From: Methylacidiphilum kamchatkense Kam1
GTDB lineage: Bacteria > Verrucomicrobiota > Verrucomicrobiia > Methylacidiphilales > Methylacidiphilaceae
Assembly (NCBI RefSeq): GCF_007475525.1
Contig: NZ_CP037899.1
Span: 868,001-932,000, forward strand
Direction of reading: 5' to 3'
DNA length: 64,000 nt
The position numbers and the translations under genes are program-made. The notes under the pieces are model-generated. The model saw only the letters and a program-made list of their open reading frames with translations, ran no database searches and had not been told where the DNA came from. Shown here in pieces: positions 1 to 64,000 of this stretch (positions within the stretch are counted from its first letter, which is position 1; each line of letters opens with the position of its first letter).

Positions 1-137
1 TTTTTAAGCATTCGATCCACTTTTAAGACCATCTCTTTTGAGGGAATAATGTTCCCTTTAGAATCTCTTAATAGACTCCTTTTCTTTTTCATAAAAAAGG
101 AGTGGGTCGATAAGAAAAGGGCGTTAAAATATAAAGA

Positions 138-161
138 GGTTTTTGTTTAAAAACCCTTTTT
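138..161 (+). terminator. Possible rho-independent terminator
   Basis: GGTTTTT (138-144) and AAAAACC (149-155) form a 7-bp stem with a 4-nt loop, followed by C and five T (157-161). The stem holds only two G-C pairs, so it is weak. It would end a plus-strand transcript entering from outside the window. Confidence 0.25.
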
Positions 162-436
162 GAAAAGAGGATTGAAAAAGCTATGAATTTACTGGTAGTT
201 TCCTCTTATGGAGAACATTGTAGGCTCTCCGCTATTGCTCAGTGGACTAAATGAACGCTAGTAGAGCCGAAAAAGGCCTATCTAACGGAGTTTGAATGCC
301 AGAAGCAGTTAAAAAGAAGAAACTATTGCAACAGAGTTATCTATACTCTTTGTGGTCAAATGGGTTCTTGGAAAGCGCGCGGTTATTTCTGGCTTGACTG
401 AGGATGGAGTGAGAGCCTGAGTTCTGTTGTCTAGAA

Positions 437-456
437 GCTCTTTTGAGTTAAAGAGC
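437..456 (-). terminator. Hairpin just downstream of uppP
   Basis: GCTCTTT (437-443) and AAAGAGC (450-456) form a 7-bp stem with a 6-nt loop, starting 3 bases beyond the uppP stop on the minus strand. The downstream run is only TTCT, so this is a weak terminator candidate. Confidence 0.3.
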
Positions 457-458
457 GG

Positions 459-1265
459 TTAATGGGATTTCCATTCGATTGCAAAGATCACCAAGAGGAC
501 AAGCCCAAGTCCAACTCGATACCAGACAAAGGGAATAAATGTGTGGGTTTGAATAAAAGAAAGAAGCCATTTGACAGCAATGAAAGCAACAGCGGCTGAA
601 ACGAAAAATCCAAGCAAAAGGGTGAGAGGAGGGTCAGTAGGAGGTACTTTTAAAAAATTAGTCTGTTCTATCCAAGAAAAAAGGCTTGCGGCAAACATAG
701 TTGGAATTCCTAGCAGAAAGGCAAATTCAGTAGCGGCAGGTCGTGATACTCCGAAGAGTACAGCCATCAGAATGGTGGCGGCCGATCTTGAAAAACCTGG
801 TAGAACCCCTGCCACCACCTGACTTGCCCCAACAGCTATGGCAGTTAACCAGCTAATATCTTCCACAGCAGATTGATTGCGACAAGACACTTTTTCGACA
901 AAGTAGATCCAAAATGCTCCACCAAAAATAGCAATGATTACAGGTCCAAGATCTTTAGGAAGCTCCCACCCCATTTTTTTTACCCATAATCCAAGTAACG
1001 CAGTAATGAAGAAAGCTAAAGTGAGTTTCAAAAAGTAGGGAATTTTTTCTTTGTTCTTCCACAAGAAAAGAAAACTAGAAACCCGTTCTTTATAAATAAG
1101 ACAAACGGCCAAGACAGCTCCAAGCTGGATAAAAATGTTGAAAGTTTCAGATTTTTCTCCCATCCAATGCTCCGCAATAAGGAGATGACCGGTACTTGAT
1201 ATGGGAAGAAATTCACTGACCCCTTCGATAATCCCTAAAAGAACAGTCTGCCATATGTCATTCAT
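459..1265 (-). CDS. uppP: Undecaprenyl-diphosphatase (UppP/BacA)
   Basis: Integral membrane phosphatase that converts undecaprenyl diphosphate to undecaprenyl phosphate, recycling the lipid carrier of peptidoglycan and O-antigen synthesis; overproduction in this family gives bacitracin resistance. The 268-residue length is normal. Both family signatures are visible: EGVSEFLPISSTGH at residues 14-27, with the paired glutamates E14 and E18, and PGFSRSAAT at 156-164, with the conserved Ser-Arg. Several hydrophobic helices follow. The start is ATG, without a clear Shine-Dalgarno sequence. It lies 45 bases downstream of a dacA-type gene on the same strand, so two cell-wall genes probably share a transcript. 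Confidence 0.95.
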   Translation of the reverse strand: MNDIWQTVLLGIIEGVSEFLPISSTGHLLIAEHWMGEKSETFNIFIQLGAVLAVCLIYKERVSSFLFLWKNKEKIPYFLKLTLAFFITALLGLWVKKMGWELPKDLGPVIIAIFGGAFWIYFVEKVSCRNQSAVEDISWLTAIAVGASQVVAGVLPGFSRSAATILMAVLFGVSRPAATEFAFLLGIPTMFAASLFSWIEQTNFLKVPPTDPPLTLLLGFFVSAAVAFIAVKWLLSFIQTHTFIPFVWYRVGLGLVLLVIFAIEWKSH

Positions 1266-1310
1266 AAGGAAAGACAGTTAATAATCAGGGTCTTTGCTTC
1301 TTTAAAAGCG

Positions 1311-2252
1311 TTAGAATTTCTCCTCGACCGTATATTGTGGCTTAGTTTGAGAAAATCCATAATCGAATAGGATTCGAGCGTCATACCATTTGTCAGGGCT
1401 ATGCAGTAAGGTCAGATAAAGAGTATGGCCGTTTCTTTCACAAGAAGCTGCATAAGTATGTAAGGAAATTCTTGTCCATCCTGTCTTTGCTGGTCCCATG
1501 CCCATATAACTGCCCAGTAATCGGTTGTGGTTATACATAACTCTAGATATGCCTCCATTTTGAAAATGAATTTTTTTAGTTTGACAGATTTGGTTAATAA
1601 TTGGATTCTTTATGGCCGCTTGAAAGATTCGCATGAGATCTTGAGCTGTTGTGTATTGTCCAGGTTCAAATAGCCCATGAGGATTAACAAAATGGGTATT
1701 CCGACAGCCTAAAGAGGCCGCTTTTTGATTCATCTCTTCAACAAATTTCTCAACGGAGCCACTACTATATCTAGCTAGGGCTAAAGCGGCATCATTACAG
1801 GAACCGATTAGAAGTTCTTCTACCAGTTGACTGACTGGAACAACTTCTCCTGCAATAAGAGGAACATGAGACGGTTGCACCAGTGTGTCTTCTCTTTTGA
1901 TCCGTACGCTACCTTTGAATGCTGTTTTATCGTAAGCGACCAAAGCAGTCATAAGCTTGGTGGTACTAGCAGGGGCATAGGGAACATCCTCATTTCTTGC
2001 AAAAAGTACTTTGTGAGAGGTAGCGTCGTAGAGGAGGACTCCACTGGCCTGGACAAGAGAGTTAACTTGCTCGTAACTAAGATCTTTAATCCCTCCTTTA
2101 TAGGAATGATGCGATCTGCTTCTTGCCAAAAGTTGGTTAGGAGGGATAATAATTGAAATAATTAAAAAGAGAAGGGATAAAAAGGAAGAAAGGTAATAGT
2201 AGCCGTATATTTTTTTTAAAAATCTTCTGTGAGATATATAAAAACAACTCAT
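1311..2252 (-). CDS. D-alanyl-D-alanine carboxypeptidase, peptidase S11 (DacA/PBP5-like)
   Basis: Periplasmic penicillin-binding enzyme that removes the terminal D-Ala from peptidoglycan pentapeptides. All three active-site motifs are present: SxxK as S96-T-T-K99 (nucleophile S96), SxN as S151-C-N153, and KTG at K256-T-G258. An N-terminal hydrophobic segment at about residues 19-37 serves as signal peptide or anchor. The protein is 313 residues and ends soon after the catalytic domain, so it lacks most of the C-terminal beta domain and amphipathic anchor of E. coli PBP5. It may be held by the uncleaved N-terminus or be soluble. It sits upstream of uppP on the same strand. Confidence 0.9.
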   Translation of the reverse strand: MSCFYISHRRFLKKIYGYYYLSSFLSLLFLIISIIIPPNQLLARSRSHHSYKGGIKDLSYEQVNSLVQASGVLLYDATSHKVLFARNEDVPYAPASTTKLMTALVAYDKTAFKGSVRIKREDTLVQPSHVPLIAGEVVPVSQLVEELLIGSCNDAALALARYSSGSVEKFVEEMNQKAASLGCRNTHFVNPHGLFEPGQYTTAQDLMRIFQAAIKNPIINQICQTKKIHFQNGGISRVMYNHNRLLGSYMGMGPAKTGWTRISLHTYAASCERNGHTLYLTLLHSPDKWYDARILFDYGFSQTKPQYTVEEKF

Positions 2253-2555
2253 GATGTTAAATTATAAGAACAAGCATTGGCTGCTGTCCAGAATTTTTTA
2301 GCCTGGCAAGAGGCCTATACCCTTTTATGAGTCAGCCTGCAAAAAGAGACTTAAGATTGGCCAGATCAGTTTTTTCTACCTTTTTTCTAAAAGGCACCCC
2401 TTAAGAAGACTAGCTAGAATAGCTCCAATAACTCCACTCCTTTTGTGGCTTTCGATCCCAACAAGTTGGAATCAATCCACTGCTCTTTGCCACTTGAGTC
2501 CGACTATTTGCTAGCAAATACTGGACACCATTCTCTTTGGAATGGAAAAGCCAAT
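2253..2555. other. Intergenic region with two palindromes
   Basis: No gene is supported between dacA and the bS22-like gene. It holds a perfect 16-bp palindrome, TATTTGCTAGCAAATA, at 2505-2520, and a hairpin CCATTC (2528-2533)/GAATGG (2540-2545) just past the stop of the bS22-like gene. Neither has a T-tract on the minus strand. The plus-strand ORF at 2445-2654 is the shadow of the bS22-like gene. Confidence 0.4.
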
Positions 2556-2660
2556 TTAAGCTTTGTATCGAAGCCTCTTTTTATGTCTATTTGCACGCCT
2601 TCGTTTCCGGCGCTTATGTTTATTCATTTTTGCCTTGCGGCGTTTTTTAAGTGATCCCAT
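2556..2660 (-). CDS. bS22/mS38-like micro-ribosomal protein (AURKAIP1/COX24 domain)
   Basis: A 34-codon gene encoding an extremely basic peptide that begins MGSLKKRRKAKMNKHKRRK and continues with RRRANRHKKRLRYKA; well over half its residues are Lys, Arg or His. The start MGS, the KKRR-K-MNKHK-RK core and the RHKKRLR tail match the AURKAIP1/COX24 domain. That family includes mycobacterial small-subunit protein bS22 and mitochondrial mS38, which insert into rRNA near the decoding centre. The ATG (2658-2660) lies 13 bases beyond the hisG stop, so it is probably co-transcribed with hisG. No good Shine-Dalgarno is seen. The family match is from recognition of the pattern; placement in the ribosome is inference. 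Confidence 0.75.
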   Translation of the reverse strand: MGSLKKRRKAKMNKHKRRKRRRANRHKKRLRYKA

Positions 2661-2673
2661 GTCCAACAAATTT

Positions 2674-3552
2674 TTAGTAAATGATTTTGTTTAACGAATA
2701 TTCTATTATTCCCTCTGCTCCCATTTCTTTTAGTCGTGGGGCAAGTTCCCTTACTGAGCTTTCATCCAAAATCGTTTCCACTGCTACCCATTGACAATCG
2801 GCCAAGGGAGATACAGTGGGATTTCGGAGAGCTGGTAAAATTTTTAATATCGCATTTAAATTTTCTTTGGGTACATTCATCTTTAAACCCACTTTATTCC
2901 GCGCATTTAAAGCAGATTGTAAGAGAAGAGCCATTGAAGTAAGTTTTTTTCTTTTTTCTTTGTTTTCCCATACCGCATGAGAACAGATGAATTGAGGATA
3001 GCTTTCTAATATCGTATCCACTATCCGTAGATGGTTTGCTCTTAGGGAAGAGCCTGTTTCCGTTATGTCGACAATGGCGTCGACCAACTCTGGGACTTTG
3101 ACTTCTGTGGCTCCCCATGAAAATTCCACATGAGCTTCAACCCCAATTCTTTTCAAGTATTGCTTGACCATATTAACGGCTTCCGTGGCTATCCACTTAC
3201 CTTGGAGATCCGCAGGCTTTTGAATAGGAGAGTTTTCGTGAACAGCAAGAACCCACCTTACCGGTGCAGATGTTGTTTTGTTATATCTGAGTTCACAAAT
3301 AATGTGGACGTCCGCATGGTTCTCTAATATCCAATCTCTGCCTGTAATACCGCAATCCAAAAAACCTTGTTCTACATATCGAGCAATTTCTTGAGGCCTA
3401 ACCAGTCTGACTTCTAACTCCTCGTCATCTATAGCAGGCCGATAATCACGACTGTTCCGAGCGACAACATAACCAGCTTTTGCGAACAGATCGATTGTCG
3501 CCTCTTCCAAGCTTCCTTTTGGTAGTCCAAATCTTAATTTCAAAGCACTCAT
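2674..3552 (-). CDS. hisG: ATP phosphoribosyltransferase, long form (HisG)
   Basis: First step of histidine biosynthesis: ATP plus PRPP gives phosphoribosyl-ATP; cytoplasmic. The N-terminus [14 protein letters not shown], the stretch [10 protein letters not shown] and the PRPP loop region [12 protein letters not shown] are typical of HisG. At 292 residues it is the long form, whose extra C-terminal ACT/PII-like domain binds histidine for feedback inhibition and which does not need HisZ. I chose ATG 3552 ([13 protein letters not shown]). An in-frame TTG eight codons upstream (3576) would give an extension unlike the family. No other his genes are nearby, so the locus is an isolated hisG followed by the bS22-like gene. 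Confidence 0.93.
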
Positions 3553-3665
3553 GGGAAAAGCTTCAACTCTATCCAATCTTTTGATTTTGTAAAGATCTTT
3601 TTGTTCCTTTTGATAAGTAAGGCCAAAATGGACAAGGCAAGAAAAGAGAATAGGGACTCATAGGG

Positions 3666-4175
3666 CTATTTAATTTCTTCTTGAGCGGTGGAATCTTTGC
3701 AAAGATCTTCCTTAAGGAGTCTGTAGACAGTAGGAAGATCGTCTGGATGGACACGGGTATTGCCAATGGTGGTAATGAAATTCGTGTCATTTTTCCAGCG
3801 AGGGACAAGATGCCAATGAAGATGACTTTCGATACCTGCTCCAGCAGCTGCACCAACATTTAAGCCCACATTAAAACCATGAGGAGAAAAAAGCTTCTGA
3901 ATACTTTTACAAAGTCTATTTAAAGTATGAAAACATTCTAGCATTTCTGTGTCAGTTAATTCCGTGATACTTTTAATTATTCTATATGGAACGACCATAC
4001 AATGGGCGGTATTATATGGATAACGATTGAGCAGGGAAAAAGTTGTTTTTCCTCTTGTTAAAACAAAATTCTTTTCGTCATCGCTACTCTGAGCGATGAT
4101 TTCAAAAAGATGATCAATAGCCGAAGAGTCTCGTTCGAAATAAGCTTTTCTCCAAGGAGCCCAAAGATGTTCCAT
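3666..4175 (-). CDS. HIT-family nucleotide hydrolase/phosphorylase
   Basis: Histidine-triad protein of 169 residues. The signature H118-L-H120-W-H122 (in SHLHWHLVPRW) provides the catalytic histidine that forms a nucleotidyl intermediate. The start MEHLWAPWRKAYF and NRYPYNTAHCMVVP are typical of the branch related to diadenosine-tetraphosphate phosphorylase and hydrolase, so a likely substrate is Ap4A or another dinucleoside polyphosphate, but this is not fixed by sequence. It is divergent from holA with only 25 bases between the starts, so both promoters must overlap there. hisG follows it on the same strand after about 110 bases. Confidence 0.85.
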   Translation of the reverse strand: MEHLWAPWRKAYFERDSSAIDHLFEIIAQSSDDEKNFVLTRGKTTFSLLNRYPYNTAHCMVVPYRIIKSITELTDTEMLECFHTLNRLCKSIQKLFSPHGFNVGLNVGAAAGAGIESHLHWHLVPRWKNDTNFITTIGNTRVHPDDLPTVYRLLKEDLCKDSTAQEEIK

Positions 4176-4200
4176 TTTTTTTAAATGTATCTATTGATTT

Positions 4201-5331
4201 ATGAAAAGCAAAACAGAGGCTAACAGTCGAGTTTTTATTTTTGGTGGCGAGGATTTCTATGAAGCCCAAAAAAAGGCAAGGGCTCTCATTGAATCCTTTA
4301 GAGCTAAAGATCCTAATCTAGAGATTATTCACATTGCAGAAGAAGGAGAGAGTCAGAGTGAAATATTACCCTTGCTTGAGCGATTGCGTGAGGAAATAGT
4401 AACTCCTTCTTTGTTTGCTACAACGAAACTAATTTTTTGGAAAGGGGCTAATTTTTTAGCTGCCAATGGTTTGGCAGATAAAAGAATAGAAGAGGATATT
4501 CGTCAATTTTTTAACTTACTACAAGAAAATCCCCTTGAGGAACTCATTGTGGTCATTCTTGCTGAGTCGATCGACAAAAGAAAGAAGCTTTTTCAAGAGC
4601 TAAAGACTCATTTCCATGTGGAACTAACTGATAAACTAGATCCTTTGGATCCCTCCTCTTTATTGGAAGTGATGGAGAAGTTGGAAGAAAGAGGAATCGA
4701 GGCAGATCAAAGTTTGGGCCAACAATTATTAATGGAGGCTGGGGCTCAGCGTTCGTTACTTGACATGGAAATTGAAAAGTTATCTCTTTTCCTCGGAACA
4801 AAGGGAAAGATTCAACCTGAAGAGATTTCCGATTTGCTTTGTGGAAAAAGAGAAACAGTGATCTGGAGACTTTGTGATCTAGTGATTTCCGCAAAATTCG
4901 ATTTGGCTCTTGTGGAATTGCAAATTTTGATGCAAGAGGGAGGTTCAGAAATGGGAATCCTCCTTGCTTTAGCACAAAGGATTTTCTGGGCTTGTCTTGG
5001 ATTGGTTTTATTGAAGAACGGTTGGCTGGATGTTCAAAGTAAAGGAAAATATTTGAAGCTTATGTTGAAAGAAGAGGGCTATTTTTTATACCCCAAAAAA
5101 AAATCTGGGGAGCTTGTGAATCAATGGGCTTTTGGGCAGAATTTGCAACTAGCCCAAAACATAGACTTACCTTTTTGGTTATGGGCCCTTCGACACACAT
5201 ATGAAACAAATAAAATACTTGTTTCTGGAAATATTTCTCCAGATCTTAGGGGGAGAATGCTTGAAAGGCTACTTATTAAACTAAAAATATATTATGAAAA
5301 AGTAATAGAAAAGTCTAAAGACTCCGTTTAA
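4201..5331 (+). CDS. holA: DNA polymerase III subunit delta (HolA)
   Basis: Clamp-loader delta subunit, which opens the beta sliding clamp during replication. The 376-residue length and the fold order are right for the family: an N-terminal AAA+-like region (RVFIFGGEDFYEAQKKARAL, then LIFWKGANF), a middle region with LLMEAGAQRSLLDMEIEKL, and a C-terminal helical collar domain (LALAQRIFWACLGLVLL). As in other HolA proteins there is no functional Walker A motif. The gene contains an uninterrupted A9 run near 5094, which shows that long homopolymers are not always broken in this sequence. The ATG starts directly after the divergent HIT gene. Confidence 0.88.
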   Translation: MKSKTEANSRVFIFGGEDFYEAQKKARALIESFRAKDPNLEIIHIAEEGESQSEILPLLERLREEIVTPSLFATTKLIFWKGANFLAANGLADKRIEEDIRQFFNLLQENPLEELIVVILAESIDKRKKLFQELKTHFHVELTDKLDPLDPSSLLEVMEKLEERGIEADQSLGQQLLMEAGAQRSLLDMEIEKLSLFLGTKGKIQPEEISDLLCGKRETVIWRLCDLVISAKFDLALVELQILMQEGGSEMGILLALAQRIFWACLGLVLLKNGWLDVQSKGKYLKLMLKEEGYFLYPKKKSGELVNQWAFGQNLQLAQNIDLPFWLWALRHTYETNKILVSGNISPDLRGRMLERLLIKLKIYYEKVIEKSKDSV

Positions 5332-5413
5332 AACAGTTTTTACTTTTAATATTGTTGAAAGCAAAATTGTAGCCATGGATATCATGGGGAAGATCCAAGA
5401 GCGGCCATAGAAA

Positions 5414-6181
5414 ATGATGACGACATCCAATGAGAGATCGGAACCGGTAGATCTATCGGTTATTATTCCATTTCATAATGAAGCGGAAAATATTCCAGCT
5501 TTGCTGACCGAGCTTGACCAATGCCTTCCAGCTTTGGGTCTTCATGTCGAAATTATCATGGTGAACGATGCTAGTACGGATTGTTATGAGCGTCCAGCAG
5601 CAACACCTAGATTTCCAGTCGTTTGGCTAGATTTAACAGAAAGAAGCGGTCAGAGTGCTGCTATGTATTTTGGAATCAGTCAAGCTTCCGGTCGATATGT
5701 AGCTTTTATGGATGCGGACCTTCAAAACGATCCAAGGGATCTGGAAAAATTATATTATAAGCTGAATGAGGAGGGATTAGATTTAATAACCGGTTTAAGG
5801 ATCGACAGAAAAGATAGTTGGTTTAGAAAAATCTCTTCGAAAATAGCCAACAAAATACGGTCCTCTCTTTTAGGTGATAACACGCGTGATACAGGCTGTT
5901 CGCTGAAAGTTATGAGGTCTGAATTAGCCAAAAGACTTCCTGGATGGAATGGCATGCATAGGTTTATTCCGGCTCTTGCCCAAGCAATGGGGTATAGGGT
6001 AGGGGAATGCCCCGTAAATCATCGTCCAAGAAGAGCAGGCAAAAGCAAAGTAATTTCATGGAAAAGGGCCATTCAAGCTACTGTCGATTTAATAGGAATG
6101 ATCTGGTTTTGTAAGAGACAATTTAAAGGTCGACTTACTTCCCATTCAGCCATCAATCCAGCTAAAAAGATACCCAATTAA
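5414..6181 (+). CDS. Family 2 glycosyltransferase (DPM1/ArnC-like)
   Basis: GT2 transferase of 255 residues. It has an N-terminal nucleotide-binding stretch, LSVIIPFHNEAENIPALL at residues 14-31, the metal-binding D100-A-D102 in FMDADLQNDP, and a later RPRRAGKSKV segment typical of polyprenyl-phosphate sugar transferases such as dolichyl-phosphate mannose synthase and ArnC. A hydrophobic stretch (VDLIGMIWF) near the C-terminus may touch the membrane, but the two transmembrane helices of ArnC-type enzymes are not seen. The likely product is a polyprenyl-phosphate sugar used on the envelope; the sugar is unknown. An in-frame second ATG lies at 5417. It ends 3 bases from the convergent adenylate kinase. 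Confidence 0.8.
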   Translation: MMTTSNERSEPVDLSVIIPFHNEAENIPALLTELDQCLPALGLHVEIIMVNDASTDCYERPAATPRFPVVWLDLTERSGQSAAMYFGISQASGRYVAFMDADLQNDPRDLEKLYYKLNEEGLDLITGLRIDRKDSWFRKISSKIANKIRSSLLGDNTRDTGCSLKVMRSELAKRLPGWNGMHRFIPALAQAMGYRVGECPVNHRPRRAGKSKVISWKRAIQATVDLIGMIWFCKRQFKGRLTSHSAINPAKKIPN

Positions 6182-6184
6182 GAG

Positions 6185-6769
6185 TCAGGGTAAGGGTTCT
6201 AGGATCCGACGTAAAACCTGGTAGGGTAAAGCAGAACAGTCGATTTCTTTGAGTTGATTCGGGGAAAAAAGTTGCAGGAGGGGTTTTGTTTCTCTTTCAT
6301 AGATCTCGAAACGTTTTCTAATGACTTCTTCTGTATCGTCCACTCGATGATCCTGAACAGCTCGACCTTTAAGTCTGGAAACAAGGATACTACGGTCCGA
6401 GCAGTACAAATGATAGACAAAAAGAATTTCTACTTTTTCAGACAGAATATGCCATTGACGAACATTTCTTGGCAGACCATCTAATACCAAATAGTCCACT
6501 TTCGGCCGAAATCTGCCTTCCGATATCATTTGATCAATATAAGAGTTAAAAAGCTGGATAGTAATATCATCTGGGACAAGTAGGCCTTTTGAAGAATATT
6601 CCAAAAATGTCTTGCCGATAGCGCTATTTCTATCCACGGATCGAAAAAGCTCTCCAGATGAAAAATGAAAGAACCCAGGAATCGTTCCTAAGATTTTTCC
6701 TTGGGTTCCTTTTCCAGAACCAGGAGCACCAATAAGTAAAAGAGATTTGTACTTCACGTTGATTTTCAA
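6185..6769 (-). CDS. Short-type adenylate kinase/nucleoside monophosphate kinase
   Basis: P-loop kinase that would make two ADP from ATP and AMP or a related monophosphate. Walker A is G14-A-P-G-S-G-K-G-T22, followed by FHFSSGELFR (NMP-binding region) and VLDGLPRNVRQ. The LID is the short form (GRAVQDHRVDDTEEVIRKRF) without the zinc or beta-hairpin insert of the usual bacterial enzyme, giving 194 residues rather than about 215. The frame opens with TTG (6769); an in-frame GTG at 6757 is the alternative, and no ATG precedes the P-loop. The short LID suggests a paralogue rather than the main Adk. Confidence 0.75.
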   Translation of the reverse strand: MKINVKYKSLLLIGAPGSGKGTQGKILGTIPGFFHFSSGELFRSVDRNSAIGKTFLEYSSKGLLVPDDITIQLFNSYIDQMISEGRFRPKVDYLVLDGLPRNVRQWHILSEKVEILFVYHLYCSDRSILVSRLKGRAVQDHRVDDTEEVIRKRFEIYERETKPLLQLFSPNQLKEIDCSALPYQVLRRILEPLP

Positions 6770-6935
6770 TTTTATTTAAAAGCCAATAAAAAAAATACTA
6801 GCTTTTTTCAATATTCAATCAAGATTGCCAAAGGAATCTTATTTGATAAACTAAAAAAGAAAGAATTCATGACTTTTCCTTGTAATTTCTTTTTAATTAT
6901 CAAGAAGCCTATGCGAGTATAAATAGTTGTTATCT

Positions 6936-7742
6936 ATGAAAATTACCTATCTGTTGGATGTTGTTTTTCCTTTTTTAGGTGTATTGGCAGAAGAGGGAGC
7001 GTCGAAACCCATTACTGTATTGGATCTGCTAAAATCGGGTGGTTGGGTTATACTGCCTCTTTTTTTAATTTCTTTTTTGGTTGTTGCCTTAATTTTCTAC
7101 TATTTTGCTTCTATACGACTATCAGCTGTTTGGACAAAGGATCTTGACAGAAGGATAGAGAATGCTCTTAAGAAACAGGATCTTTTTTTAGTTGCAGAAG
7201 TAATAAAAAACCGATCCGAAGGCTGTGCCCGTCTTTTAAAAGAAGTATTGAATTTTTTATCTAAGCATAAAGATGCAGATCTTGAATCAGTGACTTCCGT
7301 AGCTGAAGCTTTTGGAAGCGGATTTTCCTCTCTACTTAACCAAAGAATACTTTATTTGCTTGACGCAGGAGTGATTGCTCCAATGTTAGGTCTTTTTGGA
7401 ACGGTCATTGGGATATTAAGATCTTTTGGATCGATCGCTGCCGAGCCTTCGCCAATGCGGACACTTTTGCTTGCTGGAGGGGTATCTCAAGCTCTTGTCT
7501 CTACTGCTATTGGATTGATTGTTGGCATTTCGGCAATGTTTTTCTATTCTTTTTTTAGGGGAAGAGTTCAATATCTAATCTCTGTGTTTGAAGAGCGATC
7601 AGTCATTTGGGTTCAAGAAATTTACCTTTTGAATAAGAAAATCCAGCATAAGCCTGCACCAGAAGTCAAAGCTTTTGCTGCTGGATCTTATGATGTGGAT
7701 GAATCAAGTGAAGAATCGAGGGAAGAAAATAAGGAAGGATAA
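6936..7742 (+). CDS. ExbB/TolQ/MotA-family proton channel subunit
   Basis: Inner-membrane subunit of a proton-motive-force-driven complex. It has an N-terminal hydrophobic segment, a strong helix around WVILPLFLISFLVVALIFYY, a cytoplasmic loop with ALKKQDLFLVAEVI, and the paired helices of the family (LLDAGVIAPMLGLFGTVIGILRSF and ALVSTAIGLIVGISAMFFYSFF). The GLFGTVIGI and STAIGL stretches are diagnostic. The acidic C-terminal tail (DVDESSEESREENKE) is unusual. The start is ATG 6936; a TTG three codons upstream is less likely. It leads a four-gene run with exbD, a TPR protein and a TonB/OmpA-like protein. Confidence 0.9.
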   Translation: MKITYLLDVVFPFLGVLAEEGASKPITVLDLLKSGGWVILPLFLISFLVVALIFYYFASIRLSAVWTKDLDRRIENALKKQDLFLVAEVIKNRSEGCARLLKEVLNFLSKHKDADLESVTSVAEAFGSGFSSLLNQRILYLLDAGVIAPMLGLFGTVIGILRSFGSIAAEPSPMRTLLLAGGVSQALVSTAIGLIVGISAMFFYSFFRGRVQYLISVFEERSVIWVQEIYLLNKKIQHKPAPEVKAFAAGSYDVDESSEESREENKEG

Positions 7743-7767
7743 GGAACGGAGTGGAGAAGTTTAACGT

Positions 7768-8196
7768 ATGAATTTCAGAAAAAGAGTAGGGGTTGAACAG
7801 ATCGGCTTACAGCTGGCACCCATGATTGATGTAATTTTGTTTTTGCTTTCCTTTTTCCTTTTGACTTGGAATTTAGCCCGCTATGAAGCTGATCTAGAAG
7901 TAAAAATACCCAAAGCGAAAAATGGAGAGTTACCCAAGAGGTTACCTGGAGAAGTGATCATCAATATTACCAAAGATGGGCAAGTCAATTTAAATCATAG
8001 GGTTGTTTCAGCCAAAGAACTAGAAGAAATTATCAAAGGAGTGATTCAGCAATACCCTGATCAGGCAATAATTATTCGTGCTGATGAAGAAACAAGTTAC
8101 AAAGAAGTGATCAAAGTATTGGATGTTTGTCGCGCGGTTAATGCCTGGAATATTGCCTTTGCGACAAACCGACCCGATATGACTTCTTCACAATGA
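7768..8196 (+). CDS. ExbD/TolR-family biopolymer transport protein
   Basis: Small inner-membrane partner of ExbB. One transmembrane helix near residues 16-36 contains the essential proton-carrying aspartate (LAPMIDVILFLLSFFLL, Asp at about residue 21), followed by a periplasmic domain ending in PDQAIIIRADEETSYKEVIKVLDVCR, typical of ExbD/TolR. The length of 142 residues is normal. The ATG has an upstream GGAG at about 7752. It lies 25 bases after the ExbB gene, so the two are surely co-expressed and form the motor that energises the neighbouring TonB/OmpA-like protein. Confidence 0.92.
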   Translation: MNFRKRVGVEQIGLQLAPMIDVILFLLSFFLLTWNLARYEADLEVKIPKAKNGELPKRLPGEVIINITKDGQVNLNHRVVSAKELEEIIKGVIQQYPDQAIIIRADEETSYKEVIKVLDVCRAVNAWNIAFATNRPDMTSSQ

Positions 8197-8242
8197 AAGA
8201 AAGATGGTTAAAATTTTATAAAGGTTCCGAAGATGTAAAGGA

Positions 8243-10603
8243 ATGAAATGTAGTAAAAGATCTTGGAACAGACCGCTTCTTATCAGCTTGTATTTCTTTG
8301 TTATCCTCTTTCTTTTTTGGATATCGAATGCAATGCTTTTGGCTCGTACTGAGAAACAGGCTCAGAGTGTGGAAATCATTCCTACGGCTGATGTTGATTT
8401 AGATAGAGCGATAGCGCTTTATAGGCAAGGTGAGTATGAAGAGGCAATAAAGATATTTTATAGAATACTGCCGTTATTATCTCCAGGGAAAAAAACTGAA
8501 GCACTTTATTCAATGGCTGATTGCTACCGGCTGATTGGAAGAAAAGAGGATGCAATCAAAATTTATCAAATGCTTGTTCAAAGCGATCCATCAAGTGCTT
8601 TTGCACCCACAGCCTATTTTTGGGAAGGCAAGTTATTATCAGAATTAGGTAATTTTGCACAAGCGGCTGCAGCGCTTAAAATAGCAGTGGAAAAAGCCGA
8701 TCCTCAGACAGCCAATGCTGCTAGTTTTCTTCTTGCATTGTGTCAACTTCGAATAGGTGAAGAAGAAAAAGGAGTGTGTAGACTCAGAGAATTGGTTGAG
8801 AAATCCGCAGATCTAAGGGTTGAGGCTGCTGCGGTATTGGCAACATATTATGAATCTATTTTCGATTGGGGACATGCTTTAGAATTTTGGTCTATTGTTT
8901 TACATGAAAGTAAAGATCCTCAAACAAAATCAAAAGCTTTGACACGTTGTGGTTGGGCAGCTTGGAAATCTGGACAGCCAAAAGAAGCCGAACATTATTT
9001 CACTCAAGCTTCAGGAGGACCTCCCTATACGGAATGGAATAGGATAGCTAACAGCGGTCTTTTTGAATTTTACTTATCTCAAAACCGATATAAGGAAGCT
9101 ATTCAATTTTATGAAAAACATAAGGAAGGATTTATAGAAAACCAGAAAGAAAAAATTCTTCTAGATTTATCAACTGCCTATATAGAGACGAAAGACTATT
9201 CGAAAGCTCTTTCGATTATTGACTTATTTCTTGCCAATTATCCCAAATCCTCCTTGGTTGATCTGGCTGTATACAGAAAAATTGTAGCTAATTATTATCT
9301 AGAGCAAGGTTCGTTGGAAAAAAATGCCCAGCAATTTTTCTCACAATATCCCTCCTCTCCTTATATTTATCCTCTACTTTATTTGGAAGCAGAAGAATAT
9401 AACAGAACCGGAAAATTTGCTTTGGCTCTTCCGATATGGGAAAAGTTGGAATCTGCCCATTCGGACTTAGTCCCCAAAGAAGCTATTCTGCTTGGGCGAG
9501 CTAATTCTTTGTATGGTCTTGAAAAGTGGAGTGAAGCAGCAGAGCTTTTTAAAAAGTTCTTAACCGAATATCCCAAATCGAGGGAAATGGTTCATGTGAA
9601 GATGCATCTTGCGAGTGTCCTCGAGAAAGTGGGAGAAAAGAAAGAGGCATTGAAATACTGGCAGGAAGCTCTTGGAGCCGTTAAAAGAACTGATCCAGAA
9701 AGGCAAAGTTGCCTTGAGCAAATCGGCATTTTAGCATACGATCTAAAAGAAAATAGCTTGGCTGCGGAGACTATGCAGAAAGTTTTAAGCGAATATCCAC
9801 ATTCTTCTTATCGTGGTGTTGCAGCCTGGATTGTCGGACAATCAAAATATGAAAATAAACAGTATGAAGCGGCAAAAGAGTATTTTTCTTTAGCTAGAGA
9901 AGCGGAACCTGAAAAACTCTACTTGGCAGCTACCCTGATGCTTGCCTGGATTGCCTATCACCAAGACGATGTTGAGAAAGTGTGCTCCTATGTCCAATCT
10001 TACGAAGACAATTATAAAAAAGGGGCTGAAGCAATCCCAACCGAGCTTTACTATTGGATCGCTTCTCGACTTTTACAAAAAGGAAAACTCGATTTAGCCG
10101 TTTTTTATTTTAAAAAAGTCATTCAAACTGCTCCATCTAAAGATAAATATTATATTTCAAGTCTTTGGCAACTAGCTGAAACAGAACGCAAGCTAATGAA
10201 TTGGAAAGAGGCAAATGCTTATTATCTTGAATTCCAGAAAGCAGATCCTCAAAACGCTTCCAATTCGCCTGTCCTCTTAGGCTTAGCTGAGACACAAATT
10301 GCTCTAGGGCAATTTGCCGAGGCACAGAAAAACTTAGAAGAGGTATTGTTAAAGGAACCTGAAGGAGAAAATAATGCCAAAGCTAGGATGCTTATCGGAG
10401 ATAACTATTTGGCCCAAAAAAATTATCGGGAAGCAGCAAAAGCCTACACGACTTTGAGTTTGATTTATCAAGACGATACGATTACTCCCAAAGCCATGCA
10501 AAAAGCTGCTTTTTCTTTTTCTAAGGCTGGAGACAATGATCAGGCCGCTTTTTGGGAAAAAAAACTAAAAGAAAAATACCCGCAGTTCAAACCGGACGCC
10601 TAA
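8243..10603 (+). CDS. Large membrane-anchored TPR protein of the Exb/OmpA locus
   Basis: A 786-residue protein with one N-terminal signal anchor (LLISLYFFVILFLFWISNAML) followed by about a dozen or more tetratricopeptide repeats, for example ALYRQGEYEEAIKIFYRIL and EALYSMADCYRLIGRKEDAI near the start and AKARMLIGDNYLAQKNYREAAKAY near the end. TPR arrays of this kind act as protein-binding scaffolds, here presumably in the periplasm. It sits between the ExbD gene and the TonB/OmpA-like gene, and its TAA overlaps the next ATG (TAATG at 10601), so translation is coupled. The place of a periplasmic scaffold in a Tol-like system recalls YbgF/CpoB, but this protein is about three times longer. Confidence 0.85.
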   Translation: MKCSKRSWNRPLLISLYFFVILFLFWISNAMLLARTEKQAQSVEIIPTADVDLDRAIALYRQGEYEEAIKIFYRILPLLSPGKKTEALYSMADCYRLIGRKEDAIKIYQMLVQSDPSSAFAPTAYFWEGKLLSELGNFAQAAAALKIAVEKADPQTANAASFLLALCQLRIGEEEKGVCRLRELVEKSADLRVEAAAVLATYYESIFDWGHALEFWSIVLHESKDPQTKSKALTRCGWAAWKSGQPKEAEHYFTQASGGPPYTEWNRIANSGLFEFYLSQNRYKEAIQFYEKHKEGFIENQKEKILLDLSTAYIETKDYSKALSIIDLFLANYPKSSLVDLAVYRKIVANYYLEQGSLEKNAQQFFSQYPSSPYIYPLLYLEAEEYNRTGKFALALPIWEKLESAHSDLVPKEAILLGRANSLYGLEKWSEAAELFKKFLTEYPKSREMVHVKMHLASVLEKVGEKKEALKYWQEALGAVKRTDPERQSCLEQIGILAYDLKENSLAAETMQKVLSEYPHSSYRGVAAWIVGQSKYENKQYEAAKEYFSLAREAEPEKLYLAATLMLAWIAYHQDDVEKVCSYVQSYEDNYKKGAEAIPTELYYWIASRLLQKGKLDLAVFYFKKVIQTAPSKDKYYISSLWQLAETERKLMNWKEANAYYLEFQKADPQNASNSPVLLGLAETQIALGQFAEAQKNLEEVLLKEPEGENNAKARMLIGDNYLAQKNYREAAKAYTTLSLIYQDDTITPKAMQKAAFSFSKAGDNDQAAFWEKKLKEKYPQFKPDA

Positions 10604-11628
10604 TGAAAACAGAACCATTCCATTCCATTTCCCTAATCTTAGATAGGAAAACGGTCACCTTAGCTGTTATTCTCTCTCTGCTCGTGCATTTAGGTCTAAT
10701 TTTAACAGTCGGTCCGTTGCGGATTAAAAATTTCTCTGTGCCTTATACGACGAAAAAATTCAATAGGAGGATAGATCTAAAAAGGGCTGAGTTGCCGGCT
10801 TCCATTTTTCAAGCCAGAGCCGAAACCAAAAGCCCATCGGTTACTCCCATTCCTGCTCTGGAAGCTCCGAAACAGATCAAGGCTATTAATCCTTTGGTTC
10901 AAGACATCACACAAGCCAATCCGGTTAGGATCCCAATGCCATCGGTTGTTCCTGGGGGAGCGCCTGAAGTTGCTGTTTTATCTCCGACTCCTCCTACGGC
11001 CGTAAGCCCCTATGAAGAGGATGCTAAATCTCAGCTTCAATCCATGATCTCTCATCTCATAACCGGGCCTTCCTCATCCGGTGTGCCAAATACAAATAAT
11101 ATTCTACCTTCAGGTCTTGGACATGATCCAATTCCAGGAGCGAGTGCAGCTGGTCAAGCGGGGACGCATCCAACAGGGACAAGCGGAGGAGAAGGCATAC
11201 CAGGAGTGGATGACATTCAAACACAGTTCAAAGCGGCTGCTAATTTTGATCCAAGGATTCCACAGCCCGTAGTTTTGCGTTTGCCAAGCGATATCCTTTT
11301 TGATTTCGATTCGGCAAACATAAAAGCCGATGCGGAACCACTTCTTTTCCAAGTGCTAGAAATCTTAAAAAAATATCATCGGGCCGATGTTGAAATCGGT
11401 GGGCATACGGACACATTCGGTGATAATATGTATAATTTACAGTTAAGCGAACAAAGAGCCTTTGCTGTCCAACAATGGCTAGAAGCTCATCTGCCTGCAG
11501 GAATGTATAATTTCCATTCTACTGGGTATGGGAAAAGTCATCCCATTGTGAATCCAAGGGGATCGATTGAAGAACAAGCCAAAAATCGCAGAGTAGAAAT
11601 AGTCATCCGAGCACTAGTTGAAGAATGA
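10603..11628 (+). CDS. TonB/TolA-type anchor fused to an OmpA-type peptidoglycan-binding domain
   Basis: A 341-residue protein in three parts. Residues 17-36 form a single membrane helix containing S25-L-L-V-H29, the SxxxH spacing that TonB and TolA use to contact ExbBD/TolQR. Residues of about 60-215 are a Pro/Gly/Ser/Thr-rich linker. From about residue 225 there is an OmpA/Pal/MotB-type domain (ILFDFDSANIKADAEPLL, GGHTDTFGDNMYN, LSEQRAFAVQQWL, NRRVEIVI), which binds peptidoglycan diaminopimelate. ATG 10603 overlaps the stop of the TPR gene; the frame opens upstream but without a better start. It replaces a TonB C-domain with a wall-binding domain, which is functionally MotB-like. A role in envelope coupling is inference. 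Confidence 0.85.
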   Translation: MKTEPFHSISLILDRKTVTLAVILSLLVHLGLILTVGPLRIKNFSVPYTTKKFNRRIDLKRAELPASIFQARAETKSPSVTPIPALEAPKQIKAINPLVQDITQANPVRIPMPSVVPGGAPEVAVLSPTPPTAVSPYEEDAKSQLQSMISHLITGPSSSGVPNTNNILPSGLGHDPIPGASAAGQAGTHPTGTSGGEGIPGVDDIQTQFKAAANFDPRIPQPVVLRLPSDILFDFDSANIKADAEPLLFQVLEILKKYHRADVEIGGHTDTFGDNMYNLQLSEQRAFAVQQWLEAHLPAGMYNFHSTGYGKSHPIVNPRGSIEEQAKNRRVEIVIRALVEE

Positions 11629-11816
11629 GCGGGCCTCTTGATTAGCCATCCCAATACAATTTGCTCTTTTATGATTTACCACACCAATTACTCTTAGTTT
11701 TCAATAAAGGTGTAGGAATGAGCTGCTTGTATGGACAAACAAGAAAATGTTATCTCTGGGGAGGAATTATCCTCCATTGAGGTTGTTTTTCTAAAAAAAA
11801 GAGGCTAATTTAATAA

Positions 11817-12383
11817 GTGCGAGGAAAGGCTCAACCTTGTTTTTTGCTGTTATTCTTTTTTGTTTTTCTCTTTGATGTTTTTCCCAAAAGCATAGGAAAA
11901 ACTTCAAAGAACGCCTATAATAAAACCATCTATGTTTTAGTTGTTCATGAAGCATGGTTTAACAGGCCGCCGGAGTTTGTTTTATCGAGGTATGATTATC
12001 TCTCACAAAGGGATATTCTTTATCAAGAAACGATTGCTGCCTTTAAAAAGGCTTATCCTTCTTTGGAGGTAAAGAGGATCGATAAACTTAGTCAGGCTCA
12101 GGAAGGCATACCAATTATAAGGGTGGATTTAGGACGCTGGAGATATTCTTTTATTGGTACGAATGCTGCTACCGATATCGTTGTTCGACTTTTTGCTGAC
12201 TTTTATCCTTCAAAAGACTCAAAAGCTATTCACTTAGGTTCCTTTGGGAATGTTCAAAGAGCCCATGTTTGGCTTTATGATGGGTATCGAGACTTTAATG
12301 AAGATTATATTAATGCATTGCGGCCTGCCCTTGAAAAGATTGTTCAGGCTGTTGGGCCTTTGTTAGATTCACATCGAAAGTGA
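11817..12383 (+). CDS. Secreted protein of unknown function
   Basis: A 188-residue product starting at GTG, with AGAGG about 11 bases upstream. The first 28 residues are a signal peptide (MRGKAQPCFLLLFFFVFLFDVF). The mature part includes IYVLVVHEAWFNRPPEF, IPIIRVDLGRWRYSFIGTNAATDIVVRLFADFY and HVWLYDGYRDFNEDYINALRPALEKIV, and looks like a small mixed alpha/beta domain. No lipobox cysteine and no catalytic motif are recognised. It follows the Exb/OmpA genes on the same strand after about 190 bases, so it could be an accessory of that system, but nothing in its sequence proves this. Confidence 0.6.
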   Translation: MRGKAQPCFLLLFFFVFLFDVFPKSIGKTSKNAYNKTIYVLVVHEAWFNRPPEFVLSRYDYLSQRDILYQETIAAFKKAYPSLEVKRIDKLSQAQEGIPIIRVDLGRWRYSFIGTNAATDIVVRLFADFYPSKDSKAIHLGSFGNVQRAHVWLYDGYRDFNEDYINALRPALEKIVQAVGPLLDSHRK

Positions 12384-12544
12384 TGGGAGCTTGCTCTAAG
12401 CACTTAGACAAATTTTTTGTAGGACATGAGCAGATTCTTTATGCCTTTCTTTTTTACGATATGTGAGGATTGGATAAGACTGATTTGTAGGCGAGGCAGA
12501 CCAGAGAAGGATGGAATCCACCTTCTTTTCCCATAAGGAAGTAC

Positions 12545-12679
12545 TTGCAGACTTTATCGGTGGATGGAAAACTAAAAACAGTTCGATTCATTCTTTTAAT
12601 TTTAATAATAAGTTTTTCTTTATTTTTAACTTGGCTTTGTTTATATGGGTATAAATTTTCATCACCTAGTCTGTTGTGA
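12545..12679 (+). CDS. Possible small single-span membrane protein
   Basis: A 44-codon frame begins at TTG 12545, with AAGGAAG at 12536-12542 as Shine-Dalgarno; GTG 12560 is an alternative start. It encodes a basic N-terminus, then a strongly hydrophobic helix (FILLILIISFSLFLTWLCLY) and a short tail. Its TGA overlaps the GTG of the next gene (GTGA at 12676-12679), an arrangement typical of translational coupling. There is no homology that I recognise. It could also be chance hydrophobic coding in AT-rich DNA, so confidence is modest. Confidence 0.35.
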   Translation: MQTLSVDGKLKTVRFILLILIISFSLFLTWLCLYGYKFSSPSLL

Positions 12680-14466
12680 AACTATCCTGTTTTCGTATTT
12701 ATGATTGGCACTATCTTTTTTCTTTTTATCTCGTTTTGAGTGTCTTATCTTTTTCAACCCTTAAGTCCGAAGAAGAATCCTCTTTTGACTCCGAATTTTG
12801 GACGTCAAGAATTGTTGATTTCTCTCTTGTCAATTCGAATGGAATGACTCATTGGATCAGAGGCATAGTTCTCTCCGCGGATGGTAAAGTGCTAACCTTA
12901 TCTGATGTTTTTAATGGGGAAGGGAAAATTAAAGAGGTAAAGAGATGGGACTTTCGACCTGTGCAATATCTAGGATGGATTGTGAAGGATCCAGAAAAAA
13001 ACTTTCTCTTGCTTCAAGTCGAAGGCAAATCCCTTTCGGCGCTAAGAATAGTTTCAAGAGAAAGTTGGCCTGCCAATGGAGGAAATGAATTTTACATTCC
13101 TGTTCCTACCCCTGAGGAACCTAGAAGAATTGCAAAATATGTTCCAAAAGAAATGCCACAAAAAGATAACGAGCATATTTTTTTTGAGGGTCCAACCGCA
13201 AGCGTGTTGCTTGGTAGTCCCATCATCAATGAAAAAGGTCAAACTATTGGAATCGTTGATTGGATCGACCTTCAAAATGGCTTAGTTAGGGTAAGAGTGC
13301 TTGATGGTCCTTTGGAAATCTTAGATAAAGCAGATCGGCTTGTTGAGTTTGCCTTTTGGCAAGAAAACTTAGAAGCGATTAGGAAAAAAGGAGAGCAAAA
13401 TTCCTTACTCTCCTCTTCTACCTATTGGAGAAATTTATGGCAAGGAATTCAAAAAAATGAGATCGAAAAGAACGCTGATATTTTGATTCAGCTCTATCCA
13501 AAATTAGATGTCGCCTGGGCTGCTGCCTCAGCAAATTATTTAAGGTTATCTTTATGGGATAAGGCAGATTTTGCTGCCAGAAAAGCTATTGCCATGAATC
13601 CTTCCGATTATCATTATCCGGTTTTATTTGCTCAAATATTAATTGGGAAGAAGGAGTGGAATCCCGCTATTGATGCATTGCTTCAGGCACGAGAAGAAGG
13701 GGCCCTTTCGAAGGAAATTGCCTATCCCTTAGGGATATGTTTGGATAAAATTGGTCAATACGAAAAAGCGGTAGAAGAACTGAAAAGTTATGTGGAAAAT
13801 CGACCCAGGCATGTTAGCGCCTGGATTTTAATGGGTGAAATCTATCAAAAGATTCATCACTGGGAACAAGCTATCAGTGCTTTTACAAAAGCGGCAAGAT
13901 TAAATCCACAATCTATACGAGCATGGGTAGGAATGGCTGATTCTTATAGAGAACTTTCCAAATGGGAGCAGGCTTCTGAAGCTTATACGGAACTGAGTCT
14001 TTTGGAGCCTACGAATGAGGCCGTGTGGTATAACCTTGGTCTAGTGTTGTTGAAAATGGAGCAGGAAAAGTTTGCTCGAGCTTGTTTTATGCGCGTCATA
14101 GAGTTAAATCCTAAAGATCGAGATGGATGGTTTAATTTTGGTGTCCTCAGTCAGAGAGCAGGAGAAAGATTGGTTGCAATGAATGCTTACAAAAAAGCTG
14201 TAAATCTAGATCCAGATTTTGGCATAGGATGGTTTAACTTGGGTTGTCTGTATCAAGAACTCCACCTTTATCCTGAAGCAATTGAAGCGTGGCGGAAAGC
14301 TGAGAAAACCCTCCCTGGTGATATTCGACCATTAATCAATCTCGTTTTTCTTGAAAACCATCTCCATGATTATAGCCAGAGGGATAAGGATTTGTCAAAA
14401 TTGGAAGGTATGGATCCTCGTCTTGCCCAGCAAATAAGATTTAAGATGGCTACAATGAGCCGGTAG
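12676..14466 (+). CDS. TPR protein with degenerate trypsin-like domain
   Basis: A 596-residue exported protein. Residues of about 9-30 are a signal peptide. Residues of about 45-200 resemble the trypsin-2/HtrA protease fold (GIVLSADGKVLTLSDVF; later GSPIINEKGQTIGIVDW), but the catalytic serine position of the usual GNSGGP loop reads VLLGSP and no His/Asp pair stands out, so it is probably a pseudo-protease. From about residue 260 to the end there are roughly nine TPR units (for example AVWYNLGLVLLKMEQEKFAR and IGWFNLGCLYQELHLYPEA). The start is GTG, supported by the signal peptide that follows and the GTGA overlap with a small upstream ORF. It is probably a periplasmic binding scaffold. Confidence 0.75.
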   Translation: MKLSCFRIYDWHYLFSFYLVLSVLSFSTLKSEEESSFDSEFWTSRIVDFSLVNSNGMTHWIRGIVLSADGKVLTLSDVFNGEGKIKEVKRWDFRPVQYLGWIVKDPEKNFLLLQVEGKSLSALRIVSRESWPANGGNEFYIPVPTPEEPRRIAKYVPKEMPQKDNEHIFFEGPTASVLLGSPIINEKGQTIGIVDWIDLQNGLVRVRVLDGPLEILDKADRLVEFAFWQENLEAIRKKGEQNSLLSSSTYWRNLWQGIQKNEIEKNADILIQLYPKLDVAWAAASANYLRLSLWDKADFAARKAIAMNPSDYHYPVLFAQILIGKKEWNPAIDALLQAREEGALSKEIAYPLGICLDKIGQYEKAVEELKSYVENRPRHVSAWILMGEIYQKIHHWEQAISAFTKAARLNPQSIRAWVGMADSYRELSKWEQASEAYTELSLLEPTNEAVWYNLGLVLLKMEQEKFARACFMRVIELNPKDRDGWFNFGVLSQRAGERLVAMNAYKKAVNLDPDFGIGWFNLGCLYQELHLYPEAIEAWRKAEKTLPGDIRPLINLVFLENHLHDYSQRDKDLSKLEGMDPRLAQQIRFKMATMSR

Positions 14467-14528
14467 TGTGCAGACTAATAGCGATTCTTTGATTCGTATT
14501 GTGGGTTTTTAATTCCTGTTTTTTAAAG

Positions 14529-15368
14529 ATGAAAGTGGAGTGCGCTAAAGCTGTGGCTGCGATCCATTTTTATATTGGAATCATCCTCTTGGCTTTTTCT
14601 TGGATTCTGAATGGGATCCTTGAAGGAGCTCGAACTCATTATTTCTTTTTCTTTTTGTGGATTGGATACATTTTAACGATCGATGGCTTGCTAGTTATGA
14701 AAAGAGGAGAATCTCCTCTGACAAGGGCTGGATTTTCTTATCTTTTGTTCTTTTTGTTGTCCATTCCTTTCTGGTGGCTATTCGAAGGGATCAATCTCAG
14801 AATCCAAAATTGGGAGTACGTAGGCTCCCATAAGTTTGGCCCTATTAGTTATTTTTTGTTTGCCTCTTTGAATTTTTCTACCGTTATACCCGCTGTTTTG
14901 ACCACTTCTGAATGGGTCAGGCATTGGAGATGGATTGAAAATTTAAAAAAAGGGCCTGCAATTTCCGTTCCGTCCAAAGGATGGATTTTTGTTTTAGGCT
15001 TAGGTTTTCTTCTGCTTCTTTTATGCTTTCCTCGTCTATTTTATCCTTTATGCTGGATTTTTCTTTTCTTTTTAACAGAGCCACTTAATGCGAAGTTTAA
15101 AAAAAGATCGATTCTTTTTGGCGATTTACCTCAAGGTGAATGGAGAGGGGTTATTTCTTTGGCTATTGGCGTCTTAATTTGTGGATTATGTTGGGAAAGC
15201 TGGAATTGGAATTCAGATCCTAAATGGGTCTATCATATTCCCTTTTTGGGGTTTTTCCCAATATTTGAAATGCCTGTTTTAGGATATCTCGGTTATTTGC
15301 CTTTTGCCCTGGAACTTTTTTCTGCTACTGTCTTATGCTGGAAAGGAAAATTACCCGTAGATTTGTAA
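14529..15368 (+). CDS. Polytopic membrane protein of unknown function
   Basis: A 279-residue integral membrane protein with about seven hydrophobic helices, including FYIGIILLAFSWILNGIL, YFFFFLWIGYILTIDGLL and GWIFVLGLGFLLLLLCF. It has distinctive aromatic stretches that look conserved: IPFWWLFEGINLRIQNWEYVG and WESWNWNSDPKWVYHIPFL. The C-terminal FPIFEMPVLGYLGYLPFALELF is also striking. I recognise no enzyme or transporter family. The start is taken at ATG 14529; an upstream GTG ten codons earlier gives a weaker N-terminus. It follows the TPR gene by about 60 bases on the same strand. Confidence 0.65.
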   Translation: MKVECAKAVAAIHFYIGIILLAFSWILNGILEGARTHYFFFFLWIGYILTIDGLLVMKRGESPLTRAGFSYLLFFLLSIPFWWLFEGINLRIQNWEYVGSHKFGPISYFLFASLNFSTVIPAVLTTSEWVRHWRWIENLKKGPAISVPSKGWIFVLGLGFLLLLLCFPRLFYPLCWIFLFFLTEPLNAKFKKRSILFGDLPQGEWRGVISLAIGVLICGLCWESWNWNSDPKWVYHIPFLGFFPIFEMPVLGYLGYLPFALELFSATVLCWKGKLPVDL

Positions 15369-15438
15369 TTACAATTGGCTTTTCCATTTTTCTTCACACT
15401 GGGGTATATTTTTAAAATTCCTTTTGTTATTTCCAACT

Positions 15439-16509
15439 ATGAAATCAGAGGTTTCCATTCTTATTCCTTTTGATTTAGGCTTAGAACTTGAGTTTGGGGG
15501 AGAGGAAGCTAATAGAATAGTGAAAGAAATTTCAACAAGAACCACGCAACTTATTTCTTTTAAAGACAAAATGACGGCAAAAGCTCAAGTGGTTACCCAA
15601 ATCTATAAGTTTGGCGTTGGTCTAATCGAGGTATCCTTTCCAATGGAAGCAGAAATGGGGTTTCTCACATTCTTTGCAACGGAGGTAAAATCGATTAGTG
15701 TCGGTTCAATGGGCATATTGTCTTGGGTTAAAACCTTTGTCAACGGTTTGATTGAGCAAGCTAAGGTGTTTGCTAGTTATCAGTATGTCTATCGGCTGGA
15801 GGAATTAGATCTATTTCCTGTATTTTCTTTAGAGCCAGGGAGTGTCAAAGACGCAGAAAAATTTCTAGAACAGCATTACAAACGGCTTTATGGCATAGTA
15901 TCTGGTGAAGCCAATTACGATAGCTTATCCCAATTTGTTATGGAAAATGAAAAGCTAATCAATTTTGGCTATTATGAAAATGAACTGATTTTGATTAAAC
16001 GGTTCGGAGCTGTCATTTCTTCTTACGAATCTCAAGTCATCTTGAACATTATACGACTGGTATATGCTCTATATTGGAATTTACGTTCTTATAATTTTTT
16101 ATTGGATAGAGAACTGGATAAAGCTCAATCTATTCTAGCTCATCTGCCTCCTTGGTATAAATTTTGGATGATGCCTCAGAGATATCAGAAATTTTCTGAA
16201 GAAGGCATGAATTTTGTGCAAGACAAGCTTTCAATTGTTGAATCCATCTATTCGGTTTTTGCTAATGTAAACCAGATAGCATCCGATTGGCATCTACGAA
16301 CGATTTATAAATATGTAGAAAAGGAATTTGATATCGATGATATTGCTTCGGCGGTAAAAGTGAAGTTGGATAGAGTGGAACAATCTTACAATTCTGCAAG
16401 AGAGTTTATTGCGACGAATTTCTTTATTGCGGTGGAAATTGTCCTTATCTTATCTCTCCTCTGGATGATTTTGGATACGGCCTTACTTTATATCATTTCT
16501 AAAAAGTAA
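15439..16509 (+). CDS. Tail-anchored protein of unknown function
   Basis: A 356-residue protein with no signal peptide, a long soluble and largely helical body, and a single C-terminal hydrophobic helix (FFIAVEIVLILSLLWMILDTALLYI) followed by KK, so it is probably tail-anchored with its body in the cytoplasm. The last 120 residues (RYQKFSEEGMNFVQDKLSIV onward) recall the arrangement of RMND1/DUF155 proteins, which also end in helices plus a C-terminal membrane segment, but I cannot confirm that link. The start is ATG 15439; a TTG five codons earlier is unlikely. It is followed by an intergenic region with a tRNA gene on the other strand. Confidence 0.6.
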   Translation: MKSEVSILIPFDLGLELEFGGEEANRIVKEISTRTTQLISFKDKMTAKAQVVTQIYKFGVGLIEVSFPMEAEMGFLTFFATEVKSISVGSMGILSWVKTFVNGLIEQAKVFASYQYVYRLEELDLFPVFSLEPGSVKDAEKFLEQHYKRLYGIVSGEANYDSLSQFVMENEKLINFGYYENELILIKRFGAVISSYESQVILNIIRLVYALYWNLRSYNFLLDRELDKAQSILAHLPPWYKFWMMPQRYQKFSEEGMNFVQDKLSIVESIYSVFANVNQIASDWHLRTIYKYVEKEFDIDDIASAVKVKLDRVEQSYNSAREFIATNFFIAVEIVLILSLLWMILDTALLYIISKK

Positions 16510-16908
<399 letters not shown>

Positions 16909-19707
16909 ATGGAGTTTGAATGCCATTTTCTTGGTTGGCAGGATCCTTTCCCTCTTCTTGTTGCTGAATGGATTACTTTTCAAAGTAGTAAAAATTCTTT
17001 TGGGTTTTTTGACCTTTCAGACTGTCTTGTGATCGTTCCTACCACTCTATCTGGAAAAATGCTGCATCGGGCCCTTAAGATGCATCTTGCTGAGAGTTTT
17101 CTTCCTCCCATGATTATCACTCCTATGGGTCTTTTTGAGAATCATCCGGATTATCAGCTTGATCATAAAGTCGAACCTACTCCTTTGCAAAAGAAGATCT
17201 TTTGGATCAATGCATTGGTTGAAGCTATTGAAAAAGGGAGCTGTGGGCAATGGTTAAAAGAAAATAGAGATTTTGAAAGTCTTCTTTCTTTTGCAACAAT
17301 TCTTAGCAAAACACAGGAAGAACTCGCAGAGAAGTCCTTGGTTTTGAAAGATTTAACGGCTTTTGTGGAAGATAATTTTTTCGAAGAGATTGGAGTGCTT
17401 GAAACGATATATTTCGAAACGATGGATCGATTAGGTTTTATCGATCCCTTTTGGCGCAAACAGGAATTATTAAAAAATCCAAAACTTCCTTCAAAGATTA
17501 AAAAAGTAGTCATTGCGGGCTGTCTTGATCCTCATCCTTTGGCATTGCAGTTTCTTGAAAAGTTGAAAGAACCATCAACTGTTGATGTTCTACTCCCTGT
17601 AACAGAAAAATATGCTCACTATTTTGACGCCAAAGGCAGGCCGTTGGAAAGCCTTTGGCAGGAGATGGTGTTAGCTCTACCAGAGCAATTTATTCATTTG
17701 CATGCGGATGAAACGGAAATGGTTGAGGAAATCATTGAGCTTGTTTCTAAGGTGAACAGCAATGAAGCTACAACAGTTGGAATATGCAGAAATCATTTGA
17801 CTGCGCTGCTTACTTTCCAGCTGAAGCAAAAATGTATTCCATTTTTTAATTTTTCTGGACTTTCTTATGTCGATAGCCCCTTTTTCGACTTTTTTTTCCT
17901 TTTGAAAGAATTACTTAAAGAGCCCTCTCTAGCAACCATAACAAAGTTTGTCCGCAACCCGTTGTTTTATGCATGGCTTCAAATAAAACAACAAGATCAA
18001 GCCGATGCGTTTTTGGGAAATCTCGATGCTTTTGTCAATGCCTATTTTCCATCCACTCTAAGTGATTTTATAGAAAGGAATCCCTCTGAGGATTCGATCA
18101 AAAAAGCCTTTTTGCTTTTGAATGACTTTCTTGTCAAACTAAAATCGGAACATTGGCCCAAAGCCCTTTTAGGTTTTTTCTCTGAAGCTCTAGAAAATTC
18201 CTCTTCGCTTTTAGAAGAACAACTGGAAAAATTTAGTGCTTTTCTTGTTGGATCTCTCAATCAGTTTAATCGTTTGGTCCCTTTTAATATTTTTTCGAGC
18301 TGTGAAGCCTTTTTATCCTTGTTTCTTGAGGCAATGAAGGAAGAAAGGCTGTTTTTAACCGAAGAAGGTGAGAAGTTAGAACTTAAAGGATGGTTGGAAT
18401 TGCTCTATGACGATGCCTCTTATCTCATTTTAGCTGGATTCCAAGAAGGGGATATCCCAAAAGCTTTGGAATCTAATTGTATTTTGACTGAAAAAGTCAG
18501 AAAGCAATTGGGTTTGAAGACCATAGAAAGTCGTCTTTCAAGAGACATGGTGATACTTCACACTCTAGTGGAGCGACTCAGCAAAAGAGGCAGACTAGAT
18601 ATTTTTTTATCAAAAACTAGTTATGAAGGAGAAAATTTGTTGCCTTCAAGACTTCTTTTCAAAGTTGACGAAAAGGCATTGGCTCGTCGAACTGCTTTGC
18701 TTTTTACAACTCTTCCTTCTAAAACCAGTCCCAAACCAAAAACAAAAAGTTGTTTTTTGTTACAAATTCCCTTTGATGTGCCCTTTTCTCCAGAAAGTCT
18801 TTCTGTCAGTGCCTTGAATGATTATTTAAACTGTCCCTTTTATTTTTATTTAAAGCATAAAATGCGTTGGCAACCAATCACGCTCTCCAAAGGGGAAATG
18901 GACGAATCTGTTTTTGGAAGTCTAATACATAAGGTTTTAGGAGCTTTTGGTAAAGATACCGAGGCAAGAGGATGGAATGATCCAGAACAAATTTACGCGT
19001 TTTTAGAGTCACGCCTAGAAGCAGAGTTCACGGAAAGGTTCGGGAAAAAACGTACTATTGGCTTTCAGCTTCAACAAAAGGCATTAGCTGAACGATTAAA
19101 GGCCTTCTCATTGTTTCAAGCTGATTGGAGGAATCAAGGAGCCGAGATTATCGATGTAGAGAAGGAATTTGAGCTTCAAATTGAAGGACTCAACATTCGA
19201 GGACGGATCGATCGTATAGACTATGTAGGAGAGAATAATGTGGTGATCATCGACTACAAGACTTTTGGCATGGGCATAAAGAAGGATCCTTTTAGCAGTC
19301 ATCTATATATCTCAAGAGGAGGGAAAGAAGAGCTACCTCCCTCCGAGGCCTATTTTTTTTCAGGAGGAAAACGGTGGCGTTGGGTAAATTTCCAACTGCC
19401 TGCTTATTATCATGGTGTCCAATCGATGGGATTAGGAAAATCTATCCTTGCTGCCTTTTATTTCCTCTCTAAAGTAGAAGACAATAGCCGATTATGGTTT
19501 TGGCCAGAGGATAAGTCCAATTTTTTAGAAGAAAGCATGGATGCCATCCGTCGGATTATTCGAGCAATAAAAGAGAATAAATTCTGGCCTCCCAACCCTA
19601 AAGCAGTCGTCTGGCAGTATGCTCCATGGGATTTCTGGTTTGATAGAAATCCGACAGAAATTTTTGCCCCTTCTTCTTTTTCTGGCTCTACTAAGACAGA
19701 CTTTTAA
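16909..19707 (+). CDS. addB: AddB-like PD-(D/E)XK nuclease/inactive helicase subunit
   Basis: A 932-residue partner of the downstream AddA-like helicase, probably forming the AddAB/RecBCD-class enzyme that resects double-strand breaks for RecA. The first 600 residues form a helicase-like body without a Walker A motif. From about residue 625 comes a RecB-type nuclease domain: LSVSALNDYLNCPFYFYLKH, GSLIHKVLGAF, then GRIDRIDY and VVIIDYKTFG, which supply the catalytic Asp and Lys. The [4Fe-4S] cysteines of classical AddB seem lost: only the first one (YLNCPF) remains, and the C-terminus reads WQYAPWDFWF instead of a Cys cluster. The start is ATG; the next gene begins 2 bases after the stop. Confidence 0.8.
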   Translation: MEFECHFLGWQDPFPLLVAEWITFQSSKNSFGFFDLSDCLVIVPTTLSGKMLHRALKMHLAESFLPPMIITPMGLFENHPDYQLDHKVEPTPLQKKIFWINALVEAIEKGSCGQWLKENRDFESLLSFATILSKTQEELAEKSLVLKDLTAFVEDNFFEEIGVLETIYFETMDRLGFIDPFWRKQELLKNPKLPSKIKKVVIAGCLDPHPLALQFLEKLKEPSTVDVLLPVTEKYAHYFDAKGRPLESLWQEMVLALPEQFIHLHADETEMVEEIIELVSKVNSNEATTVGICRNHLTALLTFQLKQKCIPFFNFSGLSYVDSPFFDFFFLLKELLKEPSLATITKFVRNPLFYAWLQIKQQDQADAFLGNLDAFVNAYFPSTLSDFIERNPSEDSIKKAFLLLNDFLVKLKSEHWPKALLGFFSEALENSSSLLEEQLEKFSAFLVGSLNQFNRLVPFNIFSSCEAFLSLFLEAMKEERLFLTEEGEKLELKGWLELLYDDASYLILAGFQEGDIPKALESNCILTEKVRKQLGLKTIESRLSRDMVILHTLVERLSKRGRLDIFLSKTSYEGENLLPSRLLFKVDEKALARRTALLFTTLPSKTSPKPKTKSCFLLQIPFDVPFSPESLSVSALNDYLNCPFYFYLKHKMRWQPITLSKGEMDESVFGSLIHKVLGAFGKDTEARGWNDPEQIYAFLESRLEAEFTERFGKKRTIGFQLQQKALAERLKAFSLFQADWRNQGAEIIDVEKEFELQIEGLNIRGRIDRIDYVGENNVVIIDYKTFGMGIKKDPFSSHLYISRGGKEELPPSEAYFFSGGKRWRWVNFQLPAYYHGVQSMGLGKSILAAFYFLSKVEDNSRLWFWPEDKSNFLEESMDAIRRIIRAIKENKFWPPNPKAVVWQYAPWDFWFDRNPTEIFAPSSFSGSTKTDF

Positions 19708-19709
19708 AA

Positions 19710-22700
19710 ATGGAAAAACTAGGGCATTTGATTGTGATTGCTTCGGCTGGAGTGGGTAAAACCCATAAGCTGGTGAAGCGAGCCATTGACCTCTTATGTA
19801 GGGGCATTCCACCCACTACAGTTGTCATTATCACTTTTACAAGAAAAGCAGCACAAGAAATAGTTGATCGCCTATTCTCGAATTTAGCTCAGCAAATCCT
19901 TGCTGAAGTCTGTGAAGAAAAGCTGGTTTTTTCTCAGCATTTAAAGGCAGTTCGTACCTTAAAAACATTAATTGATAATTTACCTTACCTTCATTTTGAA
20001 ACCATCGATTCCTTTTTCTATAAACTCCTTAATCAGATTCCACCAGAGAAAAGAGCTACCTTTGCCAACTTCTCTTTATTGGATGATTTCCAACAATTAA
20101 AACTTCGTGAAGAAATCCTTTGGAACGTGCTAAATTCAAAAAAATTGGATGATTCTATTCTGGAAGCATTCGAACAAGTATTTGTGGGAGAAGATTTTAA
20201 AAACGTATTTTCCAAGTATTGGTCGTTAGTAGAAAAATATTATCCTTTTTTTCAAGATTTCCCACAGGTGGAGTATTGGGGAGCCCCAAATGTTTCCTAT
20301 TGCATCAAAGAAATAACCAAAAATCAGGATTTTCTTTCTTTAATCGCTCATATCGAAAACCTATTGAAAAACGAGGGAATTCCAACGAGGCTATGGGAAG
20401 AACAGAAAAAAAATATCCGTTCTTTTCCTAGACTCTACCAAAATCTTTTAAAGGCTTACGACCCGGGTTTAGGTCAATGCTTTCAGTTGACTTTAGACCG
20501 CAAAAAGTATAATCTTAGCCCTTCCTTAGCCCAGTCCTTGGGGAAGCTTGCAGAGCTAACCATTGCTTTTTTTCTTGAAAAATCTCATGAACGAACTCGA
20601 GGCATTGCTCAACTGCTACAGCTCTTTGATACTCATTATCACAAGAAGATAAAGACAGAAGCGGTTCTTTCTTTTGAGGATATGCCGAGGGTTATTCTAG
20701 AAGCCTTTGACTTAGAACTACCCAACCCATTTTTTTTTAATCTGGACCAAAAATGGGACCATTTTTTAATCGATGAATTTCAGGACACAAGTCTTTTACA
20801 ATGGAAAGTGATTAAACTTTTTGTCGATGAACTTTTACAAAACAATGATGGATCTCGATCTTTTTTCTGTGTAGGCGATCCAAAACAATCTATTTATGGT
20901 TGGAGAGGGGCCTGTGGGGAGTTAATTGATTCGATCGTTTCTCTTTTTCAACTAGAGAAGCAAGAGCTGACGGGTTCAAGAAGATCGGCATGGCCTATTC
21001 TGAATATGGTCAATAGGCTTTTTGGAAATTTTGAAGTGATAGGAGAGCTTTTCCCGGAATGTGTGGAAATCTGGAAAAAAAGGTGGACGGTTCAACATTG
21101 TATTGAAAGCAATTTTGAGGGTTATGGTTGTTTTTTGTGTGTCATAGAACCCCCTAAAGAAAAGGAATTTGGCCTGGAAAACGCTTCCAATGAAGAAATA
21201 GAAGGAAAACAAGGCGAACAAACAACTCCTAACAGCTCTACCCTTCGATTTGAAGCAATAAAAAGGTTATTGATCGATGAAATTAAACCACAAGAAAAAA
21301 AGGTGAGTTGCGCTATACTTGTCCAAACCAATAAGGAAGCAGCAGATATTTTTCATTATTTATCTGCATGCTCTAACCTTAAGGTCTCTTTAGAAGGAAA
21401 GATATATCCAGGGAAAGATAATACCTTAGCAAAGTTTTTTTCTGCCTTGGTTCAATCCATTGCTCATCCCAACGATTCTTTGGCCTTAGGATGGCTACAG
21501 GCTACTCCTGTGGGAGACATTTTTAGAGAAGAATTGTGGAGGAAAAATATTTGGGAAAAACTTTTTATGGGAGGGTTTTTGGAGGTGGCTTCCTGGCTCT
21601 TTGCCGTTTTGGAAAAAAAAATACAGTTGGATGACTTTCATAAAGAGAGAATGGCAATGATTTTTCGAATTTGTCAGTCTTTCGATATGACAGGAAGCAG
21701 AGATTGCGATTTGTTCTTAGACTACTTTAAAAATTATTCCATACCTATTTCTGAAGATCCATCTTCTATTCAAATAAGAACAGTACATAGCGCCAAAGGA
21801 CTTGAATTTGATGTTGTCCTTATTACTGAACTCAAAGGGTCATCTAAAATAGCGATGAATCAGCTTAGAGATCAACCCATTATGTATCAGTCTCCAGCAA
21901 AGGAAAGGAGAATTTTTTTCCTTCCCAAAAGAGAAGTCATTGAAAAGATCCCAAGCTTGAATGCTGTCTATAAAAAGCTGCTAGGAGAAGAGGAGTTAGA
22001 AAAAATCTCCCTTCTATACGTCGCTATGACTCGAGCTAGGCAAGGATTGTATATTATTGGAGAATTGAAAGAAGGGGATTGGAAAAAAGCTTTTAAGAAA
22101 AGATTAATTTATTGGCAAGATTTTCTCATAGAAGGATTGAATAGGAAAGAGGAAGAAGAAAAGTATTTTTTTGATGGTTTTCCTTTGCTTACCATTTTTG
22201 AAACGGGTAAAAGAAATTGGATTCCGCAGGGAAAAAAAGGAAATCAAATCCAGAAAGATTCCATCAGTTGCTCAAGCCAGGATCTTCTTTTTTTGCCCAG
22301 ACCAATTCGAAGAGACAACTTTATTTCTCCTTCCTCATTAGAAAAGCAAACTCAAAATAAAAATCTTTCTTTTCTTTTTAATTTAGAAAGAGAAAAGAAT
22401 AAAGAGTATGGCCGAAAAGTTCATGAGTTGTTTGCACGCCTAGAGAGACTAACCGACCCGTTAGTCCAATCGTTACAACAGTTAGCCTTAGAATATAAAG
22501 GGGAAGACAAAGAAAGAAATCCATTTCAAGATGTTTTGGAGTGTTTGCAGACACCAGAAATTCAGAAAATATTTACTCCGAATGAGGATACTGACATTTG
22601 GATAGAAAAAAACTTTTGTCTCGAAGTCGAGGGGCTTTGGATAAAAGGCTCATTTGATAGGGTTCATATAAAAAAAGTAGAGTCAGACAAAGGAATCAGC

Positions 22701-22898
22701 AGTGAAATTTATGATTTTAAGACTGATTTTGTTTGTTCTCTAGAGGGTCTGTATGAGCTTGCGAAAAAATACCAATCTCAACTTATGCTTTATCGAAAAG
22801 CCCTCTGTAAACTTTTGCAAATTGAACCCTCTCAGGTGAAAGTATTGCTTGTTTCGGTGCATCTTAAGAAAATGATTGAACTATTTCAGGACGCTTGA
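19710..22898 (+). CDS. addA: AddA-like UvrD/Rep-family helicase-nuclease
   Basis: A 1062-residue SF1 helicase with a C-terminal nuclease. All motifs are clear: Walker A A11-SAGVGKT18, Ia VIITFTRKAAQEI, Walker B FLIDEFQDTSLLQWK, motif III FCVGDPKQSIYGWRGA, motif V RTVHSAKGLEFDVVLITEL and motif VI LLYVAMTRARQGLYII. Near residue 1000, IYDFKTDFV gives the PD-(D/E)XK active-site Asp and Lys. With the AddB-like partner 2 bases upstream it would act in recombinational repair, two nuclease sites per complex being the AddAB plan. After it, a region without recognised genes begins. Confidence 0.88.
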   Translation: MEKLGHLIVIASAGVGKTHKLVKRAIDLLCRGIPPTTVVIITFTRKAAQEIVDRLFSNLAQQILAEVCEEKLVFSQHLKAVRTLKTLIDNLPYLHFETIDSFFYKLLNQIPPEKRATFANFSLLDDFQQLKLREEILWNVLNSKKLDDSILEAFEQVFVGEDFKNVFSKYWSLVEKYYPFFQDFPQVEYWGAPNVSYCIKEITKNQDFLSLIAHIENLLKNEGIPTRLWEEQKKNIRSFPRLYQNLLKAYDPGLGQCFQLTLDRKKYNLSPSLAQSLGKLAELTIAFFLEKSHERTRGIAQLLQLFDTHYHKKIKTEAVLSFEDMPRVILEAFDLELPNPFFFNLDQKWDHFLIDEFQDTSLLQWKVIKLFVDELLQNNDGSRSFFCVGDPKQSIYGWRGACGELIDSIVSLFQLEKQELTGSRRSAWPILNMVNRLFGNFEVIGELFPECVEIWKKRWTVQHCIESNFEGYGCFLCVIEPPKEKEFGLENASNEEIEGKQGEQTTPNSSTLRFEAIKRLLIDEIKPQEKKVSCAILVQTNKEAADIFHYLSACSNLKVSLEGKIYPGKDNTLAKFFSALVQSIAHPNDSLALGWLQATPVGDIFREELWRKNIWEKLFMGGFLEVASWLFAVLEKKIQLDDFHKERMAMIFRICQSFDMTGSRDCDLFLDYFKNYSIPISEDPSSIQIRTVHSAKGLEFDVVLITELKGSSKIAMNQLRDQPIMYQSPAKERRIFFLPKREVIEKIPSLNAVYKKLLGEEELEKISLLYVAMTRARQGLYIIGELKEGDWKKAFKKRLIYWQDFLIEGLNRKEEEEKYFFDGFPLLTIFETGKRNWIPQGKKGNQIQKDSISCSSQDLLFLPRPIRRDNFISPSSLEKQTQNKNLSFLFNLEREKNKEYGRKVHELFARLERLTDPLVQSLQQLALEYKGEDKERNPFQDVLECLQTPEIQKIFTPNEDTDIWIEKNFCLEVEGLWIKGSFDRVHIKKVESDKGISSEIYDFKTDFVCSLEGLYELAKKYQSQLMLYRKALCKLLQIEPSQVKVLLVSVHLKKMIELFQDA

Positions 22899-23274
22899 TA
22901 TTCGGTTGAGTCCAATGCCAAGAAGGCCATTTCATTGGATAAGTAAATGCTGTATAGCTGAGACCCGTTGCTTCTGAGGAATATCAAAGATGCTGAGAGC
23001 GAAACTCCTAGATACCACTTTTTGGAGGCGGAACAGACTAGTCTGGATAAGAAACTGGATTTGGCGCTTGGAAAGCAAAAGGGGGGTACTCTGAAAGTAG
23101 CTAATAGGTTTAGATATGATAGTTCAAGAAAACTAAGGATGCTTTCAAAGTGGGTGGAGTCTTGCGGTGATGGAGATAATTATCCTCTCTACCCTAGTAG
23201 GAAGGAACGGGGTGTTGCTCCACATTATGTTCCTGTAAACTTTAGGCAAGGAATTACAGAAGGAGAAAGATCCT
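22899..23274. other. Unexplained 376-base region with a weak ORF or possible RNA
   Basis: A plus-strand frame runs from TTG 22968 to 23282 (104 codons), overlapping the start of the next gene by 8 bases. It has no ATG before 23140 and no family resemblance. The region also contains an inverted CCAATG...CATTGG pair (22912-22938), the perfect palindrome CAGACTAGTCTG (23034-23045) and GATAATTATC (23175-23184). A structured RNA or an upstream regulatory leader are possible explanations. It does not match tmRNA, RNase P RNA or SRP RNA cores by eye. Confidence 0.3.
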
Positions 23275-23760
23275 ATGAATAAAAGATTTTTTCAAAGTGC
23301 TTATCTCTGCTTATGCCTTTATTTTTTTAGCCTATCTTTTTCTCTTTTTGCTATTGAGGATCCTATATTACCCGATCCTAAGTTGACGCCGGGCGATACT
23401 TTTGATGTCACAAAGGAGGACATTTGTGTTCCTGGTTATGCCAAGCTTGTCAGGGATGTTCCCTATGCTCTCAAAAGAAAGGTATATTTAAGATATGGCA
23501 TTATTCATCCCGATAAGCATCATTATGAGATAGATCATTTGATTCCTTTGGGACTTGGCGGCTCTAATTCCATAAAAAATCTATGGCCTCAATCTTATAG
23601 GACCTATCCCTGGAACGCTTATCTTAAAGACAAGCTAGAATATAGGTTACACCAATTAGTTTGTGCAGGAATAGTCGATTTAAAGGAAGCTCAAAAGGAA
23701 ATTGCTACTAATTGGATTGAAGCTTATAAAAAATATATGGGAGATGGGAAGGTGAAATGA
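23275..23760 (+). CDS. Secreted HNH-family nuclease-like protein
   Basis: A 161-residue exported protein. Residues 1-26 form a signal peptide (MNKRFFQSAYLCLCLYFFSL). The mature domain has YEIDHLIPLGLGGSNSIKNLWPQ-type residues: the D-H pair, the GG-S/N-x-x-N-L-W-P element and an upstream CVPGYAKLVRDVPYALK segment with a cysteine, all typical of periplasmic HNH endonuclease-like proteins. A likely role is degradation of extracellular or periplasmic DNA for nutrient or competence purposes, which the sequence does not settle. A good Shine-Dalgarno, GAAGGAG, lies about 9 bases before ATG 23275. It stands next to the AddAB genes but with a 376-base gap. Confidence 0.75.
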   Translation: MNKRFFQSAYLCLCLYFFSLSFSLFAIEDPILPDPKLTPGDTFDVTKEDICVPGYAKLVRDVPYALKRKVYLRYGIIHPDKHHYEIDHLIPLGLGGSNSIKNLWPQSYRTYPWNAYLKDKLEYRLHQLVCAGIVDLKEAQKEIATNWIEAYKKYMGDGKVK

Positions 23761-23819
23761 ACCGTTGGCTTCTCTCTTTTCTTGCTTTCTAGAAAGAATG
23801 ATTCAAGTTATTAACTCAT

Positions 23820-24116
23820 ATGGGATTAAATAAAAAGCTCTCTCAAATTATTGCAGGCAGGAAAGTAACCAAAACGGAGCTTAAAGAAGGACTTTTATCC
23901 ATTGATTTTAGTGATGGTTCTTCGTTACAAATAAAGACAAGAGGAGCTATTACTGGTGAAATTAGGCCAGGGCAATACCTTCAAAAAGTTTTGGAAAATG
24001 AGGAGCAGTTGATTTTGGAGTTTGATGATAAGAAGAGAGTGGAGGCCATTCTTTTGAACCCTGGAGGATCGGTGATTCTGCGAAATAAAAATAATGCTCT
24101 TGAATATTTAGGATAA
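23820..24116 (+). CDS. Small conserved-looking protein of unknown function
   Basis: A 98-residue soluble protein from ATG 23820. It appears beta-rich, with alternating strands (LLSIDFSDGSSLQIKTRG; LILEFDDKKRVEAILLNPGG; SVILRNKNNALEYLG) and no signal peptide, membrane helix or catalytic motif. The pattern 'VTKTELKEGLLSIDFSDGS' followed by 'GSVILRNKNNALEYLG' recalls small uncharacterised bacterial proteins of one-domain size. It lies 60 bases after the HNH gene and 4 bases before the convergent tatC stop. Confidence 0.6.
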   Translation: MGLNKKLSQIIAGRKVTKTELKEGLLSIDFSDGSSLQIKTRGAITGEIRPGQYLQKVLENEEQLILEFDDKKRVEAILLNPGGSVILRNKNNALEYLG

Positions 24117-24120
24117 GGAA

Positions 24121-24903
24121 CTAAGAAAACAGCTCTTCCTTTCTATTTTCTATCGTCCGATTTTGGGAGATTCCCCTTTTTGATTCTATGCTTTTGACAA
24201 CTAAGAGGGAAGCTTCGTAAAGCAGATACATGGGGAAAGAAAGAAAGAGTAGACTTAAAGGATCCGAGCTAGGAGTAATGCAGGCAGCAGCTATGACAAT
24301 AGCTACGATTGCATGCCTTCTGTAATGAATTAATGTAGAAGTATTTAATATCCCAAGTAGGCCCAATAGGACAATAATAAGAGGTAGTTCAAAAGCAAGC
24401 CCAAAAGACACTAACATTTGCACAACAAAATTTGCGTAGTTTTGAAGCGTCCAATCGGTTTGTATTCCCATCCATTGATTGTAGGTGGAAAAAAAACGCA
24501 GAGTTTGCGGAAGGAGTATAAAGTAAGAAAAAAGAATGCCTCCAACAAAGAGAAGGGTTCCAGCACTGAAAATAGGGAAAAGCAGTTTTAATTCTGAAGG
24601 GGTAAGACCAGGGATGATGAATTCAGCGATAAAATAAAGAATAAAGGGAAGGCTCAATACTAATCCACCAAGTAAACTAATTTGGAGCTGGATGCTTAAT
24701 GGATCCACTACTCCTAAGACTCTTAAAACTTTTTGAGGATCCTCTCCAGCGGCTTTAAGGGGTCTTAATAGAATAGCCATCAAGGGTTTTGTTTCAACAA
24801 AGCAAACTACCGCTCCTGCCGTCAGGGCCATTAGGGATTTAATAATGACCCATCTGAGATCTTCTAAATGCTCAAGAAAAGGTTTTTCTTCATGGTATTT
24901 CAT
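24121..24903 (-). CDS. tatC: Twin-arginine translocase subunit TatC
   Basis: Core receptor of the Tat pathway, which exports folded cofactor-containing proteins across the inner membrane. The N-terminus KPFLEHLEDLRWVIIKSL carries the conserved Glu residues and LR of the signal-peptide-binding site. Six hydrophobic helices follow, with the family-typical PGLTPSELKLLFP and ELPLIIVLLGLLGI stretches and AACITPSSDPLSLL before the last helices. The 260-residue length is normal. No tatA or tatB is in the window. The start ATG is 11 bases after the queH stop, so these genes are probably co-transcribed. Confidence 0.93.
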   Translation of the reverse strand: MKYHEEKPFLEHLEDLRWVIIKSLMALTAGAVVCFVETKPLMAILLRPLKAAGEDPQKVLRVLGVVDPLSIQLQISLLGGLVLSLPFILYFIAEFIIPGLTPSELKLLFPIFSAGTLLFVGGILFSYFILLPQTLRFFSTYNQWMGIQTDWTLQNYANFVVQMLVSFGLAFELPLIIVLLGLLGILNTSTLIHYRRHAIVAIVIAAACITPSSDPLSLLFLSFPMYLLYEASLLVVKSIESKRGISQNRTIENRKEELFS

Positions 24904-24914
24904 GGGAATAGATT

Positions 24915-25610
24915 TTAAGAAGGTGGATGGAGGTTACTAGAAGCAGAATTAGAATCTTCTGCATCAAAGCCATAAAAGGTTTTCCCGAAAGTGATTTTTG
25001 GTTTGCCTTTGGACAATCGCCACTGATTGGTATCTCTGAGAGAATAGATACATCCACAATAGAGTTGTTGATAAAAATTTTCTTCTTTTGAAATCAAAAT
25101 CATCCGTTCGGATCCCCCTTTTTTTCTCCAGTTATAGCTCCAATATTCCAAGCCATAGCGAGAAGCCGCTCTTATGCCAGCCGAAGTTACTTGATCGAAA
25201 TCTTTCCATCTGGAAATCCCAAGGCTAGAACTAAAAACCTTAAATCCATGTTCATAGGCATAGAGGGCTGTGCGTTCCATTCTCATGTCGAAGCAGACTG
25301 TGCAGCGCTTTCCTCTTTCAGGTTCCCATTCAAGGCCTTTGACTCTTTCAAACCAACGATCCTTATCGTAATCGGCATCAACAAACTCAATTCCCCTTTT
25401 CTTTGCAAAACGGATGTTTTCATTTTTACGGATTTCGTATTCAACGCGTGGATGAATGTTGGGGTTATAAAAAAACACCGTTAAATGAATCCCAGAAGCA
25501 ATAATCGCATCCATTATTTCGGCTGAGCAAGGGGCACAACACGAATGGAGTAAAACTTTGTCCACTCCTCCAGGAGGTACAAGTTTTTCTCTGATAAATG
25601 AGTTTTTCAT
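24915..25610 (-). CDS. queH: Epoxyqueuosine reductase QueH
   Basis: Catalyses the last step of queuosine tRNA modification, reducing epoxyqueuosine to queuosine; it is the non-QueG enzyme family (formerly DUF208). The cysteine set is complete: C24-C25-x-x-C28 ([10 protein letters not shown]), C103-x-x-C106 ([11 protein letters not shown]) and C185-G-C187 (YCGC). These bind a [4Fe-4S] cluster and an adjacent mononuclear iron in characterised QueH. The helix [28 protein letters not shown] follows the family pattern. The length of 231 residues is normal. tatC follows directly, and other queuosine genes are not visible here. Confidence 0.93.
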
Positions 25611-25668
25611 ATTTTAAGTAACAAATCTTATAGATAGGGAGATTGCAACCCTATTGAAGCTATTATTT

Positions 25669-27015
25669 TTATTCAGGCTGTAGTTCTTCTCTTTCTAGTT
25701 GGTCTCTTAAAGAGATAAGAGACTGAGAAAATTCGACGGGATAAGTCGTTGTTGCTGGCTCTAAAGTTTTAATTTCAGAAGGCAGCCTGGCAAGATTATC
25801 TTTTGTTCTCTTTTGGATTTCAGTGAGAGATTCCTTCGGATAAATTCTTTTTCCACTGCGCATCACAGGATGCAACAAAGTAACGGCTGGATAACTTTCG
25901 GTTGCTAGACCGATGAGGTCTTTTTGCATTGAACCGTTCTTATTAAAATATCGAAATACTTGCTTGGTCCCAGGCCAAGTGGCTTTACCTGTTGATCTCT
26001 TTCTCCTAGGTTTCCCTTCATATTCCTGAAGCTTATAGACACAATCAAGGTAAGGAGCATCACTGGAGGTATCTAAAGACGTTCCAATGCCAAAGCCATT
26101 AATTGGAGCACCAGATTTGACAAGAGCCTCTAGTTTATATTCATCAAGATTGCCGCTGGCAAAAATCTTCGTTTCTTTGAGTCCACCAGTATCTAAAATC
26201 GACCGGACCCGTTTTGACAGCAACTCTAGATCCCCACTATCCAAGCGGACTGCTTCTATAGAAATGCCTTTTTCTTTTAATTTAGGAGCAAGCTTTACGA
26301 CTAGTTTTGCAGCTCTTTCTGTATCGTAAGTGTCAATAAGTAATGTGACATTTTGCGGATTAGCAATCGCATAATCAAAAAAGGACTGTTCTTCTACATC
26401 ATGCGCTTGGATAAAGGAGTGAGCCATTGTTCCTAGGATAGGGATTTCGAACAATTTGCCAGCTAAGACATTAGAAGTGCCACTAAATCCAGCAATGAAA
26501 CTTGCTCGGGCAGAAAAAATGGATGCCTCAGCGCCATGAGCTCGACGCAGTCCAAACTCTATAAGATTTTTCTCTGGAGCCACCAATGTAAAGCGAATCG
26601 CTTTGGAAGCGATAAGTGTTTGATAGTGGAGAATGTTCATAAGCCTCGATTCTAATAATTGGGCTTGAGCAATGGGAGCTGTGACTCTTAGAACCGGTTC
26701 AAAAGGAAAAAAAATGGTTCCTTCTTGCATTGCATAGATATCCCCACTGAATCTAAAATTCTCGAGGTAATTGAGAAAATCTACCCGGAAGTTTTGTTTG
26801 GCTAACCACTCAATTTCTTCTTTTTCAAAATGGGCAGATTCTACAAAATTTAACAATTGTTCTAACCCAGCAAAAACTAGAAAATTCCTATTTTTGGGCA
26901 GCTTTCTGACGAAAAATTCGAAGGTCGCCATTCCTTCCATTGTATGATAATAGTAGCCTTGCATCATTGTTAGTTCGTACAAATCAGTCAAAAGAAGACT
27001 ATTTTCTATTTTCAT
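25669..27015 (-). CDS. pncB: Nicotinate phosphoribosyltransferase
   Basis: Preiss-Handler NAD salvage: nicotinate, PRPP and ATP give nicotinate mononucleotide. The start LLTDLYELTMMQGYY is diagnostic, followed by FEFFVRKLPKNRNFLVFAGLEQLL, the central FGLRRAHG motif, GTMAHSFIQAHD with the phospho-accepting histidine region, and VRLDSGDL and FGIGTSLDTSSDAPY of the phosphate-binding barrel. The 448-residue length is that of the bacterial type with a C-terminal extension. It is divergent from the N-ATPase operon with 89 bases between the starts, which must hold both promoters. Confidence 0.93.
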   Translation of the reverse strand: MKIENSLLLTDLYELTMMQGYYYHTMEGMATFEFFVRKLPKNRNFLVFAGLEQLLNFVESAHFEKEEIEWLAKQNFRVDFLNYLENFRFSGDIYAMQEGTIFFPFEPVLRVTAPIAQAQLLESRLMNILHYQTLIASKAIRFTLVAPEKNLIEFGLRRAHGAEASIFSARASFIAGFSGTSNVLAGKLFEIPILGTMAHSFIQAHDVEEQSFFDYAIANPQNVTLLIDTYDTERAAKLVVKLAPKLKEKGISIEAVRLDSGDLELLSKRVRSILDTGGLKETKIFASGNLDEYKLEALVKSGAPINGFGIGTSLDTSSDAPYLDCVYKLQEYEGKPRRKRSTGKATWPGTKQVFRYFNKNGSMQKDLIGLATESYPAVTLLHPVMRSGKRIYPKESLTEIQKRTKDNLARLPSEIKTLEPATTTYPVEFSQSLISLRDQLEREELQPE

Positions 27016-27074
27016 AGTTTTGTGTTTGGTAGTTTATTGTATGGATATAATTTAAATCGAACCCTATTTTTTGA

Positions 27075-28568
<1,494 letters not shown>

Positions 28569-28581
28569 TATAGGATCTTTG

Positions 28582-28989
28582 ATGCAAACTTTCGAACTAG
28601 TGATGATTGATTCCACTAAGGAACTAAGATTTAACAATGTTACCCTTTTCCATGGTTCTGATCGAAGTGGGCAATTTGGGATCATGGCCAGACATCAAAC
28701 CTTTATGACTTCTTTGCTGCTTAGTCTCTGCTGGTTTTTTACTATTGATGATCCACTACCTACTTATGTCGCTTTGTCTGGAGGGATCCTGTATTTTAAC
28801 AGGAATATCCTTTCGATAGTCACGCCTCATTTTTTCGTGGATAAGGATATGCAGAAGATCTCCATAAATCTTGAGCAGGAATTAAAAATGGAAGAACAGC
28901 AGAGAAAAGAGATGAGAGAAAGAGCTAAAAATCTTGAAAAGGAGATGCTTAAAAGAATGTGGGAAATGCAAAAAGAAGCCCCTAAATAG
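28582..28989 (+). CDS. atpC: N-ATPase subunit epsilon
   Basis: Central-stalk subunit of 135 residues. The N-terminal beta-sandwich is recognisable from FELVMIDSTKELRF, GQFGIMARHQTFMTSLL and YVALSGGILYFNRNILSIVTPHFFV. The C-terminal third is a highly charged helix (LKMEEQQRKEMRERAKNLEK) that could play the inhibitory role known in other epsilon subunits. The start is ATG 28582, one codon after a TTG. It begins 13 bases after the beta stop. Confidence 0.9.
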   Translation: MQTFELVMIDSTKELRFNNVTLFHGSDRSGQFGIMARHQTFMTSLLLSLCWFFTIDDPLPTYVALSGGILYFNRNILSIVTPHFFVDKDMQKISINLEQELKMEEQQRKEMRERAKNLEKEMLKRMWEMQKEAPK

Positions 28990-29012
28990 TAGTTTTATCT
29001 TATAGAGTATGC

Positions 29013-29291
29013 ATGGAAAAGGATAAAAAAAAATTCGTTGAAAAAATACAACAAGAGGTTGAAAAAAAAGAGAAAGCTCAAAAGTTCAAGCCAACTCTTT
29101 TGTCGCAAACAGTTTTTTTAGGAACGCTTGGAGTGCTATTTATCATTCCGGTGATCATTGGCGCTTATCTGGGAAAATGGCTTGATGAAAAGCTTCCAGG
29201 TTATGCGATACACTGGACCATATCGTTCATTATTCTAGGAGTGATTCTAGGGGCTTTGAATGTGTATGTTTTTATACGCAACAAGATTTAA
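29013..29291 (+). CDS. atpQ: N-ATPase accessory membrane subunit AtpQ (AtpI-like)
   Basis: A 92-residue protein with a charged N-terminus (EKKEKAQKFKPTLL) and two transmembrane helices (TVFLGTLGVLFIIPVIIGAYLG and WTISFIILGVILGALNVYVFI) separated by GKWLDEKLPGYAIH. This is the AtpQ/AtpI-type hydrophobic protein found between epsilon and the a subunit in N-ATPase operons, thought to help rotor assembly or Mg2+ handling. In the usual order (beta, epsilon, Q, R, a, c, b, alpha, gamma) AtpR should come next. Here the a subunit starts 15-18 bases after this gene, so atpR is absent. Confidence 0.85.
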   Translation: MEKDKKKFVEKIQQEVEKKEKAQKFKPTLLSQTVFLGTLGVLFIIPVIIGAYLGKWLDEKLPGYAIHWTISFIILGVILGALNVYVFIRNKI

Positions 29292-29308
29292 TTTAAAAAG
29301 AGGTCATG

Positions 29309-29962
29309 ATGCCGTCGGATCCTTTCAACATAAAATTCTTAAGCGAGTCTACCCTGACTTCAATCAGTATCATGACCGTTGTAGTGGTCTTTTCAGTTGT
29401 GTCTATCCGTCGTTTTAAATTGGAATCTCCTGGATATTTCCAAGTAGTGATAGAAGAGCTTGTTTCCTTTATTGAGAAATCTGTAAATGATACTATTCCC
29501 AAAAATCCTCAAGAAGTGCTTCCTCTGATAGGGACCCTTTGGATTTACATCCTTCTTTGTAATCTTATCGGACTTATTCCAGGGATTCATTCTCCTACGG
29601 CAGATCTTTCTATAACATCGGCCTTAGCCTGTATCGTTTTTTTTGCTGTTCCTTACTACGGCATACGAGCTGAAGGGCTTTGGACATACTTAAAGACCTA
29701 TTTTGTCCCCTTTTTTTGGTTTTTCCCTTTTCACATAATCAGCGAAATTACCCGCACCATCACGCTAGCTGTTAGATTGTATGGGAACATGTCGAGCATG
29801 GAAATTGGCATTGGCATTCTTTTGCTTCTTGCAGGGTTTCTTTCTCCAGTGGCCTTTATGTTGTTACATTTGATCGAAGCGATTCTCCAAGCTTACATCT
29901 TTGGTATTCTGGCTTTGATTTATATTGCTAGTGGCATGGAGGCACTGGCAGAAAAAAAATAG
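29309..29962 (+). CDS. atpB: N-ATPase subunit a
   Basis: Fo stator subunit that forms the ion half-channels. The essential arginine is in ITLAVRLYGNMSS (about residue 156), with TPIE-like partner residues in LLHLIEAILQAYIFGIL in the last helix. Five to six hydrophobic helices are visible, including GTLWIYILLCNLIGLIPGIHSP, which is typical. The Shine-Dalgarno AGAGG (29299-29303) favours ATG 29309 over the ATG at 29306. The protein is 217 residues, as in other alternate F-ATPases. Confidence 0.93.
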   Translation: MPSDPFNIKFLSESTLTSISIMTVVVVFSVVSIRRFKLESPGYFQVVIEELVSFIEKSVNDTIPKNPQEVLPLIGTLWIYILLCNLIGLIPGIHSPTADLSITSALACIVFFAVPYYGIRAEGLWTYLKTYFVPFFWFFPFHIISEITRTITLAVRLYGNMSSMEIGIGILLLLAGFLSPVAFMLLHLIEAILQAYIFGILALIYIASGMEALAEKK

Positions 29963-29983
29963 ATTAAACTTCGAACTAAAAAA

Positions 29984-29990
29984 AGGAGGA
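29984..29990 (+). promoter_or_regulatory. Strong ribosome binding site of the c subunit
   Basis: AAGGAGG lies 4-5 bases before the ATG of the c subunit and is the best Shine-Dalgarno in the operon. It fits the need for many c copies per complex. Confidence 0.6.
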
Positions 29991-29994
29991 AAAA

Positions 29995-30261
29995 ATGAAT
30001 AATATTGGGTTATTTTCAACTTTGGTCACTGCAATGGCTGTCTTGGCTATAGGATTAGGAGTCGTAGGTCCCGGACTTGGCATGGGAATCGCTATTGCTA
30101 AGGCATTAGAAGCCATAGCAAGACAACCGGAACTTGAAAAATCAATTACTCGCTGGTTGCTCATTGGCCTTGCTATGATCGAATCTCTGGCAATTTACGT
30201 GTTAGTTATTGTTTTAATTGTTCTTTTCCGAAGCCCAATGCTCGAATATCTGACCAAATAA
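29995..30261 (+). CDS. atpE: N-ATPase rotor ring subunit c
   Basis: An 88-residue hairpin of two membrane helices. The glycine-rich first helix has G20-x-G22 and G25-x-G27-x-G29-x-G31, the polar loop is A42-R-Q-P45, and the ion-binding carboxylate is E63 in helix 2 (IESLAIYVLVI). Compared with sodium-binding c rings, E63, S64 and Y68 are present. The glutamine ligand of helix 1 is methionine M30, and the threonine after the serine is L65. That favours proton coupling, though not decisively. It is the only c gene in the operon. Confidence 0.95.
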   Translation: MNNIGLFSTLVTAMAVLAIGLGVVGPGLGMGIAIAKALEAIARQPELEKSITRWLLIGLAMIESLAIYVLVIVLIVLFRSPMLEYLTK

Positions 30262-30279
30262 TCCGTTTTAAGTAAAAGA

Positions 30280-31026
30280 ATGAACTGGAATAAGACGACT
30301 TTCATTCTTCAGATTTTTAACTTTCTTGTTTTTGTCTGGCTACTCAAAAGATTCCTGTATAAGCCAGTCTTAAACTTCATCAAGCAAAGAAAGGAAGTCG
30401 TTTCCTCCATGTGGAATGAAGCTCAACGGGCCAAAGAGGCTGCAGAAAAACTGAAAGCCGATTATGAAAATAGATTAAAATTATGGGAAGAGGAAAAAAA
30501 GAAAGCAAAAGAAGAGCTTCAGGAGGAATTAAGAATACAAAGAGCGAAGTTAATAGCGGAAAACCAAAAAGCATTGGAGCTTGAGAAAGAAAGGAACAGA
30601 GTGCTGGAAGAGAAGAGAAAATTGGACATGCAAATTGAAGCTGAAAGGAGAGCTCTTCAGATCGGAGCCAAGTTTGTTGCCCATTTTCTATCAAAACTAG
30701 CTTCTGAAGCAGTCGAAAAGAAGCTTATTGAGCTCTGCCTGGATAGACTCCGTTCCTTACCAGAACAAACCCTTGAATTGATCCAACAGACAATCGAAAG
30801 AGAAGCGATCCATTCAGTCTGCATTAAGAGTGTTTATCCAGTGGAAGAAGCAACAAAAAGAAAACTTAAAGAGCTTTTAGAGCAGATTGCAAAAAGAGAG
30901 CTTTCTTTTGAATTTGTCCAAGATCAAAAAATCATGGCTGGAATAAGAATTATCATAGGTAGTTGGATAGCTCGAGCAAGCATTGAAGATGAACTTGAGT
31001 TTTTTATCCAGGAGGAAAATAGATGA
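30280..31026 (+). CDS. atpF: N-ATPase subunit b with delta-like C-terminal domain
   Basis: Peripheral stalk subunit of 248 residues, about 90 longer than a standard b. Residues 1-25 hold the membrane helix ([20 protein letters not shown]), and residues of about 40-125 form a charged coiled coil. The last 100 residues ([17 protein letters not shown]; then [17 protein letters not shown] and [20 protein letters not shown]) follow the pattern of the C-terminal domain of the delta/OSCP subunit. No separate delta gene exists in the operon, so this domain probably takes its place. The stop overlaps the alpha start (ATGA at 31023). Confidence 0.9.
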
Positions 31027-32537
31027 ATCAAAGCTCAGCAGGTTCTCTTAGTCCTATTGAAAAAGTGGCGCATTGGGTAGAACAGTACAAATTCGAACCT
31101 AAAGTGGAAGAATTTGGTAGGGTTGTGGCTATTGGTGATGGGACAGCCTGGATTGATGGATTATCTTTGGCTGCAATCGACGATCTGCTGGAATGTGAAG
31201 ATGGCAGTGTGGCTCTTGTTTACAGTCTGAGTGAAAAACTGGTAGGAGCCATGATGCTTATTCAAACCGAAAACATCATGTCTGGAACCCTTGTCCACAA
31301 GACAGGCCGTAGGCTAAGCGTTCCTGTTGGAGATTCGCTCCTTGGGAGAGTGATTGATCCGTTAGGTAATCCTCTAGATGGAGGAAGCCCACCGATAACT
31401 TCTAAACAACGGCTTCTAGAAGTGAAAGCTCCTGCAATCATTGATAGAGAATTCGTTAATGAGCCTCTCTATACAGGCAATAAAATTGTGGATGCAATGA
31501 TTCCTATTGGAAAGGGACAAAGGGAGTTGCTCATTGGAGATAATGGACTGGGGAAAACAACCTTTGCTTTAGATACCATTGCCAATCAAAAGGATAAAAA
31601 TGTTCTTTGTGTCTATTGTCTTATTGGTCAAAAAAGATCAACCGTTGTCCATGTGATTGATACGCTAAAAGAATGCTCTGCTTTAGATTATACAACTGTG
31701 GTCGTTGCTGAAGCGACTTCACTCCCAGGACTTCAATACATTGCTCCGTTTGCTGCCTGCACTATAGCTGAAGAATGGATGGAAAAAGGCAGAGACACCC
31801 TTGTGATTTATGATGACTTAAGCCTTCATGCCCAAACTTACAGAGAGTTATCCCTGCTTTTACGCAGACCCCCTGGCAGAGAAGCTTATCCAGGTGATGT
31901 TTTCTACCTGCACTCTAGACTACTGGAACGTTCTACACATCTTTCTCCATTAAAAGGAGGAGGGAGCATGACGGCTTTACCCATTGTAGAAACTCAACAG
32001 GGAGAACTTGCTGCCTATATTCCTACGAATCTCATCTCCATAACCGATGGGCAGATTTATTTTGAACAGTTTCTTTTTTCCTCCGGATTTCTCCCTGCCA
32101 TTGATGTAACCCGATCTGTTTCAAGAATTGGAGGGGCTGCACAGCATCCTCATTTAAGAAAAGAAGCGGGTAGGATGAAACTAGATTATTTGCAATTTTT
32201 AGAACTTGAAGTTTTTACCCGATTTGGAACAAAACTGGAAGCCTCTCTAGAAAAAAAGATTAAAAAAGGCAGGATCTTAAGAGAGCTTCTTAAGCAGGAG
32301 AGACTTTCTCCTATTTCACCCGAACAGGAATATTGTTGGTTGATTGCCTTTAACGAGGGATTATTCGACGACGTTCCCTTTGAGAATTTGAGGGTTTTTC
32401 AAGAAGAGCTCTTAAAGAAATTTAAAGCAACGACTTTGGTTCTAGACGATCCAAGAGAAAAATGGCTAAAGGAAATAGAGGAAGCTTTTCGCTCTATCAG
32501 TTCAACCGTTCAGCAAATAGAACAAAAAGTAGCATGA
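31023..32537 (+). CDS. atpA: N-ATPase subunit alpha
   Basis: Non-catalytic F1 subunit of 504 residues. The P-loop reads G172-DNGLGKTT180; housekeeping alpha subunits usually read GDRQTGKT. Other hallmarks are [51 protein letters not shown] and [19 protein letters not shown]. The N-terminal beta-barrel strand is [20 protein letters not shown]. It overlaps the b and gamma genes by 4 bases each, indicating tight translational coupling. Confidence 0.95.
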
Positions 32538-33418
32538 GCAAACGTAGAGATTTAATTAAATATCGTGGAGCACTTCTAGAGATAGGCGAAATCATGAAGG
32601 CCATGAAGAACATGGCTCTTGTGGAACAGAGAAAAATCGCCAAATATTTTGAAAGCCAAAAACAAGCAGTCGATGCCTTGCAGAATATTGCCGATGATTT
32701 TTTCCCTTCCTTTCCAGATCTTCTTAGTCGGCCACTTAAAATAGATAGACCCCTGTATATTTTGATTGGATCGGAAAGGGGATTTTGTGGAGACTTCAAC
32801 TCCTCTCTGACAAGCTACTGGGAAAATATGGAGAGATCTTCTATGTTGCCTGACCAGTATGGGTTGATTTTAGTAGGAAGCAAACTGGAAAGTCGTGCAA
32901 GCGGCCTGCACAAAATTATTAAAGCGGTTTCAGGACCAAGCGTGGCAGAAGATGTCGCTCCTTTTATTTTTGATTTTTTGGAACTCGTACGGAAAGCTTT
33001 GATTCAAGAGGAACCTCCCACTTCAGTCTCTGTATTTTTTCATCTTCCCGACAATTATGAAATTACAAGAAAAATTCTGCTCCCAATACCTGTTTCTGAA
33101 GAAAAAATCCAAGCTGCTAGGAAAAAAGTGCCTTCAACGCCCTTACTTTATATAGATCCAAGAGAGTTTTTTATGGATCTTGTAGATAATTTTCTTCTGG
33201 TTGGATTATTTTTTGCTTTTTACTCATCGCTGTTGGCCGAAAGCAAAATAAGAATGGAACATATGCAGTCGGCATTAGACCAGCTTGATAGGAAAGTAGA
33301 AGAATTGAATAAAAAAGCTAATAGGCTTAGACAAGAGGAAATCACAGAAGAAATTGAAGTTATCCTTTTGGGTAGTGAGGCATTGAGGAAGAAGATAGAA
33401 AAGAAAAATTTGCTCTAA
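32534..33418 (+). CDS. atpG: N-ATPase subunit gamma
   Basis: Central rotor shaft of 294 residues. The N-terminal helix ([33 protein letters not shown]) and the C-terminal coiled-coil helix ([33 protein letters not shown]) match gamma, and [14 protein letters not shown] is the conserved Rossmann-like core motif. ATG 32534 overlaps the alpha stop (ATGA) and is preferred; a frame extension to 32462 lies inside alpha and has no family support. It is the last gene of the operon. Confidence 0.92.
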
Positions 33419-33770
33419 GCCGGTAGTTCGACGAGCCCCTTAAAAGAGCTATAAGCCGATGTCTGGTAAAAAGTGGATCTTTTAGAGAGCCTCCTTTTAG
33501 AGGATGAGAGTAGTGAGATCTTGTAAAAAATGTAGGGCTAATGGGCGAGGAACCTTTAAGACACCTTTCTGCTCTATGGGAAGAAAAGAGGCAGTGGAGT
33601 TCGAGTAAACGCACTTGGAAATGCCTGCAAGAAAAGGCACCATTAAATATACATGGTATGGAATCTTATAGTCCTAATTAAAAAAAATACGATCTTAAGG
33701 CCAATATCTTCCATATCTTCTCTCAACTATGGACAGGATAGATTGCTCTAAAAGAATAAATAGACAGAAT
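33419..33770. other. Intergenic region with a possible transposase remnant
   Basis: No intact gene. A plus-strand frame from ATG 33504 reads RSCKKCRANGRGTFKTP and continues to AVEFE before a stop, then stays open (THLEMPARKGTIKYTWYGIL) to another stop near 33665. A CxxC followed by NGRGT-type residues recalls the C-terminal end of TnpB/OrfB (IS200/IS605-type) proteins, so it may be a decayed tail. The match is weak. The minus-strand ORF at 33360-33614 is low-complexity and not credible. No convincing terminator for the ATPase operon is seen. Confidence 0.25.
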
Positions 33771-35324
33771 TTAAGTAAGAGAAAGAGTATGGTAATTTTG
33801 TTCAAAAAGCGCTTGTAGTTCCCTTGCTGTTTTTTCGTATTGGGATAAATCTTTCCAGGATTTACTTGGATGAAGAATTTCAGTTGGTACATCCGGAGAA
33901 CTTTGGGGAATAGAAAAATGGAAATATTCCTCTTGGATAAAATCAGCTTTTGCTAGTTCTCCACTTAAAATAGCTCTAACAAGCCTGCGCGAAGTTTCAA
34001 GAGCTATTCTTTTGCCAATGCCATAGGGCCCTCCAGTCCATCCCGTATTTAACAACCAAACATTGGGCTTGTGTTTTTCAATTTTCTCTTTAAACATTCT
34101 TGCATACGCTTTTGGAGGGAGGGGAAGAAAGGGAGAACCAAAACAGGGGCTGAAAACAGCTGTTGGCTCTTGAATTCCTGTTTCAGTTCCCGCGATTTTA
34201 GCTGTATAACCAAGAAGAAAATAATAGAGGGCTTGCTCGGGATTGAGTTTTGCTACCGGAGGAAGAACCCCAAAAGCATCGCAACAAAGCATGATGATAT
34301 TTTTTGGATGCCCGCCAGCAAGTTGACCTGAAGCATTCGGAATATATTCAATTGGAAAGGCAGCCCGGGTATTTTCTGTGAGGGAATCATCGTTAAAATC
34401 TATTTCTCTAGTTTGTGGATTGATAATGACATTTTCGAGTATGGTTCCAAAACGCAAGGCAGCTTGGTAGATTTCTGGTTCTCCTTCTTTACTTATTCTA
34501 ATAACTTTCGCATAACAGCCGCCCTCAACATTAAACACTCCGCTATCATCCCACCCATGTTCGTCATCCCCAATCAAGTATCTAGTAGAATCAATAGAAA
34601 GGGTCGTTTTGCCAGTCCCTGAAAGACCAAAAAAAATGGCTGAATCCTGAGGATCCTTTCCGAAATTGGCAGAACAGTGCATTGGAAATACACCTTTCTG
34701 TGGTAATAAAAAATTTAATACAGTAAATACAGCTTTCTTAATTTCTCCAGCATAACCAGTACCACCAATAAGAATCATTTTTTCATCGAAATTAAGAATG
34801 ATAAAGGCGCCAGACTGTGTTTTATCGGTTTCTGGATCGGCCCTAAAGCCTGGAGCGTGGATAAGGATAAAGTCAGGGAGCAGATACTTTCTTTTTTCTG
34901 GATCTTTCTCAACTATGAACAAATTTCGTGAAAAAAGAGAATAAATAGGCCGTTCGGATAATATCCAAAGATTGATGCGATGGTTGGGATTGGAGCAAGC
35001 ATAGCACCGTTGGATAAAAAGATCTCTATCTTGAAGATAGGAAAGCACTTTGCTTTTAAGCCGTTTATAGGAAAGCGGATCAAAAGGTTGATTAATCTTT
35101 CCCCAATCGACCTGTTCTGTTGTCTGTTGATCTTTGACGATAAATTTGTCTTTAGGCGTTCTTCCTTTGTATTGACCAGTATGAAAGACAAGAGAGCCTG
35201 AAGCTGAAAGCAAAGCTTCATGCCGTTTAATCGCCTGTTCATAGAGTTCAGCTACGGAAAGATCCCAGTAAAGTTGAGTAACGTTTTTTAATTGAATCAT
35301 TTCAAACAAACTGTCTTTGTTCAT
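33771..35324 (-). CDS. pckA: Phosphoenolpyruvate carboxykinase (ATP)
   Basis: Converts oxaloacetate and ATP to PEP and CO2, the gluconeogenic exit from C4 acids. The P-loop is G233-LSGTGKTT241, followed by the metal-binding region IGDDEHGWDDSGVFNVEGGCYAK. The substrate-binding N-terminal HTGQYKGRTPKDKFIV and PFLPLPPKAYARM are also typical. The length of 517 residues is normal for the ATP-dependent family. It lies next to glyoxylate-cycle and glycolate genes, fitting growth on, or salvage of, C2 carbon. It is divergent from the following glycosyltransferase gene. Confidence 0.96.
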   Translation of the reverse strand: MNKDSLFEMIQLKNVTQLYWDLSVAELYEQAIKRHEALLSASGSLVFHTGQYKGRTPKDKFIVKDQQTTEQVDWGKINQPFDPLSYKRLKSKVLSYLQDRDLFIQRCYACSNPNHRINLWILSERPIYSLFSRNLFIVEKDPEKRKYLLPDFILIHAPGFRADPETDKTQSGAFIILNFDEKMILIGGTGYAGEIKKAVFTVLNFLLPQKGVFPMHCSANFGKDPQDSAIFFGLSGTGKTTLSIDSTRYLIGDDEHGWDDSGVFNVEGGCYAKVIRISKEGEPEIYQAALRFGTILENVIINPQTREIDFNDDSLTENTRAAFPIEYIPNASGQLAGGHPKNIIMLCCDAFGVLPPVAKLNPEQALYYFLLGYTAKIAGTETGIQEPTAVFSPCFGSPFLPLPPKAYARMFKEKIEKHKPNVWLLNTGWTGGPYGIGKRIALETSRRLVRAILSGELAKADFIQEEYFHFSIPQSSPDVPTEILHPSKSWKDLSQYEKTARELQALFEQNYHTLSLT

Positions 35325-35456
35325 GAATGGGCTCTCGCTAAAAGATTAGGATTTGAAATAAAGTCTATTTTTTATATTTTTTTATTGTTCTTTTTAAAAG
35401 CTCATTTCTTTTAAAACACCTCTTTTTTTAAATTTTGAGCTTCTTTCTGAATTTGA

Positions 35457-35475
35457 AAAAGGAGGATTTCTATTG
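35457..35475 (+). promoter_or_regulatory. Shine-Dalgarno supporting a TTG start
   Basis: AAAAGGAGG ends at 35465, 7 bases before TTG 35473, the only plausible start for the GT4 gene: the frame's conserved N-terminus RIAQVSPLYE follows immediately and the next ATG lies well inside the domain. Confidence 0.7.
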
Positions 35476-36501
35476 AGAATTGCTCAGGTTTCTCCTTTGT
35501 ATGAAAGAGTTCCTCCAAAACTTTATGGAGGAACAGAGCGAGTTATCCACTATTTAACCGAGGAATTGATTACTCTTGGACATGAAACAACCCTTTTTGC
35601 TAGCGGGGATTCGATCACAAAAGGAAAGCTTGTATCTGTTATTCCCGAATCTTTGCGGCTTCAAAAACACAAAAAAGACCCCATGGTGTATCACATTTTG
35701 ATGTTAGAAAAAGTGTTTCAAATGGCCGAATCTTTTGACATCATTCATTACCATATCGATTTTTTCCATTTTCCTTTTTCAAAACGGAGCAAAACCAAGC
35801 ACCTTACCACTCTCCATGGAAGACTTGATCTTCCAGATTTAACCGTTCTTTATAGAGAATTTGATCGGATTCCTGTGGTCTCTATTTCGAAGGCCCAACG
35901 CTCATTTCTTCCTTGGATCCATTGGGTAGGTACCGTTTATCATGGCATTCCGGCAGATCTTTATCCTTTTTATCCTGAAAAAGGAAATTATCTGGCTTTT
36001 GTTGGTAGAATTTCTCCTGAAAAGGGAATCGAAAGAGCCATTGAAATAGCAAAGAGGGTAGGAATGGATTTAAAAATAGCTGCAAAAGTTGACGAGGTGG
36101 ATAAACAATATTTTCTGGAAGTTATTCTTCCTCTTTTTAAAAAAGCCCCTGTTGAATTTATTGGAGAAATTGGAGAAGAAGAAAAAAAAGTGTTTTTAGG
36201 CAATGCCTCTGCGCTCCTTTTTCCTGTCAATTGGCCAGAGCCTTTTGGACTGGTTATGATTGAGGCGATGGCGTGTGGGACTCCTGTTATTGGATGGAGA
36301 AATGGATCTGTTCCAGAAATTGTCGTTGATGGGCAAACAGGCTACATTATCCATTCGGTGAATGAGGGAGTAAAAAAAATTATGGATATCGATCGAATTG
36401 ATCGAAAGGAATGTCGAAAACATGTGTTAAATCATTTTACAGCAAGAAAAATGGCGCAATCTTACTTATCGATATATAACAATCTGCTTTATGGAGAGTA
36501 A
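35473..36501 (+). CDS. Family 4 glycosyltransferase
   Basis: A GT-B fold transferase of 342 residues. The N-terminal acceptor domain starts RIAQVSPLYERVPPKLYGGT, with the glycine-rich GGTERVI loop, and HYHIDFFHFPF follows. The donor domain has AFVGRISPEKGIERAI, FPVNWPEPFGLVMIEAMACG (the conserved EPFGxxxxEA motif) and GTPVIGWRNGSVPEIV. It starts at TTG with a strong Shine-Dalgarno. The next gene, a glycogen debranching-type enzyme, starts inside its end (11-base overlap), so the two act together, probably on an alpha-glucan or glucosylated osmolyte; the sugar donor is unknown. Confidence 0.85.
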   Translation: MRIAQVSPLYERVPPKLYGGTERVIHYLTEELITLGHETTLFASGDSITKGKLVSVIPESLRLQKHKKDPMVYHILMLEKVFQMAESFDIIHYHIDFFHFPFSKRSKTKHLTTLHGRLDLPDLTVLYREFDRIPVVSISKAQRSFLPWIHWVGTVYHGIPADLYPFYPEKGNYLAFVGRISPEKGIERAIEIAKRVGMDLKIAAKVDEVDKQYFLEVILPLFKKAPVEFIGEIGEEEKKVFLGNASALLFPVNWPEPFGLVMIEAMACGTPVIGWRNGSVPEIVVDGQTGYIIHSVNEGVKKIMDIDRIDRKECRKHVLNHFTARKMAQSYLSIYNNLLYGE

Positions 36502-38692
36502 AATTATAGGTTTAAAAAATGGAAAAGATTTTATTCAGATTGGCGATACGTACTATGTTAGGGTGTGTTCTCCTTTTGCAGATGATCGCACTCGAGTTTT
36601 GAAACACAAAGAAACTTTTGGCGTTTTTGATCGGCGAGGAGATATCCAACCCTTGGGATTAGGAGATCAGGGACTCTATTATCGGGGCACGAGACACCTT
36701 AACGAAAGTGTTCTATTCATTGAAAAAAGCTATCCTCTTTTTCTCAGTTCGACGATTCGAGAAGATAATGCGATGTTTACTATTGATTTATCTAACCCGG
36801 AGATAGAAAAAGAAGGAAAGATTATCCGACAACAAACCTTGCTCATTACTCGTTCGAAGTTTATTTGGGAGTCATGCCTTTATGAAGAAATTTGTATCTG
36901 TAATTATGGAGAAGTTCCAGTTCAAGTTATCCTTTTGTTCAAATTTAATGCTGATTTTGTCGATCTGTTTGAAGTACGTGGAACAAAAAGAAAAAAAAGA
37001 GGACAATTATTGGATCCCGTCGTTACAGAGCAAAGCGTCCTTTTTCAATATCTTGGCTTAGATAATATTTTGCGTCAGACTCTGCTTTTTTTCGATCCCA
37101 AGCCCCTAAATCTTTGTGCTACGTCAGCGGCTGTATCTTTAGAACTTATCCCAAGAAAAGAAAAGCTCATTCATTTATCTGTTGAATGTTTTCAAAGCCA
37201 TGAAAAGAGAGCTTTCCCTTCTTTTTTAAACTATAAAGAGGCTTCCAATAAATCGATTGAGGCTTACAAAGAATCCGAGAAAAAGTGGTGCAAAATATGG
37301 ACCTCTAACAGCCAATTCAATGGGTGGATTAATCGATCTCTGTCTGATCTTTTAATGTTAATAACAGAAACTCCCCAAGGTCCCTTTCCCTACGCTGGGG
37401 TGCCTTGGTTTTGTACGCCATTTGGCAGAGATGGGATTATTACCACTCTTGAATGCCTTTGGTTGGCTCCTGAACTTGGAAAAGGGGTCTTGTCATTTCT
37501 TGCGGCCAATCAAGCAAAAGACTTTGATATTGAAGCGGATGCTGAGCCGGGAAAAATTTTGCATGAAACCAGAGAAGGAGAAATGGCCAATCTGGGCGAG
37601 ATTCCTTTTCGTAAATATTATGGAAGCATTGATGCAACCTGTCTGTTCCTTCTTCTTGCTGCTGAATACTATCAGCGGACCGCGGACAGAAAATTTATCG
37701 AAGAAATCTGGCCAAATATAGAACTGGCTCTTCTCTGGATTGATCGCTATGGAGACATTGATGGCGATGGGTTTGTAGAATATCGAAGAAGAAGTTCAAG
37801 AGGACTAACCAATCAAGGCTGGAAAGATTCTTTTGATTCTGTATTCCAGAAGGATGGTTCCTTTCCCGTGGGTCCAATTGCTTTATGTGAAGTGCAGGGG
37901 TTCGTTTTTGCCGCAAAGAAAAAAATTGCTTATCTTGCTTCTGTTTTAGGTCAGATCTCGCTGCATGATAGGCTGCTAAAGGAAGCTGAGATATTGAAAG
38001 AAAAATTCGAAAAGGAATTTTGGGTCGAAGAACTTTCTTCTTATGCACTGGCTTTAGATGGGCGAAAAGAAAAATGTAAGGTTCTTGCTTCAAATGCTGG
38101 CCTCTGCCTGTATACAGGGATTGCCAAACAAGATAAAGCAGAGCTAATTGGTAAGCTTCTTATGAGTGATAAATTTTTTACAGGTTGGGGCATCCGTACT
38201 GTGGCTTCTACAGAAGTACGCTACAATCCTATTTCCTATCACAATGGTTCGGTATGGCCTTTTGATACCGCTTTTATTGCGGCTGGAATGATGTCCTATG
38301 GAATGAAAGAGATGGCTATAAAACTTTTTAAAGGACTTTTTGAAGCTTCCCTTTTTTTCGACCTTCAACGGTTACCTGAACTTTTTGGAGGAATAGCTAG
38401 GAGAGGTCAAGAAGGACCGACACTTTATCCAGTTGCATGTGCCCCCCATGCTTGGTCCAGTGGGGCGGTCTTTCTGCTCTTACAATCGGCCATTGGATTA
38501 AAAATTGATGCCACCAAAAATTTAGTGATTTTTGAGGAACCAAGACTACCTGACTTTCTGGATAAAGTCATTATTCAGGACTTAAAGGTGGGTGATTGGA
38601 GAATCGATGTGGAACTGTCGCGTTATCCACATAATGTAGGAGTGAGACTTCTCAAAAAAGAAGGAGAGGTGAAACTCATTGTTATCGATTGA
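36491..38692 (+). CDS. Amylo-alpha-1,6-glucosidase/glycogen debranching-type protein
   Basis: A 733-residue protein with the two-part plan of the family. It has an N-terminal beta-sandwich (FADDRTRVLKHKETFGVFDRRGDIQ, GLYYRGTRHL) and a C-terminal (alpha/alpha)6 barrel of the GDE type (PYAGVPWFCTPFGRDGIITTLE, DIDGDGFVEYRRRSSRG, NQGWKDSFDSVF, SYHNGSVWPFDTAFIAAGM). The acidic residues around FGRDG and GWKDS are candidate catalytic groups. It is probably cytoplasmic, since no signal peptide is seen. It overlaps the GT4 gene upstream, and its stop lies just before or within the isocitrate lyase start region (TTGA at 38689). The substrate could be glycogen or another branched glucan. Confidence 0.85.
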   Translation: MESKIIGLKNGKDFIQIGDTYYVRVCSPFADDRTRVLKHKETFGVFDRRGDIQPLGLGDQGLYYRGTRHLNESVLFIEKSYPLFLSSTIREDNAMFTIDLSNPEIEKEGKIIRQQTLLITRSKFIWESCLYEEICICNYGEVPVQVILLFKFNADFVDLFEVRGTKRKKRGQLLDPVVTEQSVLFQYLGLDNILRQTLLFFDPKPLNLCATSAAVSLELIPRKEKLIHLSVECFQSHEKRAFPSFLNYKEASNKSIEAYKESEKKWCKIWTSNSQFNGWINRSLSDLLMLITETPQGPFPYAGVPWFCTPFGRDGIITTLECLWLAPELGKGVLSFLAANQAKDFDIEADAEPGKILHETREGEMANLGEIPFRKYYGSIDATCLFLLLAAEYYQRTADRKFIEEIWPNIELALLWIDRYGDIDGDGFVEYRRRSSRGLTNQGWKDSFDSVFQKDGSFPVGPIALCEVQGFVFAAKKKIAYLASVLGQISLHDRLLKEAEILKEKFEKEFWVEELSSYALALDGRKEKCKVLASNAGLCLYTGIAKQDKAELIGKLLMSDKFFTGWGIRTVASTEVRYNPISYHNGSVWPFDTAFIAAGMMSYGMKEMAIKLFKGLFEASLFFDLQRLPELFGGIARRGQEGPTLYPVACAPHAWSSGAVFLLLQSAIGLKIDATKNLVIFEEPRLPDFLDKVIIQDLKVGDWRIDVELSRYPHNVGVRLLKKEGEVKLIVID

Positions 38693-38712
38693 GATTTTTT
38701 GAAACTCTTCCT

Positions 38713-39933
38713 ATGCCTTCTCTAGTTGAAAAAATAACCGAAGAATGGGCTTGTTCAGATCGATGGAAAGGGGTCAAAAGAGCCTATTCCGCAGCAGATG
38801 TGGTAAGACTTTCAGGATCGCTTTCTATTGAATATACCCTTGCTAGGCATGGAGCAACACTACTCTGGGAACTTCTCCATGACAAAGAACCAGTCATTGC
38901 TCTTGGAGCTGTAACAGGTATGCAAGCGGTTCAAATGGTCAAAGCTGGGCTTAAAGCTATTTATTGCTCAGGCTGGCAGATCGCTGCTGATGCTAATTTG
39001 GCTCAAGAAACGTATCCCGATTTTTCTCTTTATCCTTCTAATTCCATCCCTTTACTTGTAAAAAGGATCAATGCTTCATTGAGAAGAGCCGACGCGATCA
39101 ACTTTGCCGAAAACAAAAAAGACATCCATTATTTTGTGCCGATTATTGTTGATGGGGAAGCTGGATTTGGAGGGGCATTGAATGCTTTCGAGTTAACAAA
39201 ATGGTTAATAGAAGCAGGAGTGGCTGCGGTGCATTTTGAAGATCAACTTCCTTCGGCTAAGAAGTGTGGGCACATGCGTTCAAAGGTATTGGTTCCGACT
39301 AGAGAGGCTTTACAAAAACTTATAGCGGCACGGCTTGCCTCGGATATATTAGGAGTGAGCACCATTATTATAGCACGGACGGATGCCGATGGAGCCTCTT
39401 TTTTATCTTCGGATGTGGATGAAAGGGATCGACCATTTATAAAACGAAGAACCGAAGAAGGATTCTTTGAAATTCAAGGAGGGTTGGATTTAGCAATAGC
39501 GCGTGCACTGGTTTTTGCTCCTTATGTGGATATGTTATGGTTTGAAAGCTCAAAGCCCGATTTATTGGCTGCCCAACGATTTGCCGAAGCCATCCATGGA
39601 ACCTTTCCTGGGAAATTGCTTGCTTATAATTGTTCTCCATCTTTTTATTGGAAAGAATATATGAAAGAAGAACAGATGGCATCGTTTCACAATAGGTTGG
39701 CTTCCTGGGGCTATAAATTACAAGTGATTTCTTTGGCCGGTTTTCATGCACTCTGTTACGGGATGTTTACCATGGCAAAGGAAATTAAAGAAAAAGGCTT
39801 GATAGCTTATTCTGTATTTCAAGAAAAGGAAAAAGAAGCACAACAGGAAGGATATACTGCGCTCAGTCACCAACAGGAAGTTGGAGCAAGCTATTTTGAA
39901 CTGATTTATAATACCATTGTGGGTAAGATATAA
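38713..39933 (+). CDS. aceA: Isocitrate lyase
   Basis: Glyoxylate shunt enzyme that cleaves isocitrate to glyoxylate and succinate. The active-site motif KKCGHM has its cysteine at about residue 185. The N-terminus RWKGVKRAYSAADVVRLSGS, IVDGEAGFGGALNAFELTKWLI with the metal-binding acids, and FEDQLPSAKKCGHM are all diagnostic. ATG 38713 gives 406 residues with a normal N-terminus. A TTG at 38689 overlaps the upstream stop (TTGA) and would add eight residues, so the start is not fixed. Malate synthase follows after 3 bases. Confidence 0.95.
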   Translation: MPSLVEKITEEWACSDRWKGVKRAYSAADVVRLSGSLSIEYTLARHGATLLWELLHDKEPVIALGAVTGMQAVQMVKAGLKAIYCSGWQIAADANLAQETYPDFSLYPSNSIPLLVKRINASLRRADAINFAENKKDIHYFVPIIVDGEAGFGGALNAFELTKWLIEAGVAAVHFEDQLPSAKKCGHMRSKVLVPTREALQKLIAARLASDILGVSTIIIARTDADGASFLSSDVDERDRPFIKRRTEEGFFEIQGGLDLAIARALVFAPYVDMLWFESSKPDLLAAQRFAEAIHGTFPGKLLAYNCSPSFYWKEYMKEEQMASFHNRLASWGYKLQVISLAGFHALCYGMFTMAKEIKEKGLIAYSVFQEKEKEAQQEGYTALSHQQEVGASYFELIYNTIVGKI

Positions 39934-39936
39934 AAC

Positions 39937-41481
39937 ATGAGTATTTATTCAGCACCTTCAGGAGTAACGATTGTAGGTACCTACCATAAAGAATGGGAAA
40001 AGATCCTTAGTTATGAGGCGCTCCGTTTTGTTGCTTCTCTTCATAGGCAGTTTGATGCCTTGCGTTTGGAACTACTGGAAAGAAGAAAAAAAATACAGAA
40101 AGCCATAGATGATAATCGACTTTCTTTAAACTTTCTTTCAGACACTCGTCAGATTCGTGAAGATAAATGGGAAGTAGCTGCGTTGCCTCAAAACTTGCCA
40201 GAGAGAAAAGTTGAGATTCTGGGAACGGCTTCTTTGGACTTTCTAAAGAATGCTGTGGAGTCAGGTGCCGATGGGATCATTATTGATTTAGAAGATTCTT
40301 TATCGCCGAGCTGGGAAAATATCATCGAAAGCCAGATCTTCTTGTTCGACTTCTTAAGGCAAAAAAATGATAGCAATACAAGCTATCAGCCTTTGCTTCA
40401 CGTCAGGCCAAGAGGAATACATCTTTGGGAAAAACATGTTCATGTAGATGGCAAACCCCTTGCGGCAAGTCTTTTTGATTTTGGTCTTTATGTATATCAC
40501 AATGCCAAACTACTTGTAGAAAGACAAAGTGGGCCTTTTTTTTATGTTCCAAAAATAGAAAATTTTTATGAGGCCGAATTTTGGTCTTCTCTTTTTTCGT
40601 TTACTGAAAACGCTCTTTCTCTTCCTTCTGGGAGTATACGGGCAACTATCATCATAGAGACTATTACAGCGGTTTTTGAAATGGAAGAAATCCTTCATTC
40701 AATGAAAAACCATGGCTGGGCTTTGAGCGTAGACCCACGTGATTATGTTTTCAGTGTCATAAAGAAATTCCGGAAGAGTAGAGAAGCACTTATGCCCGAC
40801 AGGTCGGAAATTACAATGGATGCAAACTTCTTGCATGCCTATAGGAAGCTCCTTGTTGAGACCTGTCAGAAAAGAAGAGCCCTTGCCATTGGAGGAGTCT
40901 CTCTGTTAGAACCGTCAGTGATTTATGAGGATGCAGAGCTCTTCGAAAAAATAAAGTTCGAAAAAGAAAGAGACATTGCTCTTGGAATGGATGGGTGTAT
41001 CGTCAATCATCCAAAGCTTGTCCCTGTGGTAAGAGAAGCTTTTAAGAATGTTTCAAGAGAAGCTATTACGGAAGCAAAGGAACACCCAGAAAGCCTCATA
41101 GTACGACCGGAGGATTTGCTTGATTTTAAGATCCCTGGGGCTATTACTGAATCAGGTGTTAGAAGCAATATTAGTCTTCTTTTCATGTATCTTTCTTCCT
41201 GGCTTTCTGGTCATGGAGCTGTAGATATCTTTAATCTTAAGGAAGATGTTTCATCTGCTGAAATTGCTCGCAGTCAGCTGTGGCAATGGGTTCATTTGGA
41301 AGCTGAGATGGATAGCGAAATTCCTTTTGACAAAGAACTTTTCCTATGCTGGAAAACAGAAGAAAAAGAGCTACTCAAACATCTTCCTTTTTTAGATCAA
41401 GTGGATCGAGTGATTGAAGAAGTTGTGTTAACAAAAGATTTCGTTGAGTTTTTGACACTCATTACTTACGAGTATTTATAA
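39937..41481 (+). CDS. aceB: Malate synthase A-like protein with divergent signature loop
   Basis: Would condense glyoxylate with acetyl-CoA to malate. The 514-residue architecture of malate synthase A is intact: LHVRPRGIHLWEKHV with catalytic R159, ATIIIETITAVFEMEEIL with E241, D269 and D437 (LKEDVSSAEIARSQLWQW). But the family signature loop, normally H-x-x-G-L-N-x-G-x-W-D-Y, reads H-G-W-A-L-S-V-D-P-R-D-Y (259-270), and the GGMAAFIP stretch reads GGVSLLEP (319-326). Catalytic residues are kept while surrounding loops changed, so activity is likely but specificity may differ. ATG 39937 begins 3 bases after aceA. Confidence 0.82.
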   Translation: MSIYSAPSGVTIVGTYHKEWEKILSYEALRFVASLHRQFDALRLELLERRKKIQKAIDDNRLSLNFLSDTRQIREDKWEVAALPQNLPERKVEILGTASLDFLKNAVESGADGIIIDLEDSLSPSWENIIESQIFLFDFLRQKNDSNTSYQPLLHVRPRGIHLWEKHVHVDGKPLAASLFDFGLYVYHNAKLLVERQSGPFFYVPKIENFYEAEFWSSLFSFTENALSLPSGSIRATIIIETITAVFEMEEILHSMKNHGWALSVDPRDYVFSVIKKFRKSREALMPDRSEITMDANFLHAYRKLLVETCQKRRALAIGGVSLLEPSVIYEDAELFEKIKFEKERDIALGMDGCIVNHPKLVPVVREAFKNVSREAITEAKEHPESLIVRPEDLLDFKIPGAITESGVRSNISLLFMYLSSWLSGHGAVDIFNLKEDVSSAEIARSQLWQWVHLEAEMDSEIPFDKELFLCWKTEEKELLKHLPFLDQVDRVIEEVVLTKDFVEFLTLITYEYL

Positions 41482-41598
41482 GAGAAGTTGAATCTTATCT
41501 TTGGGTGCTTGAGAAAGTCCATTTTTAAAAAGGTAGGAGGAAAAGCTGCGGAAGAAAAGCTGGCTTTAAATTGTTTTGATTTCTAGAGAAGAGATACT

Positions 41599-42075
41599 TT
41601 AGTTTTTAAGTTCCTTGACTACACCTAAGGCAAACATGGTAACAAAGAAGACAATTAAGAATTCAATTTTTTCGTGAACTAGGTAATGGAGGGAAACAAT
41701 TCCTGAAGGAATGAGCACAGAAGGCAGGATTTTGGGATGGATGGTTCTTGGAGAGAATCTTTTGATTAGTAATAACAATAAAGATAATCCAAGCAAAATT
41801 CCAATCCATCTATAGTCTTCAGGGATCGGTTTCCAAAATAACATTCCCAAAAAACTGAATAAAGCAAAAATAGAAAATAAAACGAGGCTCAAAGTATCTG
41901 GTTTTGCTTTCAATTTTCTTACATTCAATATTTGAATGGCAAAATAGGAAGCAATGGAGGATCCAAGTAATAATAAAGAAATGCTAATATAGCCTTGAAA
42001 AGAATTCCTATAGGAAATAGCATCAGGGGTTGGAGTGATGGCTAAAAGATAACAACAAAAGCAATCCATAGACAT
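41599..42075 (-). CDS. Four-helix membrane protein of unknown function
   Basis: A 158-residue protein with about four transmembrane helices (YISISLLLLGSSIASYFAI, LVLFSIFALFSFLGMLFW, WIGILLGLSLLLLLI and IEFLIVFFVTMFALGVV). No motif identifies a function. There is a second in-frame ATG two codons after the first. It sits between malate synthase (convergent) and the GlcDEF genes (divergent), but nothing shows that it takes part in that pathway. Confidence 0.55.
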   Translation of the reverse strand: MSMDCFCCYLLAITPTPDAISYRNSFQGYISISLLLLGSSIASYFAIQILNVRKLKAKPDTLSLVLFSIFALFSFLGMLFWKPIPEDYRWIGILLGLSLLLLLIKRFSPRTIHPKILPSVLIPSGIVSLHYLVHEKIEFLIVFFVTMFALGVVKELKN

Positions 42076-42303
42076 TTATAAATTACAAAAAAATAGACAT
42101 TTCTCAAGATCACTCAATATGGAATAAAATAACTCCTTCTCTTTTTTTTTTTCGTTGCTTTCCAAAGCAAAATAAAATTATTAGCAACGCTGTTTAGGGC
42201 TACTACGAAACTATTATGAATGCAATTTTATCTTTTGCGAATCTCAATGTTATCTTGAAGCAATAGCAATTAATGTATTAGTAGGATAGATTTTACATAT
42301 ATC

Positions 42304-43788
42304 ATGTTTAAGCAAAGAAAAATAAAAAATTCTAAAAACCATTCTGAGTTCCTCAAAACACTCTTACACTCTTTACCTAAAGAGGAAGTTATCTATGAGC
42401 CTGAAGAACTCTCCGTTTATGAGTGCGATGGACTGACCGCTTTTAGGGTATTGCCTTTAGCTGTTGTGATTCCACAAAAAATTGAAGAGATCCTTGTGAT
42501 CTTGTCTGCTTGCAAGCGATTTGGTGTGCCCATAGTGGTGCGAGGAGGGGGTACGGGGCTTTCGGGAGGTGCAACCCCAGTGGAGGGAGGGATTGTTCTT
42601 AGCTTGTCTAAGTTCAACCAGATTCTTGAAATCGATCCTATAAATCAGGTTGCTAGAGTAGAGCCTGGGGTCACTAATATGCAGGTAAGCCAGTCTGCTG
42701 CACCTTATGGACTTTATTTTGCACCAGATCCTTCCTCTCAGATTGCTTGTACGATTGGAGGAAACATTGCTGAGAATGCCGGAGGAATCCATTGTTTGAA
42801 ATATGGCCTTACAGTCAATAATGTGCTTGCGATAAAGATGCTGACTGTAGAAGGGGAGATTGTCTCAATAGGGAATGTGGGAGGCGAAAGCCCTGGTTGT
42901 GATCTTCTTTCTTTAATAGTAGGCTCCGAAGGAATGCTTGGAATAGTTATAGAAGCTACCTTGCGTCTTTTGCCAAAACCTGAATGTGCAAAGCTTGTTG
43001 TTGGTTGTTTTGATGATGTCACTGAGGCTAGTAAAACAGTAAGCCAGATTATTGCTTCAGGCATAGTGCCTGCAGGACTTGAAATTATGGATAAGCTGGT
43101 TATTGAAGCAGTCCAATCCTATATTCAAGTAGGCTTTCCAACTTCGGCTGCAGCCGTTCTACTGTGTGAGCTTGATGGGATGTTTGAAGAAGTGGAGGAA
43201 GAGTGTAGGCTGGTTGAACAAATAATGATCCAGATGGGAGCTAAGGAGATCATTAGGTCTAAGAATGAGGAAGAAAGGTTGCTCCTTTGGAAAGCAAGAA
43301 AATCAGCCTTTCCGGCCGCAGGGAGAATTTCTCCTGATTATTATTGTATGGATGGAACAATTCCAAGAAAAAGTCTAGCTTTTGTACTCAAAAGGATTGC
43401 CGAACTAGCCGCTCAATATAATCTTAGAGTTGGAAATGTTTTTCATGCGGGCGATGGGAATATACATCCCCTAATTCTCTATGATAATAGTATTGTTGGG
43501 GAGATGGAAAGAGTCGAAAGCTTAGGAGAAAAGATTCTTGAACTCTGTGTTGAAGTTGGAGGATCGATTACTGGAGAACATGGGGTAGGTCTTGAAAAGC
43601 TTGGGCCAATGTGTCTCCAATTTTCCTTGGAGGAAATTCAGCAGTTCCATCGGATAAAAAGAGCTTTGGATCCAGACGCTTTGCTTAATCCAGGGAAAGC
43701 CATTCCTACACTTCATCGATGTGCGGAATTTGGAAAGATGCATGTGCATCAAGGACAGATTGCTTTTGCAGGTATAGAAAGATTTTGA
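42304..43788 (+). CDS. glcD: Glycolate oxidase subunit GlcD (FAD-linked)
   Basis: Catalytic flavoprotein subunit that oxidises glycolate (or D-lactate) to glyoxylate. The 494-residue protein has the PCMH-type FAD domain (VVRGGGTGLSGGATPVEGG; NAGGIHCLKYGLTVNNVLAIK; IVGSEGMLGIVIEATLRLLP) and a C-terminal domain with NVFHAGDGNIHPLI and GGSITGEHGVGLEKL, where His residues take part in catalysis and metal binding. FAD-linked D-lactate dehydrogenases share this fold, but the GlcE and GlcF neighbours support glycolate oxidase. The intergenic region upstream (42076-42303) is AT-rich and holds a 7-bp inverted repeat at 42155-42170. Confidence 0.92.
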   Translation: MFKQRKIKNSKNHSEFLKTLLHSLPKEEVIYEPEELSVYECDGLTAFRVLPLAVVIPQKIEEILVILSACKRFGVPIVVRGGGTGLSGGATPVEGGIVLSLSKFNQILEIDPINQVARVEPGVTNMQVSQSAAPYGLYFAPDPSSQIACTIGGNIAENAGGIHCLKYGLTVNNVLAIKMLTVEGEIVSIGNVGGESPGCDLLSLIVGSEGMLGIVIEATLRLLPKPECAKLVVGCFDDVTEASKTVSQIIASGIVPAGLEIMDKLVIEAVQSYIQVGFPTSAAAVLLCELDGMFEEVEEECRLVEQIMIQMGAKEIIRSKNEEERLLLWKARKSAFPAAGRISPDYYCMDGTIPRKSLAFVLKRIAELAAQYNLRVGNVFHAGDGNIHPLILYDNSIVGEMERVESLGEKILELCVEVGGSITGEHGVGLEKLGPMCLQFSLEEIQQFHRIKRALDPDALLNPGKAIPTLHRCAEFGKMHVHQGQIAFAGIERF

Positions 43789-43805
43789 TTTTTAAATAAT
43801 TGAAA

Positions 43806-44882
43806 ATGATAGACTGTCCTTCTTCAGCCACCGACTCAATCACAAACGAGCTTATAGAAAAAATAAGAAGGGTTATCAATCTTAAAGAGAAGATAAAAAT
43901 CATTGGCGGTGGAACGAAAGAAAGGTTAGGTAGGAAAGTTGTTGGTAAACCTATTAACGTTTCAGAAAATAGAGGAATCATTACATATGATCCGGCTGAA
44001 CTATTTGTAACAGTAAAGAGTGGTACTCCTATCGGCTCCCTTGAAGAAGTCTTGAAGCAGCATGGCCAATATCTACCTTTTGAACCTCCCCATCTGGGAG
44101 AACAAGCTACTGTGGGGGGAGTAGTTGCGTGTGGACTTTCTGGTCCATCAAGACCCTATAAAGGGGCATTGAAAGATTATCTTTTAAAAGTAAGGATCAT
44201 TAATGGAAAGGGAGAAGTTCTAACCTTTGGCAGTCAGGTCATCAAAAATGTGGCTGGTTTTGATCTATTCAGGCTGATGGCTGGAGCCCAGGGAACCCTT
44301 GGAATAATCCTGGACGTGACTTTTAAAGTACTTCCCCTCCCACCATTTTCAACTACTGTAGTTTTAGAAAAAAATGCTACCGAGGCACTTCGTTTTCTTT
44401 CAATAATTGCAGCTAAATATTTTCCGCTTTCAGCCAGTTGTTATTATAACAATAAACTTTATGTGAGAATTTCTGGTTATGAAAAATCTGTAAGGAGAGC
44501 CGAAAAAGAAATTGGAGGAGACATTTTAGCAAACGATCATCAATTTTGGAACTCCGTCAAAGAAAGAACCCATCCTTTTTTTATAAATAGCCAAAGACTG
44601 TGGCGATTGGTTCTTCCCCAAGCTGCTCCTTTGCTACCGATGGAAGGGGAATGGTTTTTCGACTGGGGTGGAAGTCAGAGATGGTGGAAAGGGGAAGAAG
44701 ACAATAGGGAAGCCATTTTTCGTTGGGCACGAGATCAAGGAGGATATGCTTGGTGCCATGACAAGGAAGTGACTTTGGCTTCTCCTTTGGATACGGCCCT
44801 CCTGCGTATTCATAGAAGGCTTAAAGAGGCTTTTGATCCTTTTGGGCTTTTAAATCCAGGTAGAATTTATGAGGAGTTTTAA
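43806..44882 (+). CDS. glcE: Glycolate oxidase subunit GlcE
   Basis: A smaller FAD-binding subunit of 358 residues with a shortened PCMH domain: KIIGGGTKERLGR, PPHLGEQATVGGVVACGLSGP, GSQVIKNVAGFDLFRLMAGAQGTLGIIL, and a C-terminal HRRLKEAFDPFGLLNPGRIY. This is the standard GlcE plan. ATG 43806 is preferred to a TTG two codons earlier. It lies 17 bases after glcD and 8 bases before glcF, so the three are one operon. Confidence 0.9.
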   Translation: MIDCPSSATDSITNELIEKIRRVINLKEKIKIIGGGTKERLGRKVVGKPINVSENRGIITYDPAELFVTVKSGTPIGSLEEVLKQHGQYLPFEPPHLGEQATVGGVVACGLSGPSRPYKGALKDYLLKVRIINGKGEVLTFGSQVIKNVAGFDLFRLMAGAQGTLGIILDVTFKVLPLPPFSTTVVLEKNATEALRFLSIIAAKYFPLSASCYYNNKLYVRISGYEKSVRRAEKEIGGDILANDHQFWNSVKERTHPFFINSQRLWRLVLPQAAPLLPMEGEWFFDWGGSQRWWKGEEDNREAIFRWARDQGGYAWCHDKEVTLASPLDTALLRIHRRLKEAFDPFGLLNPGRIYEEF

Positions 44883-44890
44883 ATCATCTC

Positions 44891-46138
44891 ATGGATACTC
44901 AACTGCACCTAAAGTATAGCAAGCTTCAAGCCGGGAAGGAAGCCAAGGAACTTATCAAAGCATGTGTGCATTGTGGATTTTGTAATGCCACCTGTCCAAC
45001 ATACCAATTAATAAGTGATGAGCTAGACGGACCGCGAGGCCGAATATATTTGATAAAGGCTTTTTTAGAAGGTAAGGCTTCTGGAGAAAAGACCAGAATA
45101 CATCTTGATCGTTGTCTATTATGCCAAGGTTGTGAAACGACTTGTCCTTCCAATGTGCAATTTGGAAGACTTGCAGATATGGGTAAGGAACTCGTTGAGC
45201 AGGTAGAAGAACGACCTTTTTTGGACAAAGCCTTTCGTTGGCTTCTTCTCTATTTTGTGCCAGAAAGGAAAAGGTTTTTTTATTTGTTTAAAATTGGAAA
45301 TCTTTTGAGAGCTTTTTTACCTAAATATTTGCGCCGTAAATTACCTAATCTTTCTAACATTCAGAAAGGATGTTTTGAGAAGCCTCAATGGATTAGGGAA
45401 AAGCGGGCTCAAATGATTCTTTTTAAAGGATGTGTTGAACCTGTGCTGTATCCATCTGTTTTTGAAGCAACTAGAAGACTATTCGGCAGTTTGGGTATTC
45501 AACTGATTGATGTTCAAAATGAAGGTTGTTGTGGGGCATTGGCTTATCATTTATCCTACAAAAAAAAGGCAAAGGAACAGATGAAGAACAATATCGACTT
45601 ATGGACTAGCTACCTAGAAAAGGGGATAAATGGGATTGTTGTTTGTTCTTCGGCCTGCTGTCAGATGATTAAAGACTATGGAGTTGTTTTTAAAGATGAT
45701 CCAGTTTATCAAAATAGAGCTTTGAAGATAGCGACATTGACTTTTGATCCTGTCGAAATTTTAGAAAAAGAGGAGTTTTCTTTAAAACTTACTGCAGAAC
45801 AATTTCCCACTGTGGCCTTTCACAGTCCTTGTACTTTACAACATGGGATGAAAATGAGGGGAAGGGTAGAAGCCCTTTTAAAAAAATTAGGTATTCACCT
45901 AACAGATATTCCAGATAATCACATTTGCTGTGGTGCAGCAGGAGCTTACGCCTTGTTGCAAAAGGATTTTTCTCAAAGCCTACTGGATGCAAAAATAAAA
46001 AATATTCTTTCTGGAAAGCCAGGGGCGATTCTTACGGCGAATGTTGGCTGTCGACTGCAGTTGCAATCGGCTACCACTCTTCCCGTTCTTCATTGGATAG
46101 AATACTTAGATAAATTACGGTTGGATAAGCCTCAATAA
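44891..46138 (+). CDS. glcF: Glycolate oxidase iron-sulfur subunit GlcF
   Basis: Electron-transfer subunit of 415 residues. Two [4Fe-4S] motifs are complete: C25-x2-C28-x2-C31-x3-C35 and C75-x2-C78-x2-C81-x3-C85. Two CCG domains follow (NEGCCGALAYHLS and HICCGAAGAYALL), which hold a further cluster in this heterodisulfide-reductase-like family. It passes electrons from GlcDE to the membrane quinone pool. It ends 21 bases from the convergent outer-membrane protein gene. Confidence 0.93.
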   Translation: MDTQLHLKYSKLQAGKEAKELIKACVHCGFCNATCPTYQLISDELDGPRGRIYLIKAFLEGKASGEKTRIHLDRCLLCQGCETTCPSNVQFGRLADMGKELVEQVEERPFLDKAFRWLLLYFVPERKRFFYLFKIGNLLRAFLPKYLRRKLPNLSNIQKGCFEKPQWIREKRAQMILFKGCVEPVLYPSVFEATRRLFGSLGIQLIDVQNEGCCGALAYHLSYKKKAKEQMKNNIDLWTSYLEKGINGIVVCSSACCQMIKDYGVVFKDDPVYQNRALKIATLTFDPVEILEKEEFSLKLTAEQFPTVAFHSPCTLQHGMKMRGRVEALLKKLGIHLTDIPDNHICCGAAGAYALLQKDFSQSLLDAKIKNILSGKPGAILTANVGCRLQLQSATTLPVLHWIEYLDKLRLDKPQ

Positions 46139-46159
46139 GGATAAGGGGTAGTCACTGTT

Positions 46160-47050
46160 TTACCAGAAAACATATTTGACACCGGCCACACCAATGTATT
46201 GGAAAAAGTTCCCTAAAGCAAAAGAGGCTTGCCCAGGCGTACTTGTCATTACATTAAAGTGAGCCAAATTTTTGAAGATTGAAATGGAACTATCAAAGTA
46301 AATGAATTTCCCTTCAATAAAAACACTCAAATGATCCGTGATGTAATATTCTGCCCCCATAATTTCAGCAAGAACGAAGGCTCCGGTTGTACTGGAATGG
46401 GAAGTATCGAAGCCACCAGCTGGTGCAAGTCCAGTAATATTAGAAGCTGTCACGATTCCTCCACCAACTCCAAATCCAATATATGGAGCAAACCGATAAG
46501 GAGTGATTAATTTGGTTAAAGAATTAATTGTCATAATCCCTACATTCAATTGCATGTCAGGAGTCACACTGCTACCATGGAATACTGGCCCAGAAAAATT
46601 CCCTATGTACCCATTCATTGGATTAGAATAGCCAGCATAGAACCCATCGAATTCCACGGCTTCAGTTACTCTATAAGGGGAATGACCGATCTGCCAACCT
46701 TTATATTGATAGCCAACTTTTAGCCCTCCAATTCCTCCCCAAGAGCCACCATAATTTCCCATCCCTATGTTACCTTTTGTATCTGTATAGGTCCATTGGC
46801 CAGAATCTAGGTACCCTCCACCACCATATAGAGCCGCATAAACTCCTTGATGATAGTGAAAGGTATCGATTTTAGATAAATTCTTTAAATTTTTTGATAA
46901 TTCTTCTTTTGCTTTAGGATCAGAATCTTCCACAGAAACACTGTTGTCATCCCGAAAGTCGGCACCCGCAAGAGGCAAAGTAAGAAGACTGGAAAAATTA
47001 AGGATTAAAAAAAGGGAAAGGAAGGTTACAAAGTGAATTTTAGGACGCAT
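46160..47050 (-). CDS. Outer-membrane beta-barrel protein
   Basis: A 296-residue exported protein. The signal peptide (HFVTFLSLFLILNFSSLLTL) ends near LAGA-D. The mature part is glycine- and aromatic-rich with alternating beta strands (VGYQYKGWQIGH, YIGFGVGGGIVTAS, AEYYITDHLSVFIEGKFIYF) and ends in aromatic residues (GVAGVKYVFW), the usual targeting signal for BAM. It resembles OmpW/OmpA-type or opacity-like porins of 8-14 strands. Its function cannot be deduced further. Confidence 0.75.
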   Translation of the reverse strand: MRPKIHFVTFLSLFLILNFSSLLTLPLAGADFRDDNSVSVEDSDPKAKEELSKNLKNLSKIDTFHYHQGVYAALYGGGGYLDSGQWTYTDTKGNIGMGNYGGSWGGIGGLKVGYQYKGWQIGHSPYRVTEAVEFDGFYAGYSNPMNGYIGNFSGPVFHGSSVTPDMQLNVGIMTINSLTKLITPYRFAPYIGFGVGGGIVTASNITGLAPAGGFDTSHSSTTGAFVLAEIMGAEYYITDHLSVFIEGKFIYFDSSISIFKNLAHFNVMTSTPGQASFALGNFFQYIGVAGVKYVFW

Positions 47051-47131
47051 ATAAAAACCATATTATCAAAGATATATTTTTCCCTTTTTGACAAAAATAG
47101 AAACAACAGTCAAAGAAAATTATTAAATTCA

Positions 47132-48424
47132 TTAATCTTTTTCTTTTTTATCTGGATGGATAGGTTTTGGTAAACGGTTCTTGTAAAGATTCGATTCAAT
47201 GACTTTCTGGATAAGCTGGTCGGCTCCATCCAGTTCTCTTTCATAAATATGTGCTTCATATTTTTCCTTTGGGAACTTTACTAATGAACTTAAAATAGGC
47301 TCCCCTTTTTTGTCTACATGGGTCAGTGCTATGACTGAAAGGCCAGGTCGTAAGGGATGTCTTTTTAGTTCTTCGGGAGAAAGACGGATTCTGACAGGCA
47401 CTCTTTCGACAATATGAATATAGTTTCCGGTTGCATTTTCAGGAGGCAGCAAAGCAAAGGCGCTTCCTGTACCTGGATGCAATCCTTCTACCTGTCCGTG
47501 ATAAATGAGTCTTCTTCCGTAATAATCCACTGTAATAGTAACGGGTTGACCTGGACGAATTTTCTTCATTTCTCTTTCTCTGTAGTTAGCTTCTACCCAT
47601 AGGTAGTCTAGAGGCACAATTGACAAAAGATAAGTATCGGGACGAACTTCATCCCCTGGCTGGACTTTTCTATTGGCAATATAGCCAGTAACAGGTGCGT
47701 AAACTTCCCTTCGGACATAATCCAGATAGGCATTTTTAAGTTCGGTGGCGGCTTGTTTGACTAGAGGATGATCCTCTATTTTTGTGTTGAAGATTTGCGA
47801 TTCGGCATCATAGAGAGAAGCTTCATCCTGTTTGACTTGTGCTTCGAGTTCTTTGACCTGCTGCTCGGTATCATCTACAAGCTGTTCGGAGACGGCTCCA
47901 TAAGAGACAACACTTTTATAGCGTGCTAAATCGTGTTTGAGCCGATCTAATCTAGCAATTTCTGCTAACAGTCGATTCCTGCTGACCTGGACTTGGTAGA
48001 AGAGATCTTCAACCCTTCTAACCGTTTCCCCTAGGTTAGCTTCTGCCCGTTCCAGGGCGACTCTTGAATCAAGCCTATCCAACCTGACTAAGACCTCTCC
48101 TTGATGCACCAGCTGGGTGTTTTCATAGAGTACTTCTGTGACCACACCACTGACTTGTGATTTCAAAGGCACAAGATTACCTATAACATAGGCATCATTG
48201 GTGATTACTACTCGACTGAAAATAAAAAACCAAAGGATAAAATAGAGAAGCCCTAAAAAGAGAATGCCTAAGGTGACAAGGACCAGTTGTCTGTTGCGTA
48301 TGACTCTTCTTCGGTATTTAGGTGGGGTAGAAGCGATGATTGACCTATTTAAATATCGCAAAAGCTTCTTCCATGGGTCCTTGAGATTGGTTGTTTTTTT
48401 TTCTGCTTCATTCGATGGACTCAT
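47132..48424 (-). CDS. HlyD/EmrA-family membrane fusion protein
   Basis: Periplasmic adaptor of a drug-efflux pump, 430 residues. It has one membrane helix (LVLVTLGILFLGLLYFILWFFIF), a beta-barrel/lipoyl part (VVTEVLYENTQLVHQGEVLVRLD), a long coiled-coil hairpin (EANLGETVRRVEDLFYQV onward to KDEASLYDAESQIF), then KVQPGDEVRPDTYLLSIVPLDYLWVEANY and PVTITVDYYGRRLIYHGQV. Start: ATG 48424 is taken; an in-frame GTG 48430 is two codons earlier. Its start overlaps the end of the outer-membrane-factor gene by about 17-23 bases, so both belong to one operon. Confidence 0.9.
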   Translation of the reverse strand: MSPSNEAEKKTTNLKDPWKKLLRYLNRSIIASTPPKYRRRVIRNRQLVLVTLGILFLGLLYFILWFFIFSRVVITNDAYVIGNLVPLKSQVSGVVTEVLYENTQLVHQGEVLVRLDRLDSRVALERAEANLGETVRRVEDLFYQVQVSRNRLLAEIARLDRLKHDLARYKSVVSYGAVSEQLVDDTEQQVKELEAQVKQDEASLYDAESQIFNTKIEDHPLVKQAATELKNAYLDYVRREVYAPVTGYIANRKVQPGDEVRPDTYLLSIVPLDYLWVEANYREREMKKIRPGQPVTITVDYYGRRLIYHGQVEGLHPGTGSAFALLPPENATGNYIHIVERVPVRIRLSPEELKRHPLRPGLSVIALTHVDKKGEPILSSLVKFPKEKYEAHIYERELDGADQLIQKVIESNLYKNRLPKPIHPDKKEKD

Positions 48425-49910
48425 ATCCACCCCCTAAGGCTAAAAAAAGGCCGACCGCTGCTTCCAGATGTTCAGCAGTTCTATTACTTAATGTGATTTG
48501 AGATTGAATAAGTGTATACTGTAAGTCTAAAAGATCAGTCTTGGTGTTAATTCCAGCAGAAAAAAGTCTTGCCGAAAGTTCAGCATTAGATTTTGCTGAA
48601 TTTGTTGATTGTTCCTGCGAACTCAGATTTTTATCCGTTTCTTTCCATACGGATAAAGCATCGGCTACTTGTTGGAAAGCCGAAAGCAGCGTGCTATTAT
48701 AACTTTCAACAGCAATATTGTATTCTTCCTGAGCTACGACAAGTTCCGAACTGAGTCTGCCAGCAGTGAAAATAGGTAAATTCCAGGCAGGGCCAGCAAT
48801 ATACAATAAAGGTAAAGCGGGATTGAGAAAAAGAGTTGCAAAATTCAAAGTTTCAAAGCCGACGAGAGCAACGAGATCAAGATTTGGATAAAATGCCGTT
48901 TTTGTAACTTTGACTTGATGAGCAAGAGCTTCCGCTCTCCATCGGCTCACAGCTACATCAGGTCTTCTTCCTATAAGATCGAGAGGAAGAGACTTTGGTA
49001 ATGGAAATCGTTTTGGGAAGGTCGATTCTTTTACTAAAATAGTTCTACCCCAATCGGGACTTTGTCCAGCCAGCCTGGCGATTTCATCTCTTAAGATTTG
49101 CGTTTCTCTTTCGAGGCTGTTAACTAGTTGGTTTACTGTTTCCAGCCTCTGCTCAATGGTATGGACTGGGAGTAAGTTTTCTATGCCACTTTTTTTTCTC
49201 ATCTGAACAAGATGAAGCAGTTCATTGATGATTTGTTGTCCACTCCTTGCCAGTCCTAATTCTTCTTCAGCAGAGACCAATCTAATGTATCTACTGGCAA
49301 GAGTCGTGCTCAGAAAAAGTCGGGCGAGGGCATATTCTGCTTCAGAAGCCCTTGCCATGCCAATAGCTGCTCTCACCCGGGCTTTATCTTCTCCCCAAAG
49401 ATCTAAGTGATAGTTTGAGAGGGCAGGAATGACACTCCAAAAAAAGAAACTGTTGTCTCCGAACGGACCAAAAAAACTACTCCCAGGAAGTTGCAAAACT
49501 CCCAGGGGCACAGGGAAAAGAAATTGCGTGGAACTAAAGGAAGGGAGGTAGCGACTGCGAGCACCAGCTGCAATGGCCCATGCTTGATGTATCCTTGAAA
49601 GTGAGGCTTTTAGATCTGGATTTTTTCCCAGTGCTATAGTTATAATCCGATTCATTTCAGGATTATGAAACTCCTCCCACCAGCGAAGCGAAGGCCATTT
49701 TTTTACTATTTTTTCAGAAGAGTTGTCGAATTGAGCATTAAGGGTTTCTTTAATCTGTGGAGTATCAAGGGGAGCTGCAACACGTGTGTCTTTTGGCAGA
49801 GTAGCACAGCCTGCAACCATCATGCCAATAAGCATTGACAGAAATAGCAGAAAATGAGCGTTGCAAAATCTGTCTTTTGTCAAGGGCTCCATAGATAAAC
49901 AACATTCCAT
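48408..49910 (-). CDS. NodT/TolC-family outer-membrane efflux lipoprotein
   Basis: Outer-membrane channel of 500 residues. The N-terminus contains a signal peptide with the lipobox V-A-G-C (AGCATLPKD), so it is a lipoprotein like NodT/CusC/OprM. Two TolC-like repeats are visible (LRWWEEFHNPEMNRIITIALGKNPDLKASLSRI; later WKETDKNLSSQEQSTNSAKSNAELSARLFSAGINT), with GRRPDVAVSRWRAEALAHQVKVTKTAFYPNLDL between them. A second in-frame ATG lies at residue 7. The upstream gene is a frameshifted MFS pump, giving the order pump, outer-membrane factor, adaptor. Confidence 0.9.
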   Translation of the reverse strand: MECCLSMEPLTKDRFCNAHFLLFLSMLIGMMVAGCATLPKDTRVAAPLDTPQIKETLNAQFDNSSEKIVKKWPSLRWWEEFHNPEMNRIITIALGKNPDLKASLSRIHQAWAIAAGARSRYLPSFSSTQFLFPVPLGVLQLPGSSFFGPFGDNSFFFWSVIPALSNYHLDLWGEDKARVRAAIGMARASEAEYALARLFLSTTLASRYIRLVSAEEELGLARSGQQIINELLHLVQMRKKSGIENLLPVHTIEQRLETVNQLVNSLERETQILRDEIARLAGQSPDWGRTILVKESTFPKRFPLPKSLPLDLIGRRPDVAVSRWRAEALAHQVKVTKTAFYPNLDLVALVGFETLNFATLFLNPALPLLYIAGPAWNLPIFTAGRLSSELVVAQEEYNIAVESYNSTLLSAFQQVADALSVWKETDKNLSSQEQSTNSAKSNAELSARLFSAGINTKTDLLDLQYTLIQSQITLSNRTAEHLEAAVGLFLALGGGYESIE

Positions 49911-49990
49911 GATAATATTTTGCTAAGGCCAGTATAATTTTTGGGTCATTCTTCTCTTTTCGACACACATTGTAGAAAATTTTAAGAAAA

Positions 49991-51557
49991 TTATATTCCT
50001 TTTTTTTTCATGGCTGGAATCCAGACTAAAATAGCCATCAGAAAAAAAATCCAGCTACAAAGCCTGTAGGTGTCATCCAGAGCTAAAATAATAGAATGGC
50101 TAGCTGCCTGTTCTACCATCTTCGATTGGATCTGTAAGTTGTTCAGACCAAGATGTTGGAGTGAGGCTATAAAGCTTAGACTTTCTGAGTTCTGACCTGT
50201 AAATGTTTCAACAAGTCGTGTCTGTTGGAAATCACGTCTATGCTCCATCAGCATGGTTCCAAGGAGTCCTCCACCCCAAGTAAGAAAATAAGTGCGTAAT
50301 AGAATACTTGTATTCACTGCGGATTCTTGGTTTTTTTTGATAATCCATTAATGGCTATAGCATTGAGTGCTGGAACAAGACCAACGTAGGCACCATTGAG
50401 GACTTGAGTAAAGAGAATGTATTGATTAAAAAATTGATCAAAAAAGGCTCTTTTGTTGAAAAAATCGTAATAACCAGTCCAATAGCAGAATATGCCTAAG
50501 AGAATCAAGAGAATGGAAGCGACTATTTTGGGATTGATTCTCGGAGATAAAAAAACGGATAGGGGATAAATAATCGGTAGAAAAAACAATAAGGGAGCCA
50601 TGGCTAGTCCGGCTTGAAAAGAGGAGAAATTCGTATGGTTTTTCAATACCTGAAGTGTAAAAACTAGGGTCGAGAAAAGCCCATAGACAATCGCAAAGGA
50701 AATAGGAGTTATGATAGAGGAGATAAGAAAGGTTGGTTTGAAGAAAAGTTTGAGGTTGATGAAAGGATTTTTTCACCCATTTCCCAAACAACAAAATAGA
50801 GAAGCGATATTCCACCAAAGAGAAAAAGAAGGTCAATAAAGGTGGAATTATACCAATCTTCATCCTGTCCACGCGTGACTAAGGTTTGAAAACACAGAGC
50901 AGCAAAGAGCAAAAGCATAAATCCGATCCAATCAAAAGGATGGGGAACTGGCGTATCTTCCTGTCTTTTCTCGGTAAGAACAAGGAGAATCCAGCTTATT
51001 ATTAGCCCACAGATGATATGAAGAGAACAGCTTGTCAAAAAATAAGCTCTCCAGCCAAATGATTCATTGATAAACCCTCCGACTACGGGACCAAACCCAA
51101 AGACAGAAACCTGAAGAAAGCCGAAATAAGTGGTCACAAAAGGCCATCGACTAATTGGATAGTAGTCGAGAAGATTAAGCTGGCAGAGTGTCATTGTACT
51201 ACCGCCAGAGATACCAAGGAGGAGCCTAAAGAACAGGGAAAGATAGTAGTCTGAACTGATGGCAACAAGAAAATCGAATAGAGCAAAAAACCCGATTGAT
51301 AAAAGCAAAGATTTAACTCGACCAAAAGCTCGATCAAACCAAGGGCCTATAAATAGCCCGAATGCTTGACCAGCGAAATAAATCGTCGAAATCCAGGAGG
51401 CATGGCTTGGGCTTACCCCCAAATCTCCTGCCGGATAGAGATTAAAGGTGGCATAAGCAGGAGGACTATAGGTACCTAAAAGAAATTCGATACTAAATAG
51501 CCCCTGTAACACAACAAGCAAAGCCGGCTTAAGTTCTTTTTTGCTTTCAAGAGCCAT
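49991..51557 (-). pseudogene. MFS drug pump (EmrB/DHA2-like), two frameshifts
   Basis: A 14-helix major facilitator of about 520 residues if read through. Residues 1-263 are in one frame (SIEFLLGTYSPPAYATFNLY onward to FVVWEMGEK). Then a single-base loss in a T6 run (50768-50773, plus strand) shifts to a frame that continues NPFINLKLFFKP, TPISFAIVYGLF and onward to INGLSKK. A second single-base loss in a T8 run near 50330-50337 shifts again to SAVNTSILLRTYFLTWGGG and the end at 49991. The paralogue at 51902-53400 aligns throughout and fixes both positions. It heads the efflux operon. It may be a true pseudogene, a sequence error or slippage-rescued. Confidence 0.8.
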
Positions 51558-51901
51558 TGCCTAAAAGTTGTTTCTTCGATTTAAATATTTTCTAAAGAAT
51601 CAAAACTTAAATTCAATACTATTAAAATTTTTTTCTAAACAAAATTTTTACAAGAATAAAAATTCAATGACCTCTAGAAACAATATTAATTTATATAATA
51701 ATATTTTATTTTTGCTTATTGTCTTTATTGTTTCTAGAGAAACTCTTTGTAATGGAAAATAATAAATTTATCTAATACTTCTTAACTAAAATAGAATATA
51801 AAATATATTTATATTTTAAAACATTTTTCGATTTTAACTTTTTTATTATATTAATCATATTTTTTATAAGTATGGTTAGGATTTTCGCTTTTGGGTAGCA
51901 A
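51558..51901. other. Extremely AT-rich divergent intergenic region
   Basis: This 344-base stretch between the divergent starts of two MFS paralogues is visibly much richer in A and T than the rest of the window. It contains a perfect 14-bp inverted repeat (51672-51685 and 51726-51739). Any ORFs in it are short and low-complexity. It must hold the promoters of both pump genes. Confidence 0.6.
51672..51739. repeat. 14-bp perfect inverted repeat, 40-base spacer
   Basis: CTCTAGAAACAATA at 51672-51685 is matched by TATTGTTTCTAGAG at 51726-51739. It lies midway between the two MFS starts. It could be a regulator binding site pair, a hairpin in RNA, or a remnant of a small mobile element. Confidence 0.75.
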
Positions 51902-53400
51902 ATGAGGAAAGTTTCTTTTTTTTTTCTGCATCTAGCGCTGGGCACAGAATTTTTGCTGGCCGTTTACAGCTCATCTGCTTATGCGGTGCTTAACAGGCAT
52001 GCTGTAGGAGAATTAGGCCAAAGCCCAAGTCATGCGATGTGGACTTCGACCATTTTTTTATTGGCCGGGCTTTGGGTATGTTTCTCAGTCCATGGTTATC
52101 AACTGTTTATGGCAAAGTGCGCTCGCTTTTAGGAGCCATTGTCATTCTTATTTTGAGTAATTTTATCTTGGCTTTGACAACCGACTTCTATCTTTTTCTT
52201 TTTTTTAGGTTTCCTTTAGGCTTAGCAGCTGGAGCCGTGATGATGCTTTGTCAATATGTTTTGATGGATTTTTATCCGATCAGTAAATGGCCATTTGTGA
52301 CGACTCTTTTTGGGTTTCTTCTGTTGACAACATTTGGCTTTGGACCTCCCTTTGGGGGCGTGTTGCAAGAATACCGATGGAATTGGAGAGATTATTTTTT
52401 AATTAACCTCCTTTTGCACACGATCCTTTTCTGGGTACTCTTTGTTTTTCTAAGAAAAAAGAATGACACAACTCGTAGGGTTCCTTTGGATTGGATCGGT
52501 CTTTCATTGCTTACTACTTGTTTTTTCTCCTTCCAGATAGTTGTCTCAAGGGGTCAGGATGAAGATTGGTATAATTCATTTTTTATTAATTGTTTCTTTT
52601 TTTTAGGGGTGAGTTCTCTCATTTATTTTATTGTCTGGGAATTGGGAGAAAAAAAACCATTCTTTGATGTCCGACATTTTCTAAAACCCAACTTTTCCAT
52701 CGCGAACTTGCTTGGGCCGATTTCTTTCGGCCTTCTATATGGTGCCTTTTCTGTGCTTATTGGAGCACTCCAGCAATTAGGTTATACCTCATTTCTTTCT
52801 AGTCTGCCTCTTCTCCCTATGCTTTTCTGCCTTCCTTTTCTTTATCCTCTGTCTGTGTTTCTTTCTAATCGTTCTGATCCTAGGCCCGTGGCAAGCCTCT
52901 GCTTTGCCATGTTATCCCTCTTTTGCTACATGACAAGTAATTATGACTTTTTCAATCGTCGATCTTTTTTTATTCAGACAATTCTACTCTCCCAAATCTT
53001 ATTAGGAGGCATGGTTGGGCTACTGCCAGCAATCAATCGGATAAGTATTGAAGGCCTTTCGCAGCGCAATCAGCAAAAGGCGATAAACGAGGGTATTTTG
53101 CTAAGGACTTTTTCTTTTTCTATTGGCGGAGGACTTTTAGGCACACTCTTAGAACATCGAACTGCTTTCCAGCAAGTTTGTCTTGTCGAAACCCGTAGCT
53201 TGTTTGATCCTCAGGTGGTTGAATTTCTCCAAAGACTTAGGGATTGGGGACTTGATTCCATGCAGGCATTAAAAGTATATGGGAACTTAGTTAGCCAAAG
53301 AAGCTATATTTTAGCGGTTGATGACACCTTTCGGTTTTGTGCCATCCTCTATTTGTTTATCACTTTTCTCATATGGTTTGCCAAGATTAAAAAAACATAA
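51902..53400 (+). pseudogene. MFS drug pump (EmrB/DHA2-like), one frameshift
   Basis: Paralogue of the pump on the other strand, about 499 residues if read through. The first frame (MRKVSFFFLHLALGTEFL) carries SSAYAVLNRHAVGELGQ and HAMWTSTI, then breaks at a T7 run (52053-52059). One more T would join it to FFIGRALGMFLSPWLSTVYG and the rest, which stays open to 53400 with GPPFGGVLQE, ISKWPFVTTLFGF and SIGGGLLGTLLEHR. A downstream start at TTG/ATG near 52039 would lose the first membrane segments. Convergent with phosphoketolase, 18 bases away. Confidence 0.8.
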
Positions 53401-53418
53401 GCTTGACACAAATGGACC

Positions 53419-55788
53419 TTAACTAGCTGAAGGATCGCTCCAGGTCCAATTTTTAATTTCTGGCATATCATCTAGATGAGTTCGAACATAGGTAGTGTGT
53501 TCAGCTATTTTTCTTTCAAAAAAGGCGATCATATTTTCTCCTTTTGTCCGGAGATGGGGGACTCCTTTTAAAGCATATTTGATTGCATCAATAGCCAGAT
53601 TGTACCGGCTCATCTTATTGAGAACGACCATGTCAAAAGAGGTTGTTGTTGTTCCCTCTTCCTGGTAGCCACGGACGTGGAACCTGGCCGGATTAGGTCG
53701 TCCATGAATAAGGTCGTGGACCATTCTAGGATATCCATGAAAAGCAAAAAGCACAGGTTGGGTTGCACTAAAAAGATGAATAAACCTCTGTTCATCCATT
53801 CCATGAGGATGATAGGCTGGAGGGGAAAGGGTCATCAGATCGACAACATTCACCACTTTAACTTTAAGCTCAGGAAAATGTCTTTGTAGGAGCCAAGAAG
53901 CAGCCACTGTTTCCAATGTTGGGACATCTCCTGCACAGCCAAGAATAATATCAGGGCTTCCTTCATCATTACTTGCCCAGGTCCAAATAGAAGCCCCACG
54001 GGCACAATGAGCACGGGCTTCTTCCATATTCAGCCAATTAAGAGCTGGCTGCTTTTCAGCTATGATCAGATTAACATAATTTCTGCTTCTTAAACAATGA
54101 TCCATGACCGAAAGCAATGTGTTTGTATCTGGTGGCAGATAGATTCTGATTACGTGTCCTTTTTTGTTAATCAGTGTATCGATAAATCCAGGGCCTTGAT
54201 GGGTATATCCATCATATTCCTGACGCCATACATGGGAAGACAATAGATAATTAAGAGAAGCGATAGGTTTTCTCCACGGTATTTCCCTGTACAGTTTTAG
54301 CCACTTGGCATGTTGACTTGCCATTGAATCAAGAATCATGGCGAAAGCTTCGTAAGAAACCAACAGTCCATGCCTGCCGCTAAGAAGGTAGCCTTCGAGC
54401 CAACCTTGGCAGCAGTGTTCGCTCAAAATTTCCATGATCCTTCCATCAGCAGATAGATGATCGTCATCTGGATTGGTCTTGGCTACAAAACAGCGATTTG
54501 TTACCTCGAAAACCGCTGAAAGCCGATTCGAATCCGTTTCATCAGGACAAAAGATACGAAAGTTCGTTGGATTTCTTCGAAGCACATCGCGAAGATACTT
54601 TCCTAGAACATGGGTGGGTTCGGATACAGTATTTCCAGGTTGTTTGACACCAACTTGGTATTCAGTGTAATCAGGCAAAACCAGATCGACTAAAAGACTA
54701 CCCCCATTGGCATAGGGACTTGCACCCATTCGAAGGCTTCCCTTTGGAGCAAGATCTGAAAGATCTTTTCGTAGTTTTCCAGATTCATCAAACAGCTTTT
54801 CGGGATGGTAACTCTTAAGCCAAGATTCTAAAAGTTTTAAATGTTCAGGATTTTCTCGTGCATCCATCAGTGGACTTCTATGAGAACGAAAAGTGCCTTC
54901 TATTTTTACTCCGTCCACTTCTTTAGGGCCCGTCCACCCATCAGGAGTTCTCAACACGATCATGGGCCATCGGGGCTTGGAATGCACTCCTTTTTCTTTT
55001 GCCTCTTGCTGAATTTGCCGAATCGTTGCATAGGATTTTTCTAAAGCAATGCCTAGATCCGTATGGACCTGCCTTGGATCGCTTCCACACACAAAAAGAG
55101 GCTCATAACCCATGCCAGAAAAAAACATGGCTATGTCTTTATCTTCCATTCTTCCGAAGATAGTGGGCCCAGAAAGTTTTCCATCATTTACATGGAAAAT
55201 CGGTAAGACAGCTCCATCCCTAGCGGGGTTGAGAAAATTTATTGATTGCCAACTGGCAGCCAATGGTCCAGTTTCAGCTTCGCCATCACTTACAACGGCT
55301 GCTGCAATAAGCTCCGGATGATCGAATACGGCACCAAAAGCATGCAAAAGAGAGTAACCCAGTTCACCCCCTTCGTGGATAGATCCAGGCGTCATGGCGC
55401 TTACATGGCTGGGAACTCCACCAGGGGAAGAAAATTGCCTACAAAAAAGAGTGAGACCATCTAGATCTTGAGAAATTTCAGGATAAAATTCTGTATAAGT
55501 TCCTTCCAGATATAGGTTTGCCAGAATCGCTGAGGAACAATGCCCGGGTCCGGTAATAAAAAGAAATTGAGCATTAGTTTTTTGAATTAACCTATTGAGC
55601 TGAACATAAATGAGATTTAATCCAGGGGCTGATCCCCAATGCCCTCGAATGCGTGGTTTTAGGTGTTCGGGTCTTAATGGAACTCGAAGCAGAGGATTTT
55701 CTTTTAAATAAAATTGGGCAGCTGCCAGATAATTTGCAGCGTTCCAATATTCAATGTGCAGATCAATGTTTTCGATATCCGGTGCCAT
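53419..55788 (-). CDS. xfp: Xylulose-5-phosphate/fructose-6-phosphate phosphoketolase
   Basis: Thiamine-diphosphate enzyme that splits xylulose 5-phosphate or fructose 6-phosphate with phosphate into acetyl phosphate and a triose or tetrose phosphate. It has 789 residues, typical of the family. Visible motifs are HIEYWNAANYLAAAQFYL, RGHWGSAPGLNLIY, the signature EGGELGYSLLHAFG (139-152) and the TPP motif S167-DGEAETG174. A Shine-Dalgarno AGGAGA lies before the ATG. It gives a short route from sugar phosphates to acetyl units, complementing the glyoxylate enzymes. Acetate kinase or phosphotransacetylase is not in the window. Confidence 0.95.
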   Translation of the reverse strand: MAPDIENIDLHIEYWNAANYLAAAQFYLKENPLLRVPLRPEHLKPRIRGHWGSAPGLNLIYVQLNRLIQKTNAQFLFITGPGHCSSAILANLYLEGTYTEFYPEISQDLDGLTLFCRQFSSPGGVPSHVSAMTPGSIHEGGELGYSLLHAFGAVFDHPELIAAAVVSDGEAETGPLAASWQSINFLNPARDGAVLPIFHVNDGKLSGPTIFGRMEDKDIAMFFSGMGYEPLFVCGSDPRQVHTDLGIALEKSYATIRQIQQEAKEKGVHSKPRWPMIVLRTPDGWTGPKEVDGVKIEGTFRSHRSPLMDARENPEHLKLLESWLKSYHPEKLFDESGKLRKDLSDLAPKGSLRMGASPYANGGSLLVDLVLPDYTEYQVGVKQPGNTVSEPTHVLGKYLRDVLRRNPTNFRIFCPDETDSNRLSAVFEVTNRCFVAKTNPDDDHLSADGRIMEILSEHCCQGWLEGYLLSGRHGLLVSYEAFAMILDSMASQHAKWLKLYREIPWRKPIASLNYLLSSHVWRQEYDGYTHQGPGFIDTLINKKGHVIRIYLPPDTNTLLSVMDHCLRSRNYVNLIIAEKQPALNWLNMEEARAHCARGASIWTWASNDEGSPDIILGCAGDVPTLETVAASWLLQRHFPELKVKVVNVVDLMTLSPPAYHPHGMDEQRFIHLFSATQPVLFAFHGYPRMVHDLIHGRPNPARFHVRGYQEEGTTTTSFDMVVLNKMSRYNLAIDAIKYALKGVPHLRTKGENMIAFFERKIAEHTTYVRTHLDDMPEIKNWTWSDPSAS

Positions 55789-56144
55789 AAGTACATCTCC
55801 TGTAGTAATAGACTTTTTAGGATTTAGGGAGTGAAGCTTGTTTAAATTTCTATATCAATAAAAGCTAAAAGAAGAAAATAAGTTTCTAAAAGAATACTTT
55901 CCTTCGGGCTCCGTTCAAGGTTCGTTAAGCCATCATCCTCTCTAACTAATAAGCTTTCTATAACTAACGAACTCTCTGGTATGGAGTTACCGACCAAAGA
56001 ATATTGCCTAAATAGTACAAAAGTTGCACTTTCGCTTTTCTATTTCTAAAGCCTATTCTAACAACAGCTCCTACTGTGGTTTAGCTACCCAGCTCAAACG
56101 GCTTTCAGATAACCTGATAGGGAATATGGGTAAGCAGAGGGTCA
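55789..56144. other. Intergenic region without recognised features
   Basis: About 356 bases between the topoisomerase III stop and the phosphoketolase start, both on the minus strand. Beyond the phosphoketolase ribosome binding site no ORF, tRNA or convincing terminator is seen. It probably carries the phosphoketolase promoter. Confidence 0.5.
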
Positions 56145-58718
56145 CTAATTCTTGCTTTTTGGAGATTGCTTCTTTTTAGTTTTAGAGGTCTTTTTTGATG
56201 ATCTTCTTTTTTTAGAAGTTTCTCCTGTTTTGGATCGGCTAATAGCTCCATTCTTCTTGCTTTCCTTGGCAGGAAATTCGAAGCTGAGCTTTCCTTGTTC
56301 GTTCAAAACAAGATAGGCTGAAAAGTTTTTCTTTCTCTTTTTAGATCGGAACTGGGTAAGAAGAGAGGTTTTTTTCTCTTTCAGAAGCTTTTGCATTTCC
56401 TCTCTGGATAATTCTTGACCAAGAATTTCTTTGTTGATTCTAAAGGTACACTTGCGGGTTCCATTATGAGAGGATTGAAGAAAATTGGCACAGGCATAGT
56501 ATCCTTTTGTTTCCACTACTGATGCTTGATCCAAAGGACAACTCCCAAGAGATTCTTCAGAAAGAATTTCGTCGACGTTTTCTTGAGGTTCCTTTTTTTC
56601 ATAAACAAAACTGACATGACCACTTTCATCATCTAATTTTAAAGAGGCACTAAAGGGATCTCCGCTTTTATTATAAAAGCCTTTAAGTGGACCAATTTCT
56701 TTATTGGCTAGTAGACCTTCCAGTTCATTTGGAAATAATGGCCGTCCAGCAATATACTTTGTCAAGCGAAAGGAGTTATCAAGGGATTTATACTCGTATA
56801 AAGTTTCTTCGATGGAATGACCTTGAGGACTAGAAATGGGAAGAGGTTTTCTGAAATTATCGATTGAACCAAATGCTTTGACTTTTTCGACAATCGATTC
56901 GGTCAGTTGGTAGATTTCTTTCATGAATTTTTCTTGAGGATAGTTCCCCTTTTCCATCTGCTGTAGTTTAAATTCCCATTCTCCAGTAAGTTCAGCGGAT
57001 CTTAAGGTTTGGATATTGATGGCTTCCAACAGTTCAATGAGGGAAAATGCCTTTGGGGTAGCTAAAAGTTCTCTTCCTTTTTGCCTTCGAATATATCCAT
57101 CTTCTATCAATCCTTCAATGATTGCAGCTCTGGTTGCCGGGGTTCCCAACCCTTTTTTCGACATGGCTTCCCGAAGCGTTTCATCTTCAACAAGATTGCC
57201 TGCACTTTCCATGGCTGAAAGAAGGGTTGCTTCTGTAAAATGAGCTGGGGGTTTTGTTTCTTTAGTAACGGTTTCCAATGCAATAGCTAACACTCTTTCC
57301 CCTTGTTCGATTGGACAAAGCGATTGTTCCTTTTCCTCTTTATTTTCTATAGATTGTATGGCCCCATAAACTTTTAACCAGCCAGCAGACCTAAGGCTTT
57401 TGCCTTCGGTTTTAAAAGCTTCCCCTTCTATAATTGTAATTCGTTTTGTTACATCCCATTCAGCTGGTGGATAGAAGGAAGCCAGAAATCTTCTTACAAT
57501 AAGTTGATAAATTTTTTCCTCACTAGCATTGAGGGATTTGGGGGTATTTGTTGTTGGAATAATGGCAAAATGATCGGAAACCTTCTGGTTATTAAAGATC
57601 CTGTTCTTTGGATTTACCCATCCATGAGTTAAGATTTCTTTAGCAAAAGCTTGAAATGATTCATTAGAAAGACTTTTCAGCACATCCTTAACCCTATCGA
57701 CATAATCTTCAGGAAGAAATTTTGAATCTGTCCGAGGATAAGTAATCAGTTTGTGATTTTCATATAAGGATTGCGCAATCTGTAAGGTTTTCTGGGCACT
57801 GTAGCCTAAACGATAATTGGCTTCTCTTTGTAGTGTTGTGAGGTCAAAGAGTAAAGGAGGGGATTGTAAGGAAAGTTTTTTTTCTTCAGTGACATTCCCC
57901 CATTTGTTTAAGCATTTTTCCACAATTTTCTGACATTGTTCCTGATTCCATAGCCGTTCAGGGTGATTGTCATCTTTGTCTGATTGAGAGCTTTTTTCTA
58001 AAAACCATTTCCCTTTATATTCTCCTTGACGGGATCGAAATGTTCCCACAATTTCCCAATAAGTCTGAGGTTTGAATTGAAGGATTTCTTTATCCCTCGC
58101 TACAACCATTGCCAAGGTCGGAGTCTGTACTCTACCGACGGAAGTCAGCCTAAATCCATTGGATTTGGAATGGATGGCTGTAAGGGCCCTTGTTCCATTT
58201 ATGCCAATAAGCCAATCGCTTTCTGATCTTGATACAGCTGCACAGGCCAATCCCTCGACTTCGCTTAGTGCTCTTAGATTTCTAAAAGCTTCGATAATGG
58301 CTTCTTTGGTCATCGACTGAAGCCAGAGCCTTTGTATGGGTTTATTGACATTCGCATAGCGAATGAGATACCTGAAAACAAGCTCTCCTTCTCTTCCAGC
58401 ATCGCAAGCATTGATAATCAGATCAATGTCCTCTCTGTGGAGCAAGGATATCAGAAGATCGAGTCTTTCTTTCGATTTTTCTATCGGTTTTAAGGAAAAG
58501 GAAGCAGGGAGAATGGGGAGGTTGGCTAAAGACCATTTTTTGTGTCGAACATCCATTTCCGCAGGAAGACAGAGTTCAACGACATGTCCGACGGCTGAAC
58601 TAATCACCATCTTTTCATTTTCATAAACCGCATGTCGTCCTATAGGAAAACCTCCCAAAGCTTCGGCAATATCTTGAGCTACACTCGGCTTTTCTGCTAT
58701 AACTAATGTTTTACCCAT
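56145..58718 (-). CDS. topB: DNA topoisomerase III (type IA, TopB)
   Basis: Relaxes and decatenates DNA by single-strand passage. From ATG 58718 it has 857 residues. The Toprim domain begins GKTLVIAEKPSVAQDIAEAL (acidic Glu in AEKPS) and includes DAGREGELVF. The active-site tyrosine is in KLITYPRTDSKFL (about Y327). CxxC fingers are absent; instead there are two Toprim-C-like repeats (YIAGRPLFPNELEGLLANKE; EILGQELSREEMQKLLKEK) and a Lys/Arg/Ser-rich tail (SKKRRSSKKTSKTKKK) that probably binds DNA. A TTG ten codons upstream is a less likely start. dprA lies about 100 bases upstream on the same strand. Confidence 0.92.
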   Translation of the reverse strand: MGKTLVIAEKPSVAQDIAEALGGFPIGRHAVYENEKMVISSAVGHVVELCLPAEMDVRHKKWSLANLPILPASFSLKPIEKSKERLDLLISLLHREDIDLIINACDAGREGELVFRYLIRYANVNKPIQRLWLQSMTKEAIIEAFRNLRALSEVEGLACAAVSRSESDWLIGINGTRALTAIHSKSNGFRLTSVGRVQTPTLAMVVARDKEILQFKPQTYWEIVGTFRSRQGEYKGKWFLEKSSQSDKDDNHPERLWNQEQCQKIVEKCLNKWGNVTEEKKLSLQSPPLLFDLTTLQREANYRLGYSAQKTLQIAQSLYENHKLITYPRTDSKFLPEDYVDRVKDVLKSLSNESFQAFAKEILTHGWVNPKNRIFNNQKVSDHFAIIPTTNTPKSLNASEEKIYQLIVRRFLASFYPPAEWDVTKRITIIEGEAFKTEGKSLRSAGWLKVYGAIQSIENKEEKEQSLCPIEQGERVLAIALETVTKETKPPAHFTEATLLSAMESAGNLVEDETLREAMSKKGLGTPATRAAIIEGLIEDGYIRRQKGRELLATPKAFSLIELLEAINIQTLRSAELTGEWEFKLQQMEKGNYPQEKFMKEIYQLTESIVEKVKAFGSIDNFRKPLPISSPQGHSIEETLYEYKSLDNSFRLTKYIAGRPLFPNELEGLLANKEIGPLKGFYNKSGDPFSASLKLDDESGHVSFVYEKKEPQENVDEILSEESLGSCPLDQASVVETKGYYACANFLQSSHNGTRKCTFRINKEILGQELSREEMQKLLKEKKTSLLTQFRSKKRKKNFSAYLVLNEQGKLSFEFPAKESKKNGAISRSKTGETSKKRRSSKKTSKTKKKQSPKSKN

Positions 58719-58818
58719 CTCGTGCTTTTGTTTGTTTTGCTTATTCAATGATATTTATTAAAATATTTTACACAAGAAATCTAAAAGCATCTCAGTGAGC
58801 CATTCTAGTTTTTTTCCT

Positions 58819-59931
58819 TTACAAAGTCCGGACATAACGTCTTCCAGGAAGCTGGTGAATGATTTTTTTCATCTCTAATCGATTTAATACGGAAAGAAGG
58901 GTAGCGGAAGCTAACCCTGTTTTTTTGAGCAATTCTTCTACAGAAATTTCTTCAGCATCCATGGCGAGATACACCTGTTGTTCATCCTTAGAAAGTTTAA
59001 TTTTTTCGGCTCTCTCTTTATCCCCTGCCTTCAAATGGACCAAAGGGAATAGATAATTAATCTCTTCAAGAATATCTTCTAATGCACCCACAAGCTTTGC
59101 TCCCTCTTTGATAAGCTGATTGGGACCAAAAGCATAGGGATTGTCTATTCTACCAGGAACGGCAAAAAGTTGTCTGCCCTGTTCTAAAGCTATGCGAGCA
59201 GTTAAGAGTGAACCACATCCCTGGGCAGCTTCCACAACCACCACCCCAATAGATAAGCCACTAATAATCCTATTGCTGAGAAGAACAGTAGATCGGCTAG
59301 AGACTGTTCTAGGTGGAAATTCACTAAGGATCAATCCTTTTTTCGTGATTCTTTCTAATAATTGAAGATTCTGAGGGGGATGATGACACCTCTCCAGTCC
59401 TAAACCCATTACGGCCCATGTGATTCCCTCTGCAGCCAGAGCTCCAAGATGAGCGTGGGTACCTATTCCCAAAGCACAATCTGAAATGACAGCAAATCCA
59501 ACCCTAGCAATTTGATAGGCGAGTCTTCTTGCTATTTGTATGCCATAAGGGGTTGGATTTCTGCTTCCCACAATGGCAATACCATAGTTCCATTTTTCTG
59601 GAATCTGTCCTTTGCAATAAAGTAGTAAGGGCGGAGAATCAATAGCTTTAAGTACCGAAGGATACGTAGGGTCCTCGTAACAAATTGCCTCTATGCCAAG
59701 GTTCCTACACTGGTTGATTTTCTCATTAATCTTATATTCGTCAATAGGTAGGAAAATTTTCTGAGTGATTTTTTCGTTTAACCCACATTTTTCAGCAATC
59801 TCTTTGAATGTAGCATTGAAAACATTTTCAATGCCACCACAACCGGTGATGATTTTTGCTCCCGTTGCCAATCCTATGCCAGGTATTTGTAAAAGGCGAA
59901 GATAAAGTCGAACTTTATAATCATTGTTCAT
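58819..59931 (-). CDS. dprA: DNA-processing protein DprA
   Basis: Loads RecA on incoming single-stranded DNA in natural transformation. The 370-residue protein has an N-terminal helix-hairpin-helix-like region (LLQIPGIGLATGAKIITGCGG), the Rossmann core (IAIVGSRNPTPYGIQIARRLAYQIA; SGLSIGVVVVEAAQGCGSLLTARIALEQGRQLFAVPG; NQLIKEGAKLV) and a C-terminal winged helix (SVEELLKKTGLASATLLSVLNRLEMKKII). It starts 13 bases after aroB, and lies in the dnaE-aroB-dprA run. It suggests that the organism may take up DNA, though no comE or pil gene is seen here. Confidence 0.93.
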   Translation of the reverse strand: MNNDYKVRLYLRLLQIPGIGLATGAKIITGCGGIENVFNATFKEIAEKCGLNEKITQKIFLPIDEYKINEKINQCRNLGIEAICYEDPTYPSVLKAIDSPPLLLYCKGQIPEKWNYGIAIVGSRNPTPYGIQIARRLAYQIARVGFAVISDCALGIGTHAHLGALAAEGITWAVMGLGLERCHHPPQNLQLLERITKKGLILSEFPPRTVSSRSTVLLSNRIISGLSIGVVVVEAAQGCGSLLTARIALEQGRQLFAVPGRIDNPYAFGPNQLIKEGAKLVGALEDILEEINYLFPLVHLKAGDKERAEKIKLSKDEQQVYLAMDAEEISVEELLKKTGLASATLLSVLNRLEMKKIIHQLPGRRYVRTL

Positions 59932-59944
59932 GCCAACCGTTCGA

Positions 59945-61030
59945 TTAGTGACCTTGTACTACGATTTCTTTTAGGACTCGATCCACATCGGCTTTTTTGA
60001 CCTCCTTGCTAATAACAGGAAAACCGATAGACTGAAGGAGAATCCAGGAATTCACGCCTTGAACTCTTTTTTTGTCTAAATCAAGGGCATGGAAGATTGC
60101 TTGCTTGGAAAAGCCTTTAGCGATCAGAGGTAAAGAATATAATTGCAAAATGTGTTTTAATCTTTCAATCGAAGAAAGCGGAAAAGACAATAACCAATGG
60201 GAGAGCAGACAGGCAGCATGCATTCCAATAGCAATGGCTTCACCATGCAAAAGATCTTTATACTTGTTGGCTGCTTCTAGGGCATGTCCTAGAGTATGGC
60301 CAAAATTGAGAATAGCTCTTTTCCCAGTTTTTTCTTGTTCGTCTTCGCTTACTATTTTTGCTTTGATTTCCACACTTCTTTTTATCAGATCAAGAAGATT
60401 GGCTTCCTCTTTTTTTTCAATTTCCTCCAGCAACTTTTCCTCAGCAATCATTCCGTATTTGATGACTTCAGCCATACCTGCACTGAGGAGTCTTGGTGAG
60501 AGCGTATGCAAAACTTCAGGATCGATCCATACTTCAAGAGGCTGATAGAAAGAACCAATTAAATTTTTTCCTTGAGGAAGATTAATGCCTGTTTTCCCTC
60601 CAATTGAACTGTCAACCATTGCTAAAAGGGTTGTAGGAATGAGAATGAAAGATATCCCTCTAAGGAATATAGAAGCAGCAAATCCAACGAGATCACCTGT
60701 AACACCTCCGCCCAGAGCTAGTAGCGTACTTTTGCGATCCAACTTCATTTCTGCAAGCTTTTTGACAATTGCTTCTAAAGTCCTAAAACTTTTTGATTTT
60801 TCTCCCGAAGCAATAGCAATAATCTCAGGCTTGAAGCCATAGCCTTTCAGTGAATCGATTATTTGATAGGCATACATTTTGACTGCTTCGTCATGTAAAA
60901 GAACGATTCGGTTTTCCAAACCTAATTGGGAGGCAAGCAAACCACATGACTGTAGGAGGCCTCTGCCTATCCGAACCGAATAGTTTCTACTTGGAGTCGA
61001 TACCCTTATAATAAGACTTTCATTATTCAT
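59945..61030 (-). CDS. aroB: 3-dehydroquinate synthase
   Basis: Second step of the shikimate pathway: DAHP to 3-dehydroquinate, using NAD+ and a divalent metal. The 361-residue length is normal. Motifs: LALGGGVTGDLVGFAASIFLRG (NAD binding), IPTTLLAMVDSSIGGKTGIN and ILNFGHTLGHALEAANKY, with metal-binding His residues. ATG 61030 overlaps the dnaE stop (ATGA), so it is translationally coupled to dnaE. Confidence 0.96.
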   Translation of the reverse strand: MNNESLIIRVSTPSRNYSVRIGRGLLQSCGLLASQLGLENRIVLLHDEAVKMYAYQIIDSLKGYGFKPEIIAIASGEKSKSFRTLEAIVKKLAEMKLDRKSTLLALGGGVTGDLVGFAASIFLRGISFILIPTTLLAMVDSSIGGKTGINLPQGKNLIGSFYQPLEVWIDPEVLHTLSPRLLSAGMAEVIKYGMIAEEKLLEEIEKKEEANLLDLIKRSVEIKAKIVSEDEQEKTGKRAILNFGHTLGHALEAANKYKDLLHGEAIAIGMHAACLLSHWLLSFPLSSIERLKHILQLYSLPLIAKGFSKQAIFHALDLDKKRVQGVNSWILLQSIGFPVISKEVKKADVDRVLKEIVVQGH

Positions 61031-64000
61031 GAGTAGTGAAGAGATCTTTGCTTGGAATGGTTGTAAGAAGATTTATTAAATTTCAGTTTTAAGGAATCTT
61101 GAGGGAGCAGAGCGGTTAACTCCTGCAAAAGGGAAGGCAGATGCGAAGGAAAAACATTAACCTTAAAGGTTTCGTCGGTAGCGATTTCGCAAACGACTTC
61201 TTTTGTTAGATATCTTAATACAACAGGAGCATTGCCTGGATGCTTTAAAAGAATATCGTGAAGTTTTTTCCAATGGTTCGGAGTCCAGTTTTCTTCGGGA
61301 ATGGTCAAAAAAAGCATGGGTTTTAATTGCTCAATAGCTTCTTCTATAGTAAAAAGATGTGAAGATCGAATCGAAACGCTTTCCTCTTTTTTATTTATCT
61401 GACCCTCTACAATAAAAGCCTTTGCTCCCCATTCACTTGTGGAAATTGCTTGGAATGTGTCGGAAAAAAGAATGACTTCGATATGCCCAGTCTGATCTTC
61501 GAGCGTAAGCTTCACATAGGGTTTTTTGGATTTTTGGGAAGTCTTTTTCTCAATTTGAGTGATGATTCCAGGGATATAAAGCCGAGTATTATCAGCCAGC
61601 TCTTGAAGCTGGGAAATTGGGATTTGTTGGAATAACTTGATCAGGGGAATCCATTCATCAATTGGATGACCACTTAAATAGATTCCTAATAGTTCCTTTT
61701 CCCATTGGAGCCGAAGGTTCAGTGGATACTCTTCGGCTATGTCAGAAACATAAGGATTGTTTTCTTTGGGTTCTTCAAAAAGATTCTGTTGGCCACTTAA
61801 CCTTTCTTTGGAAGTTTTGTTTCCTGCAGCCATTGCCTCTCCAAGACTCTCAAGCAATTCTTTTCTACTTTTTCTAAGGCTATCACAAGCACCAGATTTA
61901 ATCAGACTTTCTAAAAACTTTTTATTTAATGGACAGTCAAGATGCGCACACAGGTCATACAGGGAAGCGAAATCACCATGTTTTTTTCTTGCTCGTACTA
62001 TTGCTTCAGCAACAGACTCTCCTACGTTTTTGATTGCGGAAAGTCCCCAGCGGATCGCTCCATTTTCTACTGAAAAGCGTACCTCGCTTTTGAGAATATC
62101 GGGTGGTAAAACGGCAATCCCCATTCGTCTACATTCGGAAACAAGTTGGGAGATTTTTTCGGTGTCTCCTAACTCGTTAGATAAAAGCGTACAAAGGTAA
62201 AATACAGGAAAGTTTGCTTTGAGATAAGCAGTAACATAAGCCAAATAACCATAACAGGCGCTATGAGCTTTATTAAAACCATAACCAGCAAACTTTTCCA
62301 ACGTTTCGAAAATCTGGTTCGCTTTTTCTTCAGGAATGTTGTTTTTTTCCTTACACCCTTTTACAAATAGGCTTCGGTGCTTTCGCATTTCTTCAGGCTT
62401 TTTTTTACCCATGGCTCTTCTCAGAAGATCTGATTCTCCTAGAGAATAACCAGCCAAAACGCTAGCCGCTTGCATGACTTGTTCCTGATAGATCATAACC
62501 CCGTACGTATCCTTTAGAATCGGTTCTAAAAGAGGATGATCATAGGTTATAGGCACCTTTCCTAACTTTCTCTCAGCATACGCAGGAATATTTTCCATTG
62601 GTCCTGGCCTATAGAGAGCCACTAGAGCGATGATATCTTCGATATTCCCTGGTTTAAGCTTTTTAGCTAGCTCAACCATACCTGGTGATTCCAGCTGGAA
62701 TACACCTATGGTCCATCCAAGCCTCAAAAGCTCGTAAGTTTTCTTGTCATCGAGGGGAAAGCGGTTGGGATCAAGTGTTTGATTTTCCCCGCTTTTTTTT
62801 ATAAGCTCCAAACATTCAGAAATGACCGTTAGCGTTTTTAGCCCTAGGAAATCCATTTTCAGCAGTCCGATTTCTGCGATGGGTTCCATGGACCATTGAG
62901 TCACTATTTCCTCATGGTCTCCGCGAGAAAGAGGGACAAAATCCAGAAGATCTCCATCAGAGATAACAACTCCTGCTGCATGCACACCGGCCTGTCTAGT
63001 TAATCCTTCAAGTTTGGAGGCAATATTAAGAACTTCTTGGCATTGTGGATCATGAGCATAGAGTTGTTGGAGGAGCGGATTGAGTTCTTTGGCCTTCTCT
63101 ATGGTCATTGAAGAGTCAGTTGGGATCATCTTGGCAATACGATCCGCTTCTTGATAGCTAAGCCCAAGCACTCTTGCTACATCTCTTACCGCCATCTTTG
63201 CCCCCATCGTCCCAAAAGTAATAATTTGGGCGACAGATCTCTGCCCATATTTTTTCCTGACATAATCGATAACCTCTGAACGGCGGTTATAACAAAAATC
63301 GATGTCAATATCAGGAGGAGAAACCCTTTGTGGATTGAGAAATCTTTCGAAGACCAATCCATACTTTAAAGGGTCAATATCGGTGATTTCTAGGACATAG
63401 GCTGTTAAGCTACCTGCTGCACTACCCCTGCCAGGACCGACAGGAATGCCTTCCTTTTTAGCATAATGGATAAAATCCCATACGATTAAAAAATAACTCG
63501 AAAAACCTGTCTTTTCTATAATGGACAGTTCATAATCCAATCTCTTTTTATTTTCTCCTTTTCCTCTAGGTTCCTGTCGCCAAATCTTTTTTCTAAGCCT
63601 TCATAACAAAGCTTTTTTAAATATTCTTCTTGACTATAGGGAGCAGGAGGATGATAGGCCGGGAACCGGTTTTTACCTAACTCAATGGAAACATCACATT
63701 GGTTGGCTATAGTCAACGTGTTTTCTAGTGCTTGAGGATATTCCTTAAAAAGCTCTTCCATTTGTTGGAGGGATTTGAAGTAAAATTCAGCGCAAGGATA
63801 TTTCTTTCTTTTAGTGTCATTGATCTGGCTGGCTGTTCCTATGCAAAGTAAAACATCATGGAATTGTGAGTCTTCTTGCTCTATGTAGTGGACATCATTC
63901 GTAGCCACCAAAGGAAGTCCTAAACTCTTAGAAAAATCGGCGAGCACTTCTCTTATTGTGGCTTCTTCTTTTAAGCCATGGTTTTGTATTTCTAAATAAA
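61027..64000 (-). CDS. dnaE: DNA polymerase III alpha subunit (DnaE), partial, frameshifted
   Basis: Main replicative polymerase; the N-terminal PHP region lies outside the window and the frame is open at 64000. The first part (64000 to about 63545) covers the end of the PHP domain (LPLVATNDVHYIEQEDSQFH) and the linker. The second part has LSIIEKTGFSSYFLIVWDFI, VGPGRGSAAGSLTAY, the catalytic aspartates in PDIDIDFCYNRR, ARVLGLSYQEADRIAKMIP and an OB-fold near IEKKTSQKSKKPYVKLTLEDQTGHIEVI. Between the parts the frame shifts by one base at T5 63545-63549; one extra A in the coding strand would restore I-K-K-R-L-D-Y-E-L. dnaE is essential, so the shift is probably a sequence error. Confidence 0.93.

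Follow-up and report, generated by a model that had tools for sequence, protein, structure and literature searches.

An Exb-type motor locus in Methylacidiphilum encoding a TonB/TolA-like transducer with an OmpA head

Introduction

Can a proton-driven Exb-type motor act on peptidoglycan itself? TonB and TolA pass energy from the inner membrane to the outer membrane, and MotB merely holds the wall. The question is raised by a four-gene set of the methane-eating bacterium Methylacidiphilum kamchatkense Kam1, found at positions 6936 to 11628 of the window, the whole 64,000-nucleotide stretch of DNA that was analysed. The set encodes ExbB, ExbD, an exported TPR solenoid, and a transducer with an OmpA head that is referred to here as the chimera. 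The genome that holds it is 2.2 Mb in size and assembled as a single contig.

The four-gene locus

An earlier note on this DNA had claimed four adjacent genes joined by a stop/start overlap and tight spacing, and the reading is borne out, as all four genes lie where they were placed and each is matched by Pfam. The first gene (6936 to 7742, + strand) encodes a 268-aa ExbB/TolQ-family proton-channel subunit (Pfam MotA_ExbB, E 5e-23). It is followed after 25 bp by the gene for a 142-aa ExbD/TolR-family subunit with the proton-carrying Asp21 (7768 to 8196, + strand; Pfam ExbD, E 1.3e-27) and, after a further 46 bp, by the gene for the exported TPR solenoid protein of 786 aa (8243 to 10603, + strand; Pfam TPR matches), which had been called giant and is better described as large. 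The TAA stop codon of the TPR gene at 10601 to 10603 shares bases with the ATG of the last gene (TAATG). This gene (10603 to 11628, + strand) encodes the 341-aa chimera, a TonB/TolA-like transducer whose OmpA head is matched by Pfam OmpA at E 1e-14 over residues 232 to 328. No strong promoter or terminator signals were found at the operon, where counts were little above those in shuffles. Downstream of the operon, at 11817 to 12383 of the window, lies the gene for a 188-aa protein that is probably exported and has no family match; among the loci read, it occurs in the same genus only.

The chimera and its OmpA head

The chimera is made up of a membrane helix (residues 15 to 36), a proline-rich linker of approximately 165 residues, 24 of them Pro, and an OmpA domain. 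In the AlphaFold2 model, confidence is good for helix and head (residues 221 to 338 form the OmpA domain, pLDDT about 90), and the linker is disordered. Foldseek matches the head to OmpA, OprF, MotB, and YfiB domains with E values down to 4e-12, including 3td5, in which OmpA has a peptidoglycan pentapeptide bound. No TonB_C or TolA C-terminal domain was found in the chimera, for which Pfam reports OmpA only and AlphaFold2 and Foldseek an OmpA fold. The earlier description of an OmpA-type C-terminus in place of a TonB or TolA domain therefore holds by all three methods, and the residues of a putative peptidoglycan stem-peptide-binding pair, Asp270 and Arg285 (codons 270 to 285; 11410 to 11457, + strand), are intact. 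The pair is invariant in the 23 aligned proteins and occurs with the same spacing in 20 of 20 more, or 43 of 43 in all.

The membrane helix carries a putative motor-docking motif, S25-xxx-H29 (codons 25 to 29; 10675 to 10689, + strand). Of the 23 OmpA-headed proteins aligned, which come from many families, 21 keep the histidine and two have Tyr instead; the serine position is held by Ser in 15 of the 23 and by Ala in 8. A set of 20 further homologues, mostly from families unused before, has the histidine in 19, one of which was scored by eye because the start of that protein had been called too early. The total of 40 of 43, spread over many families of the Verrucomicrobiae, rules out a chance SxxxH match, the first of two ways in which the earlier note had thought its reading might fail. 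The other, an OmpA domain carried on a separate lipoprotein in orthologous clusters, was not seen either, as families in which the set is split keep the fusion and have the whole gene relocated. The earlier assignment of a TonB/TolA SxxxH motif stands for S25 and H29 and not for the rest of the SHLS pattern (S-x3-H-x6-L-x3-S), whose Leu and second Ser are absent from the chimera of the window; these two positions are less conserved in Ton systems (PMC12215075). A buried Asp of the MotB type is likewise missing from residues 16 to 36 of the helix, the sole nearby Asp being D14 at the helix start.

The chimera is 97% identical to a protein of Methylacidiphilum sp. Yel. A contig scan with the chimera as a single protein returned one Methylacidiphilum record only; single-sequence patterns are too narrow. 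Proteins with an OmpA domain in other arrangements were also seen: a 531-aa protein, apparently a fusion of a phosphate-type binding domain with an OmpA domain (L008:1468-3063; L and G numbers are working codes for loci and genomes), and a 308-aa protein with a membrane helix, a likely coiled coil, and an OmpA domain, without the SxxxH motif (L010:1009-1935).

The motor and the TPR protein

Pore residues Thr156 and Thr190 of ExbB and Ser46 of its TM1 are invariant in all 35 members of its clade, and D21 of ExbD is invariant in the five orthologues aligned. In E. coli, the Ser16/His20 pair of TonB touches Ser34 and Trp38 of ExbB (PMC12215075); the conserved Ser46 is the counterpart of this Ser34. 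The positions of the E. coli Trp/Pro relay are occupied by Val50 and Ser199 in the ExbB of the window. No clade member has the relay Trp, which is mostly replaced by Val or Leu, and 20 of 35 keep the TM3 Pro. Since Ser46 is kept but the relay is not, it is plausible from these alignments that the chimera docks on ExbB via S25/H29, with a relay that would not be identical to that of E. coli.

The TPR protein begins with a hydrophobic segment, followed by about 20 TPR hairpins that AlphaFold2 models as a long solenoid of 41 helices with a mean pLDDT of 90. Foldseek searches with this model gave generic TPR matches only, with TM-scores of about 0.2 to 0.3. An orthologue of the TPR protein adjoins ExbB/ExbD in most genomes examined. 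The motor could drive further transducers too. Approximately 6 kb past the end of the window (L013:4732-5973, about 938700 to 940000 of the contig) lies the gene for another SxxxH membrane protein, 413 aa long with a weak TonB_C match, which adjoins an ExbB/ExbD pair of its own.

Distribution and gene order

The earlier note had suggested looking for the same gene order in other genomes, and in profile searches, which covered Verrucomicrobiota genomes, the order was found in families f1, f2, f54, and f67 (f1, f2, and so on are working codes for families). Its carriers are Methylacidiphilum and two further genera of that family, the families f2 and f54 within the same taxonomic order, and f67, which belongs to another order. 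Adjacency of all four genes is thus found in at least four families: in every examined member of f1 and f2, in part of f54, and in f67. Chimera identity is 38 to 44% where the gene order recurs in other genera, and recurrence at this distance, together with the conservation of H29, places the gene set beyond chance. In f4, f6, f8, f11, and more families, the ExbB-ExbD-TPR unit is kept and the chimera gene is found far from it, so that the partnership there rests on co-occurrence. Among 141 genomes of the class, 66 have chimera and motor, 1 the chimera alone, 13 the motor alone, and 61 neither, as counted by eye from result tables at presence thresholds of E at most 1e-33 for the chimera and 1e-36 for ExbB. 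An ExbB orthologue is therefore present in 66 of 67 chimera genomes (Fisher p 1e-25, not corrected for phylogeny).

No chimera was found in the sampled genomes of other classes of the phylum. OmpA matches there were considered as a possible wider spread; the 20 that were read have N-termini like those of signal peptides or lipoproteins and lack the SxxxH helix, and therefore are not chimeras.

Exchange of the head

The chimera is not the only protein that occupies its slot. Transducers with SxxxH and a vWA head, encoded beside TPR and TolQR-like genes, have been described in the PVC group, their function unknown (Williams-Jones et al. 2025; PMC12204202). In the operons of f59 and f63, ExbB, ExbD, and the TPR gene are followed by a gene whose 570- to 584-aa product combines SxxxH with a vWA domain. 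A vWA profile search found vWA-headed proteins in seven of the eight motor-only genomes of the class that were searched (f58, f59, and f63); the eighth, G214, has no such match and is 85% complete. The family f17, of another class, also holds a vWA-headed SxxxH protein. SxxxH is present in all vWA-headed proteins read from motor-bearing genomes without the chimera. No vWA match of comparable strength was found in the sampled chimera-bearing genomes, and two weaker matches there that were read both lack the helix.

A profile of the N-terminal module, built from OmpA-headed proteins alone, matches vWA proteins of f58 at E 9e-19, 5e-12, and 8e-12 and that of f63 at 9e-9, and the best own-genome TonB reaches E 0.02. 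Judged by these profile scores, the N-terminal modules of the OmpA-headed proteins and of these four vWA proteins are homologous. Matches to the f59 vWA proteins are weak (E 1e-4 to 0.02), and that to the f17 protein is not significant (E 0.7). A conserved segment of the chimera, FNRRIDLKRAELPA, is also similar to a segment of the vWA-headed proteins; a juxtamembrane motor-box strand, as used by TonB/TolA transducers to contact ExbD/TolR, is not confidently predicted by AlphaFold2.

In the ExbB tree, the whole set forms one clade with 100/100 support, apart from the ExbB of the two-ExbD systems L122 and L123. At least two changes of head are needed on this tree, and a tree constrained to unite the OmpA-headed rows is rejected (p-AU 2e-7), as the vWA-headed f58 joins the Methylacidiphilum side; gene transfer could be an alternative cause of this placement. 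With a vWA-headed SxxxH protein in motor-only genomes and a helix module that several of these proteins share, a single motor clade seems to work with either of two interchangeable heads, OmpA and vWA. Read most simply, this is a motor whose arm keeps its base and exchanges its heads. L122 and L123 themselves each encode an SxxxH protein along with two ExbD proteins, a layout similar to that of the published vWA transducers; in the SxxxH protein of L122, Pfam does not detect a vWA domain.

Proposed mechanism and alternatives

We lean towards the view that the four genes encode a dedicated proton-driven Exb/Tol-type force-transducing machine, with an arm that would grip the wall and a TPR scaffold that would couple it to envelope partners. 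ExbB and ExbD would form the inner-membrane motor, on the side of which, at ExbB, the helix of the chimera may dock through S25 and H29. The flexible proline-rich arm would span the periplasm, and the OmpA head would bind peptidoglycan stem peptides. Proton flow via ExbBD would then place tension on the arm or move it in cycles, with force acting between the inner membrane and the wall, and the solenoid would act as a periplasmic scaffold for partners in the envelope, with peptidoglycan synthases or outer-membrane proteins as the probable ones. We infer the docking, the wall binding, the force, and the role in envelope coordination, and it is reasonable to suppose that the motor pulls on peptidoglycan.

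A link to wall synthesis is suggested by the Akkermansia-like genomes, a name given tentatively to f4. Here, a gene for a PBP1-type transglycosylase comes directly after ExbB-ExbD-TPR (L115, L116, L119, and L120), and in all four genomes examined its start either overlaps the TPR gene or follows the end of that gene by no more than about 25 bp; this neighbour was seen in one genus-level group only. The E. coli TPR protein CpoB is a binding partner of both TolA and PBP1B, and it adjusts wall synthesis to the Tol energy state (PMC4458516). By analogy, a wall-binding head and a TPR scaffold adjoining a wall synthase point to motor force that may be coordinated with the wall.

It is also conceivable that the chimera just tethers ExbBD to peptidoglycan, as MotB does with the stator, and that force goes elsewhere, for example to the TPR protein. 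The fold that the head shares with the MotB and OmpA wall anchors agrees with such tethering, as does the description of the periplasmic domains of ExbD and TolR as themselves OmpA-like (PMC12905483). However, the helix has the motor-docking S/H motif and not the Asp of MotB, the long proline-rich linker is like that of TonB, and the vWA head has no known wall-binding role, so that anchoring alone fails to explain both heads; we regard a static anchor as unlikely. Quite improbable, in our judgement, is a Tol-Pal-like system in which TolA and Pal functions are fused and the main contact of the head is the outer membrane or proteins in it, so that the envelope is stabilised during division. The best scores of ExbB and ExbD among NCBIfam equivalogs are indeed for TolQ and TolR, far below cut-off, and the TPR protein matches the YbgF/CpoB repeat model with a score that adds up over the repeats and does not establish that the protein is CpoB. 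Yet the operon has neither TolB nor a lipoprotein Pal, its ExbB clade is separate from TolQ, and the genome has a tolQ-tolR-tolA-tolB-pal locus elsewhere, which rules out that the four genes are simply Tol-Pal renamed. The earlier note had proposed looking for such a separate set, and it is present with a tolQ that reads as frameshifted; separate TonB_C proteins are also encoded. The tolQ of this locus (L011:3061-3794, about 2177560 to 2178293 of the contig) is in two pieces in different frames, which reflects either a real frameshift or a sequencing error close to a short homopolymer, and its relatives in the genus are intact.

Finally, the four genes might be neighbours only, the chimera being a passive linker from inner membrane to wall that is not driven by the adjacent ExbBD, with SxxxH reflecting cross-talk with Ton or Tol motors. 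The separation of chimera and motor genes in many families and the six ExbD-family genes of the Methylacidiphilum genome leave room for this; set against it, the near-complete co-occurrence of chimera and motor, the four-gene operon in the unrelated order of f67, and the exchange of heads within the same operon slot in f59 and f63 make it highly improbable.

The force-transducing reading thus being preferred, a broader and more tentative one, on which we incline slightly to doubt, is that these systems are a third Exb/Tol branch in the Verrucomicrobiae, with exchangeable OmpA and vWA heads on a homologous TonB-like arm, whose OmpA form would pull, probe, or remodel the wall directly, tied to wall synthesis, instead of acting on an outer-membrane target. 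If true, a motor with a moving arm that grips the wall would be a new use of the proton gradient. The OmpA/vWA swap on one motor clade also gives a handle on the vWA transducers described in 2025, as a target or task common to both heads should explain both. As the system occurs widely in the Verrucomicrobiae, apparently including Akkermansia-like gut genomes, it is testable where genetics exist.

Comparison with known systems

The MotA-MotB stator resembles the four-gene set in two respects: its channel is proton-driven and belongs to the same superfamily, and an inner-membrane partner carries an OmpA-type peptidoglycan-binding domain. MotB, the axle subunit, has both the wall-binding domain and the proton-binding Asp (PMC12505986). 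In the four-gene set, in contrast, ExbD is the axle, wall binding would fall to a third protein with an S/H helix, and there are no flagellar genes in the operon. Compared with TonB-ExbB-ExbD, the chimera has a similarly long proline-rich linker but carries an OmpA head instead of the TonB C-terminal domain. Tol-Pal with CpoB shares the TolQ/TolR-like motor, the TolA-like helix, the TPR protein, and an OmpA-type wall-binding domain, although this domain is on a lipoprotein in Tol-Pal and on the transducer here, and neither TolB nor a lipoprotein Pal is encoded beside the motor.

A published relative exists in the vWA-headed PVC transducers (PMC12204202), which share the TonB/TolA topology, the SxxxH helix, the proline-rich linker, a globular head that is not of the TonB type, and TPR and TolQ/TolR-like neighbours. 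They differ in having a vWA head where the protein of the window has OmpA and a pair of ExbD genes where the four-gene set has one; in the latter, the TPR gene comes after ExbD, and its ExbB clade is separate from the two-ExbD systems examined. The earlier note had known of no named system with this exact set. That statement needs to be narrowed by the vWA-headed relative, and it holds for the OmpA-headed form, as no OmpA-headed TonB/TolA protein was found in the literature searched (open-access main text). The four-gene set is real and is a new form among Exb/Tol-type force-transducing systems, and the OmpA- and vWA-headed arms together point to a family of bacterial envelope machines that is so far little known.
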